Assembly: GCF_015910535.1 (NCBI RefSeq)
Contig: NZ_JACBJG010000014.1
Coordinates: 1 to 64,000, forward strand
Length of the DNA: 64,000 nucleotides
DNA from: Saccharomonospora sp. NB11
Lineage (GTDB): Bacteria > Actinomycetota > Actinomycetes > Mycobacteriales > Pseudonocardiaceae
Direction of reading: 5' to 3'
Under the pieces are notes generated by a model. That model had not been told where the DNA came from and did no database searches. It saw nothing but the letters and a program-made list of their open reading frames with translations. A program made the position numbers and the translations under genes. Position 1 is the first letter of the stretch, and every line of letters starts with the position of its first letter. Below are positions 1 through 64,000 of this stretch, in pieces.

Positions 1-1
1 A

Positions 2-61
2 CAACTGGAGATCATCAACGACATCGCCTCCGACGACTGCCGCTACAGACGTGACGTCTGA
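2..61 (+). CDS. 3' end of an unidentified protein (partial)
   Basis: The first 60 bases read openly as the C-terminal 19 residues of a plus-strand protein (ending DDCRYRRDV) before a TGA stop. The gene begins outside the window, so no domain can be assigned. Codon usage is compatible with the GC-rich coding bias of the rest of the window. It could also be a chance open frame, so the call is tentative. Confidence 0.4.
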   Translation, partial: QLEIINDIASDDCRYRRDV

Positions 62-519
62 GTGGTACGCAGCGATGGCAACCTTCGAAAAGACCTTCGA
101 TGCGATGGCGTTTTTTTTGTGTCGTGTGCTGCGATGTGCTGGGTGTTCGCCGCTGCGTTCGGGTCGGACTGACCTTGCCGCGCGTCGATCCGCGGCAGAA
201 TGTCCGTCTCCTCGCTGTGCGACTCGGGCCATTGGCGATCCTGTTGCAAGGCAACCCCTCCACGTCCGGCGTTCGGCCAGAACTCCGCAGGCCAAGATAC
301 GGGTGGACGAGCGTCCGTGTCCCATGAGGCCCCGACTCGCGGCTCATCCTGTTGCCGCTGGTCACGGCATGTGTGCGCGCGGTCGACCGGGGTTGTCGAG
401 TCCGCTTCCCGTGACTCTCGGCCGTTGTACCGATTCTGTTTCATTGCGATAGCTGTTTTTGTGGGTACCCGCCAGTGATCGGGCATCGAAGAAGACGCGC
501 ATCCGTAGGGGGAGGTTCC
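62..519. other. Intergenic region, no gene recognised
   Basis: This 458-base stretch has lower GC than its surroundings, including a run of eight T around 111-119 that could belong to the end of the upstream transcript. Overlapping open frames exist on both strands but none has a sensible start, a recognisable motif or the usual codon bias. A GGGGGAGG ribosome binding site near the right end belongs to the next gene. Confidence 0.5.
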
Positions 520-768
520 ATGCGAGTCACGGCCGACGACGTCCGGGCCTTGTTGGCGAGTGACGAGCCCGGGGCACGCCTCGTGCTCCACGAGGGCAGG
601 CTGCGGGTACTGGGTGAGCGTGACCTGCGTTCGCCCGACCACGCCGGTGCCGTGGAGGTGGCGGAACGCGACGAGCTGCGAAAGGAGCTGCCGGACGAGG
701 CGACTCCGGGCGACTACGAGCGCGTCGCTGCGGGTCTGGACGTCACCCTCTCGAACCAGGGCGGTTGA
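520..768 (+). CDS. Small conserved-type hypothetical protein (82 aa)
   Basis: A short acidic, soluble protein with no recognised motif. The ATG at 520 is preceded by a GGGGGAGG Shine-Dalgarno sequence at good spacing, which decides this start over an upstream in-frame GTG at 475. Its stop lies 6 bases before the metallophosphoesterase start, so it is probably the first gene of a three-gene operon with the phosphoesterase and the PHP protein. No membrane segment or signal peptide is visible. The function is unknown. Confidence 0.65.
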   Translation: MRVTADDVRALLASDEPGARLVLHEGRLRVLGERDLRSPDHAGAVEVAERDELRKELPDEATPGDYERVAAGLDVTLSNQGG

Positions 769-774
769 GCGCGG

Positions 775-1296
775 GTGAGCGACGAGCTGCGGCTGCTCCT
801 CCTTGCCGACACCCACGTGCCGCGACGAGCTCGCGAGCTGCCCGAGCAGGTGTGGGACGCGGTGTCGGTCGCCGACGTCGTCGTGCACGCGGGTGACTGG
901 GTGTCGGCCGACCTGCTCGACCGGCTCGACGAGGCTGCGGCCCGGCTGGTGGGCGTGTACGGCAACAACGACGGGCCCGAGCTGCGACGGCGGCTGCCCG
1001 AGGTCGAGCGGGTCGAGCTGAACGGCCTCCGACTGGCGGTGGTGCACGAGACCGGGCCCGCGAAGGGGCGCGAGCAGCGGTGCGATCGCCGGTTCGGCGA
1101 CGTCGACGTCCTCGTGTTCGGGCACAGCCACATCCCCTGGGACACGACGACCCCGGCCGGGTTGCGCCTGCTGAATCCCGGCTCCCCCACCGACCGGCGT
1201 CGGCAACCGGCGTGCACCTACCTCACGGCGACGATTCGGGACGCGCGATTGGACGACGTGAGATGGCACACGCTGCCGCGGAAGGACGGGCGATGA
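775..1296 (+). CDS. YfcE/MJ0936-type metallophosphoesterase
   Basis: A 173-residue single-domain calcineurin-like phosphodiesterase. The metal-binding motifs appear in the expected order: DTH (residues 12-14), GD (40-41), GNND (63-66, a variant of GNHD), His91 and GHSH (116-119), followed by the family's LNPGS loop. Members of this family hydrolyse phosphodiester or phosphomonoester bonds with two bound metals; the substrate here cannot be told from sequence. It starts with GTG just after the small upstream gene and its stop overlaps the PHP gene start (ATGA), which indicates translational coupling and a shared operon. Confidence 0.85.
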   Translation: MSDELRLLLLADTHVPRRARELPEQVWDAVSVADVVVHAGDWVSADLLDRLDEAAARLVGVYGNNDGPELRRRLPEVERVELNGLRLAVVHETGPAKGREQRCDRRFGDVDVLVFGHSHIPWDTTTPAGLRLLNPGSPTDRRRQPACTYLTATIRDARLDDVRWHTLPRKDGR

Positions 1297-2306
1297 ATCC
1301 CGTGAGCGTGCTCCGACAGATCGCGCTGCACCTCGAACGTGCGGGTGCCCCGACCTATCGGGTCCGGGCCTTCCGCACGGCGGCCGGAGTGGTCGAGGGC
1401 GTCGAACGGAACGAGCTGGAGCGGCGGGCCGCAGAGGGGACCCTCACCGAGCTGCGCGGCATCGGCAAGACCACGGCGACGGTGATCGCCGAGGCGCTGG
1501 CAGGCCGGGAGCCGGAGTACCTCACGCAGGTCGCGGGCGGGGCGGAGAACCTGCCCGACGGGGGAGAGCTGCTGACGGCGTTGCGGGGCGACTGTCACAC
1601 GCACTCCGACTGGTCGGACGGCGGGAGCCCGATCGAGGAGATGGCCGAGGCGGCCCGGCAGCTCGGTCACGAGTACGTGGTGCTCACCGACCACTCGCCG
1701 AGGCTGACGGTCGCGCGCGGCTTGTCGGCCGACCGGCTGCGGGAACAGCTCGAGGTGGTGGCAGGTCTCAACGCCGCCTACGACCGCGAGGGCAGCCCCT
1801 TCCGCATCCTCACCGGCATCGAGGTCGACATCCTCGACGATGGTGCGCTCGACCAGGAGGAGGAGCTGCTGGCGCGGCTGGACGTCGTGGTGGCCAGCGT
1901 GCACTCCCGACTGAGGATGGAACGGCGGAGCATGACCGAACGCATGGTCGCCGCCGTGTCGAACCCACACGTGGACGTGCTCGGGCATTGCACGGGACGA
2001 CTGGTGACGGGCCGGGGGAGGCCGGAGTCGGAGTTCGACGCCGACGCCGTGTTCGAGGCGTGTCGGGACCACGGCGTCGCGGTGGAGATCAACTCTCGGC
2101 CGGAGCGGCTCGATCCGCCCCGGCGGTTGTTGCGCCGAGCACGTGAGCTGGGATGTCGGTTCGCCATCGACACCGACGCGCACGCGCCCGGCCAGTTGGG
2201 CTGGCAGCCCTACGGGTGCGCCCGGGCGTTGGCGTGCGGTGTGGGGGTCGAGGACGTGGTCAACACCCTGCCCGTCGACGAGCTGCTGAGCTGGACTCGG
2301 CGGTGA
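1293..2306 (+). CDS. PHP-domain phosphoesterase with N-terminal helix-hairpin-helix
   Basis: A 337-residue protein. Residues about 1-75 resemble the helix-hairpin-helix segment of X-family polymerases (GIGKT at 56-60). A PHP domain follows, with the metal ligands HTH (102-104), TDH (132-134) and a C-terminal DTDAHAP stretch. This is the C-terminal half of a bacterial PolX without the polymerase domain; related stand-alone proteins act as metal-dependent phosphatases or nucleases. The start ATG overlaps the stop of the metallophosphoesterase, so two phosphoester-cleaving enzymes are made from one message. A DNA-related role is inferred from the HhH segment only. Confidence 0.8.
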   Translation: MNPVSVLRQIALHLERAGAPTYRVRAFRTAAGVVEGVERNELERRAAEGTLTELRGIGKTTATVIAEALAGREPEYLTQVAGGAENLPDGGELLTALRGDCHTHSDWSDGGSPIEEMAEAARQLGHEYVVLTDHSPRLTVARGLSADRLREQLEVVAGLNAAYDREGSPFRILTGIEVDILDDGALDQEEELLARLDVVVASVHSRLRMERRSMTERMVAAVSNPHVDVLGHCTGRLVTGRGRPESEFDADAVFEACRDHGVAVEINSRPERLDPPRRLLRRARELGCRFAIDTDAHAPGQLGWQPYGCARALACGVGVEDVVNTLPVDELLSWTRR

Positions 2307-2356
2307 CGGAGGTCTCGTGGCACACGCGGGGTTCGACAGAACGGGTACGGGCGTAC

Positions 2357-2362
2357 TAGAAG
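2357..2362 (+). promoter_or_regulatory. -10 box of the MFS gene (leaderless)
   Basis: TAGAAG lies six bases before the GTG at 2369. This is the spacing seen at other leaderless starts in this window. No clear -35 element is seen. Confidence 0.35.
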
Positions 2363-2368
2363 TGACGG

Positions 2369-3547
2369 GTGCCCTCGACCTCCGTGACTGACATCCCGGT
2401 CTCACCGCTGCGGCACCGGCCGTTCGTGCTCATGCTGGTGGCCGCGGTCGGGGCGTTCGCGGGCTTCGCGCTGCTGCTGCCCGTGGTGCCGCTGTGGACC
2501 GTCCGGCAAGGCGCGGGTTCCGTCGTCGCCGGAGCCTCCACCGGGGTCTTCATGGCGAGCACCGTGCTGGCACAGTTCGCCGTGCCCACGCTCGTGCGCA
2601 AGTTCGGTTATCGGACCGGGCTACTGCTCGGGGCGCTGCTGCTCGGCGTCCCGGCCCCGCTGCTGGCCGTGTTCCCCGCGGCCGAGGCGATCCTCGCGAC
2701 GTCCTTCGTGCGCGGACTCGGCTTCGGACTCCTCACCGTGTGCGCCAGCGCTCTGATCGCCGAGCTGCTGCCGGAGGCGTCGGTCGCGCGCGGTTCGGGC
2801 CTCTACGGCCTCGCGGTGGGGCTGCCCCAGCTCGTCGGACTGCCCGCGGGCACGGCCATGGCGGAGCACTGGGGGTTCGTGCCGGTCTTCGTGCTCGCGA
2901 CCGTGCTGCCGCTCATGGCGGTCGTGCCCATCCTCGGCATTCCCACGGCGTTCCCTCACGACGACACCACGCGAGGCGGCCTGCGCGGGGCCGTGGACGT
3001 CGCCTCGGCCACCTGGCGGCCGTGGTTGCCGATGCTCGCGGTGTCCACCGGCTACGGCGCGCTCGCGACGTTCCTGCCCATCGTGTTGAGCCCGTCCGTC
3101 GCGACGATCGCGTTGCTGGTCGTGCCGGGTGCGGCGATGCTCACCCGCTGGCTCGCGGGACACGTCGGTGACCGTGTGGCCGCCCCGGGTCGCATGCTGC
3201 TGCCCGCTCTCGCCGTCGGTGGTGCGGGGCTGCTCGGCTTCGCGCTCGTCTCCGAGGCGGACGGTCTCGCCGTCGTCGCCGTCGTGGCGGTGACGTTGTT
3301 CGGTATCGGGTTCGGGGTCGTGCAGAACGACGCCCTGGTGGCCATGTTCGCCAGGGCTCCCGCCGCCAAGGCCAGCGTGGCCTGGAACGTCGCCTTCGAC
3401 GCGGGGCAGGGCCTGGGCGCCGTCGCGCTGGGGGCGCTGATCTCGGCCACCACCGTGGGGACGTCGTTCACGCTGCTCGCGGTCGCCGCCCTCGCCGTGC
3501 TGCCGGTGGCCTGGCAGGCGGGCAGGACGACGCCGAAGGGTGGTTAG
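2369..3547 (+). CDS. MFS transporter
   Basis: A 392-residue, very hydrophobic protein with about twelve membrane segments, typical of major facilitator superfamily exporters of the drug/metabolite type. The loop between helices 2 and 3 carries a short basic motif (RKFGYRTG) equivalent to MFS motif A, and a related GHVGDR sequence sits in the second half. It is the gene immediately before hisH, with its stop 9 bases from the hisH start. The substrate is unknown. An in-frame GTG at 2384 is an alternative start. Confidence 0.8.
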
Positions 3548-3550
3548 TCT
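3545..3550 (+). promoter_or_regulatory. -10 box of hisH
   Basis: TAGTCT lies six bases before the hisH GTG and overlaps the MFS stop codon. The spacer GGAAGG could instead serve as a ribosome binding site on a longer transcript. Confidence 0.35.
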
Positions 3551-3556
3551 GGAAGG

Positions 3557-4213
3557 GTGACTTCAGCGCCTTCAGTGTCTTCGGTGCCGTCGGTCGTCAT
3601 CCTCGACTACGGTTCCGGCAACCTCCGCTCCGCCGAGCGCGCCCTGCAACGCACCGGCGCGCACGTCGAGGTGACCTCGGACCCGAAGGCGGCCGTGGAG
3701 GCCGACGGGCTCGTCGTGCCCGGGGTCGGTGCCTTCGCGGCCTGCATGGAGGGCCTGCTGGAGGTCGGCGGCCACCGGATCATCGGCAAGCGGCTCGCCG
3801 GTGGGCGGCCCGTGCTGGGCATCTGCGTCGGCATGCAGATCCTCTTCGAACGCGGTGTCGAGCACGACGTCGAGGCCGAGGGGGTCGGCGAGTGGCCGGG
3901 CACCGTCGAGCGGCTCGACGCCGACGTGCTGCCGCACATGGGCTGGAACACCGTGCGAGCGCCCGAGGATTCGGAGTTGTTCGCGGGACTCGACCCGGAC
4001 ACGCGCTTCTACTTCGTGCACTCCTACGCCGTGCGGCGTTGGGAACTGGAGTCGGAACTGCCCGGCGCGCAACCGAAGGTCACCACCGCGCACCACGGGG
4101 AGGAGTTCGTGGCCGCGGTCGAGAACGGTCCGCTGTGGGCCACGCAGTTCCACCCGGAGAAGTCCGGCGACGCCGGGGCGCACATCCTCAAGAACTGGGT
4201 CCAGACCCTCTGA
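3557..4213 (+). CDS. hisH: Imidazole glycerol phosphate synthase, glutaminase subunit
   Basis: A 218-residue class I glutamine amidotransferase. The nucleophile is Cys90 in GICVGMQ, and the His/Glu of the triad are His199 and Glu201 in FHPEKS. HisH releases ammonia from glutamine and channels it to HisF, which forms imidazole glycerol phosphate and AICAR in histidine synthesis. Its partner HisF is encoded 3.3 kb downstream at 7493. Start is GTG. The next gene, priA, follows after 35 bases with its own -10 box. Confidence 0.96.
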
Positions 4214-4236
4214 ATCCGTTCCGGCCCACCGGTTCC

Positions 4237-4242
4237 TATAGT
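4237..4242 (+). promoter_or_regulatory. -10 box of priA (leaderless)
   Basis: TATAGT ends exactly six bases before the priA GTG at 4249, so transcription would start at or next to the start codon. This is the best-conserved of the leaderless boxes seen here. Confidence 0.5.
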
Positions 4243-4248
4243 GGCCGG

Positions 4249-4980
4249 GTGAGCTTCACACTACTTCCCGCCGTGGACGTGGCCGACGGACAAGCCGTAC
4301 GTCTGGTGCAGGGCGAGGCAGGGACCGAGACCTCGTACGGATCGCCGCTGGAGGCGGCGCTGGCCTGGCAGCGTGACGGCGCGGAGTGGATCCATCTGGT
4401 GGACCTCGACGCCGCGTTCGGCAAGGGCTCCAACCGCGAGCTCCTGGCGGAGGTCGTGGGCAGGCTTGACGTGAACGTGGAGCTGTCCGGTGGCATCCGC
4501 GACGACGAGTCGCTGGCCGCCGCACTGTCCACCGGGGCGCGCCGCGTGAACCTCGGGACGGCGGCGCTGGAGGACCCGGAGTGGAGCGCCCGCGTGGTCG
4601 CGACGCACGGTGACCGGGTCGCGATCGGCCTCGACGTCCGTATCACCGAGCAGGGACACCGGCTCGCGGCGCGAGGCTGGACCAAGGACGGTGGCGACCT
4701 GTGGGAGACGCTGGAGCGGCTCGACCGCGACGGCGCCCAGCGCTACGTCGTCACCGACGTGAGCAAGGACGGCACTCTGCGCGGGCCGAACCTCGACCTG
4801 CTTCGTGAGGTCACCGCCCGCACCGATGCGGCCATCATCGCGTCGGGTGGAGTGTCCAGCCTCGACGACCTGCGGGCGCTGGCGGCGCTGAGCAGCGACG
4901 GCGTCGAGGGCTCGATCGTGGGCAAGGCGTTGTACGCCGGTGCCTTCACCCTTCCCGAGGCGCTCGCGGCCGTGGCTTGA
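4249..4980 (+). CDS. priA: Bifunctional HisA/TrpF isomerase (PriA)
   Basis: A 243-residue (beta/alpha)8 barrel. The catalytic Asp10 and Asp170 are present. So are Arg142 and Trp144 in loop 5 (ARGWTKDGG), the pair that lets actinobacterial PriA accept both ProFAR (histidine pathway, HisA reaction) and PRA (tryptophan pathway, TrpF reaction). The window contains trpE, trpC, trpB and trpA but no trpF, consistent with this enzyme doing both jobs. The start is GTG behind TATAGT. The 3' end of the gene is the first unit of the tandem repeat that follows. Confidence 0.95.
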
Positions 4981-5080
4981 TTGGCCGTTCACGGCCGTGG
5001 CCTGATTGGCCGTTCACGGCCGTGGCTTGATTGGCCGTTCACGGCCGTGGCTGGTTTGGCCGCTCGCGGCCGTGGCCTGA
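4956..5080. repeat. 25-bp tandem repeat grown from the priA 3' end
   Basis: Five head-to-tail 25-base units start at 4956, 4981, 5006, 5031 and 5056. The first is the last 25 bases of priA including its TGA. The following copies read TTGGCCGTTCACGGCC then GTGGC(C/T)TGA. The last copy carries the priA-like CGCTCGCGGCC form. Each middle copy holds a perfect hairpin, GGCCGT-TC-ACGGCC. The array separates priA from a convergent reductase gene and may act as a stack of small stem-loops at the transcript end. Confidence 0.85.
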
Positions 5081-5125
5081 CGGGACGGGCGGCGACCAGC
5101 ACGAGACTCCGGGGCGGTTCGGGCG

Positions 5126-5524
5126 TCAGTCGGTGAGCGTGATGGCGATACCGACGGTGCGCTGCGGGCCGCCCCTCAGCTTGCTGAAGAACATCGTGAT
5201 CCGCCCGAGCAGCCCGTAGCGCCGGGCGATGACCCGTCGGGCGTGCTCGCTGCCCTCGTCGTCGAGAATCCGGGCCGTGCCGGTGACGGTGGGCCCGTGG
5301 AGGTTCTTCCCCCGCACGTCGCAGGCCGTCAGCCGGACCTCGGGGTTGTTGCGGATGCGCTTGACCTTCCCGGCGTTGCGCTCGCTGAAGACGAGCAACT
5401 CGGCGCCGTCCCTGGCGATCCACACGGGAGTCGCCACCTCGGCGCCGGTCTTGCGGAAGGTGACCAGCGACACGTACTTCTCGGAGTCCAGTCGCGCGAG
5501 TTCGCTCTCGATGTCCACGGCCAC
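5126..5524 (-). CDS. PPOX-class F420/FMN-dependent oxidoreductase
   Basis: A 132-residue split-barrel flavin/deazaflavin-type protein. The N-terminal segment (SEKYVSLVTFRKTG, then PVWIARDG) and the central VFSERNAGKVKRIRNNPEV stretch are typical of the TIGR03666 (Rv2061-like) F420-binding group of the pyridoxamine-phosphate-oxidase-like superfamily. Such proteins usually bind F420 and reduce unknown small substrates. Start GTG at 5524. It converges on priA across the 25-bp repeat. The next gene upstream on the same strand ends 56 bases away, so co-transcription is possible. Confidence 0.8.
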   Translation of the reverse strand: MAVDIESELARLDSEKYVSLVTFRKTGAEVATPVWIARDGAELLVFSERNAGKVKRIRNNPEVRLTACDVRGKNLHGPTVTGTARILDDEGSEHARRVIARRYGLLGRITMFFSKLRGGPQRTVGIAITLTD

Positions 5525-5580
5525 ATCGTGCCGGGCCGCCGGGACGGGCGGTACCCCACCCCGTGGGCCCGGCGGTCGGA

Positions 5581-7377
5581 TCAGCCTTCGGCGCGGTACG
5601 GGTGCGCGGTGACGGGATCGCTGGACGGAACCCGGTTCGGCTCCGACAACTCCGTCTGTCCACGGTGCAGTGTCGGGCCGCACTGTCGCAGGGGCGAGGC
5701 GAGCAGTCGTTGCTCCACCCAGGCCGCCGAGGTGGTCGCGTAGTCGCGCAGCTCGGCGAGTGTCTCGGCGTCCGGCACCACCGACTTGCGCACCCAGTCG
5801 CCGTGGGGCTCGCCCTGCTTGGTGTGGTAGTGGATCGGGTAGTAGTCGCGTTCGAGCCGGGGGTCCCACCCGAGGCCCGTGCCGCTCGTCCACGGTTCCC
5901 GTATGTGGATGAACGTGGGCTTGGCGACGGTGTAGACGTACTCGGCCTGCGCGCGGCGGTCCTCGGTGCGCGCCATCTCGGCGAACGTCGCGTGGGTCAA
6001 CCCGGCCATGTCGACGAGGTCGAGTCGGCTCGTGAGCGACGAGCCACCGAGGTCGGGGATCAGCAGGGACGCCTCTTCCAGTCCGAGGACGTCGGCGTAG
6101 CCGTTGAAGACGCGACCGAGCCGGTCGGCGACGTAGCACGCGGAGATGTCGGGCTGCGCCCGGAACTGCTCCGAGGCGTGGACGAAGCCCGCGCCGGTGG
6201 GCAGCAGCACCGCGACGAGCCCGGCGACGAGCCAGGCGCGGACCCGGGTGCGGGCGGACCGCACCACCTCGACCGTCGCGAGCGTGGCGGCGAGGGTGCC
6301 GAGCACCCACACCGGGGTGGCGAACCGGTACTGCGCCATCCAGTCGGGTTCCAGTACGGCGTAGGCGACCACCGCGAGCCCGAGGGGGACGAGCACGGCG
6401 AGCAGGCCCGCGCGCCACCAAGTGCCCCTGGCGAGCATCGCGGCGACCATGGCCGCGGCGAACAGCACGGCGAGCGCTCCCACGTAGGAGACCAGCTCGC
6501 CCGGCCGGACGAGATCCACGAGGGTCGGCAGGTCCTGCGCCTTCGCCACCGACGGCATGGACAGCCACTGCCCGAACGTCACGTACCGCCACGTGAAGTA
6601 CGCGCCGACGGGGACGAGGAAGACCAGGGACGACTCGACGCAGCGGCGCAGGCTCGGCACGAGTTCGGCACGCCGGAGCTGAGCCAGCACCACCAGCGGA
6701 TAGCTACCCGCGTAGATCAGCCCCTCGGGGCGGGTGAGCGCTGCCAACGCGGCCAGCGCGCCGACCGTCACCGCCACCTTCGCGGTGAGCAGCCGGCCGT
6801 CCACGACGGCGAGGAAGAGCACCACCGCCTGGGTGACGAGCAGCAGAGCGTAGAGCGGGTTCTCCAACCCGGAGAACGCCCAGATCACGAACGACGGCAT
6901 CGCGGCGAGGACACCGCCCATCGCGAGCGGCACCACCCACGCGGCCGTGGTGAGGACCCTGCGAGCGGCCACGTAGCTCAGCGTGAGAATCGCCGCGCAG
7001 CACAGCAGCGCCAGCGCCTTGGGGAACAACACGTAGTCGGGGATGCCGAACAACAGACCGTGGTCGAACAGCCCGACCAGCCTGCCGAGGACGAGCAGCA
7101 GCAGCCACGTCGGATTGGAATAACCCTCGACGGCGGGCGCGCCCGGTTGCAGCACCGGTCCGAGTCCCTCTGCGACACTGCGCGCGTAGGAGAACGTGAT
7201 GGCGGCGTCGTCGATGATCCAGTACCCGTAGGCGGACGCGTGGGCCCCGATCAGGGCAGTGCCCACGGCCACCGAGGCGACCGGAGCGAGACGAGCGCGT
7301 CGAGCGGGCCTCCGGGCCACGTGGTTCTCGGTCTCCGACGGGATCGTTCGGACGTCTCTTACCGAGGCGATCGTCAT
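5581..7377 (-). CDS. GT-C family polyprenyl-phosphate-dependent glycosyltransferase (AftB-like)
   Basis: A 598-residue polytopic membrane protein. The first extracellular loop carries the GT-C signature: a DDA pair (about residues 56-58, IDDAAITFSYARSVAEG) followed by VEGYSNPTW. These acidic residues are the catalytic site in arabinosyl- and mannosyl-type transferases using decaprenyl-phosphate sugars. About ten membrane helices are followed by a soluble C-terminal region of about 200 residues. The likely role is adding sugars to cell-wall arabinogalactan or a related glycan outside the membrane; the acceptor is not identifiable. ATG start with a leaderless TACAGT box, divergent from hisF. 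Confidence 0.7.
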   Translation of the reverse strand: MTIASVRDVRTIPSETENHVARRPARRARLAPVASVAVGTALIGAHASAYGYWIIDDAAITFSYARSVAEGLGPVLQPGAPAVEGYSNPTWLLLLVLGRLVGLFDHGLLFGIPDYVLFPKALALLCCAAILTLSYVAARRVLTTAAWVVPLAMGGVLAAMPSFVIWAFSGLENPLYALLLVTQAVVLFLAVVDGRLLTAKVAVTVGALAALAALTRPEGLIYAGSYPLVVLAQLRRAELVPSLRRCVESSLVFLVPVGAYFTWRYVTFGQWLSMPSVAKAQDLPTLVDLVRPGELVSYVGALAVLFAAAMVAAMLARGTWWRAGLLAVLVPLGLAVVAYAVLEPDWMAQYRFATPVWVLGTLAATLATVEVVRSARTRVRAWLVAGLVAVLLPTGAGFVHASEQFRAQPDISACYVADRLGRVFNGYADVLGLEEASLLIPDLGGSSLTSRLDLVDMAGLTHATFAEMARTEDRRAQAEYVYTVAKPTFIHIREPWTSGTGLGWDPRLERDYYPIHYHTKQGEPHGDWVRKSVVPDAETLAELRDYATTSAAWVEQRLLASPLRQCGPTLHRGQTELSEPNRVPSSDPVTAHPYRAEG

Positions 7378-7383
7378 GGAAGC

Positions 7384-7389
7384 ACTGTA
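7384..7389 (-). promoter_or_regulatory. -10 box of the GT-C gene (leaderless)
   Basis: Read on the minus strand, TACAGT lies six bases before the ATG at 7377. It faces the hisF promoter across about 90 bases. Confidence 0.45.
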
Positions 7390-7480
7390 GAGAGCGAAGT
7401 GTTCGCCCTGCGTATAACGCGAATACCCGGCACGGCGGGGTGACGCGGTGTCACCCGGCAGAGGGGCCGGACGCCCCGGT

Positions 7481-7486
7481 TAGGCT
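7481..7486 (+). promoter_or_regulatory. -10 box of hisF (leaderless)
   Basis: TAGGCT lies six bases before the hisF ATG at 7493; no ribosome binding site is present between them. Confidence 0.5.
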
Positions 7487-7492
7487 GAGTCC

Positions 7493-8266
7493 ATGTCCGT
7501 CGCGGTGAGAGTGATTCCCTGTCTCGACGTCGACGCGGGCCGGGTGGTCAAGGGCGTGAACTTCGCCGACCTCCGGGACGCGGGGGACCCGGTCGAACTG
7601 GCCCGTCTCTACGACGCGGAGGGTGCCGACGAGCTGACGTTCCTCGACGTGACGGCCTCGTCCGGCAACCGCGAGACGACGTTCGACGTGGTGCGCAGGA
7701 CGGCCGAGCAGGTGTTCATCCCGCTCACCGTGGGTGGCGGAGTGCGCAGCACGGACGACGTCGACCGGCTGCTGCGGGCCGGGGCCGACAAGGTCAGCAT
7801 CAACACGGCCGCCATCGCGCGGCCCGAGCTGCTGCGGGAGGCGTCACGTCGGTTCGGCGCGCAGTGCGTCGTGCTGTCGGTGGACGCGCGGCGGGTGCCC
7901 GAGGGCGGCACGCCGACTCCTTCCGGCTTCGAGGTCACCACGCACGGCGGCCGTCGGGGCACCGGGATCGACGCCGTGGAGTGGGCGGCGCGCGGCGAGG
8001 AGCTGGGTGTCGGCGAGATTCTGCTCAACTCGATGGACGCGGACGGCACGAAGCAGGGCTTCGACCTGGAGCTGATCGAACTGGTGCGGGCCCAGGTCCG
8101 GGTGCCGCTCATCGCGAGCGGTGGCGCGGGCGCGGTGGAGCACTTCCTGCCCGCCGTGCGGGCGGGCGCCGACGCCGTGCTGGCCGCGAGCGTCTTCCAC
8201 TTCGGAGAGATGAAGATCGGCGAGGTCAAGGCGGCCCTGCGAGAGGGAGGTGTCGAGGTCCGATGA
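7493..8266 (+). CDS. hisF: Imidazole glycerol phosphate synthase, cyclase subunit
   Basis: A 257-residue (beta/alpha)8 barrel with the catalytic pair Asp12 ([13 protein letters not shown]) and Asp131 (VVLSVDARR), plus two phosphate-binding glycine loops (GGGVRS and ASGGAGA). It condenses PRFAR with ammonia delivered by HisH to give imidazole glycerol phosphate and AICAR. Its stop overlaps the hisI start (ATGA), so the two are translationally coupled. HisH is encoded separately upstream; the genes between them lie on the other strand. Confidence 0.96.
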
Positions 8267-8622
8267 GCGGACTCGACCCGGACGTCGCGCGGCGGCTCAA
8301 GCGCAACGCCGACGGTCTCGTGTGCGCCGTGGTGGTGGAGCACTCGACGTCGCAGGTGCTCATGGTGGCGTGGATGGACGACGAGGCGCTGCACCGCACG
8401 CTCACCACCCGCCGCGCCACCTACTTCTCGCGCAGCAGGGGACGGCTGTGGGTGAAGGGGGAGACCTCGGGTCATGTCCAGCACGTGCGTGAGGTCCGGC
8501 TCGACTGCGACTCCGACACGCTGCTCGTGCGGGTGGACCAGACGGGACCGGCCTGCCACACCGGGACCCACACCTGCTTCGACGGTGACGAGCGGGTGCT
8601 GTTGGCCGACGAGTCGGCCTGA
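8263..8622 (+). CDS. hisI: Phosphoribosyl-AMP cyclohydrolase
   Basis: A 119-residue monofunctional HisI without the HisE pyrophosphatase domain. The metal-binding cysteines and acidic residues are visible in LDCDSD and [12 protein letters not shown], and the [11 protein letters not shown] motif is conserved. It opens the adenine ring of phosphoribosyl-AMP, the third step of histidine synthesis. The start overlaps the hisF stop by four bases. It ends two bases before the convergent TetR gene. Confidence 0.95.
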
Positions 8623-8624
8623 GG

Positions 8625-9272
8625 TCAGGCGGCGGTGTCGGTCGGCCCGTCCAGATCGCCCGTCAGGTAGTGCTGGAGCGTGGGCGCGATCGTGGCGACG
8701 AGCGTGTCGACGTCGGCGGACGCCACCGGCTCGAATCTCGCCACGTAACGCACGACGCCGAGGCCGATCACCTGGGTGGCGCACAGGGCCGCGCGTAGCT
8801 CGGGGCGATCACTGCCCGCCGTGGTCGTGATCGCGGTGAACAGCTTCCGGAGCAGGACGTCGCGGAGCGCGCTGCGGGCCTCGTCGTGGGTCGTGACGCT
8901 GCGGACGAGCGCTTCGAACACCTCGCCACCGGCCCCGTCCCATGTGGTGAGGAACCTGCGGACGATGTTCTCCCCGAGCTTGTCGGGGCCGTCCGCGGTC
9001 ACGTCCTCGATGATGGCGTGCACGTCGAACGGCACCTGGAGGATCGCCTGGGCGAAGAGCCCGTCCTTGCCGCCGAACCAGTGGTTCACCATCGCCGGGT
9101 CGACCCCCGCCTGGCCGGCGATGGCCCTGACGGTCGCGCGGTCGTAGCCGCGCTCGGCGAACACGGCGCGGGCGGCGGTGAGGAGGGCCGCTCGCGTGTC
9201 CTCGCCGCTCGTCCGTCTGCCACGTCGTCGAGCGGGAGGTCGAGCGGACGTGCTGCCCTTCGCGGTCGTCAT
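8625..9272 (-). CDS. TetR family transcriptional regulator
   Basis: A 215-residue repressor. A basic N-terminal tail leads into a TetR helix-turn-helix (about residues 24-70: RAALLTAARAVFAERGYDRATVRAIA followed by GVDPAMVNHWFGGKDGLF). The C-terminal ligand/dimerisation domain resembles the TetR_C group that follows this motif in many actinobacteria. It lies tail-to-tail with hisI and divergent from trpE. A candidate operator sits 33 bases upstream of its start, between it and trpE, so it probably controls itself and could influence trpE. The ligand is unknown. Confidence 0.85.
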   Translation of the reverse strand: MTTAKGSTSARPPARRRGRRTSGEDTRAALLTAARAVFAERGYDRATVRAIAGQAGVDPAMVNHWFGGKDGLFAQAILQVPFDVHAIIEDVTADGPDKLGENIVRRFLTTWDGAGGEVFEALVRSVTTHDEARSALRDVLLRKLFTAITTTAGSDRPELRAALCATQVIGLGVVRYVARFEPVASADVDTLVATIAPTLQHYLTGDLDGPTDTAA

Positions 9273-9304
9273 GTCGACAATGATGCCCGACGAGGGGATC
9301 TCTC

Positions 9305-9323
9305 AATTCATCGCTGTTGAATT
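9305..9323. promoter_or_regulatory. Candidate TetR operator
   Basis: AATTCA and TGAATT form an inverted repeat with a 7-base centre, AT-rich in very GC-rich DNA, between the divergent TetR and trpE genes. Size and position fit a TetR-family operator just upstream of the trpE promoter. Confidence 0.4.
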
Positions 9324-9354
9324 CACCCCGTGACGGTCGCGGCGCCCGCGGCGG

Positions 9355-9360
9355 GACAAT
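9355..9360 (+). promoter_or_regulatory. -10 box of trpE (leaderless)
   Basis: GACAAT lies six bases before the trpE ATG, with a TGACGG -35-like element at 9331-9336. There is no room for a leader peptide, so classical trp attenuation is unlikely here. Confidence 0.4.
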
Positions 9361-9366
9361 GAACTC

Positions 9367-10920
9367 ATGGTGACTGCCCAGACTTCCCACACCGCGGCCC
9401 GTGGACTGGGTGAGGTCAGCCCGAGTCGTGAGGACTTCCGGGCGCTCGCGCAGAACCGCCGCGTGATTCCCGTGGTGCGGCGGTTGCTGGCGGACGCGGA
9501 CACGCCCGTGGGGTTGTACCGCAAACTCGCCGGTGACCGGCCCGGAACGTTCCTGCTGGAGTCGGCCGAGAACGGGCAGTCCTGGTCGCGATGGTCGTTC
9601 GTCGGCGTGGACAGTCCGTCCGCCCTCACGGTGCGGGACGGCAAGGCCGTGTGGACGGGGACACCGGTCGCGGGCCTGCCCACCGAGGGGGACCCGCTGT
9701 CGGTCCTGCGCGAGACGCTCGCGACGTTGCACACCGAACCGCTGCCGGGTCTGCCGCCACTCACCGGTGGGCTGGTCGGCTACGTCGGTTACGACGCGGT
9801 GCGGTGGCTGGAGCGCCTTCCCGAGCTCGCGGAACGCGACCTCGACATCCCCGAGCTGACGATGTTGCTCGCCACCGACCTCGCCGCGCTCGACCACCAC
9901 GAGGGCACGGTCACGCTCATCGCGAACGCTGTGAACTGGGACGACTCCCCGGAGCGCGTGGACGCCGCCTACGACGACGCGGTGCGCCGGTTGGACGTGA
10001 TGGCGGAGCGGTTGGCCGATCCGGCCCCGGCCACCAACGCCGTCTTCGAACGCCCGGCGCCCGAGTTCACCCGCCGGCAGACGAAGGAGAACTTCCACGC
10101 CGCCGTGCGCAGGACGGTGGAGGCCATCAAGGCCGGTGAGGCCTTCCAGGTCGTGCCGTCGCAGCGGTTCGAGATGGAGACGGACGCCGACGCGCTCGAC
10201 GTGTACCGGGTGCTGCGCACGTCGAACCCGAGCCCCTACATGTACCTGCTGCGACTGGACGGTTTCGACATCGTCGGGTCCAGCCCGGAGGCGCTGGTGA
10301 CCGTCCGTGACGGTCGGGCGACGACGCATCCCATCGCGGGTACTCGCTGGCGGGCCGCCGACCCGGAGGAGGACGCCCAGCTCGCCAAGGACCTGCTCGC
10401 CGACGAGAAGGAGCGCGCCGAACACCTCATGCTCGTGGACCTCGGCCGCAACGACCTCGGCAAGGTGTGCCGTCCGGGCACGGTGCGCGTGCTCGACTCC
10501 TTCACCGTCGAGCGGTACAGCCACGTGATGCATCTCGTCTCGACCATCACCGGCGAGCTGGCCGACGACGCGACCGCGTTCGATGTCGTCCTCGCCTGCT
10601 TCCCCGCGGGCACGCTGTCGGGCGCCCCGAAGGTGCGGGCCATGGAACTGATCGAGGAACTGGAGCCCACCCGGCGCGCCCTCTACGGCGGGATCGTCGG
10701 CTATCTCGACTTCGCGGGTGACGCGGACACCGCGATCGCGATCCGGACCGCGCTGATGCGCGACGGAGTGGCGTACGTCCAGGCCGGTGCCGGTGTGGTC
10801 GCGGACTCCGACCCCGACTACGAGGACACCGAGTCGCTCAACAAGGCCAGGACGGTGCTGTCGGCCGTGGCCGCGGCGGGAACGATGAGCCCCGCGAAGG
10901 TGGCCGATTCCGGTGTCTGA
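9367..10920 (+). CDS. trpE: Anthranilate synthase component I
   Basis: A 517-residue chorismate-binding enzyme that makes anthranilate from chorismate and ammonia. The C-terminal domain carries the conserved chorismate-binding stretches ([45 protein letters not shown] and the final [12 protein letters not shown]). The ammonia-supplying TrpG subunit is not encoded nearby. The trp-associated membrane gene begins inside the last codons (8-base overlap), so translation is coupled. It faces a TetR gene across a shared regulatory region. Confidence 0.96.
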
Positions 10921-11494
10921 GGCGACCAAGCGTCTACTGTGGATCACCCTGGCGGCGCTCGCGGCGGCGGCCCTGGCGCTGTGGGGTGCGTCCGCGGTGA
11001 CGTGGGTCGACGTCCCGCCGGGAACCGTCTTCAACGGGGAACTGCGCGACGAGATCTCCGGATCGGACCTCGTGACGTGGCCGACGCCGCTGGCGCTGCT
11101 GGCGCTGGCGGCGATGGCGGCGACGCTGGCGCTGCGCGGGGTCGCACGCCGGGTGCTGGGGGTCGTGCTCCTCGCCGTGGCCGGGTGGGTGACCGTGCTG
11201 GTGCTGAACGGCTCGGCCTACGACGTCGACCTCACCACGCGGGCGCCCGGCTACGACGCGATCCCCGGCGACCCCGAGAGGACCTGGCTCGGCCCCGCGA
11301 CGGCGCTGGCCGCGGCGGCCTGTTACGCGGTCGCGGGCGCTGTGCTCGCGTGGCGGGGACACCGCATGCCCCGCATGGGGGCGAAGTACTCCGCCCCCGG
11401 GGAGAAGAAGGAACGCAGACGGTCCGGAAATCCCGACTCCGACCTGTGGAACGCGCTGTCGGAGGGTGAGGATCCGACCACGCGCGATCGGTGA
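10913..11494 (+). CDS. Trp-operon-associated membrane protein (TIGR02234 family)
   Basis: A 193-residue protein with four predicted membrane helices (about residues 7-27, 58-75, 80-98 and 127-146) and a charged C-terminal tail rich in Lys/Arg then Asp/Glu. Proteins of this size and topology sit between trpE and trpC in most actinobacteria; their function is unknown, with a transport or regulatory role suggested only by location. The GTG start overlaps the trpE stop. A small ORF and trpC follow. Confidence 0.85.
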
Positions 11495-11561
11495 GGATCG
11501 CGCCGAGGTGCGAGGGCACGGCACAACACGACCCCAGACCGGTGCGCGGCATCGAGCGGGT

Positions 11562-11567
11562 TAGCAT
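11562..11567 (+). promoter_or_regulatory. Candidate internal promoter before trpC
   Basis: TAGCAT in the 150-base gap between the membrane gene and trpC, followed by a purine-rich ribosome binding site (GGGAAGGGGAAGG) for the small ORF at 11595. It may add transcription of trpCBA independent of trpE. Confidence 0.3.
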
Positions 11568-11594
11568 CGAATCGGCGGGAAGGGGAAGGTTTTT

Positions 11595-11654
11595 GTGAGC
11601 CACCTTGCGAGTGAATCAACAGGCATCGCGACTCCCGGTGGGGCCGCCCGGTGA
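11595..11654 (+). CDS. 19-codon ORF translationally coupled to trpC
   Basis: The short frame [19 protein letters not shown] begins with GTG eight bases after a strong purine-rich ribosome binding site and ends in a TGA that overlaps the trpC GTG start (GTGA). The strong site therefore serves this ORF, and trpC would be translated by termination-reinitiation. In related genomes this position is often held by a small HGxxPAAW-type membrane protein; the gap here is too short for one. The ORF contains no Trp codon, so it is not a Trp-sensing leader. Confidence 0.45.
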
Positions 11655-12460
11655 GCGTTCTGGAAGACATCATCGCTGACGTGCGGGCCGATCTCGCCGA
11701 GCGCGAGGCGGCGCTGCCGTTCGACGAGCTCAAGCGTCGTGCCGCGGCGGCACCTGCGCCGAGGGACGCCATGGCGGCCCTGCGGGAATCGGGGATCGCC
11801 GTGATCGCGGAGGTCAAGCGCCGCAGCCCGTCCAAGGGTGACCTGGCGTCGATTCCCGACCCGGCGGCGCTGGCGAAGGACTACGAGGACGCGGGTGCGC
11901 GCGTCATCAGCGTGCTCACCGAGCAGCGTCGTTTCGGTGGGTCGTTGGCCGACCTCGACGCGGTGCGCGCGGCCGTCGACGTTCCCTTGCTGCGCAAGGA
12001 CTTCATCGTCAGCCCGTACCAGGTGCACGAGGCGAGGCTGCACGGCGCCGACATGGTGTTGCTGATCGTCGCCGCGCTGGAGCAGAACGCGCTCGTCGCC
12101 CTGCTCGACCGGGTCGAGTCCCTCGGCATGACGGCGTTGGTGGAGGTGCACAACGCGGAGGAGGCCGACCGGGCGCTGGAGGCCGGTGCCTCCGTCATCG
12201 GCATCAACGCGCGCAACCTCCACACGCTCGAGGTGGACCGCGACGTGTTCGGTCGGCTGGCTCCGGGCCTGCCGATGGACGTCTACAAGGTCGCCGAGTC
12301 CGGCGTGCGGGGTCCGGGCGACCTCATGGCGTACGCGGGCCACGGTGCCGACGCGGTGCTGGTCGGTGAGGGGCTCGTCTCGACGGACGACCCGAAGGGT
12401 GCGCTCGTGAAGCTGGTGACGGCGGGCTCGCACCCGGCCTGCCCGAGGCCGAGCCGATGA
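11651..12460 (+). CDS. trpC: Indole-3-glycerol phosphate synthase
   Basis: A 269-residue (beta/alpha)8 barrel, stand-alone (not fused to TrpF). The signature [12 protein letters not shown] carries catalytic Glu and Lys. [20 protein letters not shown] and AESGV near the C terminus complete the substrate and phosphate sites. It closes the indole ring on CdRP, the product of the TrpF reaction done here by PriA. Its GTG start overlaps the stop of the 19-codon ORF, and its own stop overlaps the trpB start (ATGA). Confidence 0.95.
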
Positions 12461-13695
12461 CAGGAGTGGAAGGCGTGAGCACGGACCGGGCGGGCGCCGC
12501 CCACGACCCCGACGAGCGGGGGCACTTCGGCCCGTACGGAGGTCGGTACCTGCCCGAGGCGTTGATGGGCGCGCTCGACGAGCTCGCGGCCGAGTACGAG
12601 AAGGCGAAGTCGGACCCGGAGTTCACCCAGGAGTTCGAGCGGCTGCTCTCCGGTTACGCCGGGCGGCCGTCGTTGCTCACCGAGGCGCCGCGGTTCGCCG
12701 AGCACGCGGGCGGTGCGCGGATCTTCCTCAAGCGGGAGGATCTCAACCACACCGGCTCCCACAAGATCAACAACGTGCTCGGCCAGGCGTTGCTCACCAA
12801 GCGGATGGGCAAGAAGCGGGTCATCGCCGAGACCGGTGCGGGGCAGCACGGGGTGGCCACCGCCACGGCGTGTGCGCTGCTCGACCTCGAGTGCGTGGTC
12901 TACATGGGCGAGGTCGACACGCAGCGGCAGGCGTTGAACGTCGCCAGGATGAGGCTGCTCGGTGCCGAGGTGGTGCCCGTGCGGACCGGTTCCCGGACGC
13001 TCAAGGACGCCATCAACGAGGCGCTCCGCGACTGGGTGACCAATGTGGACACGACGCACTACCTGCTCGGCACGGCGGCCGGTGCGCATCCCTTCCCGGT
13101 CATGGTGCGCAACTTCCACCGCGTCATCGGTGAGGAGGCTCGGCGGCAGATCCTGGAGCTGACCGGCCGACTGCCCGACGCCGTGGCGGCGTGCGTGGGC
13201 GGTGGCTCCAACGCCATCGGCATCTTCCACGGCTTCCTCGACGACCCGGACGTGCGCCTGGTGGGGCTCGAACCCGGCGGGAAGGGGCTCGACTCCGGTG
13301 AACACGGTGCCACGCTGACCCAGGGGACCCCGGGCACGCTGCACGGCGCGCTGTCCTACCTGCTGCAGGACGAGGACGGCCAGACCGTCGAGGCGTACTC
13401 GATCTCCGCCGGACTGGACTACCCGGGCGTCGGTCCCGAGCACTCGTACCTCAAGGACACCGGTCGGGCCGAGTACCGGGCGGTCACCGACGACGAGGCC
13501 ATGGAGGCCTTCCGGCTGCTCTCGCGCACGGAGGGCATCATCCCGGCGATCGAGTCGGCGCACGCCCTCGCAGGCGCGTTGCAGCTCGGCAAGGAACTCG
13601 GTCCCGACGCGCACATCGTGGTCAGCCTCTCCGGCCGCGGTGACAAGGACGTGGACACCGCTGCCCGGTACTTCAAGCTCGTGGAGGACGTGTGA
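12457..13695 (+). CDS. trpB: Tryptophan synthase beta chain
   Basis: A 412-residue PLP enzyme with the Schiff-base lysine Lys103 in HTGSHKINN, the phosphate loop GGGSNAIG and the [12 protein letters not shown] loop that contacts PLP and the indole channel. It joins indole to serine in the alpha2-beta2 complex with TrpA. Length and motifs match the standard TrpB1 form. Start and stop both overlap neighbouring genes, so trpC, trpB and trpA are one coupled unit. Confidence 0.97.
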
Positions 13696-14477
13696 GCAGG
13701 CTCGGCGAGCTGTTCGACAGCACGAAGGCGGAGCGTCGCGCCGCGCTCGTGGGCTACCTGCCCGCCGGGTACCCGACCGTCGACGAGTCCAAGGACCTCG
13801 TCGCGGCCGTGCTCGACGCCGGGGCCGACCTGATCGAGGTCGGTGTCCCGTACTCGGACCCGGTGATGGACGGCCCGACGATCCAGAGCGCGGCCGACAC
13901 GGCGCTGCGCAACGGGTTCCGGCTCAAGCACCTGTTCGAGGTCGTCGAGTCGATCTCCGCCAGGGGTGGCCGGGCCGTGGTGATGACCTACTACAACCCG
14001 GTGCACCGCTACGGGGTCGACGCCTTCGCGCGGGACCTGGCCTCGGCGGGCGGGCTCGGACTCATCACCCCGGACCTCACGCCGGACGAGGCGTCGGATT
14101 GGATGGCCGCCTCCACCGAGCACGGGCTCGACCGGGTCTTCCTGGTGGCGCCGTCGTCGTCCGAGGACCGCATCGCGATGACCACGAAGGCCACCACGGG
14201 CTTCGTCTACGCGACGGCGGTCATGGGTGTCACGGGCGCTCGCGACACGGTCGGCAGCGCCGCCTCGGACCTGGTGCGGCGTACGCGCAAGCACACCGAC
14301 CTGCCGATCGGGGTGGGTCTCGGGGTGCGCTCCGGCGACCAGGCCGCCGAGGTGGCGGGCTTCGCGGACGCGGTGATCGTGGGATCGGCCCTGGTGGCGA
14401 AGGCCGCCGAGGGCACGGGGCCGTTGACCGAGCTGACCGAGGAACTCGCCGACGGCGTCCGCCGTCCGGTGCGCTGA
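13692..14477 (+). CDS. trpA: Tryptophan synthase alpha chain
   Basis: A 261-residue (beta/alpha)8 barrel with the catalytic pair Glu49 ([12 protein letters not shown]) and Asp60 (VMDGPTIQ), placed as in the Escherichia coli enzyme. It cleaves indole-3-glycerol phosphate and passes indole to TrpB. The GTG start overlaps the trpB stop by four bases. This is the last trp gene; lgt follows after 132 bases with its own start, a gene order common in actinobacteria. Confidence 0.96.
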
Positions 14478-14609
14478 GGACCGACGAGCCGATCTCCCCG
14501 GCTCTCGTTCGGGCCGGCAAGAGCGGGCAAACCGCCCAGTCGGGTCATCGGGGCGGGCTTTCTCGTGGGGTCCGCAGTGGCGGGTACGACGTCGCGCTAC
14601 GGTGACCGT

Positions 14610-15665
14610 GTGAACACCGCGTCGACGTATTTCCTCGCGAGCATCCCGAGCCCCGACCGGGGAGTGTGGGAGATCGGACCGCTCTCCCTGCGGGCGTACG
14701 CGCTGTGCATCATCGCCGGCATCGTCATCGCCATCTGGTGGGGCGATCGCCGCTGGGTGCAGCGCGGCGGGGTCAAGGGCACGATCGTCGACGTCGCGGT
14801 GTTCGCGGTGCCGTTCGGCCTGATCGGTGGCCGGCTCTACCACGTCATCACCGACAACCAGTTGTACTTCGGCGAGGGCGAGGACCCGATCCGTGCGCTC
14901 TACATCTGGGAGGGCGGTCTCGGCATCTGGGGAGCCATCGCGTTGGGTGCGGTGGGCGCGTGGATCGCGTGCCGTCGCCGCGGCATCCCGCTGCCTGCGG
15001 TGGCCGACGCGATCGCCCCCGGCATCGTGGTCGCCCAGGCCGTCGGGCGGCTGGGCAACTACTTCAACCAGGAGCTCTACGGCGGCGAGACCGACCTGCC
15101 GTGGGGCCTGGAGATCTACGAACGCATCGATCCCGCCACGGGCCTGCCCGACCAGCTCAACGGTGTGGCCGTCTCCGACGTCCCGCTGACGGTGGTGCAC
15201 CCGACGTTCTTGTACGAGCTGGTGTGGAACCTCGGTGTGGCCCTGCTGGTGGTGTGGGCCGACCGCCGGTTCCGGCTCGGCCACGGCCGCGCGTTCGCGC
15301 TGTACGTCGCCGGATACACCGCGGGCCGCTTCTGGATCGAACTCATGCGCACCGACCAGGCCAACCACATCCTGGGCCTGCGGGTGAACGTGTGGACGTC
15401 GATGCTGGTGTTCGCCGGTGCGGTGGTGTACCTCGTGCTCGCTCGGCGGCGTGGCCCCCGGGAACGGCCCGAGGATCTCGCTATCGGTCCGGACGACGTC
15501 GACCGCGGTACGCCGGACGACGAGGCCGGGGAGGCCGGGCAATCCGGGGACGCGGGCGAGACTTCGGAGGCCGGTGCCGAGGCCGACGAGCGGAAGCGTG
15601 ACGAAGGGCGTGGTGGCGACACGGCTGGTGTCGACCTCAGCGACTCGTCGGCGACCCGGCCCTGA
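14610..15665 (+). CDS. lgt: Prolipoprotein diacylglyceryl transferase
   Basis: A 351-residue membrane enzyme that transfers diacylglycerol from phosphatidylglycerol to the lipobox Cys of prolipoproteins. The Lgt signature appears as GGRLYHV, IWEGGLGIWG and GRLGNYFNQELYG (Arg147 and neighbours). About seven membrane helices end near residue 285, followed by a 65-residue acidic Asp/Glu/Gly-rich tail typical of actinobacterial Lgt. GTG at 14610 is chosen because the N terminus then matches the family; a start at 14565 would add 15 residues. A likely substrate, the lipoprotein BtuF, is encoded nearby. Confidence 0.93.
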   Translation: MNTASTYFLASIPSPDRGVWEIGPLSLRAYALCIIAGIVIAIWWGDRRWVQRGGVKGTIVDVAVFAVPFGLIGGRLYHVITDNQLYFGEGEDPIRALYIWEGGLGIWGAIALGAVGAWIACRRRGIPLPAVADAIAPGIVVAQAVGRLGNYFNQELYGGETDLPWGLEIYERIDPATGLPDQLNGVAVSDVPLTVVHPTFLYELVWNLGVALLVVWADRRFRLGHGRAFALYVAGYTAGRFWIELMRTDQANHILGLRVNVWTSMLVFAGAVVYLVLARRRGPRERPEDLAIGPDDVDRGTPDDEAGEAGQSGDAGETSEAGAEADERKRDEGRGGDTAGVDLSDSSATRP

Positions 15666-15690
15666 CGCGGCTCGTCCGGGCCTGCGTCAG
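15662..15690. terminator. Weak stem-loop between convergent lgt and btuD
   Basis: CTGACGC and GCGTCAG pair across a 15-base loop spanning both stop codons. There is no T-tract, so this is only a possible bidirectional terminator. Confidence 0.3.
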
Positions 15691-16463
15691 CCCGGCCGGA
15701 CGGGAGCCACCACCGGGTGCCCCGTCGTCGTGGTGAGCACCTCGGCCTCGGCCGCGTAGTGCTGCCGCAGCCGGGCGGCCGTGAGGACGTCCCGGCCCGG
15801 GCCCGCCGTGACCACGTTCCCACCGTCGAGGAGCAGCAGCGTGTCCGCGTACTGGGCGGCGAAGGTCAGGTCGTGCAGCGTGGTGACCACGGTGATGCCG
15901 TCTTCCGTGCGCAGCGCGTCGAGCCGTTCCAGCAACGCCTGGGCGTGGCCGATGTCCAGTCCCGTGGTGGGTTCGTCGAGCAGCAGCACCTGGGCCCGCT
16001 GAGCCAGCACCCGCGCCAGCACGGCGCGCTGGCGTTCGCCGCCGGAGAGCGTGTCGAGCTCACGACCGGCGAGGTCGCCCAGGTCGAGTCGATCGAGAGT
16101 CTCGCGCACGAGGGAGAGGTCCGACGCCGACTCCCTGGCGAGCGGACCCAGGTGAGGCGTGCGACCCAGCAGGACGTAGTCGGTCACCGTCAGCCGCTCC
16201 GGCAGCACGGGACTCTGCGCTGCGTAGCCGACGAGGGCGGCTCGCTGTCGGCGCGACAGACTGGTGGTCGGTGAGCCGTTCACGGTGATTCGCCCCGTGT
16301 GGCGGACGAGCCCGGCGATGGCCTTGAGCAGCGTCGACTTGCCTGCCCCGTTGGGGCCGACGATGGCGAGCCAACCGCCTTGGGCGAGCTCGGCCGACAC
16401 GTTCCGGACCACGGGTGCGCCGTGGTAGCTCACGCTCACGTCGTCGAGGTGGAGTGCGCTCAC
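15687..16463 (-). CDS. btuD: Cobalamin ABC importer, ATP-binding protein
   Basis: A 258-residue ABC ATPase of the FepC/BtuD group. Walker A is GPNGAGKST (36-44), the signature LSGGE (139-143), Walker B LLLDEP (160-165) and the H-loop is in TTLHD. It would power corrinoid uptake with BtuC and BtuF. Its start overlaps the btuC stop (ATGA). Vitamin B12 specificity is taken from the cobalamin riboswitch that heads the operon; sequence alone cannot separate it from siderophore importers. Confidence 0.85.
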   Translation of the reverse strand: MSALHLDDVSVSYHGAPVVRNVSAELAQGGWLAIVGPNGAGKSTLLKAIAGLVRHTGRITVNGSPTTSLSRRQRAALVGYAAQSPVLPERLTVTDYVLLGRTPHLGPLARESASDLSLVRETLDRLDLGDLAGRELDTLSGGERQRAVLARVLAQRAQVLLLDEPTTGLDIGHAQALLERLDALRTEDGITVVTTLHDLTFAAQYADTLLLLDGGNVVTAGPGRDVLTAARLRQHYAAEAEVLTTTTGHPVVAPVRPG

Positions 16464-17521
16464 GTGGCCCGTCCCTTCGACGTCCGGAGTACGAGGGCGA
16501 AGAACGGGGCGCCCGCGAACGCGGTCACCACCCCCAGCGGCAGCTCACCGGGCATGGCGGTGCGGGCGACGTAGTCGGCGACGATGAGGAACCCGGCGCC
16601 GCCGACGAGCGACAGGGGGACGATGACGCGGTAGCTGGCTCCGACGAGCAGGCGGACGACGTGGGGCACGACGATGCCGACGAAGCCGATCAGTCCGCTC
16701 ACCGCCACGGCGGCGGCCGTGGCCAGCGACGCCGCGCCGAGTAGCACCAACCGCAGCAGGCCGGGCCGCACGCCGAGGGACGCGGCTTCGGCGTCACCGA
16801 GGGCGAGAACGTCCAGCAGCCGTGCGCTCCCGCAGAGCACCACCGCGGCGGCAGCCACGTACGGCAGGGCCAGCCACACGTCGCGCCAGCCGCTCACGTT
16901 GAGTCCCCCGAGCGTCCACGTGTACACCTGCTTGAGCGTGTCGGTGTTCAGTTGCTGCACGAAGGTTTGCACGGCGGTCAGGAACGCCGTCACCGCGACT
17001 CCCGCGAGCAGCAGGGTGGCCGTTCCCGAACCGCCCGCCGAGCGACCCAACATCCAGCTCAGGCCCACTCCGCCGAGGGCGCCCGCGAAGGCGGCGAGCG
17101 GGACCGGGCCGACGAACCAGGTGGTGACCGCGGGAGCCAGCACCATCACCAGCGTGGCCGCCATCCCCGCCCCGGCCGCGGCCCCCAGCAGGTACGGGTC
17201 GGCCAGCGGGTTGCGGAACACGCCCTGGAAGGTCGCGCCCGCTCCGGCGAGTGCGGCACCCACGATGCCCGCGAGCAGTACCCGCGGCACGCGCAGTTCC
17301 CAGACGATCGCCGCCTCGCGCTCCGACAGCGGCGACAGCGTCCCCGTGAGCTGGGCCCAGATCTCCGCGAGCACACGGTGCCAGCCCAGGTCACCGGAAC
17401 CGGCCACGATCGCCGCCACGCAGATCACGAGCAGCCCGGCGAGGGCGAGCAGCAGGGTGCCCGGTCGCAGCCGCGTCCGGTGTTCGCGGCGTCGTGTGCG
17501 GTGTCCCGACCGTTTCAGCAC
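16460..17521 (-). CDS. btuC: Cobalamin ABC importer, permease
   Basis: A 353-residue FecCD/BtuC-family permease with about ten membrane helices after a basic cytoplasmic N terminus. It contains the family motifs ELRVPRVLLAGIVGAALAGAG, FRNPLADPYLLG and GLIGFVGIVVPHVVRLLVG (the coupling helix that contacts the ATPase). GTG at 17521 is chosen because it lies just beyond the btuF stop at 17524, giving a two-base gap. The operon order is btuF-btuC-btuD. Confidence 0.87.
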   Translation of the reverse strand: MLKRSGHRTRRREHRTRLRPGTLLLALAGLLVICVAAIVAGSGDLGWHRVLAEIWAQLTGTLSPLSEREAAIVWELRVPRVLLAGIVGAALAGAGATFQGVFRNPLADPYLLGAAAGAGMAATLVMVLAPAVTTWFVGPVPLAAFAGALGGVGLSWMLGRSAGGSGTATLLLAGVAVTAFLTAVQTFVQQLNTDTLKQVYTWTLGGLNVSGWRDVWLALPYVAAAAVVLCGSARLLDVLALGDAEAASLGVRPGLLRLVLLGAASLATAAAVAVSGLIGFVGIVVPHVVRLLVGASYRVIVPLSLVGGAGFLIVADYVARTAMPGELPLGVVTAFAGAPFFALVLRTSKGRAT

Positions 17522-17523
17522 GG

Positions 17524-18459
17524 TCAGGCAGCCGCTCGCGTGACGCCGTCGGCGACGGTGCGGACGAAGTCGACCAGCCTCGGCGTCCAGCGGGACGCGG
17601 CGTCCTCCTCCAGCTCGACCACCGTGTCCTGCTTGACCGCGGTGAGCGTGTCCCACCCGGGACGCTCCGCCACGGCCTCGGCGGTCTGGGCGCAGCACTG
17701 CGTGTCGGCGAGGAAGATCAGGTCGGGGTCCTCCGACAGCACGGTCTCCGCGGAGAGCTGCGGGTAGCCGGCGTGAGCCGTGGGATCGCCCTGGTCGGCG
17801 ATGTTCTCCAACCCGAACAGCCCGTACACCTGCCCGATGAACGTCGCCGAGGTCACGGTGTAGTAGCTCGGGTCGAGTTCGTGGTAGTAGGTCAGGCCCT
17901 CGCCCGCGTCACCGACGTCGGCGACCAGCTTGTCGATCTCCGCTTCGGTCCGGCGGGCCAGGTCGGCCCCCTCCTGCTCGTGTCCGGTGGCCTTGCCGAT
18001 CAACTCGAACTGGTCGTACATGGCGTCGAGCGAGCCCGGGGCCGTCAGCACCAGCGTGGGCGTGCCGACCTTGTCGAGCGCGTCGGCGAGCTTGCCGTCG
18101 GTGTCGGACTCCACGACGACGAGGTCGGGGTCATGGCTCGCGATCTTCTGCGGGTCCGGGTTCAGCCCGGACAACTCCGTGCGAGGGGCGTCCTCGGGGA
18201 TGGTGGACATCTCGTCGACGGCCACGACCTGGTCGCCCGCGCCGACGGCGTAGAGCATCTCGGTGGCCGACGGGGACAGCGAGACGATCCGCTCGGGCCG
18301 TTGCTCCAGAGTGACGGCGGGGGCTCCTTCGGGGCGCACCTCGACCGGGAAGGCACTGTCGGTCGCCGAGGTGTTCCCCGACGTGTCCTCCTGGCGTTCG
18401 GCACACGCCGTGAGGGACAACACCAACAGCAGGGGGACGAGCAACCGTCTGACGGGCAT
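17524..18459 (-). CDS. btuF: Cobalamin-binding lipoprotein
   Basis: A 311-residue periplasmic-binding protein of the BtuF/FepB fold. It starts with a lipoprotein signal (MPVRRLLVPLLLVLSLTAC) whose lipobox LTAC puts the lipidated Cys near residue 19. RPERIVSLSPSATEMLYAVGAGDQVV marks the substrate-binding protein family. It should capture the corrinoid outside the membrane and deliver it to BtuCD. The 5' leader, about 90 bases after the riboswitch, probably contains the expression platform. Confidence 0.87.
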   Translation of the reverse strand: MPVRRLLVPLLLVLSLTACAERQEDTSGNTSATDSAFPVEVRPEGAPAVTLEQRPERIVSLSPSATEMLYAVGAGDQVVAVDEMSTIPEDAPRTELSGLNPDPQKIASHDPDLVVVESDTDGKLADALDKVGTPTLVLTAPGSLDAMYDQFELIGKATGHEQEGADLARRTEAEIDKLVADVGDAGEGLTYYHELDPSYYTVTSATFIGQVYGLFGLENIADQGDPTAHAGYPQLSAETVLSEDPDLIFLADTQCCAQTAEAVAERPGWDTLTAVKQDTVVELEEDAASRWTPRLVDFVRTVADGVTRAAA

Positions 18460-18547
18460 CTGGACCTCGACTTCTCGGCCGGCGCGTCGGCCGCGCCGAG
18501 ACCGGAGGTCGCGGACGCCGCACCTCTGCGCCGGAGGCGGTGGTGGC

Positions 18548-18674
18548 GTCACGTGAACGGCAGGCGACCTGGCTCGGTCCGCCGACGACGGGAAGTCGTC
18601 CCGGGGACCATCACAGTTGCGGCACAGCGCCGGATTCGCACCGGACTTCGCTGCAGCTCACGTCGACGTGACAC
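18548..18674 (-). ncRNA. Cobalamin riboswitch
   Basis: Read on the minus strand, all hallmark elements of the AdoCbl class are present in order. The P1 5' arm (GTCACGT) is followed by GTCCGGTGCGAATCCGG, CGCTGTGCCGCAACTGTGATGG, a central GACGACTTCCCGTCGTC hairpin and the B12 box AGCCAGGTCGCCTGCC. P1 closes with ACGTGAC. It precedes btuFCD. The family lowers expression of B12 uptake and synthesis genes when cobalamin is plentiful. Confidence 0.93.
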
Positions 18675-18708
18675 TACCAGAGCGCAACCGGCGCGTAGAC
18701 TGGGTGAG

Positions 18709-18836
18709 CGACTCGACCACGACCGGTCGAGTCGAACGCGCCTGGTCCCGGCGTCGCCCGGGACAGCAGACATCGCAGACCGCACACAGCAGTTCACGTC
18801 GATGTGACACGCTGCCGGATCGTTACCTCCGGCAGC
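18709..18836 (+). promoter_or_regulatory. gltB upstream region with two stable hairpins
   Basis: A TAGACT -10-like box at 18696-18701 is followed by a perfect 10-bp stem (CGACTCGACC, 6-base loop, GGTCGAGTCG; 18709-18734) and then a perfect 9-bp stem (GCTGCCGGA, 8-base loop, TCCGGCAGC; 18811-18836). Between them, at 18794-18807, lies a near-palindrome TCACGTCGATGTGA resembling the perfect palindrome in the riboswitch P1 arm at 18658-18671. Together they suggest a structured leader or operator region for gltB. Confidence 0.4.
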
Positions 18837-18868
18837 GGGAAATGGGCTGGTCGGAGCATGTTCGCAAC

Positions 18869-18884
18869 GTTTCCCGAATGTTAA
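18869..18884. promoter_or_regulatory. Possible GlnR half-operator upstream of gltB
   Basis: On the minus strand the sequence reads TTAAC-N6-GAAAC. This resembles the actinobacterial GlnR motif gTnAC-n6-GaAAC, with a perfect b half-site and one mismatch in the a half-site. It lies 73 bases before the gltB start. GlnR control of nitrogen assimilation genes is established in actinomycetes; a second full box is not visible here. Confidence 0.3.
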
Positions 18885-18956
18885 GGTCGCGCTCATCCGC
18901 GGGCCATGGTCGTCCCGTGCCGGCACGAGTGCAGCACGACGACGCAGGAGGTCCCC

Positions 18957-21900
18957 TTGATCTTCTCCGCGACCCCCGAGAGCCAGGGCCTCTATCGACC
19001 CGAGTCGGAGAGGGACGCCTGTGGCGTGGCGATGGTCGCCCACGTCCGGGGTGTTCGGTCCCACGACATCGTGAGCGACGGTCTCACCGCGCTCACCAAT
19101 CTCGATCACCGCGGAGCCGCGGGTGCGGAGCCCACCAGCGGTGACGGCGCGGGAATTTTGGTGCAACTGCCGGACTCGCTCATCCGGGCCACGGTCGACT
19201 TCCCGCTGCCCGAGCCGACCGACGACGGTGACCACCGTTACGCGGCGGGGCTGGCGTTCCTGCCGACCGAGGAGGACGTACGGGCCCGCGCTGTCGAGCT
19301 GATCGAGCGCATCGCCCGCGAGGAGAACCTGACCGTTCTCGGCTGGCGCGCCGTACCCACGGACCCGGACGCGGCCGACGTCGGGCCGACGGCACGGTCG
19401 GTGATGCCGCACGTGGCCATGCTCGTCGTGGCCGAGGCGGCCGACGCCGCCGAGGACGGCGGACGGGCCGGTCTCGACCTCGACCGGCTCGCGTTCTGCC
19501 TGCGCAAGCGGGCCGAGCACGAGAGCGTCGCCGCAGGTTGCGGGGTGTACTTCCCGTCGTTGTCGTCCCGGACGCTCGTCTACAAGGGGATGCTCACCCC
19601 GGTCCAGTTGCCGTTGTTCTTCCCCGACCTCCGCGACGAGCGGCTCACGAGTGCCATCGCTCTGGTGCACAGCCGGTTCTCGACCAACACGTTCCCCTCG
19701 TGGCCACTGGCCCACCCGTTCCGGTTCGTCGCCCACAACGGGGAGATCAACACAATCCGGGGCAACCGCAACCGGATGCGCTCGCGGGAGGCGTTGCTGG
19801 CCTCCGACCTGATCCCTGGTGATTTGAGTCGCCTGTACCCCGTGTGTTCACCGGACGGCTCCGACTCGGCGTCGTTCGACGAGGTGCTCGAACTGCTGCA
19901 CCTCGGGGGCCGAAGCCTGCCGCACGCCGTGTTGATGATGATCCCCGAGGCGTGGGAGAACCACACGACGATGGACCCGGCCCGGCGGGCGTTCTACCAG
20001 TTCCACGCGAGTCTCATGGAGCCGTGGGACGGGCCCGCGTGCGTGACGTTCACCGACGGGTCCCTGGTCGGGGCGGTGCTCGACCGCAACGGGCTGCGGC
20101 CGGCGCGGTGGTGGCGTACTGCCGACGACCGTGTCGTCTTCGCCAGCGAGAGTGGCGTGCTCGACGTGCCTCCGGACCGGGTTGTGGCGAAGGGCCGACT
20201 CAAGCCGGGACGCATGTTCTGTGTGGACACCGTCGCGGGCCGCGTCGTCGAGGACGACGAGATCAAGGCGGAGCTGGCCGCGCAGGCTCCCTATGCCGAG
20301 TGGCTGGCCGCGGGGCTGCTGCCGGTGGACAGCCTGCCCGAGCGGGAGCCGGTCACCCAAAGCCACGCCTCGGTGCGGCGCAGGCAGCTCGTCTTCGGCT
20401 ACACCGAGGAAGAGCTGAAGATCCTCCTGGCCCCGATGGCTCTCAAGGGGGCCGAACCCGTCGGGTCGATGGGGTCGGACACGCCTCCGTCGGTGCTGTC
20501 GAAGCGGTCGAGGCTGCTCTACGACTACTTCAAGCAGGGATTCGCGCAGGTCACCAACCCGCCGCTCGACACCATCCGCGAGGAACTGGTCACGTCGATG
20601 AGCCGGGTGATGGGGCCGGAGGAGAACCTGCTCGCGCCGGGGCCGGCGTCGTGTCGGCAGCTCCAGCTCGACTCGCCCGTCATCGACAACGAGCAGCTCG
20701 CCAAGCTCGTCCACGTCGCCGACGACGGCGAGCACTCCGACTTCGCGTGTGCCGTCCTCTCCGGACTGTTCGAGGTGGATGGTGGTGGACAGGCGCTCGC
20801 CGAGGCGATCACGCGGGTGCGGCAGGAGGCGTCGGAGGCCATCGCCGCGGGGGCGCGCACCCTCGTGCTCTCCGACCGCGACTCCGACCACAGGATGGCT
20901 CCCATCCCGTCGTTGCTGCTGGTCTCCGCGGTTCACCACCACCTCGTACGGACCAAGGAACGGCTGCGGGTGGCGCTCGTGGTGGAGACGGGTGACGCGC
21001 GCGAGGTCCATCACGTGGCGCTGCTGCTCGGGTACGGCGCGGCGGCCGTGAACCCGTACCTGGCGTTCGAGTCGATCGAGAACCTGCTGGCGCGCGGCGA
21101 CCTCGACGGGATCGAGCCTCGCGCCGCCGTGCGCAACTACGTCACGGCGCTCGGCAAGGGCGTCCTGAAGATCATGTCCAAGATGGGCATCTCGACCGTC
21201 GGTGCCTACACCGGCGCGCAGGTGTTCGAAGCCCTCGGCCTCTCGCAGGACGTCCTCGACGAGTACTTCACCGGCACCGTCTCCACGCTGGACGGCGTGG
21301 GACTCGACGTGCTCGCCGAGGAAGTGGCGGTGCGGCACCGACGCGCCTATCCGGACAACCCCGCCGAGCACGCCCACCGGGGCTTGGAGAGCGGTGGCCA
21401 CTACGCCTACCGGCGGGACGGGGAACTGCACCTGTTCACCCCGGAGACCGTGTTCCTGCTGCAACACGCGACGAAGTCGCGTCGCGAGGAGGTGTACCGC
21501 CGCTACGTCGACGAGGTGAACCGGCTCAATCGGGAGGGCGGTGTGCTGCGCGGGCTGTTCTCCCTGCGGGAGGGCGTTCGCGAACCCGTGCCGATTGAGG
21601 AGGTCGAGTCGGTGGAGTCGATCTGCCGCCGCTTCAACACCGGCGGCATGTCGTACGGCTCGTTGTCCAGCGAGGCACACGAGACGCTCGCGATCGCGAT
21701 GAACACGATCGGGGGCCGCTCCAACTCGGGCGAGGGCGGTGAGGACGCGGATCGGCTGCACGACCCGTTGCGGCGCAGCGCGGTGAAGCAGGTCGCGAGC
21801 GGGCGGTTCGGGGTCACGAGCGAGTACCTGGTCAGCGCCGACGACATCCAGATCAAGATGGCGCAGGGTGCCAAGCCCGGCGAGGGCGGACAACTGCCGC

Positions 21901-23546
21901 CGAACAAGGTGTACCCGTGGATCGCGAAGACCCGGCACTCCACACCCGGGGTGGGCCTGATCTCGCCGCCTCCGCACCACGACATCTACTCGATCGAGGA
22001 CCTCGCCCAGCTCATCCACGACCTCAAGAACGCCAACGAGCACGCCCGGATCAACGTCAAGCTCGTGAGTTCCTTCGGGGTGGGCACCGTGGCCGCGGGG
22101 GTCTCGAAGGCCCACGCCGACGTGGTGCTGATCTCCGGCCACGACGGTGGCACGGGGGCCGCACCCATGAACTCGTTGAAGCACGCGGGGACACCGTGGG
22201 AGATCGGGCTCGCCGAGACGCAGCAGACGTTGCTGTTGAACGGATTGCGTGACCGCATCACGGTGCAGGTCGACGGCGGCTTGAAGACCGGTCGGGACGT
22301 CGTCGTGGCGGCGTTGCTCGGCGCCGAGGAGTACGGCTTCGCGACGGCCCCGCTGGTGGTCGCGGGCTGCGTCATGATGCGGGTGTGTCACCTGGACACC
22401 TGTCCCGTCGGGGTCGCGACGCAGAACCCCGCGCTGCGCGAGCGGTACACCGGACAGGCCGAGCACGTGGTGAACTACTTCCGGTTCGTGGCGCAGGAGG
22501 TGCGGGAGTACCTGGCGCGACTGGGTTTCCGGTCGCTGGACGAGATGATCGGGCACGCCGACCTGCTTGACGTCGACGAGGCGGTGCAGCACTGGAAGGC
22601 CGCAGGACTCGATCTGTCGCCGATCTTCGAGGTCCCGGCCGACCCCGTCGCGGGCCCCCAGCACGGCGGTGCGCGACGCAAGGTCCGCGATCAGGACCAT
22701 GGGTTGGACCAGGCGTTGGACCGCACACTCGTGCAGCTCGCCGAGGCGGCGCTGCAGGACGCGCGTCCGGTGCGCCTCGACCTGCCGGTGCGCAACGTCA
22801 ACCGCACCGTCGGCACGATGCTCGGGTCCGAGGTCACCCGCCGCTACGGCAGCGCGGGACTGCCCGACGACACCATCCACGTGCGACTCACCGGGTCGGC
22901 AGGGCAGTCGCTCGGCGCCTTCCTGCCGCCGGGGGTGACGCTGGACCTCGTGGGCGACGCCAACGACTACGTCGGCAAGGGGCTCTCGGGCGGGCGCATC
23001 GTGGTGCGGCCCCACCCGGACGCCTCGTACGCCGCGCAGGACCAGGTGATCGCGGGCAACACGATCGCCTACGGGGCCACGTCGGGTGAGCTGTTCCTGC
23101 GCGGGCAGGTCGGGGAACGTTTCGGGGTGCGCAACTCGGGCGCCCTGTTGGTCGCCGAGGGCGTGGGTGACCACGCGTTCGAGTACATGACCGGGGGCCG
23201 CGCCGTGGTGCTGGGCGGCACCGGCCGCAACGTCGCCGCGGGCATGTCGGGCGGCATCGCGTACGTGCTCCGGCTGCACGAGGCCGACCTCAACCGCGCG
23301 ATGGTGGAGGTCGAGCCCCTGGACGGCGACGACGCGGCCTGGCTACGGGACGTCGTGGAGAGGCACCACCGCCTGACGGGTTCGACGGTCGCGGCGTGGT
23401 TGCTCGACGACTGGGAGCGCCGGGCGGAGGCGTTCACGAAGGTGATGCCGAAGGACTACCGCCGTGTGCTGGAGGCCGCGGAGCGGGCGAAGGCGCAGGG
23501 GCGAGATGTGGACGAAGTGGTCATGGAGGAGGCGTCGCGTGGCTGA
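18957..23546 (+). CDS. gltB: Glutamate synthase, large subunit
   Basis: A 1529-residue alpha subunit of NADPH-GOGAT, which converts 2-oxoglutarate and glutamine to two glutamates with GltD. A short propeptide precedes the N-terminal nucleophile Cys22 ([15 protein letters not shown]). The central and FMN-binding synthase domain follows, with the 3Fe-4S loop in [15 protein letters not shown] and a GXGXG beta-helix at the C terminus ([21 protein letters not shown]). TTG at 18957 is chosen for its AGGAGG site at 18946-18951. The gene ends inside the first unit of the 75/76-bp repeat array that leads to gltD. Confidence 0.95.
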
Positions 23547-23697
23547 GACTTGTGGTGCAGCTGGGCGCGCCGACCGGGTGCGGGTGTCCCGCAAGGTACA
23601 GAGGAGGCGTCGCGTGGCTGACAATCGTTGGGCGGCTTCGCGCGCCGACCGGGTGCGGGTGTTCCCGCATGACACAGAGGAGGCGTCGCGTGGCTGA
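23539..23697 (+). CDS. Repeat-encoded mini-ORF 1 (52 aa)
   Basis: It starts at the GTG that overlaps the gltB stop (GTGGCTGA) behind AGGAGG and spans one A and one B repeat unit. It ends in the same overlap structure at the third block. The peptide is Arg-rich (about 13 Arg, including an RRRR run) and ends EEASRG like GltB itself. No known family. It may be translated only to carry ribosomes towards gltD. Confidence 0.4.
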
Positions 23698-23848
23698 GAC
23701 TTGTGGTGCAGCTGGGCGCGCCGACCGGGTGCGGGTGTCCCGCATGACACGGAGGAGGCGTCGCGTGGCTGACAATCGTTGGGCGGCTTCGCGCGCCGAC
23801 CGGGTGCGGGTGTTCCCGCATGACACAGAGGAGGCGTCGCGTGGCTGA
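23690..23848 (+). CDS. Repeat-encoded mini-ORF 2 (52 aa)
   Basis: A near-copy of mini-ORF 1 spanning the second A and B units, with the same AGGAGG, GTG start and overlapping TGA. Differences are confined to a few residues (for example SRMTRRRRR instead of SRKVQRRRR). Its start overlaps the stop of mini-ORF 1 and its stop overlaps the start of mini-ORF 3. Confidence 0.4.
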   Translation: MAETCGAAGRADRVRVSRMTRRRRRVADNRWAASRADRVRVFPHDTEEASRG

Positions 23849-23924
23849 GACTTGTGGTGCAGCTGGGCGCGCCGACCGGGTGCGGGTGTTCCCGCATGAC
23901 ACAGAGGAGGCGTCGCGTGGCTGA
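23841..23924 (+). CDS. Repeat-encoded mini-ORF 3 (27 aa)
   Basis: It spans the final hybrid A' unit, which has an A-type 5' part and a B-type 3' part and is 76 bp long, so its frame closes after one unit. Its TGA overlaps the gltD GTG exactly as the gltB stop overlaps mini-ORF 1. It completes an unbroken chain of stop/start overlaps from gltB to gltD. Confidence 0.4.
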   Translation: MAETCGAAGRADRVRVFPHDTEEASRG

Positions 23925-25422
23925 CCCCAAGGGCTTTCTGCGGTACAGCCGCGTCGAGCGGCCCAAGCGTCCGCGTGAGGAACGGATCGGCGACTGGCAC
24001 GAGGTGTACGCCGACACCGATCCGGTGGAACGGGACCGTGCCGTGTCGACTCAGGCGACGCGGTGCATGGACTGTGGTGTCCCGTTCTGCCACTCGGGCA
24101 GCGCCGGCTGTCCGTTGGGCAACCTGATTCCGGAGTGGAACGACCTGGTGCGGCGGGGAGAGTGGTTCCGGGCGTCGGAGCGCCTGCACGCCACCAACAA
24201 CTTCCCGGAGTTCACGGGGAAGTTGTGTCCCGCGCCGTGTGAGGCGGCGTGTGTGCTGGCGATCTCCCCGGACTCGGGTGGTGCTGTCACCATCAAGCGG
24301 GTCGAGGAGGCCATCGCCGCACATGCGTGGGAGGCCGGGCACGTCCCCGTGGCCCAGGCCGTGTCCTCGACGGGGCACACGGTGGCCGTGGTGGGCTCCG
24401 GTCCCGCCGGACTGGCGGCGGCGCAGCAGCTCACGCGCGCCGGGCACGAGGTGACCGTCTTCGAGCGGGACGACCGGCTCGGCGGACTTCTCCGGTACGG
24501 CATTCCCGAGTTCAAGATGGAGAAGCACGTGCTCGACCGCAGGCTCGCGCAGTTGCGGGAGGAGGGCACCACGTTCGTCACGGGATGCGAGGTCGGGGTG
24601 GACGTCACCGTGGACGAGCTGAAGGAGCGGTTCGACGCGGTGGTGCTCGCGGTCGGCGTGTTGCGGGGGCGTGACGACACGGCCACGCCGGGACGTCACC
24701 TGGACGGCATCCACCTCGCGATGGAGCACCTCGTGGCCGCCAACCGGGAGTGCGAGGGTGACGGGCCGGCGGAGGTGCACGCGCGGGACAAGCACGTCGT
24801 CGTCATCGGGGGCGGGGACACGGGTGCCGACTGCTACGGCACGGCGATCCGCCAGGGCGCGCTGTCGGTGACCCAGCTCGACCGGTATCCGCAGCCACCG
24901 TCCACACGGGACGACGAGGTCTCGCCGTGGCCGGTGTGGCCGTACGTGTTGCGGACGTATCCCGCGCACGAGGAGGCCGGACAACGTCGTTTCGCCGTGG
25001 CCGTGCAGCGGTTCGTCGGCGACGACGACGGTCATGTCCGCGAGATCGAGCTGCGGGAGGTGGAGGTGCGCAAGGACCCGGAGACGGGTCGGCGCGAGGT
25101 GGTCCCCACCAGCGACGAGGTCGAGCGGCTGCCCGCCGACCTCGTGTTGCTCGCGATCGGCTTCGAGGGTGTGGAGCCGATGCCGCTGCTGGACGGGCTC
25201 GGGTTGTCGTTGACGGGGCGGGGCACGGTCTCGTGCGGTGCGGACTGGCAGACGCAGGCACCGGGGGTGTTCGTCTGCGGTGACGCCCATCGCGGCGCGT
25301 CGCTGGTGGTCTGGGCCATCGCCGAAGGCCGCTCGGCCGCCAGGGCGGTGGACGAGTACCTGACGGGGTCGTCCGAGTTGCCCGCACCGGTGCATCCCAC
25401 GGCGTTGCCGTTGGCGGTCTGA
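23917..25422 (+). CDS. gltD: Glutamate synthase, small subunit
   Basis: A 501-residue beta subunit that oxidises NADPH and passes electrons through FAD and Fe-S clusters to GltB. The N-terminal cysteine-rich segment (CMDCGVPFCHSGSAGCP and LCPAPCEAACV) binds 4Fe-4S clusters. A GSGPAGLAAA FAD site follows near residue 162 and a GGGDTGADC NADPH site near 297. The start GTG (MADPKGFLRYSR) lies in the sixth copy of the junction repeat, behind AGGAGG. A hairpin shortly after the stop may end the operon. Confidence 0.95.
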   Translation: MADPKGFLRYSRVERPKRPREERIGDWHEVYADTDPVERDRAVSTQATRCMDCGVPFCHSGSAGCPLGNLIPEWNDLVRRGEWFRASERLHATNNFPEFTGKLCPAPCEAACVLAISPDSGGAVTIKRVEEAIAAHAWEAGHVPVAQAVSSTGHTVAVVGSGPAGLAAAQQLTRAGHEVTVFERDDRLGGLLRYGIPEFKMEKHVLDRRLAQLREEGTTFVTGCEVGVDVTVDELKERFDAVVLAVGVLRGRDDTATPGRHLDGIHLAMEHLVAANRECEGDGPAEVHARDKHVVVIGGGDTGADCYGTAIRQGALSVTQLDRYPQPPSTRDDEVSPWPVWPYVLRTYPAHEEAGQRRFAVAVQRFVGDDDGHVREIELREVEVRKDPETGRREVVPTSDEVERLPADLVLLAIGFEGVEPMPLLDGLGLSLTGRGTVSCGADWQTQAPGVFVCGDAHRGASLVVWAIAEGRSAARAVDEYLTGSSELPAPVHPTALPLAV

Positions 25423-25437
25423 CGGAGGTCTTCGCTA

Positions 25438-25464
25438 CTCCACTCGCGGGAGTCGTGAGTGGAG
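25438..25464. terminator. Stem-loop after gltD
   Basis: A perfect 8-bp inverted repeat, CTCCACTC and GAGTGGAG, with an 11-base loop begins 16 bases after the gltD stop. There is no T-run, as is common for actinobacterial terminators. Confidence 0.5.
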
Positions 25465-25578
25465 CGATCGGCTCGTTCACCCTGGTCGTCCCTCGCTCGG
25501 CGGTACCGCGACCGGGCGAGTTCTCGGATCGTTGCCACCACTCGGTTGGCTACTCACCAACAGTGTGGAGGCATCGTG

Positions 25579-26592
25579 ATGAAGCGAGGGATGTCGCGGA
25601 CGGTCACTCTGCTCGCGGCCGGAGTGATGGCGACAGCACTGGCGACTCCCGCATTCGCGGAAGTCCAACGGGAGAGCATGGCCCCCGACGACGTCGCCGT
25701 CAACGAGATGGCCACGACGGCCGACGAGGTCGTCGCGTACTGGACGCCCGAGCGGATGCGCGAGGCCGTCCCGATGGATCTTCTGCTCGCCGACGCGGCC
25801 GACGTGGCCGCCGGGGCGACGGCGGACGTGTCGCCGGAGGCCGTGGCGGAACGAGTGGCGGAGGTTGCTCGTGGTGAGGCGCGCACGGTGCCCGGTGTCG
25901 CCCCGACGGCGTTCCCGAACGCCGGGGGGCCGTGGGACGGCGGTGGCGAGGTCGTCCAGACGGCGGGCCGCGTGTTCTTCAACTTCGACGGCAACGCCTC
26001 CTCCTGCAGCGGCAACGCGGTGACGAGCGGCAACAAGAGCGTCGTCATCACGGCCGGGCACTGCGTGAAGTACCAGGGGAGCTGGCACACCGACTGGATC
26101 TTCGTCCCCGCGTACGACGACGGGAACGCCCCGTACGGGGAGTGGCCTGCTCGGTTGACGCTCACCACGCCGCAGTGGGAGCAGAGCGAGGACATGAACT
26201 ACGACGTCGGCGCCGCCGTCGTCGAGCAGGTCGGCGGGCAGTACCTCACCGACGTCGTGGGCGCGCAGGGCATCGCGTTCAACCAGGGCCGCAACCTCGA
26301 CATGTACACGTTCGGCTACCCCGCCGCCTCGCCGTACGACGGTACCGAACTGATCTATTGCAGCGGTCCGACGATCACCGACTTCCTGCTCACCGGTGAC
26401 CACGGCATGAACTGCGACATGACGGGCGGGTCGAGTGGCGGACCGTGGTTCCTCGACTTCGACGAGTCGACCGGTACGGGCGTGCAGGCATCGGTGAACA
26501 GCTTCGGCTACACCTTCCTGCCCGGCTACATGTTCGGCCCCTACTTCGGTTCCGAGGCCGAGGCGCTCTACGAGGCCGCCCAGACGTCCTGA
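25579..26592 (+). CDS. Secreted trypsin-like (S1/V8-type) serine protease
   Basis: A 337-residue exported protein. The signal peptide MKRGMSRTVTLLAAGVMATA with an AFA cleavage site ends near residue 27. A propeptide-like region of about 90 residues follows, then a chymotrypsin-fold protease with His161 (TAGHC), Asp209 (NYDVGAA) and Ser286 (GGSSGGPW). Cysteine pairs around the His and Ser suggest disulfides, as expected outside the cell. The ATG has a GGAGG site 7 bases upstream; GTG three bases earlier is an alternative. It is a stand-alone gene between gltD and aroG. Substrate unknown. Confidence 0.87.
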   Translation: MKRGMSRTVTLLAAGVMATALATPAFAEVQRESMAPDDVAVNEMATTADEVVAYWTPERMREAVPMDLLLADAADVAAGATADVSPEAVAERVAEVARGEARTVPGVAPTAFPNAGGPWDGGGEVVQTAGRVFFNFDGNASSCSGNAVTSGNKSVVITAGHCVKYQGSWHTDWIFVPAYDDGNAPYGEWPARLTLTTPQWEQSEDMNYDVGAAVVEQVGGQYLTDVVGAQGIAFNQGRNLDMYTFGYPAASPYDGTELIYCSGPTITDFLLTGDHGMNCDMTGGSSGGPWFLDFDESTGTGVQASVNSFGYTFLPGYMFGPYFGSEAEALYEAAQTS

Positions 26593-28104
<1,512 letters not shown>

Positions 28105-28118
28105 GCGGGGCAGTCATC

Positions 28119-28160
28119 GGAAACGACGGCGGTCGGCGGTGAGCCGGCCGCCGTCGTTCC
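28119..28160. terminator. Bidirectional terminator between aroG and the kinase gene
   Basis: A long stem (left arm 28119-28137, right arm 28143-28160, one bulge, GGTGA loop) built on CGACGGCGG and CCGCCGTCG. It is followed by TTGT and lies between convergent genes. Confidence 0.7.
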
Positions 28161-28181
28161 TTGTGGGTCAGTGAGTCGTGC

Positions 28182-30143
28182 TCAGGGGATCGTCGACAGG
28201 GTGACCGTCGACCCGGGCTCGACGAACTTCCCGCCCGACGGGCTCTGCTCGATCACGAAGCTGATCGGGCCGCGGGACTCGCCGCCGCCCACCTCGAAAC
28301 CCGCTTCGCGCAGGATGCGCACGGCCTGTTCGGTGCGGCGGCCGACGACGGACGGCACCTTCACGGCGTTCGAGACGACCACGCCGACGCGCGAGCCTTC
28401 CTCCACCGTGCTGCCCGGTACGGGGTCGGTGCGCACGACGTGTCCCGCGGGAACGTCGGCGGCGAACTCCTCACCGGCGTCGAACGGCTCGAAGCCTGCC
28501 TCCTTCAGGGCCTTGAAGGCGTCGTCCCGGCTCTGACCCAGGACGTCCGGCACCGGCGTCGGAGGCGGGCCCTTCGAGCGCACGATGGTGACCGCGTCAC
28601 CCACGTTCGCCTGGCTGCCCGGCTTCGGCTTCAGCGTCACGACGGCACCCTCGGGCACCTCGTTGCTGTACTCGTCGGCCTCCTCGGACACGCGGGGTTC
28701 GAGCTGGACCGCCTCGATGGCGCGTTCGGCCTCCTCGACGGTCGCCCCGGCCCGCACGTCGGGAACCACCGGCCTGCCGAGCGAGAGCACGACCGTCACC
28801 TCGTCGCCCTGCAATGCCCGGTCGCCGCCCTCGGGGTCGGTGCGGATCACGGTGCCCGACGGCGTGGTGTTGTGCCGTTCCTCCGTCACCACCGGGGTGA
28901 GCCCGGCCTGTCGCACCGCTGCCTCGGCTTCCTCCCGGCTCATTCCCGCCACGGAGGGGACGTCGACGTACCGGCCGCTGGAGAACCACCACACGCCGGC
29001 ACCCACCCCACCGAGCAGCACGAGCACCACGAGCGCGAGGACCGCGAGGGGTGGGCGGCGACGCGGGGCGATCGCGACGTCGTCGGCCTGCGGCGGCGCG
29101 TCCGCCGGGGTCGCGAGCCGGGGCAACGCCTGCGTGCCTCGCGGTCCGGCGTCCGACGGCGACGTCGTGACGGCGGGCAGTGCGGGAACGGTCAACTCGC
29201 TGTCGCTCTCGGCGGGCGGCTCGGTCGCGGGCCCGGACGCCGGGACGCGCGGGATCTCGACCGGGCCGAGGCCGAGGTCTGAGCGCACCCGGCGCAGCTC
29301 GGCGAGGAAGGCACCCGCGTCGGCGGGACGCGCGTCGGGATCGCGCCGCGTGGCACGGACGACGAGGTCGTCGAGCGCGGGCGGCAGCTCCGGAACCACC
29401 GTGCTCGGGCGCGGAACGTCCTCGTTGACGTGCCGGTACGCCACCGACAGGGCGGTGTCCCCGCGAAAGGGGACGTGGCCGGTGAGCATCTCGTAGAGCA
29501 GGATGCCCGTCGAGTACACGTCCGAGCGGGCGGAGGCGTCGCCGGTTGACACCTGTTCGGGCGAGAGATAGCCGACGGTGCCGAGGATGACGCTGGTGCT
29601 CGTGGAGCCCGCGTTCGCGGCGGCCCGCACCAGGCCGAAGTCGGCGACCTTCACCACGCCGCCGCTCTCGCCCATCGCACCGACGAGCACGTTCTCCGGC
29701 TTGACGTCCCGGTGGACGAGGTGTGCGGCGTGGGCGGCGGCCAGAGCCGACAGCACCTGCTCGGTGATCGTCAACGCCAGCGGGACGTCGAGTCGACCGC
29801 GTTCGGTGAGCAGGTCACGCAGCGTGCCGCCGTCCACCAGCTCCATGACCAGGAACGCGCGCGGGTTGTCCACTCCGGCGGAGGTGTCGAAACCCTGGTC
29901 GTGGACCGCGACGACGTGAGGGTGGTGGAGGCGGGCGGCCGAGCGGGCCTCGCGCTCGAACCGCTCGACGAACGAGCGGTCGCCCGCGAAACGGGAGTCC
30001 ATGATCTTCACGGCGACCGGGCGGTCGAGTCGGGTGTCGACCCCGCGGTACACCGACGACATCCCGCCTCGGGCGATGAGGCCGCCGACGCGGTACCGGC
30101 GGTCGAGAAGTGCGCCCGCGAGGCTGCTATCCGTGGGTGTCAC
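28182..30143 (-). CDS. pknL: PknL-type Ser/Thr protein kinase with four PASTA domains
   Basis: A 653-residue receptor kinase. The kinase domain (about residues 13-280) has the ATP-binding Lys46, HRDVKPEN with Asp146 and DFG at 168-170. A Pro/Ala-rich juxtamembrane segment leads to a single membrane helix near residues 374-396 and four extracellular PASTA repeats, which in this family bind muropeptides or lipid II. GTG at 30143 is chosen because it places LLDRRYRVGG as in PknL; an ATG at 30233 would add 30 residues. It is divergent from a homologue of Rv2175c, the DNA-binding substrate of PknL in mycobacteria. Confidence 0.88.
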   Translation of the reverse strand: MTPTDSSLAGALLDRRYRVGGLIARGGMSSVYRGVDTRLDRPVAVKIMDSRFAGDRSFVERFEREARSAARLHHPHVVAVHDQGFDTSAGVDNPRAFLVMELVDGGTLRDLLTERGRLDVPLALTITEQVLSALAAAHAAHLVHRDVKPENVLVGAMGESGGVVKVADFGLVRAAANAGSTSTSVILGTVGYLSPEQVSTGDASARSDVYSTGILLYEMLTGHVPFRGDTALSVAYRHVNEDVPRPSTVVPELPPALDDLVVRATRRDPDARPADAGAFLAELRRVRSDLGLGPVEIPRVPASGPATEPPAESDSELTVPALPAVTTSPSDAGPRGTQALPRLATPADAPPQADDVAIAPRRRPPLAVLALVVLVLLGGVGAGVWWFSSGRYVDVPSVAGMSREEAEAAVRQAGLTPVVTEERHNTTPSGTVIRTDPEGGDRALQGDEVTVVLSLGRPVVPDVRAGATVEEAERAIEAVQLEPRVSEEADEYSNEVPEGAVVTLKPKPGSQANVGDAVTIVRSKGPPPTPVPDVLGQSRDDAFKALKEAGFEPFDAGEEFAADVPAGHVVRTDPVPGSTVEEGSRVGVVVSNAVKVPSVVGRRTEQAVRILREAGFEVGGGESRGPISFVIEQSPSGGKFVEPGSTVTLSTIP

Positions 30144-30255
30144 AGCGGTCGATCCTACGGTCGACGGCGACGGCGCACCGACGAGTGCACCCCACGGCTC
30201 CCCGCCGGGGAAATCCCCTGCTCCCGGGTGCATCGATTGTGGCAAGGTTAGGGGT

Positions 30256-30624
30256 GTGAGTGCGATTCCAGTCGCTGACGACCTGCTCGACCCCGCTGTT
30301 GCCGTCCTGACCGTCGCCGAGGTGGCGGAGAGGATCGGCGTGTCCGAGAACAAGGTCCGGCAGATGCTGCGGGACGGCCATCTGATCGCGGTCCGCAGAG
30401 ACGGCGCCCTGCTCATCCCCGCCGACTTCGTCGGCCCCGAGGGGGCGATCAAGGGCTTGCCCGGGACGATCACCGTGTTGTCGGACGCCGGGTTCAGCCG
30501 GACCGAGATGTTGCGCTGGCTGTACACGGAGGACGAGTCGTTGCCGGGCGTGACCCCCATCAACGCGTTGCGGACCAGCCACGGCACGGAGGTCAAGCGG
30601 CGCGCCCAGGCCATGGCCTTCTGA
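30256..30624 (+). CDS. Rv2175c-like DNA-binding protein, probable kinase substrate
   Basis: A 122-residue protein with a winged helix-turn-helix (VLTVAEVAERIGVSENKVRQMLRDGHL, about residues 17-43) and the C-terminal GFSRTEMLRWLYTEDESLPG and RRAQAMAF segments that characterise the Rv2175c family. In Mycobacterium tuberculosis Rv2175c binds DNA and is phosphorylated by PknL, encoded next to it; the same divergent arrangement is kept here. GTG start. The genes it regulates are unknown. A strong terminator follows. Confidence 0.85.
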   Translation: MSAIPVADDLLDPAVAVLTVAEVAERIGVSENKVRQMLRDGHLIAVRRDGALLIPADFVGPEGAIKGLPGTITVLSDAGFSRTEMLRWLYTEDESLPGVTPINALRTSHGTEVKRRAQAMAF

Positions 30625-30659
30625 CCAGCCGCGGTACAGCCGAGACGACAGACACACCC

Positions 30660-30694
30660 GGGCGGTGTGCGACCTGGGTCGCACACCGCCCTTT
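30660..30694. terminator. Strong intrinsic terminator
   Basis: A perfect 14-bp stem (GGGCGGTGTGCGAC paired with GTCGCACACCGCCC) with a CTGG loop and a TTT tail. It lies between the Rv2175c-like gene and the convergent polyester hydrolase gene. Confidence 0.85.
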
Positions 30695-30727
30695 CGATGT
30701 GTCGATGTCGCTACCGGGACTGCCGGA

Positions 30728-31645
30728 TCAGTACGGGCAGGTGGAGCGGTACTCCTCGATCGTGCGGTCGGTCGGGTTCGGGCAGAGGAACTGGCTGTAG
30801 CGCGTGTCCTCGTCGACGAACCGCTTGAGCCACGAGATCGAGTACTTGGCGATCGTGGTGTTGGAGATGTTCGGCGCGAAGTGCGTCGCCCCGTCGAGCT
30901 CCATGTAGGCCTTCGGCAGCGTGCTCGGCAGGCTGTTGTAGAACGGCTCCGAGTGCGTGCGCACCGGGGCGATCGAGTCGTTCTCCGCACCGATGATGAA
31001 CGTCGGAACCTGGACGTCACCCCACGTCTTGTCGAGGTTCCACGGCGTCAGCGGGATGGACGCCTTCAGGGACGGCCGGCTGACCGTCGCCTCCAGCGAG
31101 CCGCCACCGCCCATCGAGTGGCCCATCACGGCGAGGCGGTTCGGGTCCAGCCGCTGCCGGACGTCCCTGTCACTGCGCTCGACCAGGTAGTCCAGCGCGG
31201 CCAGCAGCTGGCGTCCGCGCTGCCCCGGCTGGTCGAGCCTGGTGTTGGTGTCGATGGTGAACACGATGAAGCCCTGCGAGGCGATGCGTTCGCCGTACCA
31301 CGACATGCTGCCCTCGTCGGCGGTGAAGCCGGGGGCGACGGCGACGGCGCCGAACGTGCCCTCGCTGGTGTCGGTGGGGTAGTAGATCGTGCCACCACCG
31401 AACCCGACGGCGAACGACGACACGCGTTCCGTGTCCACCCGGAACGGCCCGCGGACGGCCTCGATGCTGTCCACCGTCGGGTCGGGTCCGCGCTCGTAGG
31501 GATTCTCCTGTGCGGTGGTGACGTCCGCGCCCGCCACACCGGCGCCTGCCAGACCAGTCGCCACGGCGATAGCCGCGGTCAGTACGCCGATCGTCCGCGC
31601 CACCCTGCCACGGGGGCGGACGACCGACTTGCTCCGGATTCGCAC
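30728..31645 (-). CDS. Secreted polyester hydrolase (Cut190-like cutinase)
   Basis: A 305-residue alpha/beta hydrolase with a signal peptide of about 40 residues. The triad is Ser177 (GHSMGG), Asp223 (GAENDSIAP) and His255 (ATHFAPN), and a C-terminal Cys pair (FLCPNPTD and STCPY) should form a disulfide. The spacing between triad residues (46 and 32) equals that of Cut190 of Saccharomonospora viridis, and long stretches look identical. That group hydrolyses cutin-like and aromatic polyesters including PET and is stabilised by calcium. GTG at 31645 follows an AAAGGAGC site. It lies downstream of a LAL regulator, with inverted repeats in the promoter region. Confidence 0.92.
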
Positions 31646-31698
31646 TGCGTCGCTCCTTTGCGTCGAGAACAACCACGGCGGCGCTGCGTGGCCGCCTG

Positions 31699-31718
31699 CG
31701 TTCGTGCGGTGACGAACG
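31699..31718. promoter_or_regulatory. Inverted repeat in the hydrolase promoter region
   Basis: CGTTCGT and ACGAACG form a perfect 7-bp inverted repeat with a 6-base centre, 54 bases upstream of the hydrolase GTG. Length and symmetry suit an operator; an mRNA hairpin is the alternative. Confidence 0.45.
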
Positions 31719-31773
31719 TGGGTGATTCTGACTGCGCGACGCTTGCGCCGGCATCGGTGAAACCACCAGTCGC

Positions 31774-31785
31774 TACCGATCGGTA
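31774..31785. promoter_or_regulatory. 12-bp palindrome between the LAL regulator and hydrolase genes
   Basis: TACCGATCGGTA is a perfect palindrome lying 8 bases beyond the regulator's stop codon, about 130 bases upstream of the hydrolase start. It may be a protein-binding site. Confidence 0.4.
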
Positions 31786-31792
31786 ATGCGCC

Positions 31793-34594
31793 TTATCGGT
31801 ACAGCGCGGCGAGTTCGACCCTCGATCGGACGTCCAGCTTGGCGAAGATGTTGCGCAGGTGGTGGTCCACCGTGCGGTGGCTGATGAAGAGCTGCTCGGC
31901 GATCTCCTTGTTCGTGGCTCCCGCCGCGACGAGCTGTGCGATGCGGTCCTGCTGCGGACTCAGCGACCCGGGCTTCGGTCGCCGGTCGTGGGGGACGCGA
32001 TGTCCGCACGCCCGCAGTTCCCGGGAGGCCCGCCGAACCCAGTGCGCCGCGCCCAGCTCGTCGAAGAGATGCACGGCCTCCCGCAATACGTCCCTGGCCT
32101 GCCCCGGTTTGCGGGAGCGCCGCAGCCACGACGCGTACAGCAGTTCGGTGACGGCGAGGTCGTAGGGAGCGTCGGCGTCGCGATGCAGGCGGATGGCCTC
32201 GGTGAACCGGGCGTTGACCTCGGCGTCCTCCTCCGCGAGGAGGGCGTGACAGCGGTGGGCGAGTGCGGCCCGGGCGGCGCCGCCCGTGGTGTCGGCCCAC
32301 TGCTCGAAGGTGGTCAGCGCTCGGCGGGCGACCTCGCGTTCCCCACAGCGGACGGCCGCCTCGACGAAGTGCGGCGTGGCCATGACCCGCAACGGGATGC
32401 AGTGCCGGGAGCGGCCCACGGACAGGCGCCGGAACCGGTCGAACGCCTCCGCCGGGCGGTCGTGTGCGAGATCGACGCACGCGGCGGCCCAGGTGGCCAA
32501 CGCGCTCGGTCTGCCGAGACCGCGTTCGACGAGTTCCTCCTGCGCCGCGTCGAGCCGGGCCAGCGCGGTGGCCTCGTCGCCCTGCAACGCGGCGAGCATG
32601 GCGAGCACCGTGATGTGATCCACCGCCGAGTTCGACTGCCCGAGCGACCGGGCCACCGACAGCCCCTCCAGCGCGGTGGTGGTGGCCGTGGCGTGCTGCC
32701 CGGAGAGCAGTGCGGACATCGCCGCGTACACCAGCGCCCACGGGACGCCCGACTCGTCTCCGTGGGAGCGGGCGCTCACCACCGCCCGCAGGGCGAGGTC
32801 GCGGGAGCGCTCCGCGTCGCCGAGGGTGAACGCGGCCTGGCTCGCCAGGGTCATGCCGGTGGCATCGGTCGTCGTCTCGCCGAGTTCGACGAGCCGCCGC
32901 AGCGGGGCAGCAGCCGCCGCGTGTCGGCCCCGGAAGGTGGCCGACATGGCGGTGAAGTGTTCGCGGACGAGAAGCGTGGTGGGCCAGTTCTCCGAGCCGC
33001 ACAGTGCCGCGGCGTCCCGTGCGGTGAGGCAGTAACGCGCATTGTCACCTGCGACGAAGCTCGCCTCGCCCGCGAGCATGAGGGTGGTGGCCGCGAGGTC
33101 GCGATGGGTGGGAGCGAGCCGCCGGGCCGTGGTGATGAGCTCGGCCGCCGCGACCGACGGATTGCCCCGACGCAGTTCGATCTCCCCTGCGAGCCTGCCG
33201 ATGCGGGCCCGGAGGTCGCCGGTCGCGAGGGGTGCCGCGAGCCGCAACGCCGTGCGAGCCCGCTGCGGTCGCCCCGACGCCCAGTGGTCGGACGCGGCCG
33301 TGACCAGTCGTAGGGCTCGGGTGTCGAGGTCGGTGGACAACGCCGCCGCCCGCTCGCCCGCTTCGGCGGCCTTGTCGAAGGCGGCCTCGCTGCGGGCCCG
33401 GCGGGCGAGTCGGTCGAGTTGCGTCACGAGGTCGGGCGCGGGGGCGGTGGCGGTCGCGGCCCGATGCCACACCGCCCGGTCCCGATCTCCCGCGGCGTCG
33501 GCCGCTCTCGCCAGACATCGGTGCGCTGCCTCGACGTCCTGAGGCGGCAGCGCGCCGAGCACCGCCGAGGGCACGATGTCGGCGGCCAGCCGGACCGCTT
33601 CCCCGTCGTGCGTCACCAGACCACTGCGCACGGCCTCGCTCGACGCCTCGGTGACCTCGGACGACGTCGACGGCTCCAACAGAGCCCGGTGGACGAGGTG
33701 TCCGTCCGCCCGCTGCGCCACTGCGGCCAACGCGACGACGGCACGGGCGGCGTCGGACAGCGTGGAGAGCCGTTCGCGCACGACGCGACACAGCCGACTG
33801 TCGGTGGGCAACGCGGCGGGGACGGCCGCGCGACCACAGAGGTGCTCGGCCGTCAGGGACTCGGCGAGTTCGACGAGGGCGAGCGGGTTGCCGCACGCGG
33901 TGTCGACGAGCGCGTCGGCGACGTCGGCGGGCAGCGAGTCACCTCGCCGGTCGTGGAGCAGCTCGTGCGCCGCCACGTCGGGCAGGGCACCGAGGCGGAC
34001 GCGCGGCGGTCCTTCCCAGAGCGCCGGGTCGGTGTCGGAGGTGTGGTCGACGGCGAACACGAAGGCCACGCCCGCGTGCCGCGCGCGGCGGGCGGCGAAC
34101 GTGAGCACCGATCTCGACGCCTCGTCGAGCAGGTGTGCCGAGTCGACACAGCACAACACGGGGCGCTGTCGTGCCGCCTCGGAGAGCAGGGCCGACACCG
34201 CGGCCGGGAGAGCCAGCGAGGCGGTGTCGTCGGTGTCGTCGGAGTCGTCGCTGTTGCCCGTCAGCCCCCACACGGGGCGCAGAGCCCGGGCGCGTTCGTC
34301 GGGCAGCGCCGCCGCCAGGTCGGCGAGTGGTCGCAGGAGTTGTTCGGCCCCGGCGAAGCGGACGGTGCGCTCGGCGACGGTGCCTTCGGCCCACAGGACG
34401 CGGAACCCGCCCGCGCGGCGGGCGAGGGCGTCGAGCAGTGTCGTCTTCCCCGTCCCTGGGGCTCCGGTCACGACGGCCGCACCACCGTGACCCTCGGCGG
34501 CGACGTCGAGCAGTCGGGTCAGGTCGGCGAGTTCCCGGTCACGCCCGCGCACCGGTCGTGCGTGCGCGGGCGTGTCGTCCCACACGGCGAGCAT
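31793..34594 (-). CDS. Large ATP-binding LuxR-family (LAL) transcriptional regulator
   Basis: A 933-residue MalT/LAL-type regulator. An N-terminal STAND/AAA ATPase carries Walker A at 44-52 (GAPGTGKTT) and a Walker B-like LCCVDSAH. A long helical TPR-like middle region follows. The C-terminal LuxR helix-turn-helix (LSPQQDRIAQLVAAGATNKEIAEQL and HRTVDHHLRNIFAKL, about residues 870-925) binds DNA. Such proteins respond to a small-molecule inducer and usually activate nearby genes. The polyester hydrolase lies directly downstream on the same strand and is the obvious candidate target; this is inference from position only. Confidence 0.85.
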   Translation of the reverse strand: MLAVWDDTPAHARPVRGRDRELADLTRLLDVAAEGHGGAAVVTGAPGTGKTTLLDALARRAGGFRVLWAEGTVAERTVRFAGAEQLLRPLADLAAALPDERARALRPVWGLTGNSDDSDDTDDTASLALPAAVSALLSEAARQRPVLCCVDSAHLLDEASRSVLTFAARRARHAGVAFVFAVDHTSDTDPALWEGPPRVRLGALPDVAAHELLHDRRGDSLPADVADALVDTACGNPLALVELAESLTAEHLCGRAAVPAALPTDSRLCRVVRERLSTLSDAARAVVALAAVAQRADGHLVHRALLEPSTSSEVTEASSEAVRSGLVTHDGEAVRLAADIVPSAVLGALPPQDVEAAHRCLARAADAAGDRDRAVWHRAATATAPAPDLVTQLDRLARRARSEAAFDKAAEAGERAAALSTDLDTRALRLVTAASDHWASGRPQRARTALRLAAPLATGDLRARIGRLAGEIELRRGNPSVAAAELITTARRLAPTHRDLAATTLMLAGEASFVAGDNARYCLTARDAAALCGSENWPTTLLVREHFTAMSATFRGRHAAAAAPLRRLVELGETTTDATGMTLASQAAFTLGDAERSRDLALRAVVSARSHGDESGVPWALVYAAMSALLSGQHATATTTALEGLSVARSLGQSNSAVDHITVLAMLAALQGDEATALARLDAAQEELVERGLGRPSALATWAAACVDLAHDRPAEAFDRFRRLSVGRSRHCIPLRVMATPHFVEAAVRCGEREVARRALTTFEQWADTTGGAARAALAHRCHALLAEEDAEVNARFTEAIRLHRDADAPYDLAVTELLYASWLRRSRKPGQARDVLREAVHLFDELGAAHWVRRASRELRACGHRVPHDRRPKPGSLSPQQDRIAQLVAAGATNKEIAEQLFISHRTVDHHLRNIFAKLDVRSRVELAALYR

Positions 34595-34653
34595 CTCGCC
34601 AGTGTTGCGCGTAGATCATCGGGTTGAAAGATCTTCGTGAAAAATTAACCGAG

Positions 34654-35442
34654 TCAGCCGTTGCGGCTGTCCCTCCAGGCGAGCCAATCCCGCAGCGGGG
34701 CGAGGTCGTAGTCCGGCCCGCTCGCGCTCACGGTGAACATCGTGATGCCCAGGTCGACGAGCTGGTCCCCGGAGTCCTTCGGCGACCCCGACACACCCAC
34801 CGACCGTTCGATCTCGGCCGGGTCGCGACCCACGTCGGCGCAGTGCCGGTCGAGGATCTCCACCTTGCGAGCGGCGACCTCGACGTCCCCGAAGCCGTGC
34901 CAGATGTCGGCGTGCTGGGCCACCAGCCGCAACGTCTTCTTCTCGCCGCCGCCGCCGATCAACACGGGGATCTTGCGCGTGGGAGCGGGGTTCAGCTTCG
35001 CGAGCCGCTTCTCGATGCGCGGGAGTGCCTCACCGAGGTCGGCGAGGCGGCTGCCCGCCGTGCCGAACTCGTAGCCGTACTCGTCGTAGTCCTTCTGGAA
35101 CCAGCCCGCGCCGATGCCGAGGATGAGCCGTCCGCCGCTGATGTGGTCGACCGTGCGGGCCATGTCCGCGAGCAGCTCCGGATTGCGGTAGCTGTTGCAG
35201 GTGACGAGGGCTCCGATCTCGACCCGGGAGGTGGCTTCCGCCCACGCGCCCAGCATGGTCCAGCACTCGAAGTGCTTGCCCTCGGGCTCGCCGCTGAGCG
35301 GGTAGAAATGGTCCCAGTTGAACAGGATGTCCACGCCGAGTTCCTCGGCCTCCGCCGCGGTCCGCCGGATGGCGTCGTAGTCGGCGTGTTGGGGCTGAAT
35401 CTGCAGCCCGATCCGGATGGGGCGTCCTGTGCTGGTCGTCAT
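34654..35442 (-). CDS. LLM-class F420-dependent oxidoreductase
   Basis: A 262-residue luciferase-like monooxygenase barrel of the F420-dependent type. Visible motifs are IGLQIQP at the first strand, FNWDHFYPL, GALVTCNSYRNPELLADMARTVDHISGGRLILGIGAGW and the C-terminal VGVSGSP region. The ATG at 35442 overlaps the stop of the desaturase gene (ATGA), so it is translationally coupled to it and probably acts on the same metabolite. The substrate is not known. Confidence 0.85.
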   Translation of the reverse strand: MTTSTGRPIRIGLQIQPQHADYDAIRRTAAEAEELGVDILFNWDHFYPLSGEPEGKHFECWTMLGAWAEATSRVEIGALVTCNSYRNPELLADMARTVDHISGGRLILGIGAGWFQKDYDEYGYEFGTAGSRLADLGEALPRIEKRLAKLNPAPTRKIPVLIGGGGEKKTLRLVAQHADIWHGFGDVEVAARKVEILDRHCADVGRDPAEIERSVGVSGSPKDSGDQLVDLGITMFTVSASGPDYDLAPLRDWLAWRDSRNG

Positions 35443-36950
35443 ACCGTCGACCCTAGTGTCGACCGTCGACGCCCACCGGCTGCGAGGACGCGTTCGGCGG
35501 CGAGCCTGCCCGACACGAGCACGGGCGGGATTCCCACACCCGGCGTGGTGCCGCATCCGGCGAGCACCACGTTGTCCGCTCCCCGGACCCGGTTCGCGGG
35601 GCGGAAGGGGCCGGTCTGGACGAGCGAGTGCGCGAGCGAGAACGGCGTCCCGGCGCCGAGGCCGTCGGCGGCCCACGTGTGCGGTGTCGCGACCGCCTCC
35701 ACGACGAGGTCACCGGCGACGGTGAACCCCCGCGCGTCGAGGGTGCGCAGCAGTTCGTCGCGGTACGCACCGGTGACGCGCGGCCAGTCGATCGGAGCGA
35801 CGTGCAGGTTCGGCGCGGGAGCCAGCACGGTGACGACGTCCTCCCCGGGCGGTGCGAGGGAGGGATCGGTCGCGGTCGGCCGCGTGACGAGCAGCGACGG
35901 ATCGCTCATCAGGCGACCCTGGTCGATGATCTCGGAGAAGGTCTCGTGCCAGGCGTCGCCGAACGACAGCGTGTGGTGCCCGAGGTCGCGTCCGCCGTGC
36001 GCGCTGTGTCCGTAGAGGACGACGGCGGACGGCGCGTAGCGGCGACGCAGCAGTCGTCGCGGTGTGCGGCCCAGCAGTGCGTACGAGGTCGACAGCTCCG
36101 TGGCGAGCACCACCGACTCGCAGGCGATGCGGTCTCCGGCCTCGGTCCACACCGCCCGCACCCGACCGTCGGCGTCGCGGTCGAGGCGCTCGGCCGCCGT
36201 GCTCAGCCGCACGGTCGCTCCCGCGGCCCGCAACGCCGCCGTCATGGCTCGTGCCACCTGGCCCATACCGCCCGTCGGGTAGTAGACGCCTGCGACGGTG
36301 TCCATGTACGCGATCACGCCGTAAGCCGCGAGAGCCCGCATGGGGTCGAGGCCCGCGTACAGCGACTGGAACGTGAACAGCCGCCGAAGGCGCTCGTCGG
36401 TGACGAAGCGCGCCACCCGCGCACCCAGCCTGCCGAACCCGCCGAGCGCGAGCAGCCGCACCAGTTCGGGGCCGACGAGGTCCAGCACCGAGTCGAAGTT
36501 CGACCCGATGAACCGGTCGCGTTGCACGTCGTACAACTCACGCAACCAGCGCCGCAGCGCAACGTATCCCGCGGCGTCGGCGGGACCCGCCACGGCGCGG
36601 ATCTCGGCCTCCATGGCGGCCGCGTCGGTGTGCACCGTGACGGTGCTGCCGTCGGCGAAGTGGGCGTGATAGGCCGGGTCGAGGCGGGTCAGCGTGAGCC
36701 ACTCGCCGACGCTCGACCCGACCGCCGCGAACGCCTCGTCGAGTAGGTCCGGCATCGTGAACACGCTGGCACCGGTGTCGATGCGGTAGCCCCTGCCGTC
36801 CTCGCCGAACAGCCGGTCGGCCACGCGCCCGCCCGGTTCGGGAGCGCGTTCGAGCACCGTCACCCTGCGCCCCGCACCCGTCAGGTGCAGGGCCGCGGAC
36901 AGGCCCGCCAACCCGGCTCCCACCACCACGACGTCGGTCGTCTCGTGCAC
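35439..36950 (-). CDS. CrtI-type phytoene desaturase family oxidoreductase
   Basis: A 503-residue FAD enzyme with the N-terminal dinucleotide site VVVGAGLAGLSAALHL, the following EPGGRV motif, and the C-terminal signature of carotenoid desaturases and isomerases (PANRVRGADNVVLAGCGTTPGVGIPPVLVSG, given here in parts). It probably introduces double bonds into a prenyl chain. GTG at 36950 is preferred for its GAAGGGA site; an upstream GTG at 36983 would add 11 residues. It sits between a prenyl diphosphate synthase and an LLM oxidoreductase; no phytoene synthase is present in the window. Confidence 0.8.
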   Translation of the reverse strand: MHETTDVVVVGAGLAGLSAALHLTGAGRRVTVLERAPEPGGRVADRLFGEDGRGYRIDTGASVFTMPDLLDEAFAAVGSSVGEWLTLTRLDPAYHAHFADGSTVTVHTDAAAMEAEIRAVAGPADAAGYVALRRWLRELYDVQRDRFIGSNFDSVLDLVGPELVRLLALGGFGRLGARVARFVTDERLRRLFTFQSLYAGLDPMRALAAYGVIAYMDTVAGVYYPTGGMGQVARAMTAALRAAGATVRLSTAAERLDRDADGRVRAVWTEAGDRIACESVVLATELSTSYALLGRTPRRLLRRRYAPSAVVLYGHSAHGGRDLGHHTLSFGDAWHETFSEIIDQGRLMSDPSLLVTRPTATDPSLAPPGEDVVTVLAPAPNLHVAPIDWPRVTGAYRDELLRTLDARGFTVAGDLVVEAVATPHTWAADGLGAGTPFSLAHSLVQTGPFRPANRVRGADNVVLAGCGTTPGVGIPPVLVSGRLAAERVLAAGGRRRSTLGSTV

Positions 36951-37002
36951 CCGCGTTCCCTTCGGTCGGGACACGCCGGGCACCGAGCCGGGCGGCGGCG
37001 TG

Positions 37003-38088
37003 TCAGAACGTCCTTCGGGTCGCCCTGTCCGCGAGTTCGGCGAGCTGGTGCGCGGCGGGTTCGGCGAGCGCCGCCCGCTCCAACGAGGCGAGCGCGTTGC
37101 CGGTCATCTCCTCGATCCTGCGTTCGACCTCGGCGACCGCGCCGACGTCGACGAGCGCCTGCCGCACGTCGTCCACCTCGGCGTCGGTCAGCCGTGGGTC
37201 ACCGACCGCGTCGGCGATCACCTTGTGTTCGCCGACCCGGCCCTGCTGCTCGGCGTAGGCCAGGCCGAGTGCCAGCAGCAGTGTCCGCTTGCCCTCGCGT
37301 AGGTCGTCCCCCGCGGGCTTACCCGTTACGGACGGGTCTCCGAACACGCCGAGCAGATCGTCCCTCAACTGGAACGCCACACCGAGGTCACCGCCGAAGT
37401 CCAGCAGCGCGTCGATGAGGGGCTGTTCCGCTCCGGCCAGCGCGGCGCCGAGGTGCAGCGGCCGCTGCACGGTGTAGGCGGCCGTCTTGAGCCGGTCGAC
37501 CCGCAGCGCCGCCTCGACGGAGGCGTCGCCGGTCGCCTGCGTGTGGACGTCGAGGTACTGCCCCGCGAGCACTTCGGTGCGCATGGCCCGCCAGGCCGGG
37601 CGGGCCGCGGCCATCCTCGCCGCGGGAAGCCCGCAGTCGGCGAACATGTCGTCGGCCCACGCCAGCGCCAGGTCGCCGATGAGCACGGCGGCGGCCCACC
37701 CGAACGACTCCGACGAGCCGAGCCACCCCTGCTGCCGGTGCTGCGCCGCGAACGCGACGTGCACCGTGGGGGCGCCCCGGCGGGAGTCGGAGGAGTCGAT
37801 GACGTCGTCGTGGACGAGCGCGCACGCCTGGATGAGTTCCAGGCTCGCCGCGGCCCGGAGCACGCCCTGTGCCTCGTCCGAGTCCGGGTCGCCTCCCGCG
37901 CCGCGCCAGCCCCACCAGGCGAAGGTCGGCCGCAGTCGCTTGCCGCCTCCGAGCACGAACGCGCTCAGGGCGTCCACCGCGGGCCCGAAGGTGGGTTCGG
38001 TGCGGCGGATCGGGTCACCTGCGTTGTGCAGGAAGTCCTCCAGAACGCGGGTGATCGCGGACGGCAACTCGGCGTCGATGTGGTGCAT
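37003..38088 (-). CDS. Polyprenyl (geranylgeranyl-type) diphosphate synthase
   Basis: A 361-residue trans-prenyltransferase with the substrate-binding GGGKRLRP, the first aspartate-rich motif HDDVIDSS (DDxxD) and a second QLRDDLLGVFGD. It condenses isopentenyl diphosphate with allylic diphosphates. It is similar to the IdsA2 (Rv2173) type; chain length is not predictable by eye. ATG at 38088 is chosen because longer starts (38130, 38157) run into the divergent gene's promoter. It heads a probable three-gene unit with the CrtI-like and LLM genes. Confidence 0.87.
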   Translation of the reverse strand: MHHIDAELPSAITRVLEDFLHNAGDPIRRTEPTFGPAVDALSAFVLGGGKRLRPTFAWWGWRGAGGDPDSDEAQGVLRAAASLELIQACALVHDDVIDSSDSRRGAPTVHVAFAAQHRQQGWLGSSESFGWAAAVLIGDLALAWADDMFADCGLPAARMAAARPAWRAMRTEVLAGQYLDVHTQATGDASVEAALRVDRLKTAAYTVQRPLHLGAALAGAEQPLIDALLDFGGDLGVAFQLRDDLLGVFGDPSVTGKPAGDDLREGKRTLLLALGLAYAEQQGRVGEHKVIADAVGDPRLTDAEVDDVRQALVDVGAVAEVERRIEEMTGNALASLERAALAEPAAHQLAELADRATRRTF

Positions 38089-38143
38089 GAACCCATGGTC
38101 CCAGGCGCGTCGAAATCGCTGTCTGCCCATCTCCTCAGCGGGG

Positions 38144-38149
38144 TAGCGT
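38144..38149 (+). promoter_or_regulatory. -10 box of the DUF885 gene (leaderless)
   Basis: TAGCGT lies six bases before the ATG at 38156, with no ribosome binding site. Confidence 0.45.
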
Positions 38150-38155
38150 GCGGGC

Positions 38156-39817
38156 ATGAACGTCCACGAGATCTCTGACCAGACTGTCGACGACTACGCC
38201 GCGGCACACCCCGATGTGGCCGTGCTGATCGGTGTCGGTGATCACCGCGACCGGGTGACCGACTACTCCCCGGAGGGACACGCCGCTCGCGGCGCCATCA
38301 TGCGCCGGGCGCTGACCGCCATGGAGGCCACGGAGCCTCAGGACGAGAGCGAGCGCGTCGCGAAGGCGGTGTTCACGGAGCGGGTCGGCAACGAAGTCGC
38401 GATCCACGAGGCCGGTCTCGACGTGGCGTCGCTCAACGTGCTCGAGAGTCCGCCGCAGAACCTGCGCATGATCTTCGATCTCCTGCCGACGGAGACCACC
38501 GAGGACTGGGAGAAGGTCGCCACGCGCATGGCAGGCGTGCCGGACGCGCTCGACGGTGTCCGCGCGTCGTTGCTGACCGCCGTCGAGGCCGGTCGGGCGC
38601 CGGCGTTGCGCCAGGTCACCAAGGTGGCCGAGCAGGCTGATCTGTGGGCGGGCCTGTCCAGTCGCACCGGCTACTTCGAGTCGCTCGCGAGCAGGGCCGA
38701 GAACGTTCCGGACAGTCTGAAGGAGCAGCTCGGTAAGGCCGCTCGCGAGGCGCAGGAGGCGTACGCCGAGCTGGCGGGCTTCCTGCGGGCCGAGCTGGCG
38801 CCCGAGGCGCCGACGAAGGACGCCGTCGGCGAGGACGTCTACCGCGTGTGGTCGCGCTACTTCCTCGGTGCCGACCTCGACCCGCGCGAGGCCTACGAGT
38901 GGGGCTGGGAGGAGTTCGCCCGCGTCGAGCGCGAGGCCAAGGAGGTCGCCGAGCGCATCAAGCCGGGGGCGACGCTGGCCGAGGCGGCGCAGGCGCTGGA
39001 CGCCGATCCGCGCTACCGCGTGCACGGCCAGGCCGCGTTCGAGCAGTGGATGCAGCGGCTCTCCGACGACGCGCTGGCCGCCCTGCGCGACGTCCACTTC
39101 GAGATCCCGGACGAGATCATGGCCCTGGAGTGCCGTATCGCACCGCCCGGGGGCCCGGTGGGCGCGTACTACACCGGTCCCGCCGAGGACTTCGGCAGGC
39201 CCGGCCGGATGTGGTGGTCGGTGCCCGCCGACAAGGAGGAGTTCTCCACCTGGCGCGAGGTCAGCACCGTCTACCACGAGGGTGCCCCTGGGCACCACCT
39301 CCAGATCGCGACGCAGGTCCACGAGCGGTCGCTGAACCGCTTCCAGCGCATGTTCGCCTCGACCTCCGGGCATGCCGAGGGGTGGGCTCTCTACGCGGAG
39401 CGCCTGATGCAGGACCTCGGCTTCCTGAACGACGACGGCAACCTGCTGGGCATGCTCGACGCGCACCTCTTCCGCGCCGCCCGCGTCGTCGTGGACATCG
39501 GCATGCACCTGGAGCTGGAGATCCCGAAGGGCACCGGCTTCCACGAGGGCGAGCGCTGGACGCCCGACCTCGGGTTGGAGTTCATGCTCACGCGCACCAT
39601 CACCGACCCCGCCCACGTGCACGACGAGATCGACCGGTACCTGGGCTGGCCGGCACAGGCGCCCGCCTACAAGCTCGGCGAGCGGCTGTGGTTGGAGGCC
39701 CGGGAGGAGGCCCGACGCCGTGAGGGAGCCGATTTCGACCTCAAGGCCTTCCACACGAAGGCCCTGCGCATGGGAGGCATGGGCCTGTCCACGTTGCAGG
39801 ACCTGCTCTCGGCGTGA
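38156..39817 (+). CDS. DUF885 family protein (putative metallopeptidase)
   Basis: A 553-residue mostly helical protein. The core motif HEGAPGHHLQ (about residue 378) is an HExxxGHH-type metal site, supported by a following GHAEGWALYAERLM helix. Together they resemble the zinc ligands of gluzincin-like peptidases. There is no signal peptide, so it should act in the cytoplasm. Family members are scarcely characterised. A strong stem-loop directly follows the stop and also covers the end of the convergent exchanger gene. Confidence 0.82.
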   Translation: MNVHEISDQTVDDYAAAHPDVAVLIGVGDHRDRVTDYSPEGHAARGAIMRRALTAMEATEPQDESERVAKAVFTERVGNEVAIHEAGLDVASLNVLESPPQNLRMIFDLLPTETTEDWEKVATRMAGVPDALDGVRASLLTAVEAGRAPALRQVTKVAEQADLWAGLSSRTGYFESLASRAENVPDSLKEQLGKAAREAQEAYAELAGFLRAELAPEAPTKDAVGEDVYRVWSRYFLGADLDPREAYEWGWEEFARVEREAKEVAERIKPGATLAEAAQALDADPRYRVHGQAAFEQWMQRLSDDALAALRDVHFEIPDEIMALECRIAPPGGPVGAYYTGPAEDFGRPGRMWWSVPADKEEFSTWREVSTVYHEGAPGHHLQIATQVHERSLNRFQRMFASTSGHAEGWALYAERLMQDLGFLNDDGNLLGMLDAHLFRAARVVVDIGMHLELEIPKGTGFHEGERWTPDLGLEFMLTRTITDPAHVHDEIDRYLGWPAQAPAYKLGERLWLEAREEARRREGADFDLKAFHTKALRMGGMGLSTLQDLLSA

Positions 39818-39824
39818 GGTGACG

Positions 39825-39866
39825 GGAGGCCGTCCGGCTCACTCCTGACGGAGCCGGACGGCCTCC
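39825..39866. terminator. Strong bidirectional terminator
   Basis: A perfect 16-bp stem (GGAGGCCGTCCGGCTC paired with GAGCCGGACGGCCTCC) with a 10-base loop lies between convergent genes. Its right arm is inside the last codons of the exchanger gene. Confidence 0.85.
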
Positions 39867-41197
39867 TGCTCGTCGGCACGCTGCAACACGTCGAACGGGG
39901 TCGCCAGGCCGTCGCGGACGACCCGCTTCGTGTCCGCGAACCGACGCGCGAGCAGCACGATCGCCAGCAGCACGTAGATCGCGCTCAGGACGGAGATGAT
40001 GATCCGGTCGGTCTCCTCCGGCAGCAGGATGCTGGTGATGAACTGGATCAAGAACAACGTCAGCAGTGCGGCAGCCCACCGTGCCGTCATGGTCAGCGAC
40101 ACCAGGATCGCCACGGCGAACAGCGACTGCGCTGCCGTGATCATCAGCTCGAAGCGCTGATGCAGGTCGATGGGCAGCCCGTCGAACGACCCGCTGGAGA
40201 TGGCGAAGACGATCGGGATCGTCCCGACGAGCAGGGTCCACTGGTTGACCTTGCTGGAGATCAACGTGCCAAGCGCGGAACTCGCGTGCAGCTTCCACGC
40301 GAACAGGCACGCGACGATCAGCTCCGGCGACTCGCTCGCCAGCGGCGCCACCCACTGCACGAGCAGGAACTGGTCGATCCCCAGGTCCGTCCCCGTCTGC
40401 ACGAGGTTGTGCGCGAAGTGCTCCGCCGTGGCCAGGATGATGATCGCGGCGAAGCCGAACATGGCTCCGTAGAGCCAGCGTCGCGTCGTCTTCGGTCGGG
40501 TGCCGATCCACGCCGAGGTGCCGGTGAGTTCCGGTTCCTCCACGGGAGCCTTCGCCAGCCGCCACGCGTAGGCGACGAACAGCGACACGAGCACCGCGGC
40601 GTCCACGAGCGTCAGCGAATCCCGGAAGGGGAAGTGCAGCGAGTACAGGGTGGCCGCGCCGAGGAAGAAGATCTCCGCCGACATGCGGCGGGGCAGTCTC
40701 ACCCAGCCCTTGTGCGCGGACGCGCTGTGGGCTCCGCCGTTGCGGCGTGCCCGCACCACGGCGAGCGTGGCCACGAGCACCACGAGCGGCCATCCGACGC
40801 CGACGAGAATCCGGTTCGCGCCGGTCATGTTGGCCAGTGCGAGCGAACACGGGTTGCTCCCGTCGGCCACGGGCATGCAATGACCGTGTTCGGCGTTGAT
40901 CCGTCCCGCGTTCATCGTGAACACGAAGTCGACGGCGTACTCGGGGAGCACGGCGAGGAACGCCAGCAACGCCAGAGCCAGCCCGCCGTTGATGTCCACC
41001 TGAGCGGCTTCCGCGGCCCAGGACAGGATGAAGGCGGCACCCACGATGGCGATGCCGTAGAGGAGCGCGGCCAGTGGCGCGGCGAGCTCCGGGCTCGGCA
41101 GGCCCAGATAGTCGGTTCCGCCGAGGTAGAGCCCGGGCAGCGTCACGAGCGCCGCGAGCGGCAGTGGCGGGGTGAGGCGCTCACTATGGTCCGGCAC
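39839..41197 (-). CDS. Sodium/calcium exchanger family transporter (CaCA)
   Basis: A 452-residue membrane protein with about eleven helices and the two inverted alpha-repeats of the cation/Ca2+ exchanger superfamily: ALLAFLAVLPEYAVDFVFT in the first half and QWVAPLASESPELIVACLFAW in the second, each with the key acidic residue. A charged linker separates the halves. It probably exchanges calcium or a similar cation for protons or sodium. GTG at 41197 is preferred because a GAATCT box lies seven bases upstream; an ATG at 41272 would add 25 charged residues. Confidence 0.82.
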   Translation of the reverse strand: MPDHSERLTPPLPLAALVTLPGLYLGGTDYLGLPSPELAAPLAALLYGIAIVGAAFILSWAAEAAQVDINGGLALALLAFLAVLPEYAVDFVFTMNAGRINAEHGHCMPVADGSNPCSLALANMTGANRILVGVGWPLVVLVATLAVVRARRNGGAHSASAHKGWVRLPRRMSAEIFFLGAATLYSLHFPFRDSLTLVDAAVLVSLFVAYAWRLAKAPVEEPELTGTSAWIGTRPKTTRRWLYGAMFGFAAIIILATAEHFAHNLVQTGTDLGIDQFLLVQWVAPLASESPELIVACLFAWKLHASSALGTLISSKVNQWTLLVGTIPIVFAISSGSFDGLPIDLHQRFELMITAAQSLFAVAILVSLTMTARWAAALLTLFLIQFITSILLPEETDRIIISVLSAIYVLLAIVLLARRFADTKRVVRDGLATPFDVLQRADEQEAVRLRQE

Positions 41198-41270
41198 CCG
41201 GTTGAGATTCCCTGGCCGTCGATGATCGAAACAACGGTCGGCGTCGAGCTCCCCGGCTAGAATCCCCGTC

Positions 41271-41327
41271 ATGCATCACGTCGTGCGTCGCGTTCTCGCG
41301 CCGCTGTCTCCGCCGCCGCGCTCCTGA
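41271..41327 (+). CDS. 18-aa leader-peptide-like ORF with a Pro-Pro-Pro run
   Basis: The frame MHHVVRRVLAPLSPPPRS starts seven bases after a TAGAAT -10 box at 41258-41263, so it would be the leaderless first ORF of the transcript that continues into the EamA gene. Its TGA lies in the left arm of a long-range stem. A PPP run two codons before the stop is the kind of sequence that stalls ribosomes without EF-P. The arrangement suggests translation-dependent attenuation, but no family is known. Confidence 0.4.
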   Translation: MHHVVRRVLAPLSPPPRS

Positions 41328-41406
41328 CGCGGGGTGATCATCAGGCCTCCCGGCCCGGTCGACGACCGGTGTCCCGGTGACGGCCGTCTTCGTCGTGCCC
41401 CGCGTC
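41326..41406 (+). promoter_or_regulatory. Structured leader between the leader ORF and the EamA gene
   Basis: GACGCGGGG (41326-41334) pairs perfectly with CCCCGCGTC (41398-41406) and encloses a CCGGTCGACGACCGG hairpin. Because the left arm overlaps the stop codon of the leader ORF, a ribosome there would block the stem. Confidence 0.4.
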
Positions 41407-41450
41407 GTCCGTCTTCAGTCGTCCGACTCCGACGTGGGAGCGCATTCGTC

Positions 41451-42357
41451 ATGTCCACGACCATCGCCGCGCGGTCGCGCGCGGCATCCGTCCAGTTGAT
41501 CGTCGCCGGGGTCCTGTGGGGCACCGGCGGCCTCGCCGGGTCCGTTCTGTCCGAGCGGGCCGGTCTGTCCTCGCCTGCCGTCGCCGTGTGCCGCTTGTCC
41601 CTCGGCGGCGCGTTCGCCCTGCTCCTGCTGGGCTGCACCGGAAGGCTCCGGGCTCTTCCCCGCACGCGGGAAGCGGTACGCCGCGTGCTCGTCGCCGGTG
41701 CGCTGCTGGCCTGCTATCAGGCGTGCTACTTCGCGGCGGTCACGCTCACCTCGGTGAGTGTGGCCACCATGACCACGATCGGCAGTGTCCCGGTGTTCGT
41801 CGCCGTGGCCGGTGCTGTGAGGGAACGGCGGCTGCCCGATCCGGTGACCACGACGTCGATCGGGTGTGCCGTGGTGGGGCTTGTCCTGCTCACCGCCTCG
41901 CCGGGTGAGCTGTCCGGGGGAGCGGGCTTCGTGCTGGGACTCGCCTGCGCAGTGGCCTCCGGCGCGGGCTTCGCGACGCTCACCCTCGTCACCCGTACGC
42001 CGGTCGAGGGGCTCGATCCCTTGCGTACCACCGCGTTCGGCTGCCTGGTGGGGGCGTTCCTGCTGGCCCCGCTCCTCACCGTGTCCCCGGTGTCCGTGCC
42101 GTCGTGGCAGCTCGACGTGCTCGCCGTGGCGCTCTACCTGGGCGCGGTTCCCACGGCGCTGGCCTACCTCGCCTACTTCCGGGGGGCTGGAGCACTCGCG
42201 TCCGGTGGTGGCCGCGATGTCCGCGTTGCTGGAACCGTTGACGGCAGCCGTGTTGGCCGCACTTCTGCTCGGCGACGACCTCGGCTTCGCCGGATGGTGC
42301 GGAGCGGTGTTGCTGCTGGGTGCCCTGGTCGGGGGTGACCTGCGGCGCGGGCGCTGA
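41451..42357 (+). pseudogene. EamA/DMT family transporter, frameshifted
   Basis: The ATG at 41451 opens a ten-helix drug/metabolite transporter of the EamA type (VQLIVAGVLWGTGGLAG at the N terminus). The frame is lost after TALAYLAYFRG. The expected continuation (LEHSRPVVAAMSALLEPLTA, then LLGDDLGFAGWCGAVLLLGALVGG) is in the +1 frame and runs to a stop at 42357. One extra G in the six-G run at 42181-42186 explains the shift; removing it restores 301 residues. It may be a true pseudogene, a slippery on/off tract or a sequencing error. Confidence 0.75.
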
Positions 42358-42382
42358 CGCGATGCCGGGCGCACCCTCCCGC

Positions 42383-42949
42383 TCAGTCCAGCGGGAGGGT
42401 GCGTCCCAGCACGGCGAAGGGCCTCGGATCACCCGCGAAGCGGTAGTCCCGCAGGATGTCGACGAACCCGAGCCTGCGGTACAGCCGCCAGGCGCGGGTC
42501 GGCCCCTCGGGCGTCGACAGCAGCACCCTGCTCTGCGCCACGCCGTCCAGCAGCGTGCGCAGCAGGGTCTCGCCGATGCCGCGGCCGTGGTGGTCGGGAC
42601 GCACGTGGATCTCGGTCAACTCGAAGTAGTCGGACAGCCACGTGCGCGCGACGTCCTCGTCCCGCTGGAGCAGCACTCCTCGATGCACCTGCTCGTACCA
42701 CCACTGCCCGGGACTTCCCTGGTAGCCGTAGGCGACGCCGACCAGGGTGTCGTCCGGGTCGAACGCGGCCACGCCGCGCCACCCGGCCCGCAACGCGTGG
42801 GTCAACCACATGGGAGCACGCTGCTGTGCCGTGTTCGGCGGGTAGTTCATGGCGGCGACGTAGATCGACAACGCCTCGGGGAGCAGCGCTCGGAACTCCT
42901 CACCGGTGAGCCGGACGATGCGTTGGTGGCCGGGCGAGGTGGCGGTCAT
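42383..42949 (-). CDS. GNAT family N-acetyltransferase
   Basis: A 188-residue GCN5-related acetyltransferase. The acetyl-CoA-binding motif A is visible as LTEIHVRPDHHGRGIGETLLRTLL (about residues 111-134), followed by RLYRRLGFVDI in motif B. The acceptor is unknown. Its ATG overlaps the stop of the YbaK-type gene (ATGA), so both are made from one coupled message; the pair may act on aminoacyl or amino acid substrates, but that is speculation. Confidence 0.82.
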   Translation of the reverse strand: MTATSPGHQRIVRLTGEEFRALLPEALSIYVAAMNYPPNTAQQRAPMWLTHALRAGWRGVAAFDPDDTLVGVAYGYQGSPGQWWYEQVHRGVLLQRDEDVARTWLSDYFELTEIHVRPDHHGRGIGETLLRTLLDGVAQSRVLLSTPEGPTRAWRLYRRLGFVDILRDYRFAGDPRPFAVLGRTLPLD

Positions 42950-43512
42950 CGGGGTGCGGACCTTCCGGTGCGGGAGTCGGTGGAGGTGGAGACGGTGGCG
43001 ACACGGCCGCCCGTGACGGTCACCAGGTCGTCGAACGTCGCGGGGAAGACCGTGTTCGGGTGTCCGGCGGCGGCCCACACGGTGTCGTAGGAGCGCAGTG
43101 CCTCGTCCACCAGCGTGGTGAGGCGACCGGGATGACCGACCGGTGCGACGCCGCCGATCACCTGGCCCGTGTGGGTTCGGACGAACTCGGGATCGGCGCG
43201 GTCGACGCGGCGCGTCCCGGTGAGTTCGGCCAGCATCGCGGTGTCCGCCCGGTGGGCTCCCGAGGTGAGGACCAACAACGGAGCCACCACGCCGTCGTCG
43301 TCCGTCGTGCGGAACACGAGGCTGTTGGCGATGGCGCCCACTTCCACCCCGATCGCCTCGGCGGCCTGCGCGGCCGTGCGCACTGCCCGGGGGAGGAACC
43401 GGATGCCGTCGACGCTCGTGGCCAGGCCGGCTTCGGCCAGCACGGCGGCGACCTTGGCGACGGACGGGTGGTCACGGAGAGGGTCGGCAGACCGATCGCG
43501 TGTCGCGCTCAT
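42946..43512 (-). CDS. YbaK/ProX-type aminoacyl-tRNA deacylase
   Basis: A 188-residue YbaK/EbsC family protein, related to the editing domain of prolyl-tRNA synthetase. The core is GAIANSLVFRTTDD, LLVLTSGAHRAD and IGGVAPVGHPGRL; the GGVAP-GHP loop is the family's catalytic/binding region. These proteins remove wrongly attached amino acids (typically Cys or Ala) from tRNA. ATG at 43512. It is divergent from the LexA-box promoter of the HEPN gene. Confidence 0.87.
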   Translation of the reverse strand: MSATRDRSADPLRDHPSVAKVAAVLAEAGLATSVDGIRFLPRAVRTAAQAAEAIGVEVGAIANSLVFRTTDDDGVVAPLLVLTSGAHRADTAMLAELTGTRRVDRADPEFVRTHTGQVIGGVAPVGHPGRLTTLVDEALRSYDTVWAAAGHPNTVFPATFDDLVTVTGGRVATVSTSTDSRTGRSAPR

Positions 43513-43581
43513 ACGGCTATGAGATCACGGCGGCTCGCCGCGTGCGACGCCGCTTCCGGGGATATCGGTGTTCGTGGGGAC

Positions 43582-43634
43582 TTGAAGGTGGTGGCGGCGC
43601 GGGTTAATGTTGGGGTGTTCGAACACATGTTCGA
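43582..43634 (+). promoter_or_regulatory. LexA-controlled promoter (SOS box)
   Basis: TTGAAG at 43582-43587 and TAATGT at 43605-43610 are spaced by exactly 17 bases. Immediately downstream, at 43619-43634, lies TCGAAC-ACAT-GTTCGA, a perfect match to the actinobacterial LexA box. LexA bound there would cover the transcription start. It serves the HEPN gene at 43751 and probably the gene after it. Confidence 0.8.
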
Positions 43635-43750
43635 CACGTGGTGGTTGGTTCGTCGACGGGTGCGGTTCGACGAGGGCGCCGGCGCGGTGGTGGGGGAAGC
43701 ACCCCGCGCCGGCTCCCGCCGCCGTGCCGGGCCGGAAGAGAGGTGGAGCC

Positions 43751-44362
43751 ATGACGGTGGAATTCGTGCCTCGGCGTGACGGAACCTGGCCGGTGTCCGG
43801 TCGGCCGACGTGGGCGGGCAGGTCGACACGGACCTCCGACGGGGACGCGCGGACGGCCGATCTCGCGGCACCACCGTCGGCGATACCGACCCAACGCACC
43901 GGACGGCCGTCCGAGCCGTTCGAGCCGCGTCGTCCGGCGTCTCCGGAGGCCGCATCGCTGGTGGCGCAGGCGGGTCACGGTCTCGCGGAGGTCGCGCGGG
44001 AGACGACGGCCGCGACCCGGTTCGTCGCCGCCTACGCCTCGGCGTTGCGCGCGGGAGCGGCGATCCTGGTGGCGAAGGGACGACCGCACCGCCGCGTGGC
44101 GAAGCCGCAGAGCACGTGGACGCTGTTGGCGGAGGCCGCGCCCGAGGTTCGGCAGTGGGCCGAGTACTTCGCGACCCACTCCGCCACCCACGCCGCCGCG
44201 CAGGCGGGCATCACTCGTCGGGTCACCGCGGAGTCGGCCGAGGAACTCCGACGGCGGGCGGCCGACTTCGTCGCGTTGGCCGCGCGAGTCGTGCACGGAG
44301 ACGCCGCTTCGAGTGTCTTCCCGGGTGGAACGCGACCGGGGGAGCGGCGGGGCGACCGATGA
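43751..44362 (+). CDS. SAV_6107-like HEPN domain protein
   Basis: A 203-residue protein with a disordered Pro/Arg-rich N terminus (about 1-65) and a helical domain (about 66-185). The helical part resembles the SAV_6107 group of HEPN proteins found in actinobacteria (QAGHGLAEVARETTAATRFVAAYASALRAGAAILVAKGRP, given in short form). HEPN domains are often RNases or partners of nucleotidyltransferases. An obvious R-x4-6-H RNase motif is not clear here. The ATG follows GAGAGGTGG. The LexA box 117 bases upstream implies induction by DNA damage. Its stop overlaps the next gene. Confidence 0.7.
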   Translation: MTVEFVPRRDGTWPVSGRPTWAGRSTRTSDGDARTADLAAPPSAIPTQRTGRPSEPFEPRRPASPEAASLVAQAGHGLAEVARETTAATRFVAAYASALRAGAAILVAKGRPHRRVAKPQSTWTLLAEAAPEVRQWAEYFATHSATHAAAQAGITRRVTAESAEELRRRAADFVALAARVVHGDAASSVFPGGTRPGERRGDR

Positions 44363-45123
44363 GGTCCGGGAGCGTGATCGACCACGGCAGGTTGCTCGAC
44401 GCGATCGGGTACGAGGCCGAGCTCCTGGTGGAGGTGTCACGGTCGGGTTCTCCGGAGGCCGCTGTGCCGACGTGCCCGGGGTGGACGTTGAGCGAGGTAG
44501 TGCGGCACGTGGGCAGTGTCCACCGGGCGGCGTCCCACTGGGTGCTGCACGGCGAGGCGCCGCGACGGTGGCAGCGTGACCCGGTTCCCGGGCAGACCGT
44601 GCAGGGCTATCTGCGGGACGGTGCCGAGGGGCTTCGGGACGTCCTCGCCGCCCGTACGCCGACCACGAGTGCGGCCACGTGGTGGGACGACGATCCGACA
44701 GCCGGGTTCTGGTACCGGCGCATGGCGCACGAGACCACGATGCACCGCGTCGACGCCGAGCGGGCGCTCGGTGTGGAAAGCTCCGAGATCGCACACGACG
44801 TCGCGCTCGACGGCATCGACGAGGCGCTCCTACTGTGGTTCGGGCACCGGCTGCCCATGCTCGGCGTCACCGGTACCCGGACGGCGACGGTCGCCGTTGC
44901 CGCGGCCGGTTGTCGGTGGCTCGCCCGGATGACGCCCGAGTCGACCGTCGTACGGCGCAGTTCGGGAGCCGAGCCCGACGAGGTCGACGCGGTGGTGTCG
45001 GGTGAGCCCGAGCAGGTCTACCTGTGGCTCTGGGGGCGTCAGGGGCCGAGTGCGGTGTCCGTTGCGGGCGACCACGACGCCGTGGGGCAGCTCTGGGCGT
45101 TGCTGCGCCTGGCCACGCGGTAG
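44359..45123 (+). CDS. Maleylpyruvate isomerase / mycothiol-dependent DinB-like protein
   Basis: A 254-residue member of the mycothiol-dependent maleylpyruvate isomerase family (TIGR03083 type). The N-terminal DinB-like four-helix bundle has VPTCPGWTLSEVVRHVGSVHR with a metal-binding His, and a second site at RRMAHETTMHRVDAE. The C-terminal domain is the SCP2-like/MDMPI_C part. Mycothiol use fits an actinobacterium. The start overlaps the HEPN stop (ATGA), so it is probably co-induced by DNA damage. The substrate is unknown. Confidence 0.85.
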   Translation: MRSGSVIDHGRLLDAIGYEAELLVEVSRSGSPEAAVPTCPGWTLSEVVRHVGSVHRAASHWVLHGEAPRRWQRDPVPGQTVQGYLRDGAEGLRDVLAARTPTTSAATWWDDDPTAGFWYRRMAHETTMHRVDAERALGVESSEIAHDVALDGIDEALLLWFGHRLPMLGVTGTRTATVAVAAAGCRWLARMTPESTVVRRSSGAEPDEVDAVVSGEPEQVYLWLWGRQGPSAVSVAGDHDAVGQLWALLRLATR

Positions 45124-45131
45124 CGGGGAAT

Positions 45132-45842
45132 TCAGCAGATGACGGCGACGTCGGCGCCCGCGGCGAACGAGACGTGCACGTGGTCCATGTGGTTCGCGGT
45201 GGGGCTGCCGCGGTCCTCCATCGTCGTCCAGCCTGAGCCGCTGTTGATGCGCTGGTACCAGATGACGTAGGTGATGCCGAACTCGGCCTGGTGGGCCACG
45301 AGGTACTCCGAGAGCTCGTCGCCCACTGCCGGGTCGACCATGAAGTCGAGGGCGAGTCCGACGGGGTGGTCGCTGGCGTTCGCGCGCCCGGCCCGACCGC
45401 CCACCGAGTCGACCGCGAACCGGGTGAGCACGTGGTGTCCGACCTGTGCCACGTGCGGCTCGGTGTTCTCCAGGTCGGTCGAGCACGCCTGCGGCTCGGG
45501 CTCGACGGGCTCCGGCGGTGGAGCTTCCTCGGTGGTGGTCTCCGAGGTCGGTTCCGGCTCGGTCGTCTCGGTGGTCTCGGGTGGTGTGGACGTCGTGGTG
45601 GACGTGGTCGGGGTCGAGGTGGAGGACGGCGGCGGTTCGATGCTCGTCGAGGAGGTCGGGGCCGGGCCGCCCGACATGACGAGTGCCGCGGACGCGGGGT
45701 CGCTGCGGACCAGACCGTTCGTGGTGTAGATCATCAGCGCCAGCGCGGCGGCGGCGACCACGCCCAAGGCGGTCGGGGCGATCCATATCCGAGGTTGGGT
45801 CGGTTTGCGATGCCGACCGCGTGCCGTCCGATGTCTCGTCAT
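45132..45842 (-). CDS. Membrane-anchored M15-like (ARB_07466-type) envelope protein
   Basis: A 236-residue protein. A basic N terminus precedes one membrane helix (about residues 21-42), then a 70-residue Thr/Pro/Ser/Glu linker likely to span the wall. The C-terminal domain carries HPVGLALDFM and DHVHVSF, the His/Asp/His metal-site pattern of M15-type D-Ala-D-Ala peptidases and related folds. Two cysteines may form a disulfide. It probably acts on or binds peptidoglycan outside the cell. It is convergent with the isomerase gene. Confidence 0.75.
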   Translation of the reverse strand: MTRHRTARGRHRKPTQPRIWIAPTALGVVAAAALALMIYTTNGLVRSDPASAALVMSGGPAPTSSTSIEPPPSSTSTPTTSTTTSTPPETTETTEPEPTSETTTEEAPPPEPVEPEPQACSTDLENTEPHVAQVGHHVLTRFAVDSVGGRAGRANASDHPVGLALDFMVDPAVGDELSEYLVAHQAEFGITYVIWYQRINSGSGWTTMEDRGSPTANHMDHVHVSFAAGADVAVIC

Positions 45843-45972
45843 CGTCCCTCAACTCCCGTGATCCCAGCGCCGGTGAGATTAAGAACCGGCAACGAAGAAG
45901 TCACGAGAGAGTGGGGATGGACACAGTCGGATAACGATATTCGTGATCGCGCGTGTCGTTCCCGTGATTGTC

Positions 45973-46473
45973 CTAACGGGACCAGAACCAGTCCTGATCA
46001 CGAGCCTGACGCAGTGCCTGCTTGCGTCGCTCGGCGTCCAGCCGGTCGATGTACAGGTAACCGTCGAGGTGATCGACCTCGTGCTGGAGGCACTGGGCCA
46101 TCAGTCCCTCGCCCGAGACGATCACCGGCTCGTTGCGGAGGTCCACACCCTTGACCGTCGCGCGCACTGCGCGCACCGTCGCGAATCCGAGGCCGGGCAG
46201 AGACAGGCAGCCCTCCATGACCTCGTGCTTCTCCTCGGAGAGCTCGACGATCTCCGGGTTGAGCACGTAGCCGAGGTCGCCGTCGACGTTGTAGCTGAAC
46301 GCCCGCACCCCGACCCCGATCTGGGGTGCGGCGAGGCCGGCCCGTCCTGGTGCCTGCACCGTGTCGAGGAGATCGTCCACCAACGCCCGGGTCGTGTCGT
46401 CGAAGGTGGTGATCGGGTCGGAGGGCGACTTCAACACCGGGTCGCCGAAGTAGCGGATGTCGCGCTTGGCCAT
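45973..46473 (-). CDS. def: Peptide deformylase
   Basis: A 166-residue metal enzyme that removes formyl groups from nascent proteins. All three PDF motifs are present: GLAAPQIG (46-53), EGCLSLP (87-93) with Cys89, and QHEVDHLDG (130-138) with His131, Glu132 and His135. The N-terminal sequence and compact length match actinobacterial Def. ATG at 46473 is preceded by GGAAGGA at suitable spacing, and a TAAGCT -10 box lies at 46512-46517. Confidence 0.95.
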   Translation of the reverse strand: MAKRDIRYFGDPVLKSPSDPITTFDDTTRALVDDLLDTVQAPGRAGLAAPQIGVGVRAFSYNVDGDLGYVLNPEIVELSEEKHEVMEGCLSLPGLGFATVRAVRATVKGVDLRNEPVIVSGEGLMAQCLQHEVDHLDGYLYIDRLDAERRKQALRQARDQDWFWSR

Positions 46474-46543
46474 GCTCGTGGTCCTTCCGGGAAGTGATGA
46501 CGGCGCGAGCTTAGCGACGCCGTGACCACCGCGAACACGCTCG

Positions 46544-49500
46544 CTATGCGCGCAGGCGCAAGCCCTTCGGGGTCGCGCGGAAGCCGGCTTCGCGGAGCAC
46601 CACGGCGAGCTCCGAGGTCAACACCTGTTCGCCGTCGGCCCGCTGGACCTGCAACTGCCCGAGCCACCCGTCGCGGACGGCGTCCGACAACGCCCCGGCG
46701 GCGGCCCGGAGGATGATCGGGTCGTCGGTGAACGACAGCAACGACCGGCCACCCCGCTCGACGTACAGGGCAGGGGTGCCGTCGACGAGCACGGTGAGCG
46801 CTCCTGCCTTGCGTGCGGGGCGATGCTTCGTGTCGCCCACGACCGGCGGCCAGGCGAGCGCCGCGCCGTATGGCTGGGCGGGATCGGCGGCAGCGAGGAC
46901 GACGGCCCGCTGCTCCGGCCGCCAGCCCCCGGCGTCCGCGACGGCACGAAGCCGGTCGACGGCCCCACGCACGGCGAACTGCGCCGCACCCAGCCCCTCC
47001 ACGACGTAGCCACGGACGACGTGCCCCGAGTCCTCCATACCACGCAACACCCGGTAGACGGCCGAGAAGCCGCCGGTGACCCGTTCCGTGTCGAGCGCGC
47101 CACGGGTCAGCACACCATGGCGTTCGAGGAACGACTCCGTCCGGGCGTGGGCGCGGCGCGTGGGGTCGGTCTCGCGCGGTGGGGTCAGGCCCCATCGCCC
47201 GGCGACCGTCGGGGGACCGGTGCGGCTGGGCATCGCGGGTCGGGCCGCGCGCAGCCGCGCGTACCGGCCCCGAGGTGTGGACCGTCGAGGCTTGTGTGCG
47301 GCACCCTTGCCCGCGACCTGGGCGCGCAGCGGCGCCAGCGTGTCACCGGTGACGAGGCCGGACCACACGAGATCCCACAACGCGGTGACCACGTCGGCGT
47401 CGGTGCACGGTTGGTCGAGCGTCACGGTGACGCGGTCGACGATCTGGCGGAAGAACAGACCGCCCCCTTCCAGGGCCGCGACGACGGCGTCGTGCAGCGG
47501 ACCGTGCGTGGACGTGTCCTCCACGTCCGGCAGCAGCGCCTCGGCGACGTCGGTGGGTGCCAGCGCGATCCACCCGTCACCACCGGAGAGCGAGCCGCAG
47601 CCGCACCACGTGACCTCGCCCGCCACCATCAGTTCGTCGAGCAGCGCCGGGTAGTAGCCGGGCAGCCTGCTCGGCAGGATCAGCGATTCCACCGCACTCG
47701 CCGGGAGTGGGGCTCCGGCCAGTTGTTCGACCACCGCGAGCACGTCGTCGGCCGTCGGTGTCCACCGGCTGGATCGGTGTGCGCCGACGCCGTGCCAGCT
47801 CGGCAGGAACCGTCCCAGCGCGGCGGGTTCGACCGGCTCGACCTCGGCGCGCAGCCGTGCCAGCGAGGCCCGCCGCAGTCGACGCAGCACGGCGGCGTCG
47901 CAGTACTCGGTACCTGCCTCGTGGGCCTGGGGACGGAGTTCGCCGCGCACGAGCGTGCCGTCGGCGGTCAACCGGTCGAGCACGCCGGTCACCACCGCGA
48001 GCCCGAGCCCGAACCGCGCCGCGGCGTCGTGGGCCGAGAACGGCCCCCGGGTGCGGGCGTAGCGGCGGAGCAGGTCGCCCAGCGGGTCGGCCACAGGCTC
48101 GGTGAACGCCTCGGGAACGCCCACCGGGAGAGCCGCGCCCAGGGCGTCGCGGACCCGGCCCGCGTCCTCGATCGCGAGATGGCGCTCCTCGCCCGCGATG
48201 CGGACGACGATGGCGCGACGTCGCGCCACGAGCTCGTCGAACCACTCCGGTCGGACGCCACGGGCGGCGGCCTCTTCACGCGTGAGGTCACCGAGGAAGC
48301 GCAGCAGGTCGGCCGTGTCCTCGGGCCCTCGGGCGTGGCGGTCGGGGTCGAGTCGCTGCAGCGAGCGTTCGACCTCGGCCACGACATCGGCGTCGAGCAG
48401 CTCGCGGATCGCCTCGGTGCCGAGCAGTTCCGCCAGCAACGTCGAGTCGAGCGACAGCGCCGCCGCCCGCCGCTCGGCCAGTGGGGCGTCGGTCTCGTAC
48501 AGGAACATGCCGACGTAGCCGAAGAGCAGGCTGCGGGCGAACGGCGAGGCCGACGGCGTCTCCACCTCGACGACTCGCACCGACCGCGCCGCGACGTCGG
48601 CCATCAGCTCCTTCAGCCCGCCCACGTCGTACACGTCCTGGAGACACTCGCGCATCGCCTCCAGCACGACGGGGAATCGCTCGTACTTGGCCGCGACCCC
48701 GAGCAACTGGGAGGCCCGCTGCCGTTGCTGCCACAGGGGCGTACGGCGTCGCGGGTCCCGCCGGGGCAGCAGGAGCGAGCGCGCCGCGCACTCGCGGAAC
48801 CGGGCCGCGAACAGCGCCGACCCGCTCACCTCGGTGGTGATCAGCTCCTCGACCTCGTCCGGATCGAGAACGACATCCTCCGCGCCGATCGTCACCTCCC
48901 GGCCCTCGTCGTCCAGCGCGTCCGGCAGCCGTAGCACGATGCCGTCGTCGGAGTGGGCGACCTGGGCGTCCACCCCGCGTCGTTCGCGCAGCCGCGCGGC
49001 AACGGCGAGGGCCCACGGGGCGTTGACCTGCGCGCCGAACGGGGAGTGCACGACCACGCGCCAGTCGCCGAGCTCGTCGCGGAACCGCTCCAGCAGCACG
49101 GTCCGGTCGCTGGGGACGTGGCGGGTGGCCTCGCGTTGCTCGTCGACGTAGGCCACGAGGTTCGCCGCCGCCCACGCGTCGAGTCCGGCCTCCTCGGCGC
49201 GTCGCAGTGCCTTGTCGCGTTCCGACGTGGACAGAAACCGGAGGAGTCGTCCCAGCGCGCGGCCCAGTTCCAGCGGTCGGCCCTGGGCGTCGCCCCGCCA
49301 GAACGGCATGCGCGCGGGGTGTCCGGGCGCGGGAACCACCAGGACCCGGTCGTGGGTGATGTCGGTGATCCGCCACGACGACGTGCCCAGCAGGATCGTG
49401 TCGCCCACCCGCGACTCGTAGACCATCTCCTCGTCGAGCTCGCCGACGCGGGACCCCGGCCGTTCCCCGTCGCCCGGCGTCATGACGGTGAACAGGCCGC

Positions 49501-51193
49501 GGTCGGGGATCGTGCCTCCCGACGTGACCGCGAGCCGTTGCGCCCCCGGCCTGCCCTCCAGCACGCCCGTGACGCGGTCCCAGGTGATGCGGGCACGCAG
49601 TTCGCCGAACTCCTCGCTCGGGTACCGCCCCGCCAGCATGTCCAGCACGGCGTGCAGCGCGTCGTCGGGCAGTGCCGCGAACGGGGCGGCCCTGCGCACC
49701 GTCGCCGCCACGTCGTCCACCGTGCGCGGTTCGACGGCGACCATGGCCACCACGTGCTGCGCGAGCACGTCCAGCGGGTTGCGGGGATAGCGCACGGCCT
49801 CGATGGCGCCTTCGGCCATGCGCTCGGCCACGACGGCGCACGAGACGAGGTCGCCCCGGAACTTGGGGAACATGACGCCCGTCGACACCGCTCCCACGTG
49901 GTGTCCCGCGCGACCGACGCGTTGCAGTCCCGACGCCACCGTGGGCGGCGCCTCCACCTGGATCACGAGATCGACGGCACCCATGTCGATGCCCAGCTCC
50001 AGCGAGGAGGTCGCCACCACGCAGGGCAGCGTGCCCGACTTGAGGTCCTCCTCGACGCGGCTGCGTTGCTCGCGCGACATCGAGCCGTGGTGGGCGCGCG
50101 CCACCACCGGAGCAGCCTCCGTCTGCGGGCGCGTCGTGCCCGACTGGCCGACCGCCTCGGCGGGGAAGTCGCTCGCTTCGTCGAGGTCGGCGGCCAGCTC
50201 CGCGCGCTCGGCGGCGAGTTCGTTGAGCCGGGCGGTGAGCCGTTCGGCGAGGCGCCGGGAGTTGGCGAACACGATCGTGGAGCGATGGGCTCGGACGAGG
50301 TCGAGCACGCGTTCCTCGACGGCAGGCCAGATCGACGGCCGTGGGGTCGGTTCGGGTAGCTCCAGGCTCGCGTCCGGGTCGGCCTCGCTGGGTAGAGGTG
50401 CCGGTTCCGTACGCGAGGGTCGAGCGTCGAGTTCCCCCATGTCCTCGACGGGCACCTCGACACGGACGTCGATCGTCTTGGTCAGTGGCGGTTGCACGAC
50501 CTGCACGGGCCTGCCGCCGGTGAGGAACGCACCCACCTCGTCGACGGGTCGGACCGTGGCCGACAACCCGATGCGTTGCGCCGGGTGTTCGAGGAGATCG
50601 TCCAGCCGCTCCAACGACAGCGCCAGGTGCGCGCCGCGTTTGCTGCCCGCCACCGCGTGCACCTCGTCGACGATCACCGTGTCGACACCTCGCAGCGACT
50701 CGCGGGCCGCGGAGGTCAGCAGCAGGAACAACGATTCCGGGGTGGTCACCAGGATGTCGGGCGGGGTGCGCGCGAACGCGCGCCGTTCGGCGGGCGTGGT
50801 GTCGCCCGTGCGCGTGCCCACGCTGATGTCCGGCGGCTCCAGTCCCCGACGCCGGAAGGCCTGCGAGATGCCGGTCAGCGGTGCCCGGAGATTGCGTTGC
50901 ACGTCCACGGCCAGTGCCTTCAACGGCGAGACGTACAGGACACGGCAGCGGCGACTGCGTTCCGGCGGCGGCAGCGTGGCCAGCCGGTCGAGCGCCCACA
51001 GGAACGCGGCCAACGTCTTGCCCGACCCGGTGGGTGCGATCACCAGCGCGTGCTCGCCCTCCTGGGCCGCGCGCCACGCGCCCTCCTGCGCGGCGGTGGG
51101 CGCTTCGAACGCGCTCGCGAACCAGTCCCGCGTGGCGGGGGAGAACAACGCGAGCGGCTCGGGACGGACGTCGTCAGGCACGTCTTCCATCAT
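46544..51193 (-). CDS. lhr: Lhr-type ATP-dependent DNA helicase
   Basis: A 1549-residue superfamily 2 helicase of the Lhr (large helicase-related) type. Helicase core: APTGSGKTLAAF (motif I), VDEVHAVAGSKRGAHL (motif II, DEVH), LSAT (III) and the VATSSLELGIDMG...RVGRAGH region (V-VI). It is followed by the winged-helix domain and the long C-terminal DUF4145/Lhr-CTD part. In mycobacteria Lhr is a 3'-5' single-stranded-DNA-dependent helicase linked to DNA repair, which suits its position beside recA/recX. ATG at 51193 is chosen; GTG at 51202 is equally possible and no ribosome site decides. Confidence 0.93.
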   Translation of the reverse strand: MMEDVPDDVRPEPLALFSPATRDWFASAFEAPTAAQEGAWRAAQEGEHALVIAPTGSGKTLAAFLWALDRLATLPPPERSRRCRVLYVSPLKALAVDVQRNLRAPLTGISQAFRRRGLEPPDISVGTRTGDTTPAERRAFARTPPDILVTTPESLFLLLTSAARESLRGVDTVIVDEVHAVAGSKRGAHLALSLERLDDLLEHPAQRIGLSATVRPVDEVGAFLTGGRPVQVVQPPLTKTIDVRVEVPVEDMGELDARPSRTEPAPLPSEADPDASLELPEPTPRPSIWPAVEERVLDLVRAHRSTIVFANSRRLAERLTARLNELAAERAELAADLDEASDFPAEAVGQSGTTRPQTEAAPVVARAHHGSMSREQRSRVEEDLKSGTLPCVVATSSLELGIDMGAVDLVIQVEAPPTVASGLQRVGRAGHHVGAVSTGVMFPKFRGDLVSCAVVAERMAEGAIEAVRYPRNPLDVLAQHVVAMVAVEPRTVDDVAATVRRAAPFAALPDDALHAVLDMLAGRYPSEEFGELRARITWDRVTGVLEGRPGAQRLAVTSGGTIPDRGLFTVMTPGDGERPGSRVGELDEEMVYESRVGDTILLGTSSWRITDITHDRVLVVPAPGHPARMPFWRGDAQGRPLELGRALGRLLRFLSTSERDKALRRAEEAGLDAWAAANLVAYVDEQREATRHVPSDRTVLLERFRDELGDWRVVVHSPFGAQVNAPWALAVAARLRERRGVDAQVAHSDDGIVLRLPDALDDEGREVTIGAEDVVLDPDEVEELITTEVSGSALFAARFRECAARSLLLPRRDPRRRTPLWQQRQRASQLLGVAAKYERFPVVLEAMRECLQDVYDVGGLKELMADVAARSVRVVEVETPSASPFARSLLFGYVGMFLYETDAPLAERRAAALSLDSTLLAELLGTEAIRELLDADVVAEVERSLQRLDPDRHARGPEDTADLLRFLGDLTREEAAARGVRPEWFDELVARRRAIVVRIAGEERHLAIEDAGRVRDALGAALPVGVPEAFTEPVADPLGDLLRRYARTRGPFSAHDAAARFGLGLAVVTGVLDRLTADGTLVRGELRPQAHEAGTEYCDAAVLRRLRRASLARLRAEVEPVEPAALGRFLPSWHGVGAHRSSRWTPTADDVLAVVEQLAGAPLPASAVESLILPSRLPGYYPALLDELMVAGEVTWCGCGSLSGGDGWIALAPTDVAEALLPDVEDTSTHGPLHDAVVAALEGGGLFFRQIVDRVTVTLDQPCTDADVVTALWDLVWSGLVTGDTLAPLRAQVAGKGAAHKPRRSTPRGRYARLRAARPAMPSRTGPPTVAGRWGLTPPRETDPTRRAHARTESFLERHGVLTRGALDTERVTGGFSAVYRVLRGMEDSGHVVRGYVVEGLGAAQFAVRGAVDRLRAVADAGGWRPEQRAVVLAAADPAQPYGAALAWPPVVGDTKHRPARKAGALTVLVDGTPALYVERGGRSLLSFTDDPIILRAAAGALSDAVRDGWLGQLQVQRADGEQVLTSELAVVLREAGFRATPKGLRLRA

Positions 51194-51346
51194 GCGTGGC
51201 ACACCGACAGTTCGGCCCGGCGTGCGAGTGGGACGGGGACGGGACGGGGACCCGACGAGGACGACTTGCCGGGTGCGTCCCCCACGTCGGCGTCGGACGT
51301 GAAAGCATCACCGCGGTTTCTCGCGGAATTCGGCAAGGGAGAACTG

Positions 51347-53272
51347 GTGGGGATTCTGTCCGTCGATCTCGGTACGTCGAACACGGTCGCCGTACTCTCG
51401 GCACACGGGAGACAGCCCAGGGTCATCGACGTGGACGGCTCGGCCACGATGCCCTCGGCCGTGTTCGCCGAGGAGCAGGGCGAGCTGGTGGTGGGGCGTG
51501 ACGCCGAACGCCGGGCGCGACTCGACCCGACGCGATTCGAACCGAACCCCAAGCGCAGGGTCGACGAACAGACGCTTCTCCTCGGCACCGACGTGGTGCC
51601 GGTCAACGAGGCGCTGGCCGCCGTGCTGCGCCGAGTTCTCGACGAGACCGTGCGGCAACTCGGCGGGGAACTGCCGGAGGAGGTCCGCCTGACCCACCCG
51701 GCGCAGTGGGGGCCGGTGCGACGCAACGTGCTGTTGTCGGCCGCCCGGCTCGCGGGGATGGGCAACAGTGCCATCACGTTGGTTCCCGAGCCGGTCGCCG
51801 CCGCCGCCCACTTCGCCTCCTTCCCCGGCAAGGCGCTCGCGCCGGGACAGACGCTCGCCGTCTACGACCTCGGCGCGGGCACGTTCGACGTCGCCGTGCT
51901 CGGGGCCACGCCGAACGGCTTCACCGTGCTGGCCGAGGACGGACTGCCCGACCTGGGCGGACTCGACGTCGACCAGGCCCTGCTGGTGCACGTCGGCCGC
52001 GAGGTCTCGCACAGCGATCCGCAGCGGTGGCAGCGCCTGCTGCGTCCCGAGTCGACGGCCGACCGTCGGGCCCGCCGGGCTCTGCAGGAGGACGTGAAGG
52101 CCGCCAAGGAGGCGCTCTCGCGCCTGCCGCAGACCGAGGTGCCCATGCCCGAGCCGTTCTCGGACGTGCTGGTCACGCGGGCGGAACTCGAAGCACTGGT
52201 GCGCCCCACCATGCTGCGCAGCGTGGAGCTGCTCGCGCGCACGGTGCGGTCGGCCGGGTTGTCCCCCGACCAGCTCGCGGGCATCTACCTCGTCGGTGGG
52301 TCGAGCCGACTGCCGCTCGTGGGCAGTCTGCTGGCCGAGAAGCTCGGCGTGGTGCCTTCCAGCCTCGACCAACCCGAGACGGCGGTGGCGTTCGGCGCCC
52401 ACCACGTCGGCCCCGACGGGCTCAGCATGCGGACGCAGCAGGTCGATGGAGAGGTCGTCGGCGGGCAGTCGTCGGGACCGGCGGTGGTCACCGGACCGTA
52501 CTCGCCTCCAGCGGGCATGACTCCGCCGCAGCAGGCCGCCCCGCAGTACCAGCCCGTGGCACCGGCGCCCTACGGAGCGAACGGCGGGGGACAGCAGCAC
52601 ACCACGGCACCGCTCGGACCTCCTTCCGGGCCGTTGGCCACACAGCCTGCCCACTTCCCGACCGTGCCGGTGAGCGGGAAGAACAAGAGCCGCAAGGGCT
52701 GGTGGGTGGGCGCCGCCGTCGCGGTCGTGGCGATCCTCGGCGGTGTCGGGGCGTTCTTGTTCTGGCCTTCGTCCTCGGTCACCACCTACACGGCGCAGGA
52801 GTGCCGCGAACCGGGTGAGCCCGACGAGGAGGGCTTCACCGGCTGCCTGCGCCAGCTCGCGGGCGGTGTGCCCCGGGACAACGATTGCGCGCCCGGAACG
52901 GGCAAGGGAGCCGCCGCGCCTCCCAACGAGGAGGAACTCGGGGTCACGGTGACGTGCGCGGCACCCGGGCTGCCCGGCGCGCAAGTCACCTATATCCACT
53001 CGGACTCCACCGAGGTCATCGAGCAGTACACCGACGGCCTGATCAGCCGTACCGGCGGCGGGGACCAGGTGCAGGCGGAGTGGAGGGGCAACGGCCTGTC
53101 CGGCCGCTACGCCGCCTCGGCGGGGCGCAGCTCGTCGGTGCTGGTGTTCACGGTGGACGACCGCCCGCTCGCCGGGTTCGTCTACCAGGTCAACGTCACG
53201 GGCGACGGCGAGGCCACCCCGCCGAACGAGATGGCGAACTACTTCGAGGCCACGGTCCAGCCGGGGGAGTGA
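51347..53272 (+). CDS. Hsp70-family protein with membrane anchor and extracytoplasmic domain
   Basis: A 641-residue protein. Residues 1-365 form an actin/Hsp70 nucleotide-binding domain with phosphate motifs DLGTSNT (7-13) and YDLGAGTFDVAVL and the adenosine motif VGGSSRLPLVG. The usual Hsp70 peptide-binding domain is absent. Instead there is a Pro/Gln-rich linker, one membrane helix (about 451-473) and a 168-residue outer domain with four cysteines. GTG at 51347 follows AAGGGA; GTG at 51299 is an alternative. The role is unknown; it could link cytoplasmic ATP state to the envelope. Confidence 0.82.
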   Translation: MGILSVDLGTSNTVAVLSAHGRQPRVIDVDGSATMPSAVFAEEQGELVVGRDAERRARLDPTRFEPNPKRRVDEQTLLLGTDVVPVNEALAAVLRRVLDETVRQLGGELPEEVRLTHPAQWGPVRRNVLLSAARLAGMGNSAITLVPEPVAAAAHFASFPGKALAPGQTLAVYDLGAGTFDVAVLGATPNGFTVLAEDGLPDLGGLDVDQALLVHVGREVSHSDPQRWQRLLRPESTADRRARRALQEDVKAAKEALSRLPQTEVPMPEPFSDVLVTRAELEALVRPTMLRSVELLARTVRSAGLSPDQLAGIYLVGGSSRLPLVGSLLAEKLGVVPSSLDQPETAVAFGAHHVGPDGLSMRTQQVDGEVVGGQSSGPAVVTGPYSPPAGMTPPQQAAPQYQPVAPAPYGANGGGQQHTTAPLGPPSGPLATQPAHFPTVPVSGKNKSRKGWWVGAAVAVVAILGGVGAFLFWPSSSVTTYTAQECREPGEPDEEGFTGCLRQLAGGVPRDNDCAPGTGKGAAAPPNEEELGVTVTCAAPGLPGAQVTYIHSDSTEVIEQYTDGLISRTGGGDQVQAEWRGNGLSGRYAASAGRSSSVLVFTVDDRPLAGFVYQVNVTGDGEATPPNEMANYFEATVQPGE

Positions 53273-53279
53273 GTCCCGC

Positions 53280-53402
53280 TCACTTCCGCCGATTGCGGCG
53301 CGCGGTGATGACCAGCACGACCAGCGCGCTGCCGACCACCGCGATCGAGGCCAGCGTGAGCGCGGTCGACTGGAGCTCGGAGAACGCCTGCGACAACACC
53401 AT
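53280..53402 (-). CDS. Small single-pass membrane protein (40 aa)
   Basis: The minus strand encodes a 40-residue peptide with one strong membrane helix (about residues 13-34, LTLASIAVVGSALVVLVITA) and a basic C-terminal RRNRRK that should face the cytoplasm. A TAGGGT -10 box six bases before the ATG supports leaderless expression. It lies convergent with the Hsp70-like gene and divergent from DUF3046. The function is unknown. Confidence 0.6.
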   Translation of the reverse strand: MVLSQAFSELQSTALTLASIAVVGSALVVLVITARRNRRK

Positions 53403-53409
53403 GCGACCA

Positions 53410-53426
53410 CCCTACGGTCCGTAGGG
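53410..53426. promoter_or_regulatory. 17-bp perfect palindrome between divergent promoters
   Basis: CCCTACGG-T-CCGTAGGG overlaps the -10 box (53409-53414, minus strand) of the small membrane protein gene and lies 40 bases upstream of the DUF3046 start. Its perfection suggests a repressor site. Confidence 0.5.
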
Positions 53427-53465
53427 GGCGCCGTGGGGTCGACCGGGCTGACTACGCTGAAGCCG

Positions 53466-53660
53466 ATGCGAATCACGGTGTTCCGACGGCTCATGGAGGA
53501 GGAGTTCGGCGCGATGCGCGCCGAGACCCTCGCGGCCGACCACGTGCTCAGCGCGCTCGGCGGCCGGACGGCCGACGAGGCGCTCCGCGACGGCTACTCG
53601 GCCAAGGAGGTCTGGCACGCGGTGTGCGTCGAGTTCGACGTACCGCCGGAGCGGCGGTGA
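53466..53660 (+). CDS. DUF3046 family protein
   Basis: A 64-residue protein matching the short DUF3046 family (MRITVFRRLMEEEFG at the start, then DHVLSALGGRTADEAL and GYSAKEVWHAVC). The gene is characteristically found just upstream of recA in actinobacteria, as here, but its function is unknown. TACGCT seven bases before the ATG indicates a leaderless start. An upstream GTG at 53433 is less likely because the family begins at MRITVF. Confidence 0.88.
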   Translation: MRITVFRRLMEEEFGAMRAETLAADHVLSALGGRTADEALRDGYSAKEVWHAVCVEFDVPPERR

Positions 53661-53758
53661 CCACCGGTGGTGTCTGACGACGGTGCGGGACCCGGTGGAA
53701 GTGTCTACCGGCTCACCCGGACGGCGAGCGCCGAATCGTTCGGGGTGTCGCATCGACG

Positions 53759-53774
53759 TCGAACACCTGTTCGG
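53759..53774 (+). promoter_or_regulatory. LexA (SOS) box of recA
   Basis: TCGAAC-ACCT-GTTCGG matches the actinobacterial LexA box in 11 of 12 fixed positions. A TATCGT -10 box follows at 53776-53781, the same arrangement as the damage-inducible recA promoter of mycobacteria. About 170 bases of leader separate it from recA. Confidence 0.8.
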
Positions 53775-53949
53775 CTATCGTGGTGTCCACAATCCGGTCA
53801 GGCTGTGGACAACCACCCGGTCCGGCCGCGAACTGTCCGACCCCGCCCGTAACGTCGGACCCGAACAACAGACATCCCTCGGACTCCGACAGCACGTCTG
53901 CGCCACCGCACGTCTTCGGGCCCGATGAGCAGCCAATGAGGTGGATTCC

Positions 53950-54987
53950 ATGCCAGCAGCACCGGACAAGGGCAAAGCGCTCGACCTGGCCCTTGCCCAG
54001 ATCGACAAGCAGTTCGGCAAGGGATCGGTGATGCGTCTCGGTGAGGACAGCAGGCCGCCGGTCGAGGTCATCCCCACGGGGGCGATCGCGCTGGACATCG
54101 CGCTGGGGATCGGTGGGTTGCCGCGGGGCCGCATCGTCGAGGTCTACGGTCCCGAGTCGTCGGGTAAGACGACGGTCGCGCTGCACGCGGTGGCGAACGC
54201 CCAGAAGGCCGGTGGCATCGCCGCCTTCATCGACGCCGAGCACGCCCTCGACCCCGAGTACGCCAAGGCACTAGGCGTCGACACCGACGCCCTGCTGGTC
54301 TCCCAACCCGACACCGGTGAGCAGGCGCTGGAGATCGCGGACATGCTGATCCGGTCCGGCGCTCTCGACATCCTGGTCATCGACTCCGTGGCTGCCCTGG
54401 TCCCGCGTGCGGAGATCGAGGGCGAGATGGGCGACTCGCACGTGGGCCTCCAGGCCCGCCTGATGAGCCAGGCGCTCCGGAAGATCACCGGTGCCCTGCA
54501 CAACTCGGGCACCACGGCGATCTTCATCAACCAGCTCCGCGAGAAGGTCGGCGTCATGTTCGGCAGCCCGGAGACCACCACCGGTGGTAAGGCGCTGAAG
54601 TTCTACGCCTCCGTCCGCCTCGACGTCCGCCGCATCGAGACGTTGAAGGACGGCGGTGAGCCGGTCGGTAACCGCACCAGGGTCAAGGTCGTCAAGAACA
54701 AGGTCGCGCCGCCGTTCAAGCAGGCCGAGTTCGACATCCTGTACGGCGTCGGCGTGTCTCGTGAGGGCTCGTTGATCGACATGGGGGTCGATCAGGGCAT
54801 CGTGCGGAAGTCGGGAGCCTGGTACACGTACGAGGGCGACCAGCTCGGCCAGGGCAAGGAGAACGCACGGCGTTTCCTGCGCGAGAACCCGGACGTGGCC
54901 AACGAGATCGAGAAGAAGATCAAGGAGAAGCTCGGCATCGGTGCCCAGGAGGGCGAGGACGGCGCTCCTGCTCCGGTCGACTTCTGA
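53950..54987 (+). CDS. recA: Recombinase A
   Basis: A 345-residue RecA with Walker A GPESSGKT (67-74), the MAW-type DNA-binding loops ([21 protein letters not shown] and the [14 protein letters not shown]...[13 protein letters not shown] region) and an acidic C terminus. No intein is present. It carries out strand exchange and stimulates LexA self-cleavage, so it also controls the HEPN promoter at 43.6 kb by inference. ATG at 53950 is preferred for its GAGGTGG site. recX follows 13 bases after the stop. Confidence 0.97.
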
Positions 54988-55000
54988 CGGGCCGTCTGCG

Positions 55001-55522
55001 TTGACGCGCGAACTGCCGCCGGACGAGGCGTGGCGCAAGGCCAAGGAGGTCTGTTTCGACCTCCTGGCCGCGCGTCCGCGTACCAAGGACGAGCTGCGTC
55101 AGGCGTTGCGGCGCAAGGGCTTCGCCGAGGACGTCGGGGAGAAGCTCCTCGGCAAGCTCGACGACGCGGGACTGGTCGACGACGCCGCCTTCGCCGAGAT
55201 GTGGGTGCGGTCCCGCCACACCTATCGAGGTCTCGCGCGGCGGGCGCTGGTGGCCGAGCTGCGGCGCAAGGGAGTCGACCCGGAGATCGCCGCGGAGGCC
55301 GCGGGCGAGATCGACGCCGATGCCGAGGAGCAGCGGGCGCGGGAGCTGGTGCGCAAGAAGCTGCGGACCATGGGTGACGTGGACGAGCAGAAGGCCACGC
55401 GCCGCTTGATCGGCATGCTGGCCCGCAAGGGATATCCCCAGGGCCTGTCCTACCGCGTCGTCCGCGACGAACTGCGTGAGGCGGGAGCGGACACGACACT
55501 CCTGGACGACGTCGACCCCTGA
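55001..55522 (+). CDS. recX: RecA regulatory protein RecX
   Basis: A 173-residue helical protein made of RecX repeats: RTKDELRQALRRKGFAEDV, DDAGLVDDAAFAEMWVRSRH and KKLRTMGDVDEQKATRRLIGMLARKGY are characteristic. RecX binds the groove of the RecA filament and limits its activity. It is co-transcribed with recA as usual. TTG at 55001 gives the expected length; no clear ribosome site is seen and an in-frame start inside the recA end is possible. Confidence 0.9.
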   Translation: MTRELPPDEAWRKAKEVCFDLLAARPRTKDELRQALRRKGFAEDVGEKLLGKLDDAGLVDDAAFAEMWVRSRHTYRGLARRALVAELRRKGVDPEIAAEAAGEIDADAEEQRARELVRKKLRTMGDVDEQKATRRLIGMLARKGYPQGLSYRVVRDELREAGADTTLLDDVDP

Positions 55523-55542
55523 ACCCGAGTCCCGACGCGCGC

Positions 55543-55634
55543 GTGCCCGCATGTTGCGTCAGTGTGTCCGCACTTTGACGACGCGTGTCCGCGCCCTACG
55601 CGCGTGTGTCCGCGTCGTACGTACGCGTGTCTGC
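55543..55634. repeat. 21-bp imperfect tandem repeat after recX
   Basis: The core GTGTCCGC (first copy GTGCCCGC, last GTGTCTGC) recurs at 55543, 55564, 55585, 55606 and 55627, always 21 bases apart, with diverged 13-base spacers. It lies between the convergent recX and lipase-maturation-factor genes, where no terminator is seen. The spacing is two helical turns, so the cores lie on one face of the DNA. Confidence 0.75.
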
Positions 55635-55716
55635 ATCTCGTTGACTGCCTACAACACCTCGGCGTCGAGACGCCGCTGTTCGTACTTCTCGTCCTCGTCG
55701 TCTGACCCGTAGCCCG

Positions 55717-57159
55717 TCACACCACCACGGGCGTGCCGTCGGTCCCCAGCCGACAGGTCCGCACGACCATCCCCACCGGTTCCCTGACCCACCACGCCTT
55801 CGTCTCGGCGCGTTCGGCGCGTGTGGTGAACCGGTAGTGGAACAGGCGGGCACGGAGGTACGTCGGTGGGCGGCCGTCGAAGGGATCACGACGCAGTAGG
55901 CGGCGCACTTCGCGGTCTCCGTCGAGCAGCTTCCGGACGAGAACGGGCAGCCATCGGCCCCCATAGCGCGATGACAACGACAGGAACCACAGCTGCCAGT
56001 CGAGCCGGAAGTGGTAGGGCGCGACCTGTGGTGGACGCCGGTGAGGATCGGTCGGTTTGCCCTTGAACTGGTACTCGCGCCACACCGTGTCCTCGGTCAG
56101 GATGTCCTCGTCCGTGCCCTCGACGACCACTTCGTACCGGTCGCGGGTGACACTGCCGAACGCGCCGTAGGTGTTGACCAAATGGAACGGGTCGAAACTG
56201 AAGTTCATCAGTTGCCCGCGGCCGAGGAGGTTCCGCACCGGCCGATAGCTCAGCACCGCGACCAGGACCGTCAGGGCGACGACGAGACCGCCGTACCACG
56301 ACGACGGCGCGGCGAGGTCGTCCGGCGGCGCGACGCCGAGCAGCGTGCCGTCGATCGCGGACACCGCCAGCGTGATCGTCAACGCGTTCAACCACGAGAA
56401 GTTGCCGCTGAGCATCAACCAGCCCTGGGTGACGATCACGATGCCTGCCGCCACGCTTGCCGCGGGCTGCGGAGCGAAGAGCACGAACGGCACCACGAGT
56501 TGGGCGACGTGGTTGGCTACCGCCTCCACCCGGTGCATCCAGCGGGGCAGGTGGTGGAAGTACCAGCTCAGCGGGCCGGGCATCGGCTGCGTCTCGTGGT
56601 GGTAGTAGAGGCAGGTCAGATCCCGCCAACACCGATCGCCCCGCAGCTTGATCAGCCCGGCGCCGAATTCGAGGCGGAACAGCAGCCAGAGCAGCAACCA
56701 CAGCACAAGCGTCGGCACACTCGTGTGCGCAGGCCCGAGGAAGATCGCCAGGAAGCCCGTTTCGAGCAGTAGCGACTCCCAACCGAACGCGTACCACGTC
56801 TGCCCGACGTTGACGATCGACAGGTACAGCACCCACGGGACGGCCCACAGCAGCAGACACGCCCACACCGGCAGCAGATCCGCGACCCCGGCCAGCAGCG
56901 CTGCCGACACGACGGCGCCACCACCGGCGACCACGGCGAAGAGCCGGTCGGAGTAGTGCAGGTGGAACAGACTCGGGGCGCGTCGGACGTCGACCCGTTC
57001 CAGATACTCCGGAATGGGAAGTAGCCCTCGCTCACCGAGCAGGGCGCGGAACTGGTTCAGCGCGCAGACGAACGCCACCACGTAGAGCGCGGCCAGCATC
57101 TTCTGGAAGACGAGCCGCGAGATCCAGTACTCGTCGGCGGTGAACCAGTCCCACGACAT
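55717..57159 (-). CDS. Lipase maturation factor (LMF) family membrane protein
   Basis: A 480-residue protein with about eight membrane helices followed by a C-terminal soluble part. The LMF1/LMF2 family landmarks are present: LLLETGFLAIFLGP, FRLEFGAGLIKLRGD, CLYYHHETQPMPGPLSWYFHHLP, GNFSWLNALTI, NTYGAFG and, in the soluble part, EVVVEGTDED and WREYQFKGKPTDP followed by PYHFRLDWQLWFLSLS. In animals LMF1 is needed to fold secreted lipases in the ER; the bacterial role is unknown. It converges on recX. Confidence 0.82.
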   Translation of the reverse strand: MSWDWFTADEYWISRLVFQKMLAALYVVAFVCALNQFRALLGERGLLPIPEYLERVDVRRAPSLFHLHYSDRLFAVVAGGGAVVSAALLAGVADLLPVWACLLLWAVPWVLYLSIVNVGQTWYAFGWESLLLETGFLAIFLGPAHTSVPTLVLWLLLWLLFRLEFGAGLIKLRGDRCWRDLTCLYYHHETQPMPGPLSWYFHHLPRWMHRVEAVANHVAQLVVPFVLFAPQPAASVAAGIVIVTQGWLMLSGNFSWLNALTITLAVSAIDGTLLGVAPPDDLAAPSSWYGGLVVALTVLVAVLSYRPVRNLLGRGQLMNFSFDPFHLVNTYGAFGSVTRDRYEVVVEGTDEDILTEDTVWREYQFKGKPTDPHRRPPQVAPYHFRLDWQLWFLSLSSRYGGRWLPVLVRKLLDGDREVRRLLRRDPFDGRPPTYLRARLFHYRFTTRAERAETKAWWVREPVGMVVRTCRLGTDGTPVVV

Positions 57160-57204
57160 CCGCTCGGCGGGCCTCCCTCCACGACGGAAAGCCCGCCGTG
57201 TGCG

Positions 57205-57846
57205 CTACCTGGCCGTCGCGGCCTCCGCCCTCAGCTCGGAGGCCTCCTTGGCCAGTGTCTCAATGCGCGCGTAGTCGTGCGCCGCGAGAGCGTCCTTCGG
57301 CGTCAGCCAGGAACCACCGACACACCCCACGTTGCGCAGCGCCAGGTAGCGCGGCGCGCTGGCGACGGTGATGCCTCCGGTCGGGCAGAACCGCAGGTGC
57401 GGCAGTGGTCCGCCGATGGCCGCCAACGCTGCTGCGCCGCCACTGGCCTCGGCGGGGAAGAACTTCAGTCGCTCGAACCCGCGCTCGGCCAACCGCATGG
57501 CCTCGGAGACGGTGGACGCGCCGGGCAGCACCGGGAGTCCGGTGTCGACCACGGCGTCGAGCAGCGCGTCGGTGGTGCCGGGGGTCACGAGGAACGCGGC
57601 ACCCGCGTCCCGAGCGGCGCGGGCCTGGTTCGGGGTGATGACGGTGCCCGCACCGACGACCACGTCCGGCACCTCGGCGGACACGCGCCGGATGGCATCC
57701 AACGCCGCGTCGGTGCGCAGCGTCAGCTCCATCACGCGCACACCGCCCGCGAGCAGGGCGCGCGCGGTGGGGACGGCCGCCTCTGCGTCGTCCAGCACGA
57801 CGACGGGCAGGACGGGGGACAAGGCGAGCAGGTCGTCGGCGTTCAT
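57205..57846 (-). CDS. eda: KDPG aldolase (2-dehydro-3-deoxyphosphogluconate aldolase)
   Basis: A 213-residue class I aldolase barrel with catalytic Glu40 (MELTLRT) and the Schiff-base Lys128 (RLKFFPAE); GAGTVI and CPTGGI form the phosphate and substrate loops. It cleaves KDPG to pyruvate and glyceraldehyde-3-phosphate, the last step of the Entner-Doudoroff pathway. Its start overlaps the edd stop (ATGA), so both enzymes are made together. Confidence 0.93.
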
Positions 57847-59759
57847 GCGCGTCCTTTCACGTCGACCAGGTCTGCGGTCCGGGTGGTGTCGGTCCTCGGG
57901 GCGGTCGTGTCGAAGGCCGGGCCGACGCCGCCGAAGACACCTCCGAAGACGCTGCCACCCAGTTCGGCGGGTCCCACGGTGCTGCGCAGCGCCGCGAAGA
58001 GTTCGCGTCCGTTGCCGTACCAGTCCTGATCGAGTGCCTGAGTGGCCGGACGTCGCGCCGCCAGGGTCTCCGCGTCCACGAGCACGTTCAGCTCACCGGC
58101 GTCGGCGTCCAGGTGCACGATGTCGCCGTCCTCCACCTTGGACAGTGGACCACCCACAGCGGACTCCGGACTGACGTGGATGGCGGCGGGGACCTTGCCC
58201 GAGGCGCCGGACATGCGGCCGTCGGTGACGAGAGCGACGCGGTGGCCCCGGTCCATGAGCACGCCCAGAGCCGGGATGAGGGCGTGCAGCTCGGGCATTC
58301 CCTTCGCCCGCGGGCCCTGGTCGCGCAGCACCACGACGACGTCCTGGTTCAGTTCACCGGCACGGAATGCCTGGGTGAAGTCGGCCTGTGAGGAGAAGAC
58401 GCGAGCGGGGGCCCGCACCGCGCGGTGCTCCGGCGCGACGGCCGACACCTTGATCACCGCACGACCGAGGTTCCCGTCGACCATGCGGAGCCCGCCCTCG
58501 GGCGCGAAGGGGTTGTCGGCGGTGCGGAGCACCGTGTCGTCGAGCGAGGTGGTGGGAACGTCGCGCCAAATCAGCGTGTCGCCGTCGAGGATGGGTTCCT
58601 GCCGATAGCGGTCGAGGCCCGGGCCGGCCACGGTGTGCACGTCCGGGTGCAGCAGTCCCGCGTCGAGCAGCGTGCCGACGAGCACCTGCACACCCCCAGC
58701 GGCGTGGAAGTGGTTGATGTCGGCGCTGCCGTTGGGGTAGACGTTCGCGAGCAGCGGCACGGCCGCCGAGAGGTCGGCGAAGTCGTCCCAGGTGAGGTGG
58801 ATGCCCGCGGCGGCGGCGACGGCGACGAGGTGCAACGTGTGGTTCTGCGATCCGCCGGTGGCGAGCAGTGCGACGATGCCGTTGACGATGCTGCGCTCGT
58901 CGACGACGTGAGCGATGGGCGTGTACTCGTCGCCACCGTGCGTGATCTCGACGATGCGCCGGGCGGCCTGTTCCGTGAGCGCCTTGCGCAGCGGCGTACC
59001 GGGTTGGACGAACGTCGCGCCCGGCAGGTGCAGACCCATCACCTCGACCACGAGCTGGTTGGAGTTCGCTGTGCCGTAGAAGGTGCAGGTGCCGGGCGAG
59101 TGGTAGGCGGCGGCCTCGGCGTCCAGGAGGTCCTCGCGCGTGGCCTTGCCCTCGGCGTAGAGCTGGCGGATGCGGGCCTTCTCCTTGTTCGGCAGGCCGG
59201 ACGCCATGGGGCCGGCCGGGACCAGCATCGCCGGCAGGTGTCCGAACGCGAGTGCGCCGATGAGGAGACCGGGCACGATCTTGTCGCACACGCCGAGGAG
59301 CAGTGCGCCGTCGAACATCTCGTGGGAGAGCGCGATGCCCGTGGCCATCGCGATGACGTCCCGGCTGAACAGGGAGAGTTCCATTCCGGCGCGACCCTGG
59401 GTGATGCCGTCGCACATCGCGGGCACACCGCCCGCGAACTGTGCCACCCCGCCGGCCTCCCGTGCGGCGTCCTTGATCCACGCGGGGAACTCGTCAAGCG
59501 GCTGGTGGGCCGACAGCAGGTCGTTGTAGGCGGAGACGATCGCGATGCCGGGTTTGCGGGCCTCACGGACGGCGAGCAGGTCGGGTCCGGAGCAGGCGGC
59601 GAAGCCGTGGGCCAGGTTGCTGCAGCCGAGTCCGGCGCGCACGGGACCTTCGGCGGCGGCGCTCTCGACGCGCGCGAGGTACGCCTGGCGCGAGGCGGCG
59701 CTGCGCTCGGCAATGCGGTGGGTGACGTCGGCGATGACGGGATGAAGGCTCAACGGCAT
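57843..59759 (-). CDS. edd: 6-phosphogluconate dehydratase
   Basis: A 638-residue IlvD/Edd-family dehydratase. The cysteines expected to hold a 4Fe-4S cluster are in [19 protein letters not shown] and [28 protein letters not shown] near the C terminus is the family signature. Length and the [18 protein letters not shown] terminus indicate Edd rather than dihydroxyacid dehydratase. With Eda it gives the Entner-Doudoroff route from 6-phosphogluconate. The upstream 270 bases hold candidate operators. Confidence 0.93.
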
Positions 59760-59922
59760 GGTCTCCGGGTTGAGTCACGGCAGGTGAACAGCGCAGATCT
59801 GCTTACGCAGAGTGACCGACTGAGGATGCGGTACGGCAGCGTCGGCGTCGTGTTCTGTGGGCAACTGACACGATACAGCGCCAGGCCGGGGCGACAATAT
59901 CGATTCAGTGATCGAGATGTAG

Positions 59923-59939
59923 TGACGTCGATCACGTCA
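59923..59939. promoter_or_regulatory. Inverted repeat upstream of edd
   Basis: TGACGT-CGATC-ACGTCA is a perfect 6-bp inverted repeat in the divergent region between edd and the sdh operon. A GCAGATCTGC palindrome lies nearer edd, at 59792-59801. Either could bind a sugar-acid regulator; none is encoded here. Confidence 0.4.
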
Positions 59940-59951
59940 AACGGATGGGGG

Positions 59952-59967
59952 TGTGCTACTTGTCACA
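59952..59967 (+). promoter_or_regulatory. CRP/GlxR-type binding site upstream of the sdh operon
   Basis: TGTGC-TACTTG-TCACA matches the cAMP-receptor consensus TGTGA-N6-TCACA in nine of ten positions. It is 68 bases before the first sdh-operon gene. GlxR control of sdhCAB is known in corynebacteria. Confidence 0.5.
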
Positions 59968-60034
59968 TTGACCGGTCGGGTGCAGAGTCTGCCGTACCGG
60001 TTTCGGACGCGAGCAACAATTCCGGAGGGTGAGC

Positions 60035-60325
60035 ATGTCGAGCGCCGAGATGACGGAGCTACGCCGGGCCATCGGGCAACTCCGACAGTGTGTAGGGGCC
60101 CTGAGATCACGGTACGGCGAGTCGCCCGCCGTCCGCCGCATCGTCAACGACGTCGACCGGCTCGACATCGACGCCGAGGACCTGGCCAAGCTGCCGCCCG
60201 TGCCCACGCAGTCGACCGGATCTCCTCCCGAGGTGGTGAAGATCCCCGACACCCCGTACGACCCGGCGCTCTGGAAGGGTGCCGACGACGAGGGCGTGGG
60301 TGGTTACCAGCGTGACCAGCACTGA
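60035..60325 (+). CDS. Rv0250c-like small protein of the sdh operon
   Basis: A 96-residue soluble protein resembling mycobacterial Rv0250c, which heads the sdh1 operon there. Shared features are the N-terminal helix (MTELRRAIGQLRQCVGALRSRYG), RRIVNDVDRL and the C-terminal DPALWKGADDEGVGG motif. GGAGG lies six bases before the ATG at 60035, favouring it over the GTG at 60029. It overlaps the proposed sdhC start. The function is unknown; an assembly or regulatory role for succinate dehydrogenase is suggested by constant linkage. Confidence 0.78.
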   Translation: MSSAEMTELRRAIGQLRQCVGALRSRYGESPAVRRIVNDVDRLDIDAEDLAKLPPVPTQSTGSPPEVVKIPDTPYDPALWKGADDEGVGGYQRDQH

Positions 60326-61163
60326 CCACTCGAAGGAGGACGACGCCACGGATTCCGACACCACTATGGACGGTGTGCCCACCTCGCGGAAGCGGGTCGC
60401 CCTGACCGAACGCACCCTGCGAACCGACCGGTGGTGGGCCGCGCCACTGTTCACCGCCCTCGGCCTCGCGGCGTTCGTCGTGTACGCCACGTTCCGGTCG
60501 TTCCTGCGTGAGGGCTACTTCGACGCCGAGTACCACTACCTCACCCCGTTCTACTCGCCGTGCCTGAGCGACTCGTGCGTGCCCGGGTCGAGTCACTTCG
60601 GCACGCCGTTCGGCGAGCTGCCGGGCTTCGTTCCGCTGGCGTTCCTCTCCCTGCCGTTCCTGCTCGGGTTCCGGCTCACCTGCTACTACTACCGCAAGGC
60701 GTACTACCGCTCGGTGTGGTTCGCGCCGCCTGCGTGCGCGGTGACCGAACCGCACGCGCGCTACACCGGCGAGACGCGTTTGCCGTTGATCGTGCAGAAC
60801 GTGCACCGGTACTTCTTCTACGTCGCCCTCGTCATCACGGTGATCAACACCTACGACGCGGTCCTGGCGTTCGGCGGAGAGCGTGGGTTCGGGATCGGAC
60901 TCGGCAACGTCGTCCTGCTGGTCAACGTGTTCTTCCTCTGGTGCTACACGCTCTCCTGCCACTCGTGCCGTCACGTGACGGGCGGCCGACTCAAGCACTT
61001 CTCGAAGAACCCGGTCCGGTACTGGATCTGGACGCAGGTCAGTCGGCTCAACGTCCGGCACATGCAGTTCGCCTGGATCACCTTGGGCACGCTGGTCCTC
61101 ACCGACCTCTACGTGTGGTTGGTGTCGACCGACACGATCTCCGACCTGCGTTTCGTCAACTGA
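60312..61163 (+). CDS. sdhC: Succinate dehydrogenase membrane anchor subunit
   Basis: A 283-residue membrane protein of the mycobacterial Sdh1 (Rv0249c) type, with five or six helices and the conserved YLTPFYSPCLSDSC loop, NVHRYFFYVAL and WCYTLSCHSCRHV, whose histidines are candidate haem ligands. It anchors SdhAB and passes electrons to menaquinone. The start is uncertain: GTG at 60312 overlaps the preceding gene, while ATG at 60366 would give a protein 18 residues shorter. Confidence 0.85.
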   Translation: MTSTDHSKEDDATDSDTTMDGVPTSRKRVALTERTLRTDRWWAAPLFTALGLAAFVVYATFRSFLREGYFDAEYHYLTPFYSPCLSDSCVPGSSHFGTPFGELPGFVPLAFLSLPFLLGFRLTCYYYRKAYYRSVWFAPPACAVTEPHARYTGETRLPLIVQNVHRYFFYVALVITVINTYDAVLAFGGERGFGIGLGNVVLLVNVFFLWCYTLSCHSCRHVTGGRLKHFSKNPVRYWIWTQVSRLNVRHMQFAWITLGTLVLTDLYVWLVSTDTISDLRFVN

Positions 61164-61220
61164 CATCCCAGCCGTGCGGTGTGTGGCACGGCGGCACGAC
61201 AGAAGGTGGCCTGACTTTTC

Positions 61221-63137
61221 ATGACCGAGGTCGAACGGCACAGCTACGACGTGGTGGTGATCGGTGCCGGTGGGGCGGGCCTGCGGGCCGTGATCGAGGC
61301 GCGGCAACGGGGACTGTCCGTCGCGGTGGTGTGCAAGTCGCTGTTCGGCAAGGCGCACACCGTCATGGCCGAGGGCGGCTGTGCGGCGTCCATGGGCAAC
61401 GTCAACCCGAACGACGGGTGGCAGGTGCACTTCCGCGACACCATGCGGGGCGGCAAGTTCCTCAACAACTGGCGGATGGCCGAACTGCACGCCAAGGAGG
61501 CCCCCGACCGGGTGTGGGAGTTGGAGACCTACGGGGCTCTGTTCGACCGAACCGGTGACGGCCGGATCAGCCAGCGCAACTTCGGTGGCCACACCTACCC
61601 GCGACTGGCGCACGTGGGTGACCGCACCGGTCTGGAGCTGATCCGCACGATGCAGCAGAAGATCGTGTCGCTGCAGCAGGAGGATCACGCGACCTACGGC
61701 GACTACGAGGCCAAGCTGAAGGTCTTCGCCGAGTGCACGATCACCGAGTTGCTCACCCAGGACGGTGCCATCGCCGGAGCGTTCGGGTACTGGCGGGAGT
61801 CCGGTCGGTTCGTGTTGTTCGAGGCGCCCGCCGTGGTGCTGGCCACGGGCGGGATCGGCAAGTCGTTCAAGGTCACGTCGAACTCCTGGGAGTACACCGG
61901 CGACGGGCACGCGCTGGCACTGCGGGCAGGTGCGTCGCTCATCAACATGGAGTTCGTCCAGTTCCACCCCACCGGAATGGTCTGGCCGCCCAGCGTCAAG
62001 GGCATCCTCGTCACGGAGGGGGTCCGGGGGGACGGCGGCGTGCTGCGCAACTCCGAGGGCGAACGGTTCATGTTCCGCTACGTCCCGGACGTCTTCAAGG
62101 GACAGTACGCGGAGACCGAGGAAGAAGCCGACCGCTGGTACACCGATCCGGACAACAATCGCCGCACGCCCGACCTGTTGCCGCGCGACGAGGTGGCCCG
62201 CGCGATCAACACCGAGGTCAAGGAAGGACGCGGTTCCCCGCACGGCGGGGTGTACCTCGACATCGCGAGCCGGATGTCCGCGGACGAGATCAAGCGCCGA
62301 CTGCCGTCGATGTACCACCAGTTCAAGGAACTGGCCGACGTCGACATCACCGCGGAGCCGATGGAGGTCGGACCCACCTGTCACTACGTGATGGGCGGTA
62401 TCGAGGTCGACCCGGACACCGCCGCGGCGAGCGTGCCGGGGCTGTTCGCTGCGGGGGAGTGCTCCGGCGGGATGCACGGCTCCAACCGGCTCGGCGGGAA
62501 CTCGTTGTCGGACCTGCTCGTGTTCGGACGTCGAGCCGGTCTCGGGGCCGCCGACTACGTCGAGTCGCTCGCCGAGCGCCCCTCCGTGTCCGAAGTAGAC
62601 GTCGCGGTCGCCGCGCGGGCCGCGCTCGCCCCGTTCGACCCGCCTCGTGACGGCCAGGAGGCGGAGAACCCGTACACCCTGCAGGCCGAACTACAACAGT
62701 GCATGAACGACCTTGTGGGCATCATCCGTACAGCCGACGAGATGGAGAAGGCACTGGAGAAGCTCGACGAGATCCGGGGCCGGTTGCGTGGTGTCACGGT
62801 CGAGGGACACCGCCAGTACAACCCCGGCTGGCACCTGGCACTCGATCTGCGCAACATGCTGCTCGCCAGCGAGTGCGTCGCGCGTGCGGCCCTGCGGCGC
62901 ACCGAGAGCCGGGGCGGTCACACCCGGGACGACTACCCGCAGATGGACGCGCGGTGGCGCAACACGCTGCTCGTGTGCACGGTTGCCGGGGACGAGACGC
63001 CGGTGCCGCACATCGAAGTGACCACCAAGGAGCAGGAACCGATGCGCACCGACCTGCTCGGTCTGTTCGAGCTGGCCGAACTGGAGAAGTACTACACCGA
63101 CGAGGAACTGGCCGACCATCCGGAAAGGACGGCCTGA
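61221..63137 (+). CDS. sdhA: Succinate dehydrogenase flavoprotein subunit
   Basis: A 638-residue FAD protein. The nucleotide site is VVVIGAGGAGLRA (11-23). His46 in GKAHTVMAEGGCAA is the expected site of covalent FAD. HPTGMV, TEGVRGDGG and HYVMGGIEV carry active-site residues for succinate oxidation, and NRLGGNSLSDLLVFGRRAG binds FAD. The sequence is of the mycobacterial Sdh1 kind. It follows sdhC after 57 bases and precedes sdhB by one base. Confidence 0.95.
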   Translation: MTEVERHSYDVVVIGAGGAGLRAVIEARQRGLSVAVVCKSLFGKAHTVMAEGGCAASMGNVNPNDGWQVHFRDTMRGGKFLNNWRMAELHAKEAPDRVWELETYGALFDRTGDGRISQRNFGGHTYPRLAHVGDRTGLELIRTMQQKIVSLQQEDHATYGDYEAKLKVFAECTITELLTQDGAIAGAFGYWRESGRFVLFEAPAVVLATGGIGKSFKVTSNSWEYTGDGHALALRAGASLINMEFVQFHPTGMVWPPSVKGILVTEGVRGDGGVLRNSEGERFMFRYVPDVFKGQYAETEEEADRWYTDPDNNRRTPDLLPRDEVARAINTEVKEGRGSPHGGVYLDIASRMSADEIKRRLPSMYHQFKELADVDITAEPMEVGPTCHYVMGGIEVDPDTAAASVPGLFAAGECSGGMHGSNRLGGNSLSDLLVFGRRAGLGAADYVESLAERPSVSEVDVAVAARAALAPFDPPRDGQEAENPYTLQAELQQCMNDLVGIIRTADEMEKALEKLDEIRGRLRGVTVEGHRQYNPGWHLALDLRNMLLASECVARAALRRTESRGGHTRDDYPQMDARWRNTLLVCTVAGDETPVPHIEVTTKEQEPMRTDLLGLFELAELEKYYTDEELADHPERTA

Positions 63138-63138
63138 C

Positions 63139-63894
63139 ATGGGATACGACGCGCACCTGCGGATCTGGCGCGGTGACGACGGCGACGGGGAGCTGCGGGA
63201 CTACACCGTCGAGGCGAACGAGGGCGAGGTGGTGCTCGATCTGATCCACCGGTTGCAGGCGACGCAGGCACCGGACCTCGCCGTGCGCTGGAACTGCAAG
63301 GCAGGCAAGTGCGGCTCGTGCTCCGCCGAGGTCAACGGCAGGCCACGGCTGCTGTGCATGACCCGCATGTCGGTGTTCCGGCCCGACGAGGTCATCACCG
63401 TGACTCCGATGCGGACGTTCCCGGTGGTCCGCGACCTCGTCACCGACGTCTCCTACAACTACGAGAAGGCGCGGGAGATCCCGGCGTTCGCGCCACCGCC
63501 GGAGCTCGAACCGGGCGAGTACCGCATGCAGCAGGTCGACGTGCAGCGGTCGCAGGAGTTCCGCAAGTGCATCGAGTGCTTCCTGTGCCAGAACGTCTGC
63601 CACGTCATCCGTGACCACGAGGAGAACAAACCCGCCTTCGCCGGACCGCGGTTCCTGATGCGGATCGCGGAGCTGGACATGCACCCGCTCGACGTGGCCG
63701 ACCGCAAGGACGCCGCACAGGACGAGCACGGTCTCGGCTACTGCAACATCACGAAGTGCTGCACCGAGGTGTGCCCGGAGAACATCCACATCACCGACAA
63801 CGCGCTCATTCCGATGAAGGAGCGCGTCGTGGACCGCCGCTACGACCCCGTGGTGTGGTTGGGCGACAAGCTGTTCCGCCGTCACAAGAGCTGA
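63139..63894 (+). CDS. sdhB: Succinate dehydrogenase iron-sulfur subunit
   Basis: A 251-residue electron-transfer subunit. The N-terminal ferredoxin domain binds 2Fe-2S through NCKAGKCGSCSAEV and LLCM. The C-terminal domain binds further clusters through CIECFLCQNVCHV and CNITKCCTEVCPENI. It links the SdhA flavin to the SdhC quinone site. It is the last gene of the operon and is followed directly by a strong terminator. Confidence 0.95.
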   Translation: MGYDAHLRIWRGDDGDGELRDYTVEANEGEVVLDLIHRLQATQAPDLAVRWNCKAGKCGSCSAEVNGRPRLLCMTRMSVFRPDEVITVTPMRTFPVVRDLVTDVSYNYEKAREIPAFAPPPELEPGEYRMQQVDVQRSQEFRKCIECFLCQNVCHVIRDHEENKPAFAGPRFLMRIAELDMHPLDVADRKDAAQDEHGLGYCNITKCCTEVCPENIHITDNALIPMKERVVDRRYDPVVWLGDKLFRRHKS

Positions 63895-63902
63895 GCGACG
63901 AC

Positions 63903-63941
63903 GAAGGCCGCCGTCCCCGGAATCCGGGGACGGCGGCCTTC
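63903..63941. terminator. Strong terminator after sdhB
   Basis: A perfect 18-bp stem (left arm 63903-63920, right arm 63924-63941) with an AAT loop, 8 bases after the sdhB stop. It probably also serves the convergent gene that enters from the right. Confidence 0.9.
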
Positions 63942-63963
63942 GCGTGCCGGGTCGACGTGCCGG

Positions 63964-63999
63964 TCAGGCCGGCTTGCCGTCGGTGAGGGTGGCCTCCTC
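63964..63999 (-). CDS. 3' end of a minus-strand gene (partial)
   Basis: The last 36 bases read on the minus strand as EEATLTDGKPA followed by TGA, plausible as the C terminus of a gene that begins outside the window and converges on sdhB. Too little is present to identify it. Confidence 0.45.
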   Translation of the reverse strand, partial: EEATLTDGKPA

Positions 64000-64000
64000 G

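Follow-up and report, generated by a model that had tools for sequence, protein, structure and literature searches.

A probable MIRU-like insertion element at stop/start junctions of actinobacterial operons, with a hairpin arm matched to the start region of each locus

A repeat array between gltB and gltD

The window, i.e., the whole 64,000-nt stretch of DNA analysed here, carries the genes of both glutamate synthase subunits on its forward strand. The 3' end of gltB lies at 23546 (NCBIfam match to the large subunit, 1628 bits) and gltD starts at 23917 (small subunit, 607 bits). Between them, a block consisting of ribosome site and start region (GAGGAGGCGTCGCGTGGCTGA) occurs six times, starting at 23526, 23601, 23677, 23752, 23828 and 23904 and hence at spacings of 75, 76, 75, 76 and 76 nt; the array received a TRF score of 763. 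Read from the GTG at 23539, it consists of three leader ORFs of 52, 52 and 27 codons, the TGA of each overlapping the next GTG (23690, 23841, 23917), with the final stop 5 nt into gltD. All five units reveal a GCGGG..CCCGC hairpin ahead of the next ribosome site, its loop being TGT in the first and third units and TGTT in the other three. The units follow each other as A-B-A-B-hybrid, the fifth combining the left half of A with the core of B. The original prediction had described the six-fold overlap with its spacings (23526-23904), the leader ORFs with their stop/start overlaps, the hairpins and the order of the units, and all of this was confirmed.

The features of the locus are as follows:

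18906..23546, + strand: gltB, glutamate synthase large subunit; its TGA (23544-23546) lies within the first start-region copy
23526..23546, + strand: T1, the first copy of ribosome site and start region (GAGGAGGCGTCGCGTGGCTGA), overlapping the gltB stop
23531..23571, + strand: hairpin of unit 1, with arms at 23531-23545 and 23558-23571 (CAGCTGGGCGCGCC); 13 of 14 positions paired, one bulge allowed
23531-23545, + strand: hairpin arm of unit 1 spanning the Shine-Dalgarno end through the GTG start
23572..23592, + strand: core of unit 1 (GACCGGGTGCGGGTGTCCCGC), with the GCGGG/CCCGC hairpin at 23580-23592
23601..23676, + strand: unit 2, type B, 76 nt; arm 23633-23646, core from 23647 with TGTT loop
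23677..23751, + strand: unit 3, type A, 75 nt; arm 23709-23722, core 23723-23743
23752..23827, + strand: unit 4, type B, 76 nt; arm 23784-23797, core from 23798
23828..23903, + strand: unit 5, left half of A and core of B, 76 nt; arm 23860-23873, core from 23874
23904..23924, + strand: final copy of ribosome site and start region, ahead of gltD
23539..23697, + strand: leader ORF 1, 52 codons; its stop overlaps the start of leader ORF 2
23690..23848, + strand: leader ORF 2, 52 codons
23841..23924, + strand: leader ORF 3, 27 codons; its stop lies 5 nt inside gltD
23917..25422, + strand: gltD, glutamate synthase small subunit

With up to three mismatches, the core was found in the window at five places in the array and at one place elsewhere, while 0.02 are expected from shuffled sequence; together with the TRF score, this dismisses chance as the source of the repeats. 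The Rfam 15 covariance models gave no match up to E=1 between 18800 and 25500, and a known RNA family was thus ruled out as the identity of the array. The window holds a second tandem repeat of 4.6 copies of 25 nt (CGGCCGTGGCTTGATTGGCCGTTCA) at 4967-5080, which begins at the end of an ORF at 3892-4980.

Dispersal, empty sites and copy number

When the six-fold block was searched against the rest of the genome, an insert of about 50 nt with the core GACCGGGTGCGGGTGTCCCGC proved to be dispersed, being present at five gene junctions of the host genome. Using the core GCCGACCGGGTGCGGGTGTCCCGC and up to three mismatches, we obtained 13 matches at six places, while the reversed-pattern control gave 0. 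These places are gltB|gltD twice, pyrB|pyrC, lysA|hom, permease|permease and one without a recognised junction; the names pyrB|pyrC and lysA|hom were confirmed by NCBIfam, the permease pair and the second gltB|gltD being named by eye. The genome possesses two gltB-gltD operons (G000:C6 and G000:C27), and the element is found in both, with five units and one unit. The copy away from a recognised gene junction (L006, G000:C3:10520-10586) displays a matched stem and a changed core.

Allowing two mismatches, the insert is present in 12 of 12 genomes of the genus. A scan of named genomes revealed the exact core in other actinobacteria as well, in at least 120 stretches; the 80 listed include Amycolatopsis, Nocardia, Saccharopolyspora, Prauserella, Skermania, Actinokineospora, Streptoalloteichus and others, as well as Myceligenerans and Antribacter, both Micrococcales. 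Among 200 genomes of the order, it occurred in 11, all from the window's family (11 of 29 there), and in none of the 171 outside that family. A covariance model scored above 40 bits only in the window's family and in one genus of another family, in a draw of 121 genomes with stricter filters. The element thus occurs in the window's family, which is probably Pseudonocardiaceae, in Nocardia and in a few others. NCBIfam named both neighbours in nine of ten pairs checked, namely pyrB|pyrC, lysA|hom, nuoE|nuoF, trpB|trpA, carA|carB, sdhA|sdhB, pheS|pheT, pta|ackA and rimM|trmD, and only the downstream gene, phosphoribosyl-AMP cyclohydrolase, in the tenth; the ten had been chosen for a recognisable downstream gene and are uninformative on frequencies. 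Carriage by phages or plasmids was rejected, as the exact core had 0 matches in viral contigs and one unit searched against plasmids had no match.

Several forms of the core were seen. In a long form, TGCGG is replaced by about 30-45 nt resembling an extra hairpin (TTGGGCCCCCGCTGCGGC...GCCGCAGCAGGGGAGG); it occurs at gltB|gltD (L189, L190, L192, L193, L205 and L208), at the permease junction (L003) and at several lysA|hom loci, and short and long units are mixed inside single arrays. At two gltB|gltD junctions (L219 in G223 and L210 in G155), the core holds an inverted piece of itself (GCGGGACACCCGCACCCGG type), with the phase kept. In a metagenome-assembled genome of Pseudonocardiaceae (L124:4422-4600), the core stands alone: it is repeated seven times in tandem, with a period of about 24 nt and no start regions.

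A comparison of the first gltB|gltD junction between related genomes, one per species, was possible in eight of the 12 genomes of the genus, the other four giving no match. The unit number ranges from 0 to 5 between species (G000, the host, 5; G001, G010 and G011, 3 each; G002 and G007, 2 each; G003, 1; G008, 0), and the phase is kept despite the differing lengths. As had been suggested initially, the unit number might set the GltB:GltD ratio, and it might vary between strains of a species. The second gltB|gltD pair is empty in G001, G007 and G008. The lysA|hom junction is empty in three of the 12 genomes (G003, G006 and G008) and filled in seven, with a remnant alone in G001 and a row for G009 that is not interpretable. 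Empty junctions consist of the plain overlap alone (GTGGCTGA, ATGGCTGA or GTGA). Compared by eye, the filled junction G000b shows 19 nt of the empty G001b (GGAGGTGGCCAATGGCTGA) duplicated around the insert, and at lysA|hom about 24 nt are duplicated in the filled G005 relative to the empty G006. Taking values above the 95th percentile of mismatched pairs as clear, we found the duplication between the first and the last start region in 72 of 133 arrays and in 41 of the 82 arrays with a single unit; the arrays without it have diverged or formed otherwise.

In G004b, G005b and G006b (L197, L196 and L198), a decayed unit with no recognisable core lies between gltB and gltD, and by eye the following gltD looks uncoupled, seemingly with its own ribosome site. 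Coupling appears to be dispensable, judging from these apparently uncoupled gltD genes and from the remnant at lysA|hom of G001.

These data bear on the origin of the array. Initially, the native gltB|gltD overlap had been proposed to have expanded in tandem at this site only, by unequal recombination. As far as the growth in copy number is concerned, this proposal stands, since the A-B-A-B-hybrid order and the near-exact repeats show that the copy number changed by recombination or slippage. As an origin, however, it is very unlikely and is refuted by the dispersed insert, which is not derived from the native junction and is found at five junctions of the host genome and in many genera, while empty junctions hold the overlap only. 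Tandem growth is secondary. The window comes from a 29-contig draft, in which the true number of units may differ from the apparent five and an assembly artefact might be suspected, but five genomes of one or two contigs each (G001, G002, G003, G010 and G011) carry one to three units at the same junction, and an artefact is barely conceivable.

Reading phase and the start-matched arm

The survey set comprised 133 arrays, each with one to seven cores; the units that could be measured are 68-86 nt long. In 110 arrays the first core is preceded, at a distance of 20-44 nt and hence about at arm 1, by the stop of an ORF of 120 codons or more. In 121 such an upstream ORF ends within the array zone taken more widely, 107 possess a downstream ORF with its start, and 99 have both flanking ORFs on the same strand. 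Among 219 distinct units, 130 were measurable, the 89 dropped being without a measurable duplication and start. In 86 of the 130, the stop of the leader falls on the next start; another 39 leaders run into that start in frame, and five do neither, two of these five belonging to L004, where the start was mis-assigned (ORF 1475-1687 overlaps hom at 1684). The path is thus kept in 125 of the 130 units and, counted by array, in 96 of the 100 that could be measured, where two thirds are expected by phase alone (p=6.6e-13, a value that is too small as orthologues are still in the array set).

We examined 46 gltD loci. All 14 core-bearing gltB|gltD junctions studied, the decayed G004b, G005b and G006b being outside this test, contain an unbroken chain (13 by script, one by eye). 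Across the 13 scripted junctions the leader ORFs vary from 26 to 96 codons, with the final leader stop at the same gltD position every time. The phase is conserved across arrays, and stop/start coupling through mini-ORFs, as originally predicted for the window, extends to these 14 junctions and to the 96 arrays.

The leader peptides themselves had also been suspected to be functional. The core is most often read in a frame encoding ADRVRVSR (95 of 130 units), as might be expected of a functional peptide, but the other two frames, giving unrelated peptides, account for 35 units (27 and 8), and the leaders differ greatly in length at gltB|gltD. Because the core is read in three frames, functional peptides were rejected as a general rule, and we regard them as extremely unlikely.

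Immediately ahead of the core lie 12-14 nt that are complementary to the end of the Shine-Dalgarno and to the start region of the very locus in which the unit sits. Over 216 cores, tandem and orthologous copies included, the median arm score was 28 for the own locus versus 17 for the arm of another locus. After thinning to 106 units, scored with G·U and A·C weighted alike, the values were 19 versus 11.5, and 63% of the units exceeded the 95th percentile of the control. In the units at gltB|gltD and lysA|hom, 12-14 of 14 positions pair while the sequences vary between species; these are best fits with one bulge allowed and without a control, and three rows caught unrelated GACCGG-like sites.

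Strong covariation points in the same direction. In 13 regular loci, picked by eye from 18 of one geometry, standard pairs make up 95.5% of the stem cells, two-sided changes occur in nine of 12 pairs, and the covariation amounts to 0.499 versus 0.195 for shuffled and at most 0.088 for slid partners. For all 18 loci, including two without a start-region stem, 86.6% of the stem cells are paired, 11 of 12 pairs display two-sided changes, and the covariation is 0.468 versus 0.156 (shuffled) and at most 0.103 (slid). RNAalifold recovered the same stem unaided in the 13 loci, with the first GG of the Shine-Dalgarno also paired with the CC of the core, and a similar stem in 20 loci of a second geometry. 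The core hairpin is invariant in the loci compared, which were picked by their core.

Among the 82 better stems, the ratio of G·U to A·C was 78:19, higher than both the 529:333 of mismatched loci (p=1e-4) and the 40:24 of the best among these (p=0.01); over all 106 stems it was 99:39 (p=0.011 against the 529:333 of mismatched loci). This excess of G·U over A·C is moderate evidence that selection acts on the sense RNA, as opposed to copying at the DNA level alone.

Hairpins between operon genes may also serve mRNA processing or stability, as REP elements do, in which case the open frames would be incidental. Each unit indeed has two hairpins, one of them, the core hairpin, being invariant in the loci compared by core, but neither the kept phase in 96 of 100 measurable arrays nor a hairpin built on the start region is expected of such a stabiliser, and this explanation is unlikely.

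A further possibility is a translation-gated switch, in which the arm pairs with either the leader start or the gene start and the downstream gene stays closed until the leader has been translated. Computed folding speaks in part for it. Across the 75 junctions with one measurable unit, the arm formed 7.0 pairs with the gene's own start and 3.5 with that of the leader, and the access computed for the gene's ribosome site was 0.264, down from 0.369 in the joined empty site (p=2e-6). Swapping in the arm of another locus raised the computed access from 0.295 to 0.359, and with a ribosome on the leader start from 0.269 to 0.362. Lower access and gene-start pairing in these models suggest a possible gating effect. 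The computed effects are modest, however, and gene-start pairing may be a by-product of sequence identity. Where the two starts differ, moreover, the arm follows the leader start: it fits the leader's start better in 67 cases and the gene's in 22, with 51 ties, and in clear cases the count is 42 to 2 (148 of 216 units after thinning, 8 weak stems left out). The conservation of the arm with the leader start speaks against gating as its main role, and the switch seems rather improbable to us. Pairing between the arm and the gene start is likewise disfavoured as a maintained structure, even though computed folding favours it; the computed gene-start pairing contradicts the leader-start preference drawn from conservation.

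Proposed mode of action and relation to known repeats

Most probably, then, the array belongs to a dispersed, MIRU-like insertion element that sits inside operons, where the path of the ribosome is kept via leaders and the start is enclosed in a hairpin. Several observations weigh against this reading: the whole array folds no more stably than shuffled sequence (z -0.81), computed pairing prefers the gene start to the leader start, the duplication is clear in only 72 of 133 arrays, and coupling appears to be dispensable. What can be read from the sequence is a dispersed insert with empty sites, a phased path, a hairpin covarying locus by locus, and tandem units in varying number. A unit consists of arm 1 (the Shine-Dalgarno and start of the locus), a loop, the complementary arm and the conserved core hairpin, followed by the Shine-Dalgarno and start that serve the downstream gene. 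The dispersal and the empty sites suggest mobility: the element would spread by insertion, often duplicating about 19-24 nt that span ribosome site and start.

Such an insert may be tolerated because ribosomes coming from the upstream gene would translate the short leader and then be handed to the downstream gene; translation across the insert would also avoid a long untranslated stretch. The hairpin would hide the ribosome site and start of the leader and be opened mainly by ribosomes arriving from upstream. At gltB|gltD, we infer that ribosomes end gltB at 23544-23546, inside the hairpin, re-start at 23539 and traverse three leaders, i.e., five units, to reach gltD at 23917, while the hairpin would make fresh initiation on the leaders unlikely.

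More speculatively, and with considerable doubt, the element might re-make its arm for each target. On landing at a start codon, it would gain an inverted copy of the ribosome site and start, either by copying during insertion or by later hairpin-templated correction, and each copy would become a made-to-measure RNA lock opened only by ribosomes from the upstream gene.

The element makes it testable whether a repeat can spread by translational neutrality, and whether hairpins at start codons enforce strict translational coupling of enzyme subunits, the pairs concerned being gltB/gltD here and pheS/pheT, carA/carB, trpB/trpA, nuoE/nuoF and sdhA/sdhB elsewhere. For gene calling, start sites at such junctions could be off by one or more units.

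REP, ERIC and BOX elements are small, dispersed, hairpin-forming intergenic palindromes, and REP hairpins between operon genes act in mRNA processing or stability. The present element resembles them in its small size, its dispersal and its hairpins, but differs in lying on the stop/start overlap, in its open frame throughout and in the phase that is kept. It shares the overlap itself with ordinary stop/start coupling (ATGA, GTGGCTGA; PMC12548453), in that the same overlap forms the border of the unit and is used directly at empty junctions; unlike ordinary coupling, the element has several copies of the overlap, separated by a leader ORF and a hairpin.

The closest likeness is to the mycobacterial interspersed repetitive units (MIRUs), reportedly described by Supply et al. 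in 1997. Mycobacterial copies were fetched with a MIRU motif, one of them lying at what is presumably the senX3-regX3 junction. MIRUs are described as mobile: they enter genes at the start codon and bring an ORF of their own that is coupled to the gene (PMC12548453). They measure 40-100 bp, and M. tuberculosis has them at 41 locations, of which 12 vary (PMC2734929). Both elements are short repeats at operon junctions, single or in tandem, and both enter at a start codon with the internal ORF of the unit coupled to the gene (PMC12548453), a likeness that is drawn here from sequence alone. Shorter and longer forms exist in both. Where MIRUs measure 40-100 nt and are dispersed, single or tandem, the present element has units of 68-86 nt and one to seven cores per array, and where they occupy operon junctions on the stop/start overlap, it does so in 110 of 133 arrays. 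The original statement that no such element had been described was therefore too strong, MIRUs being a described analogue, although the open-access literature (PMC), searched with sequence words included, contained no description that we could find of the present element itself.

Homology to MIRUs was rejected, as a covariance model (R1) run on 19 mycobacterial loci gave no convincing match; the sensitivity is limited, since R1 was built on 13 sequences and finds two of the five units of the window, so that distant homology could escape. Its one match with E below 0.01 is probably due to chance and runs from the MIRU border into the gene. The MIRU motif was restricted to one genus, in 8 of 200 genomes of the order. 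As judged by eye, MIRU copies mostly bring a common Shine-Dalgarno stretch (GAGGAGGAGCGGCGC-like) before the gene, unlike the present element, whose ribosome site is locus-specific and, in the 72 of 133 arrays with clear duplication, a copy of the upstream one. The start-matched arm likewise belongs to the present element, none having been noticed in MIRUs by eye. What the two have in common is the strategy; they differ in sequence, and a locus-specific ribosome site and a matched arm set the present element apart, so we do not file it as a MIRU. What is new is the hairpin arm complementary to each locus's own start region, which to our knowledge occurs in no other such element. It looks like a second element, with no sequence relation detected, that follows the MIRU strategy of inserting into the stop/start overlap of an operon and leaving the operon intact.
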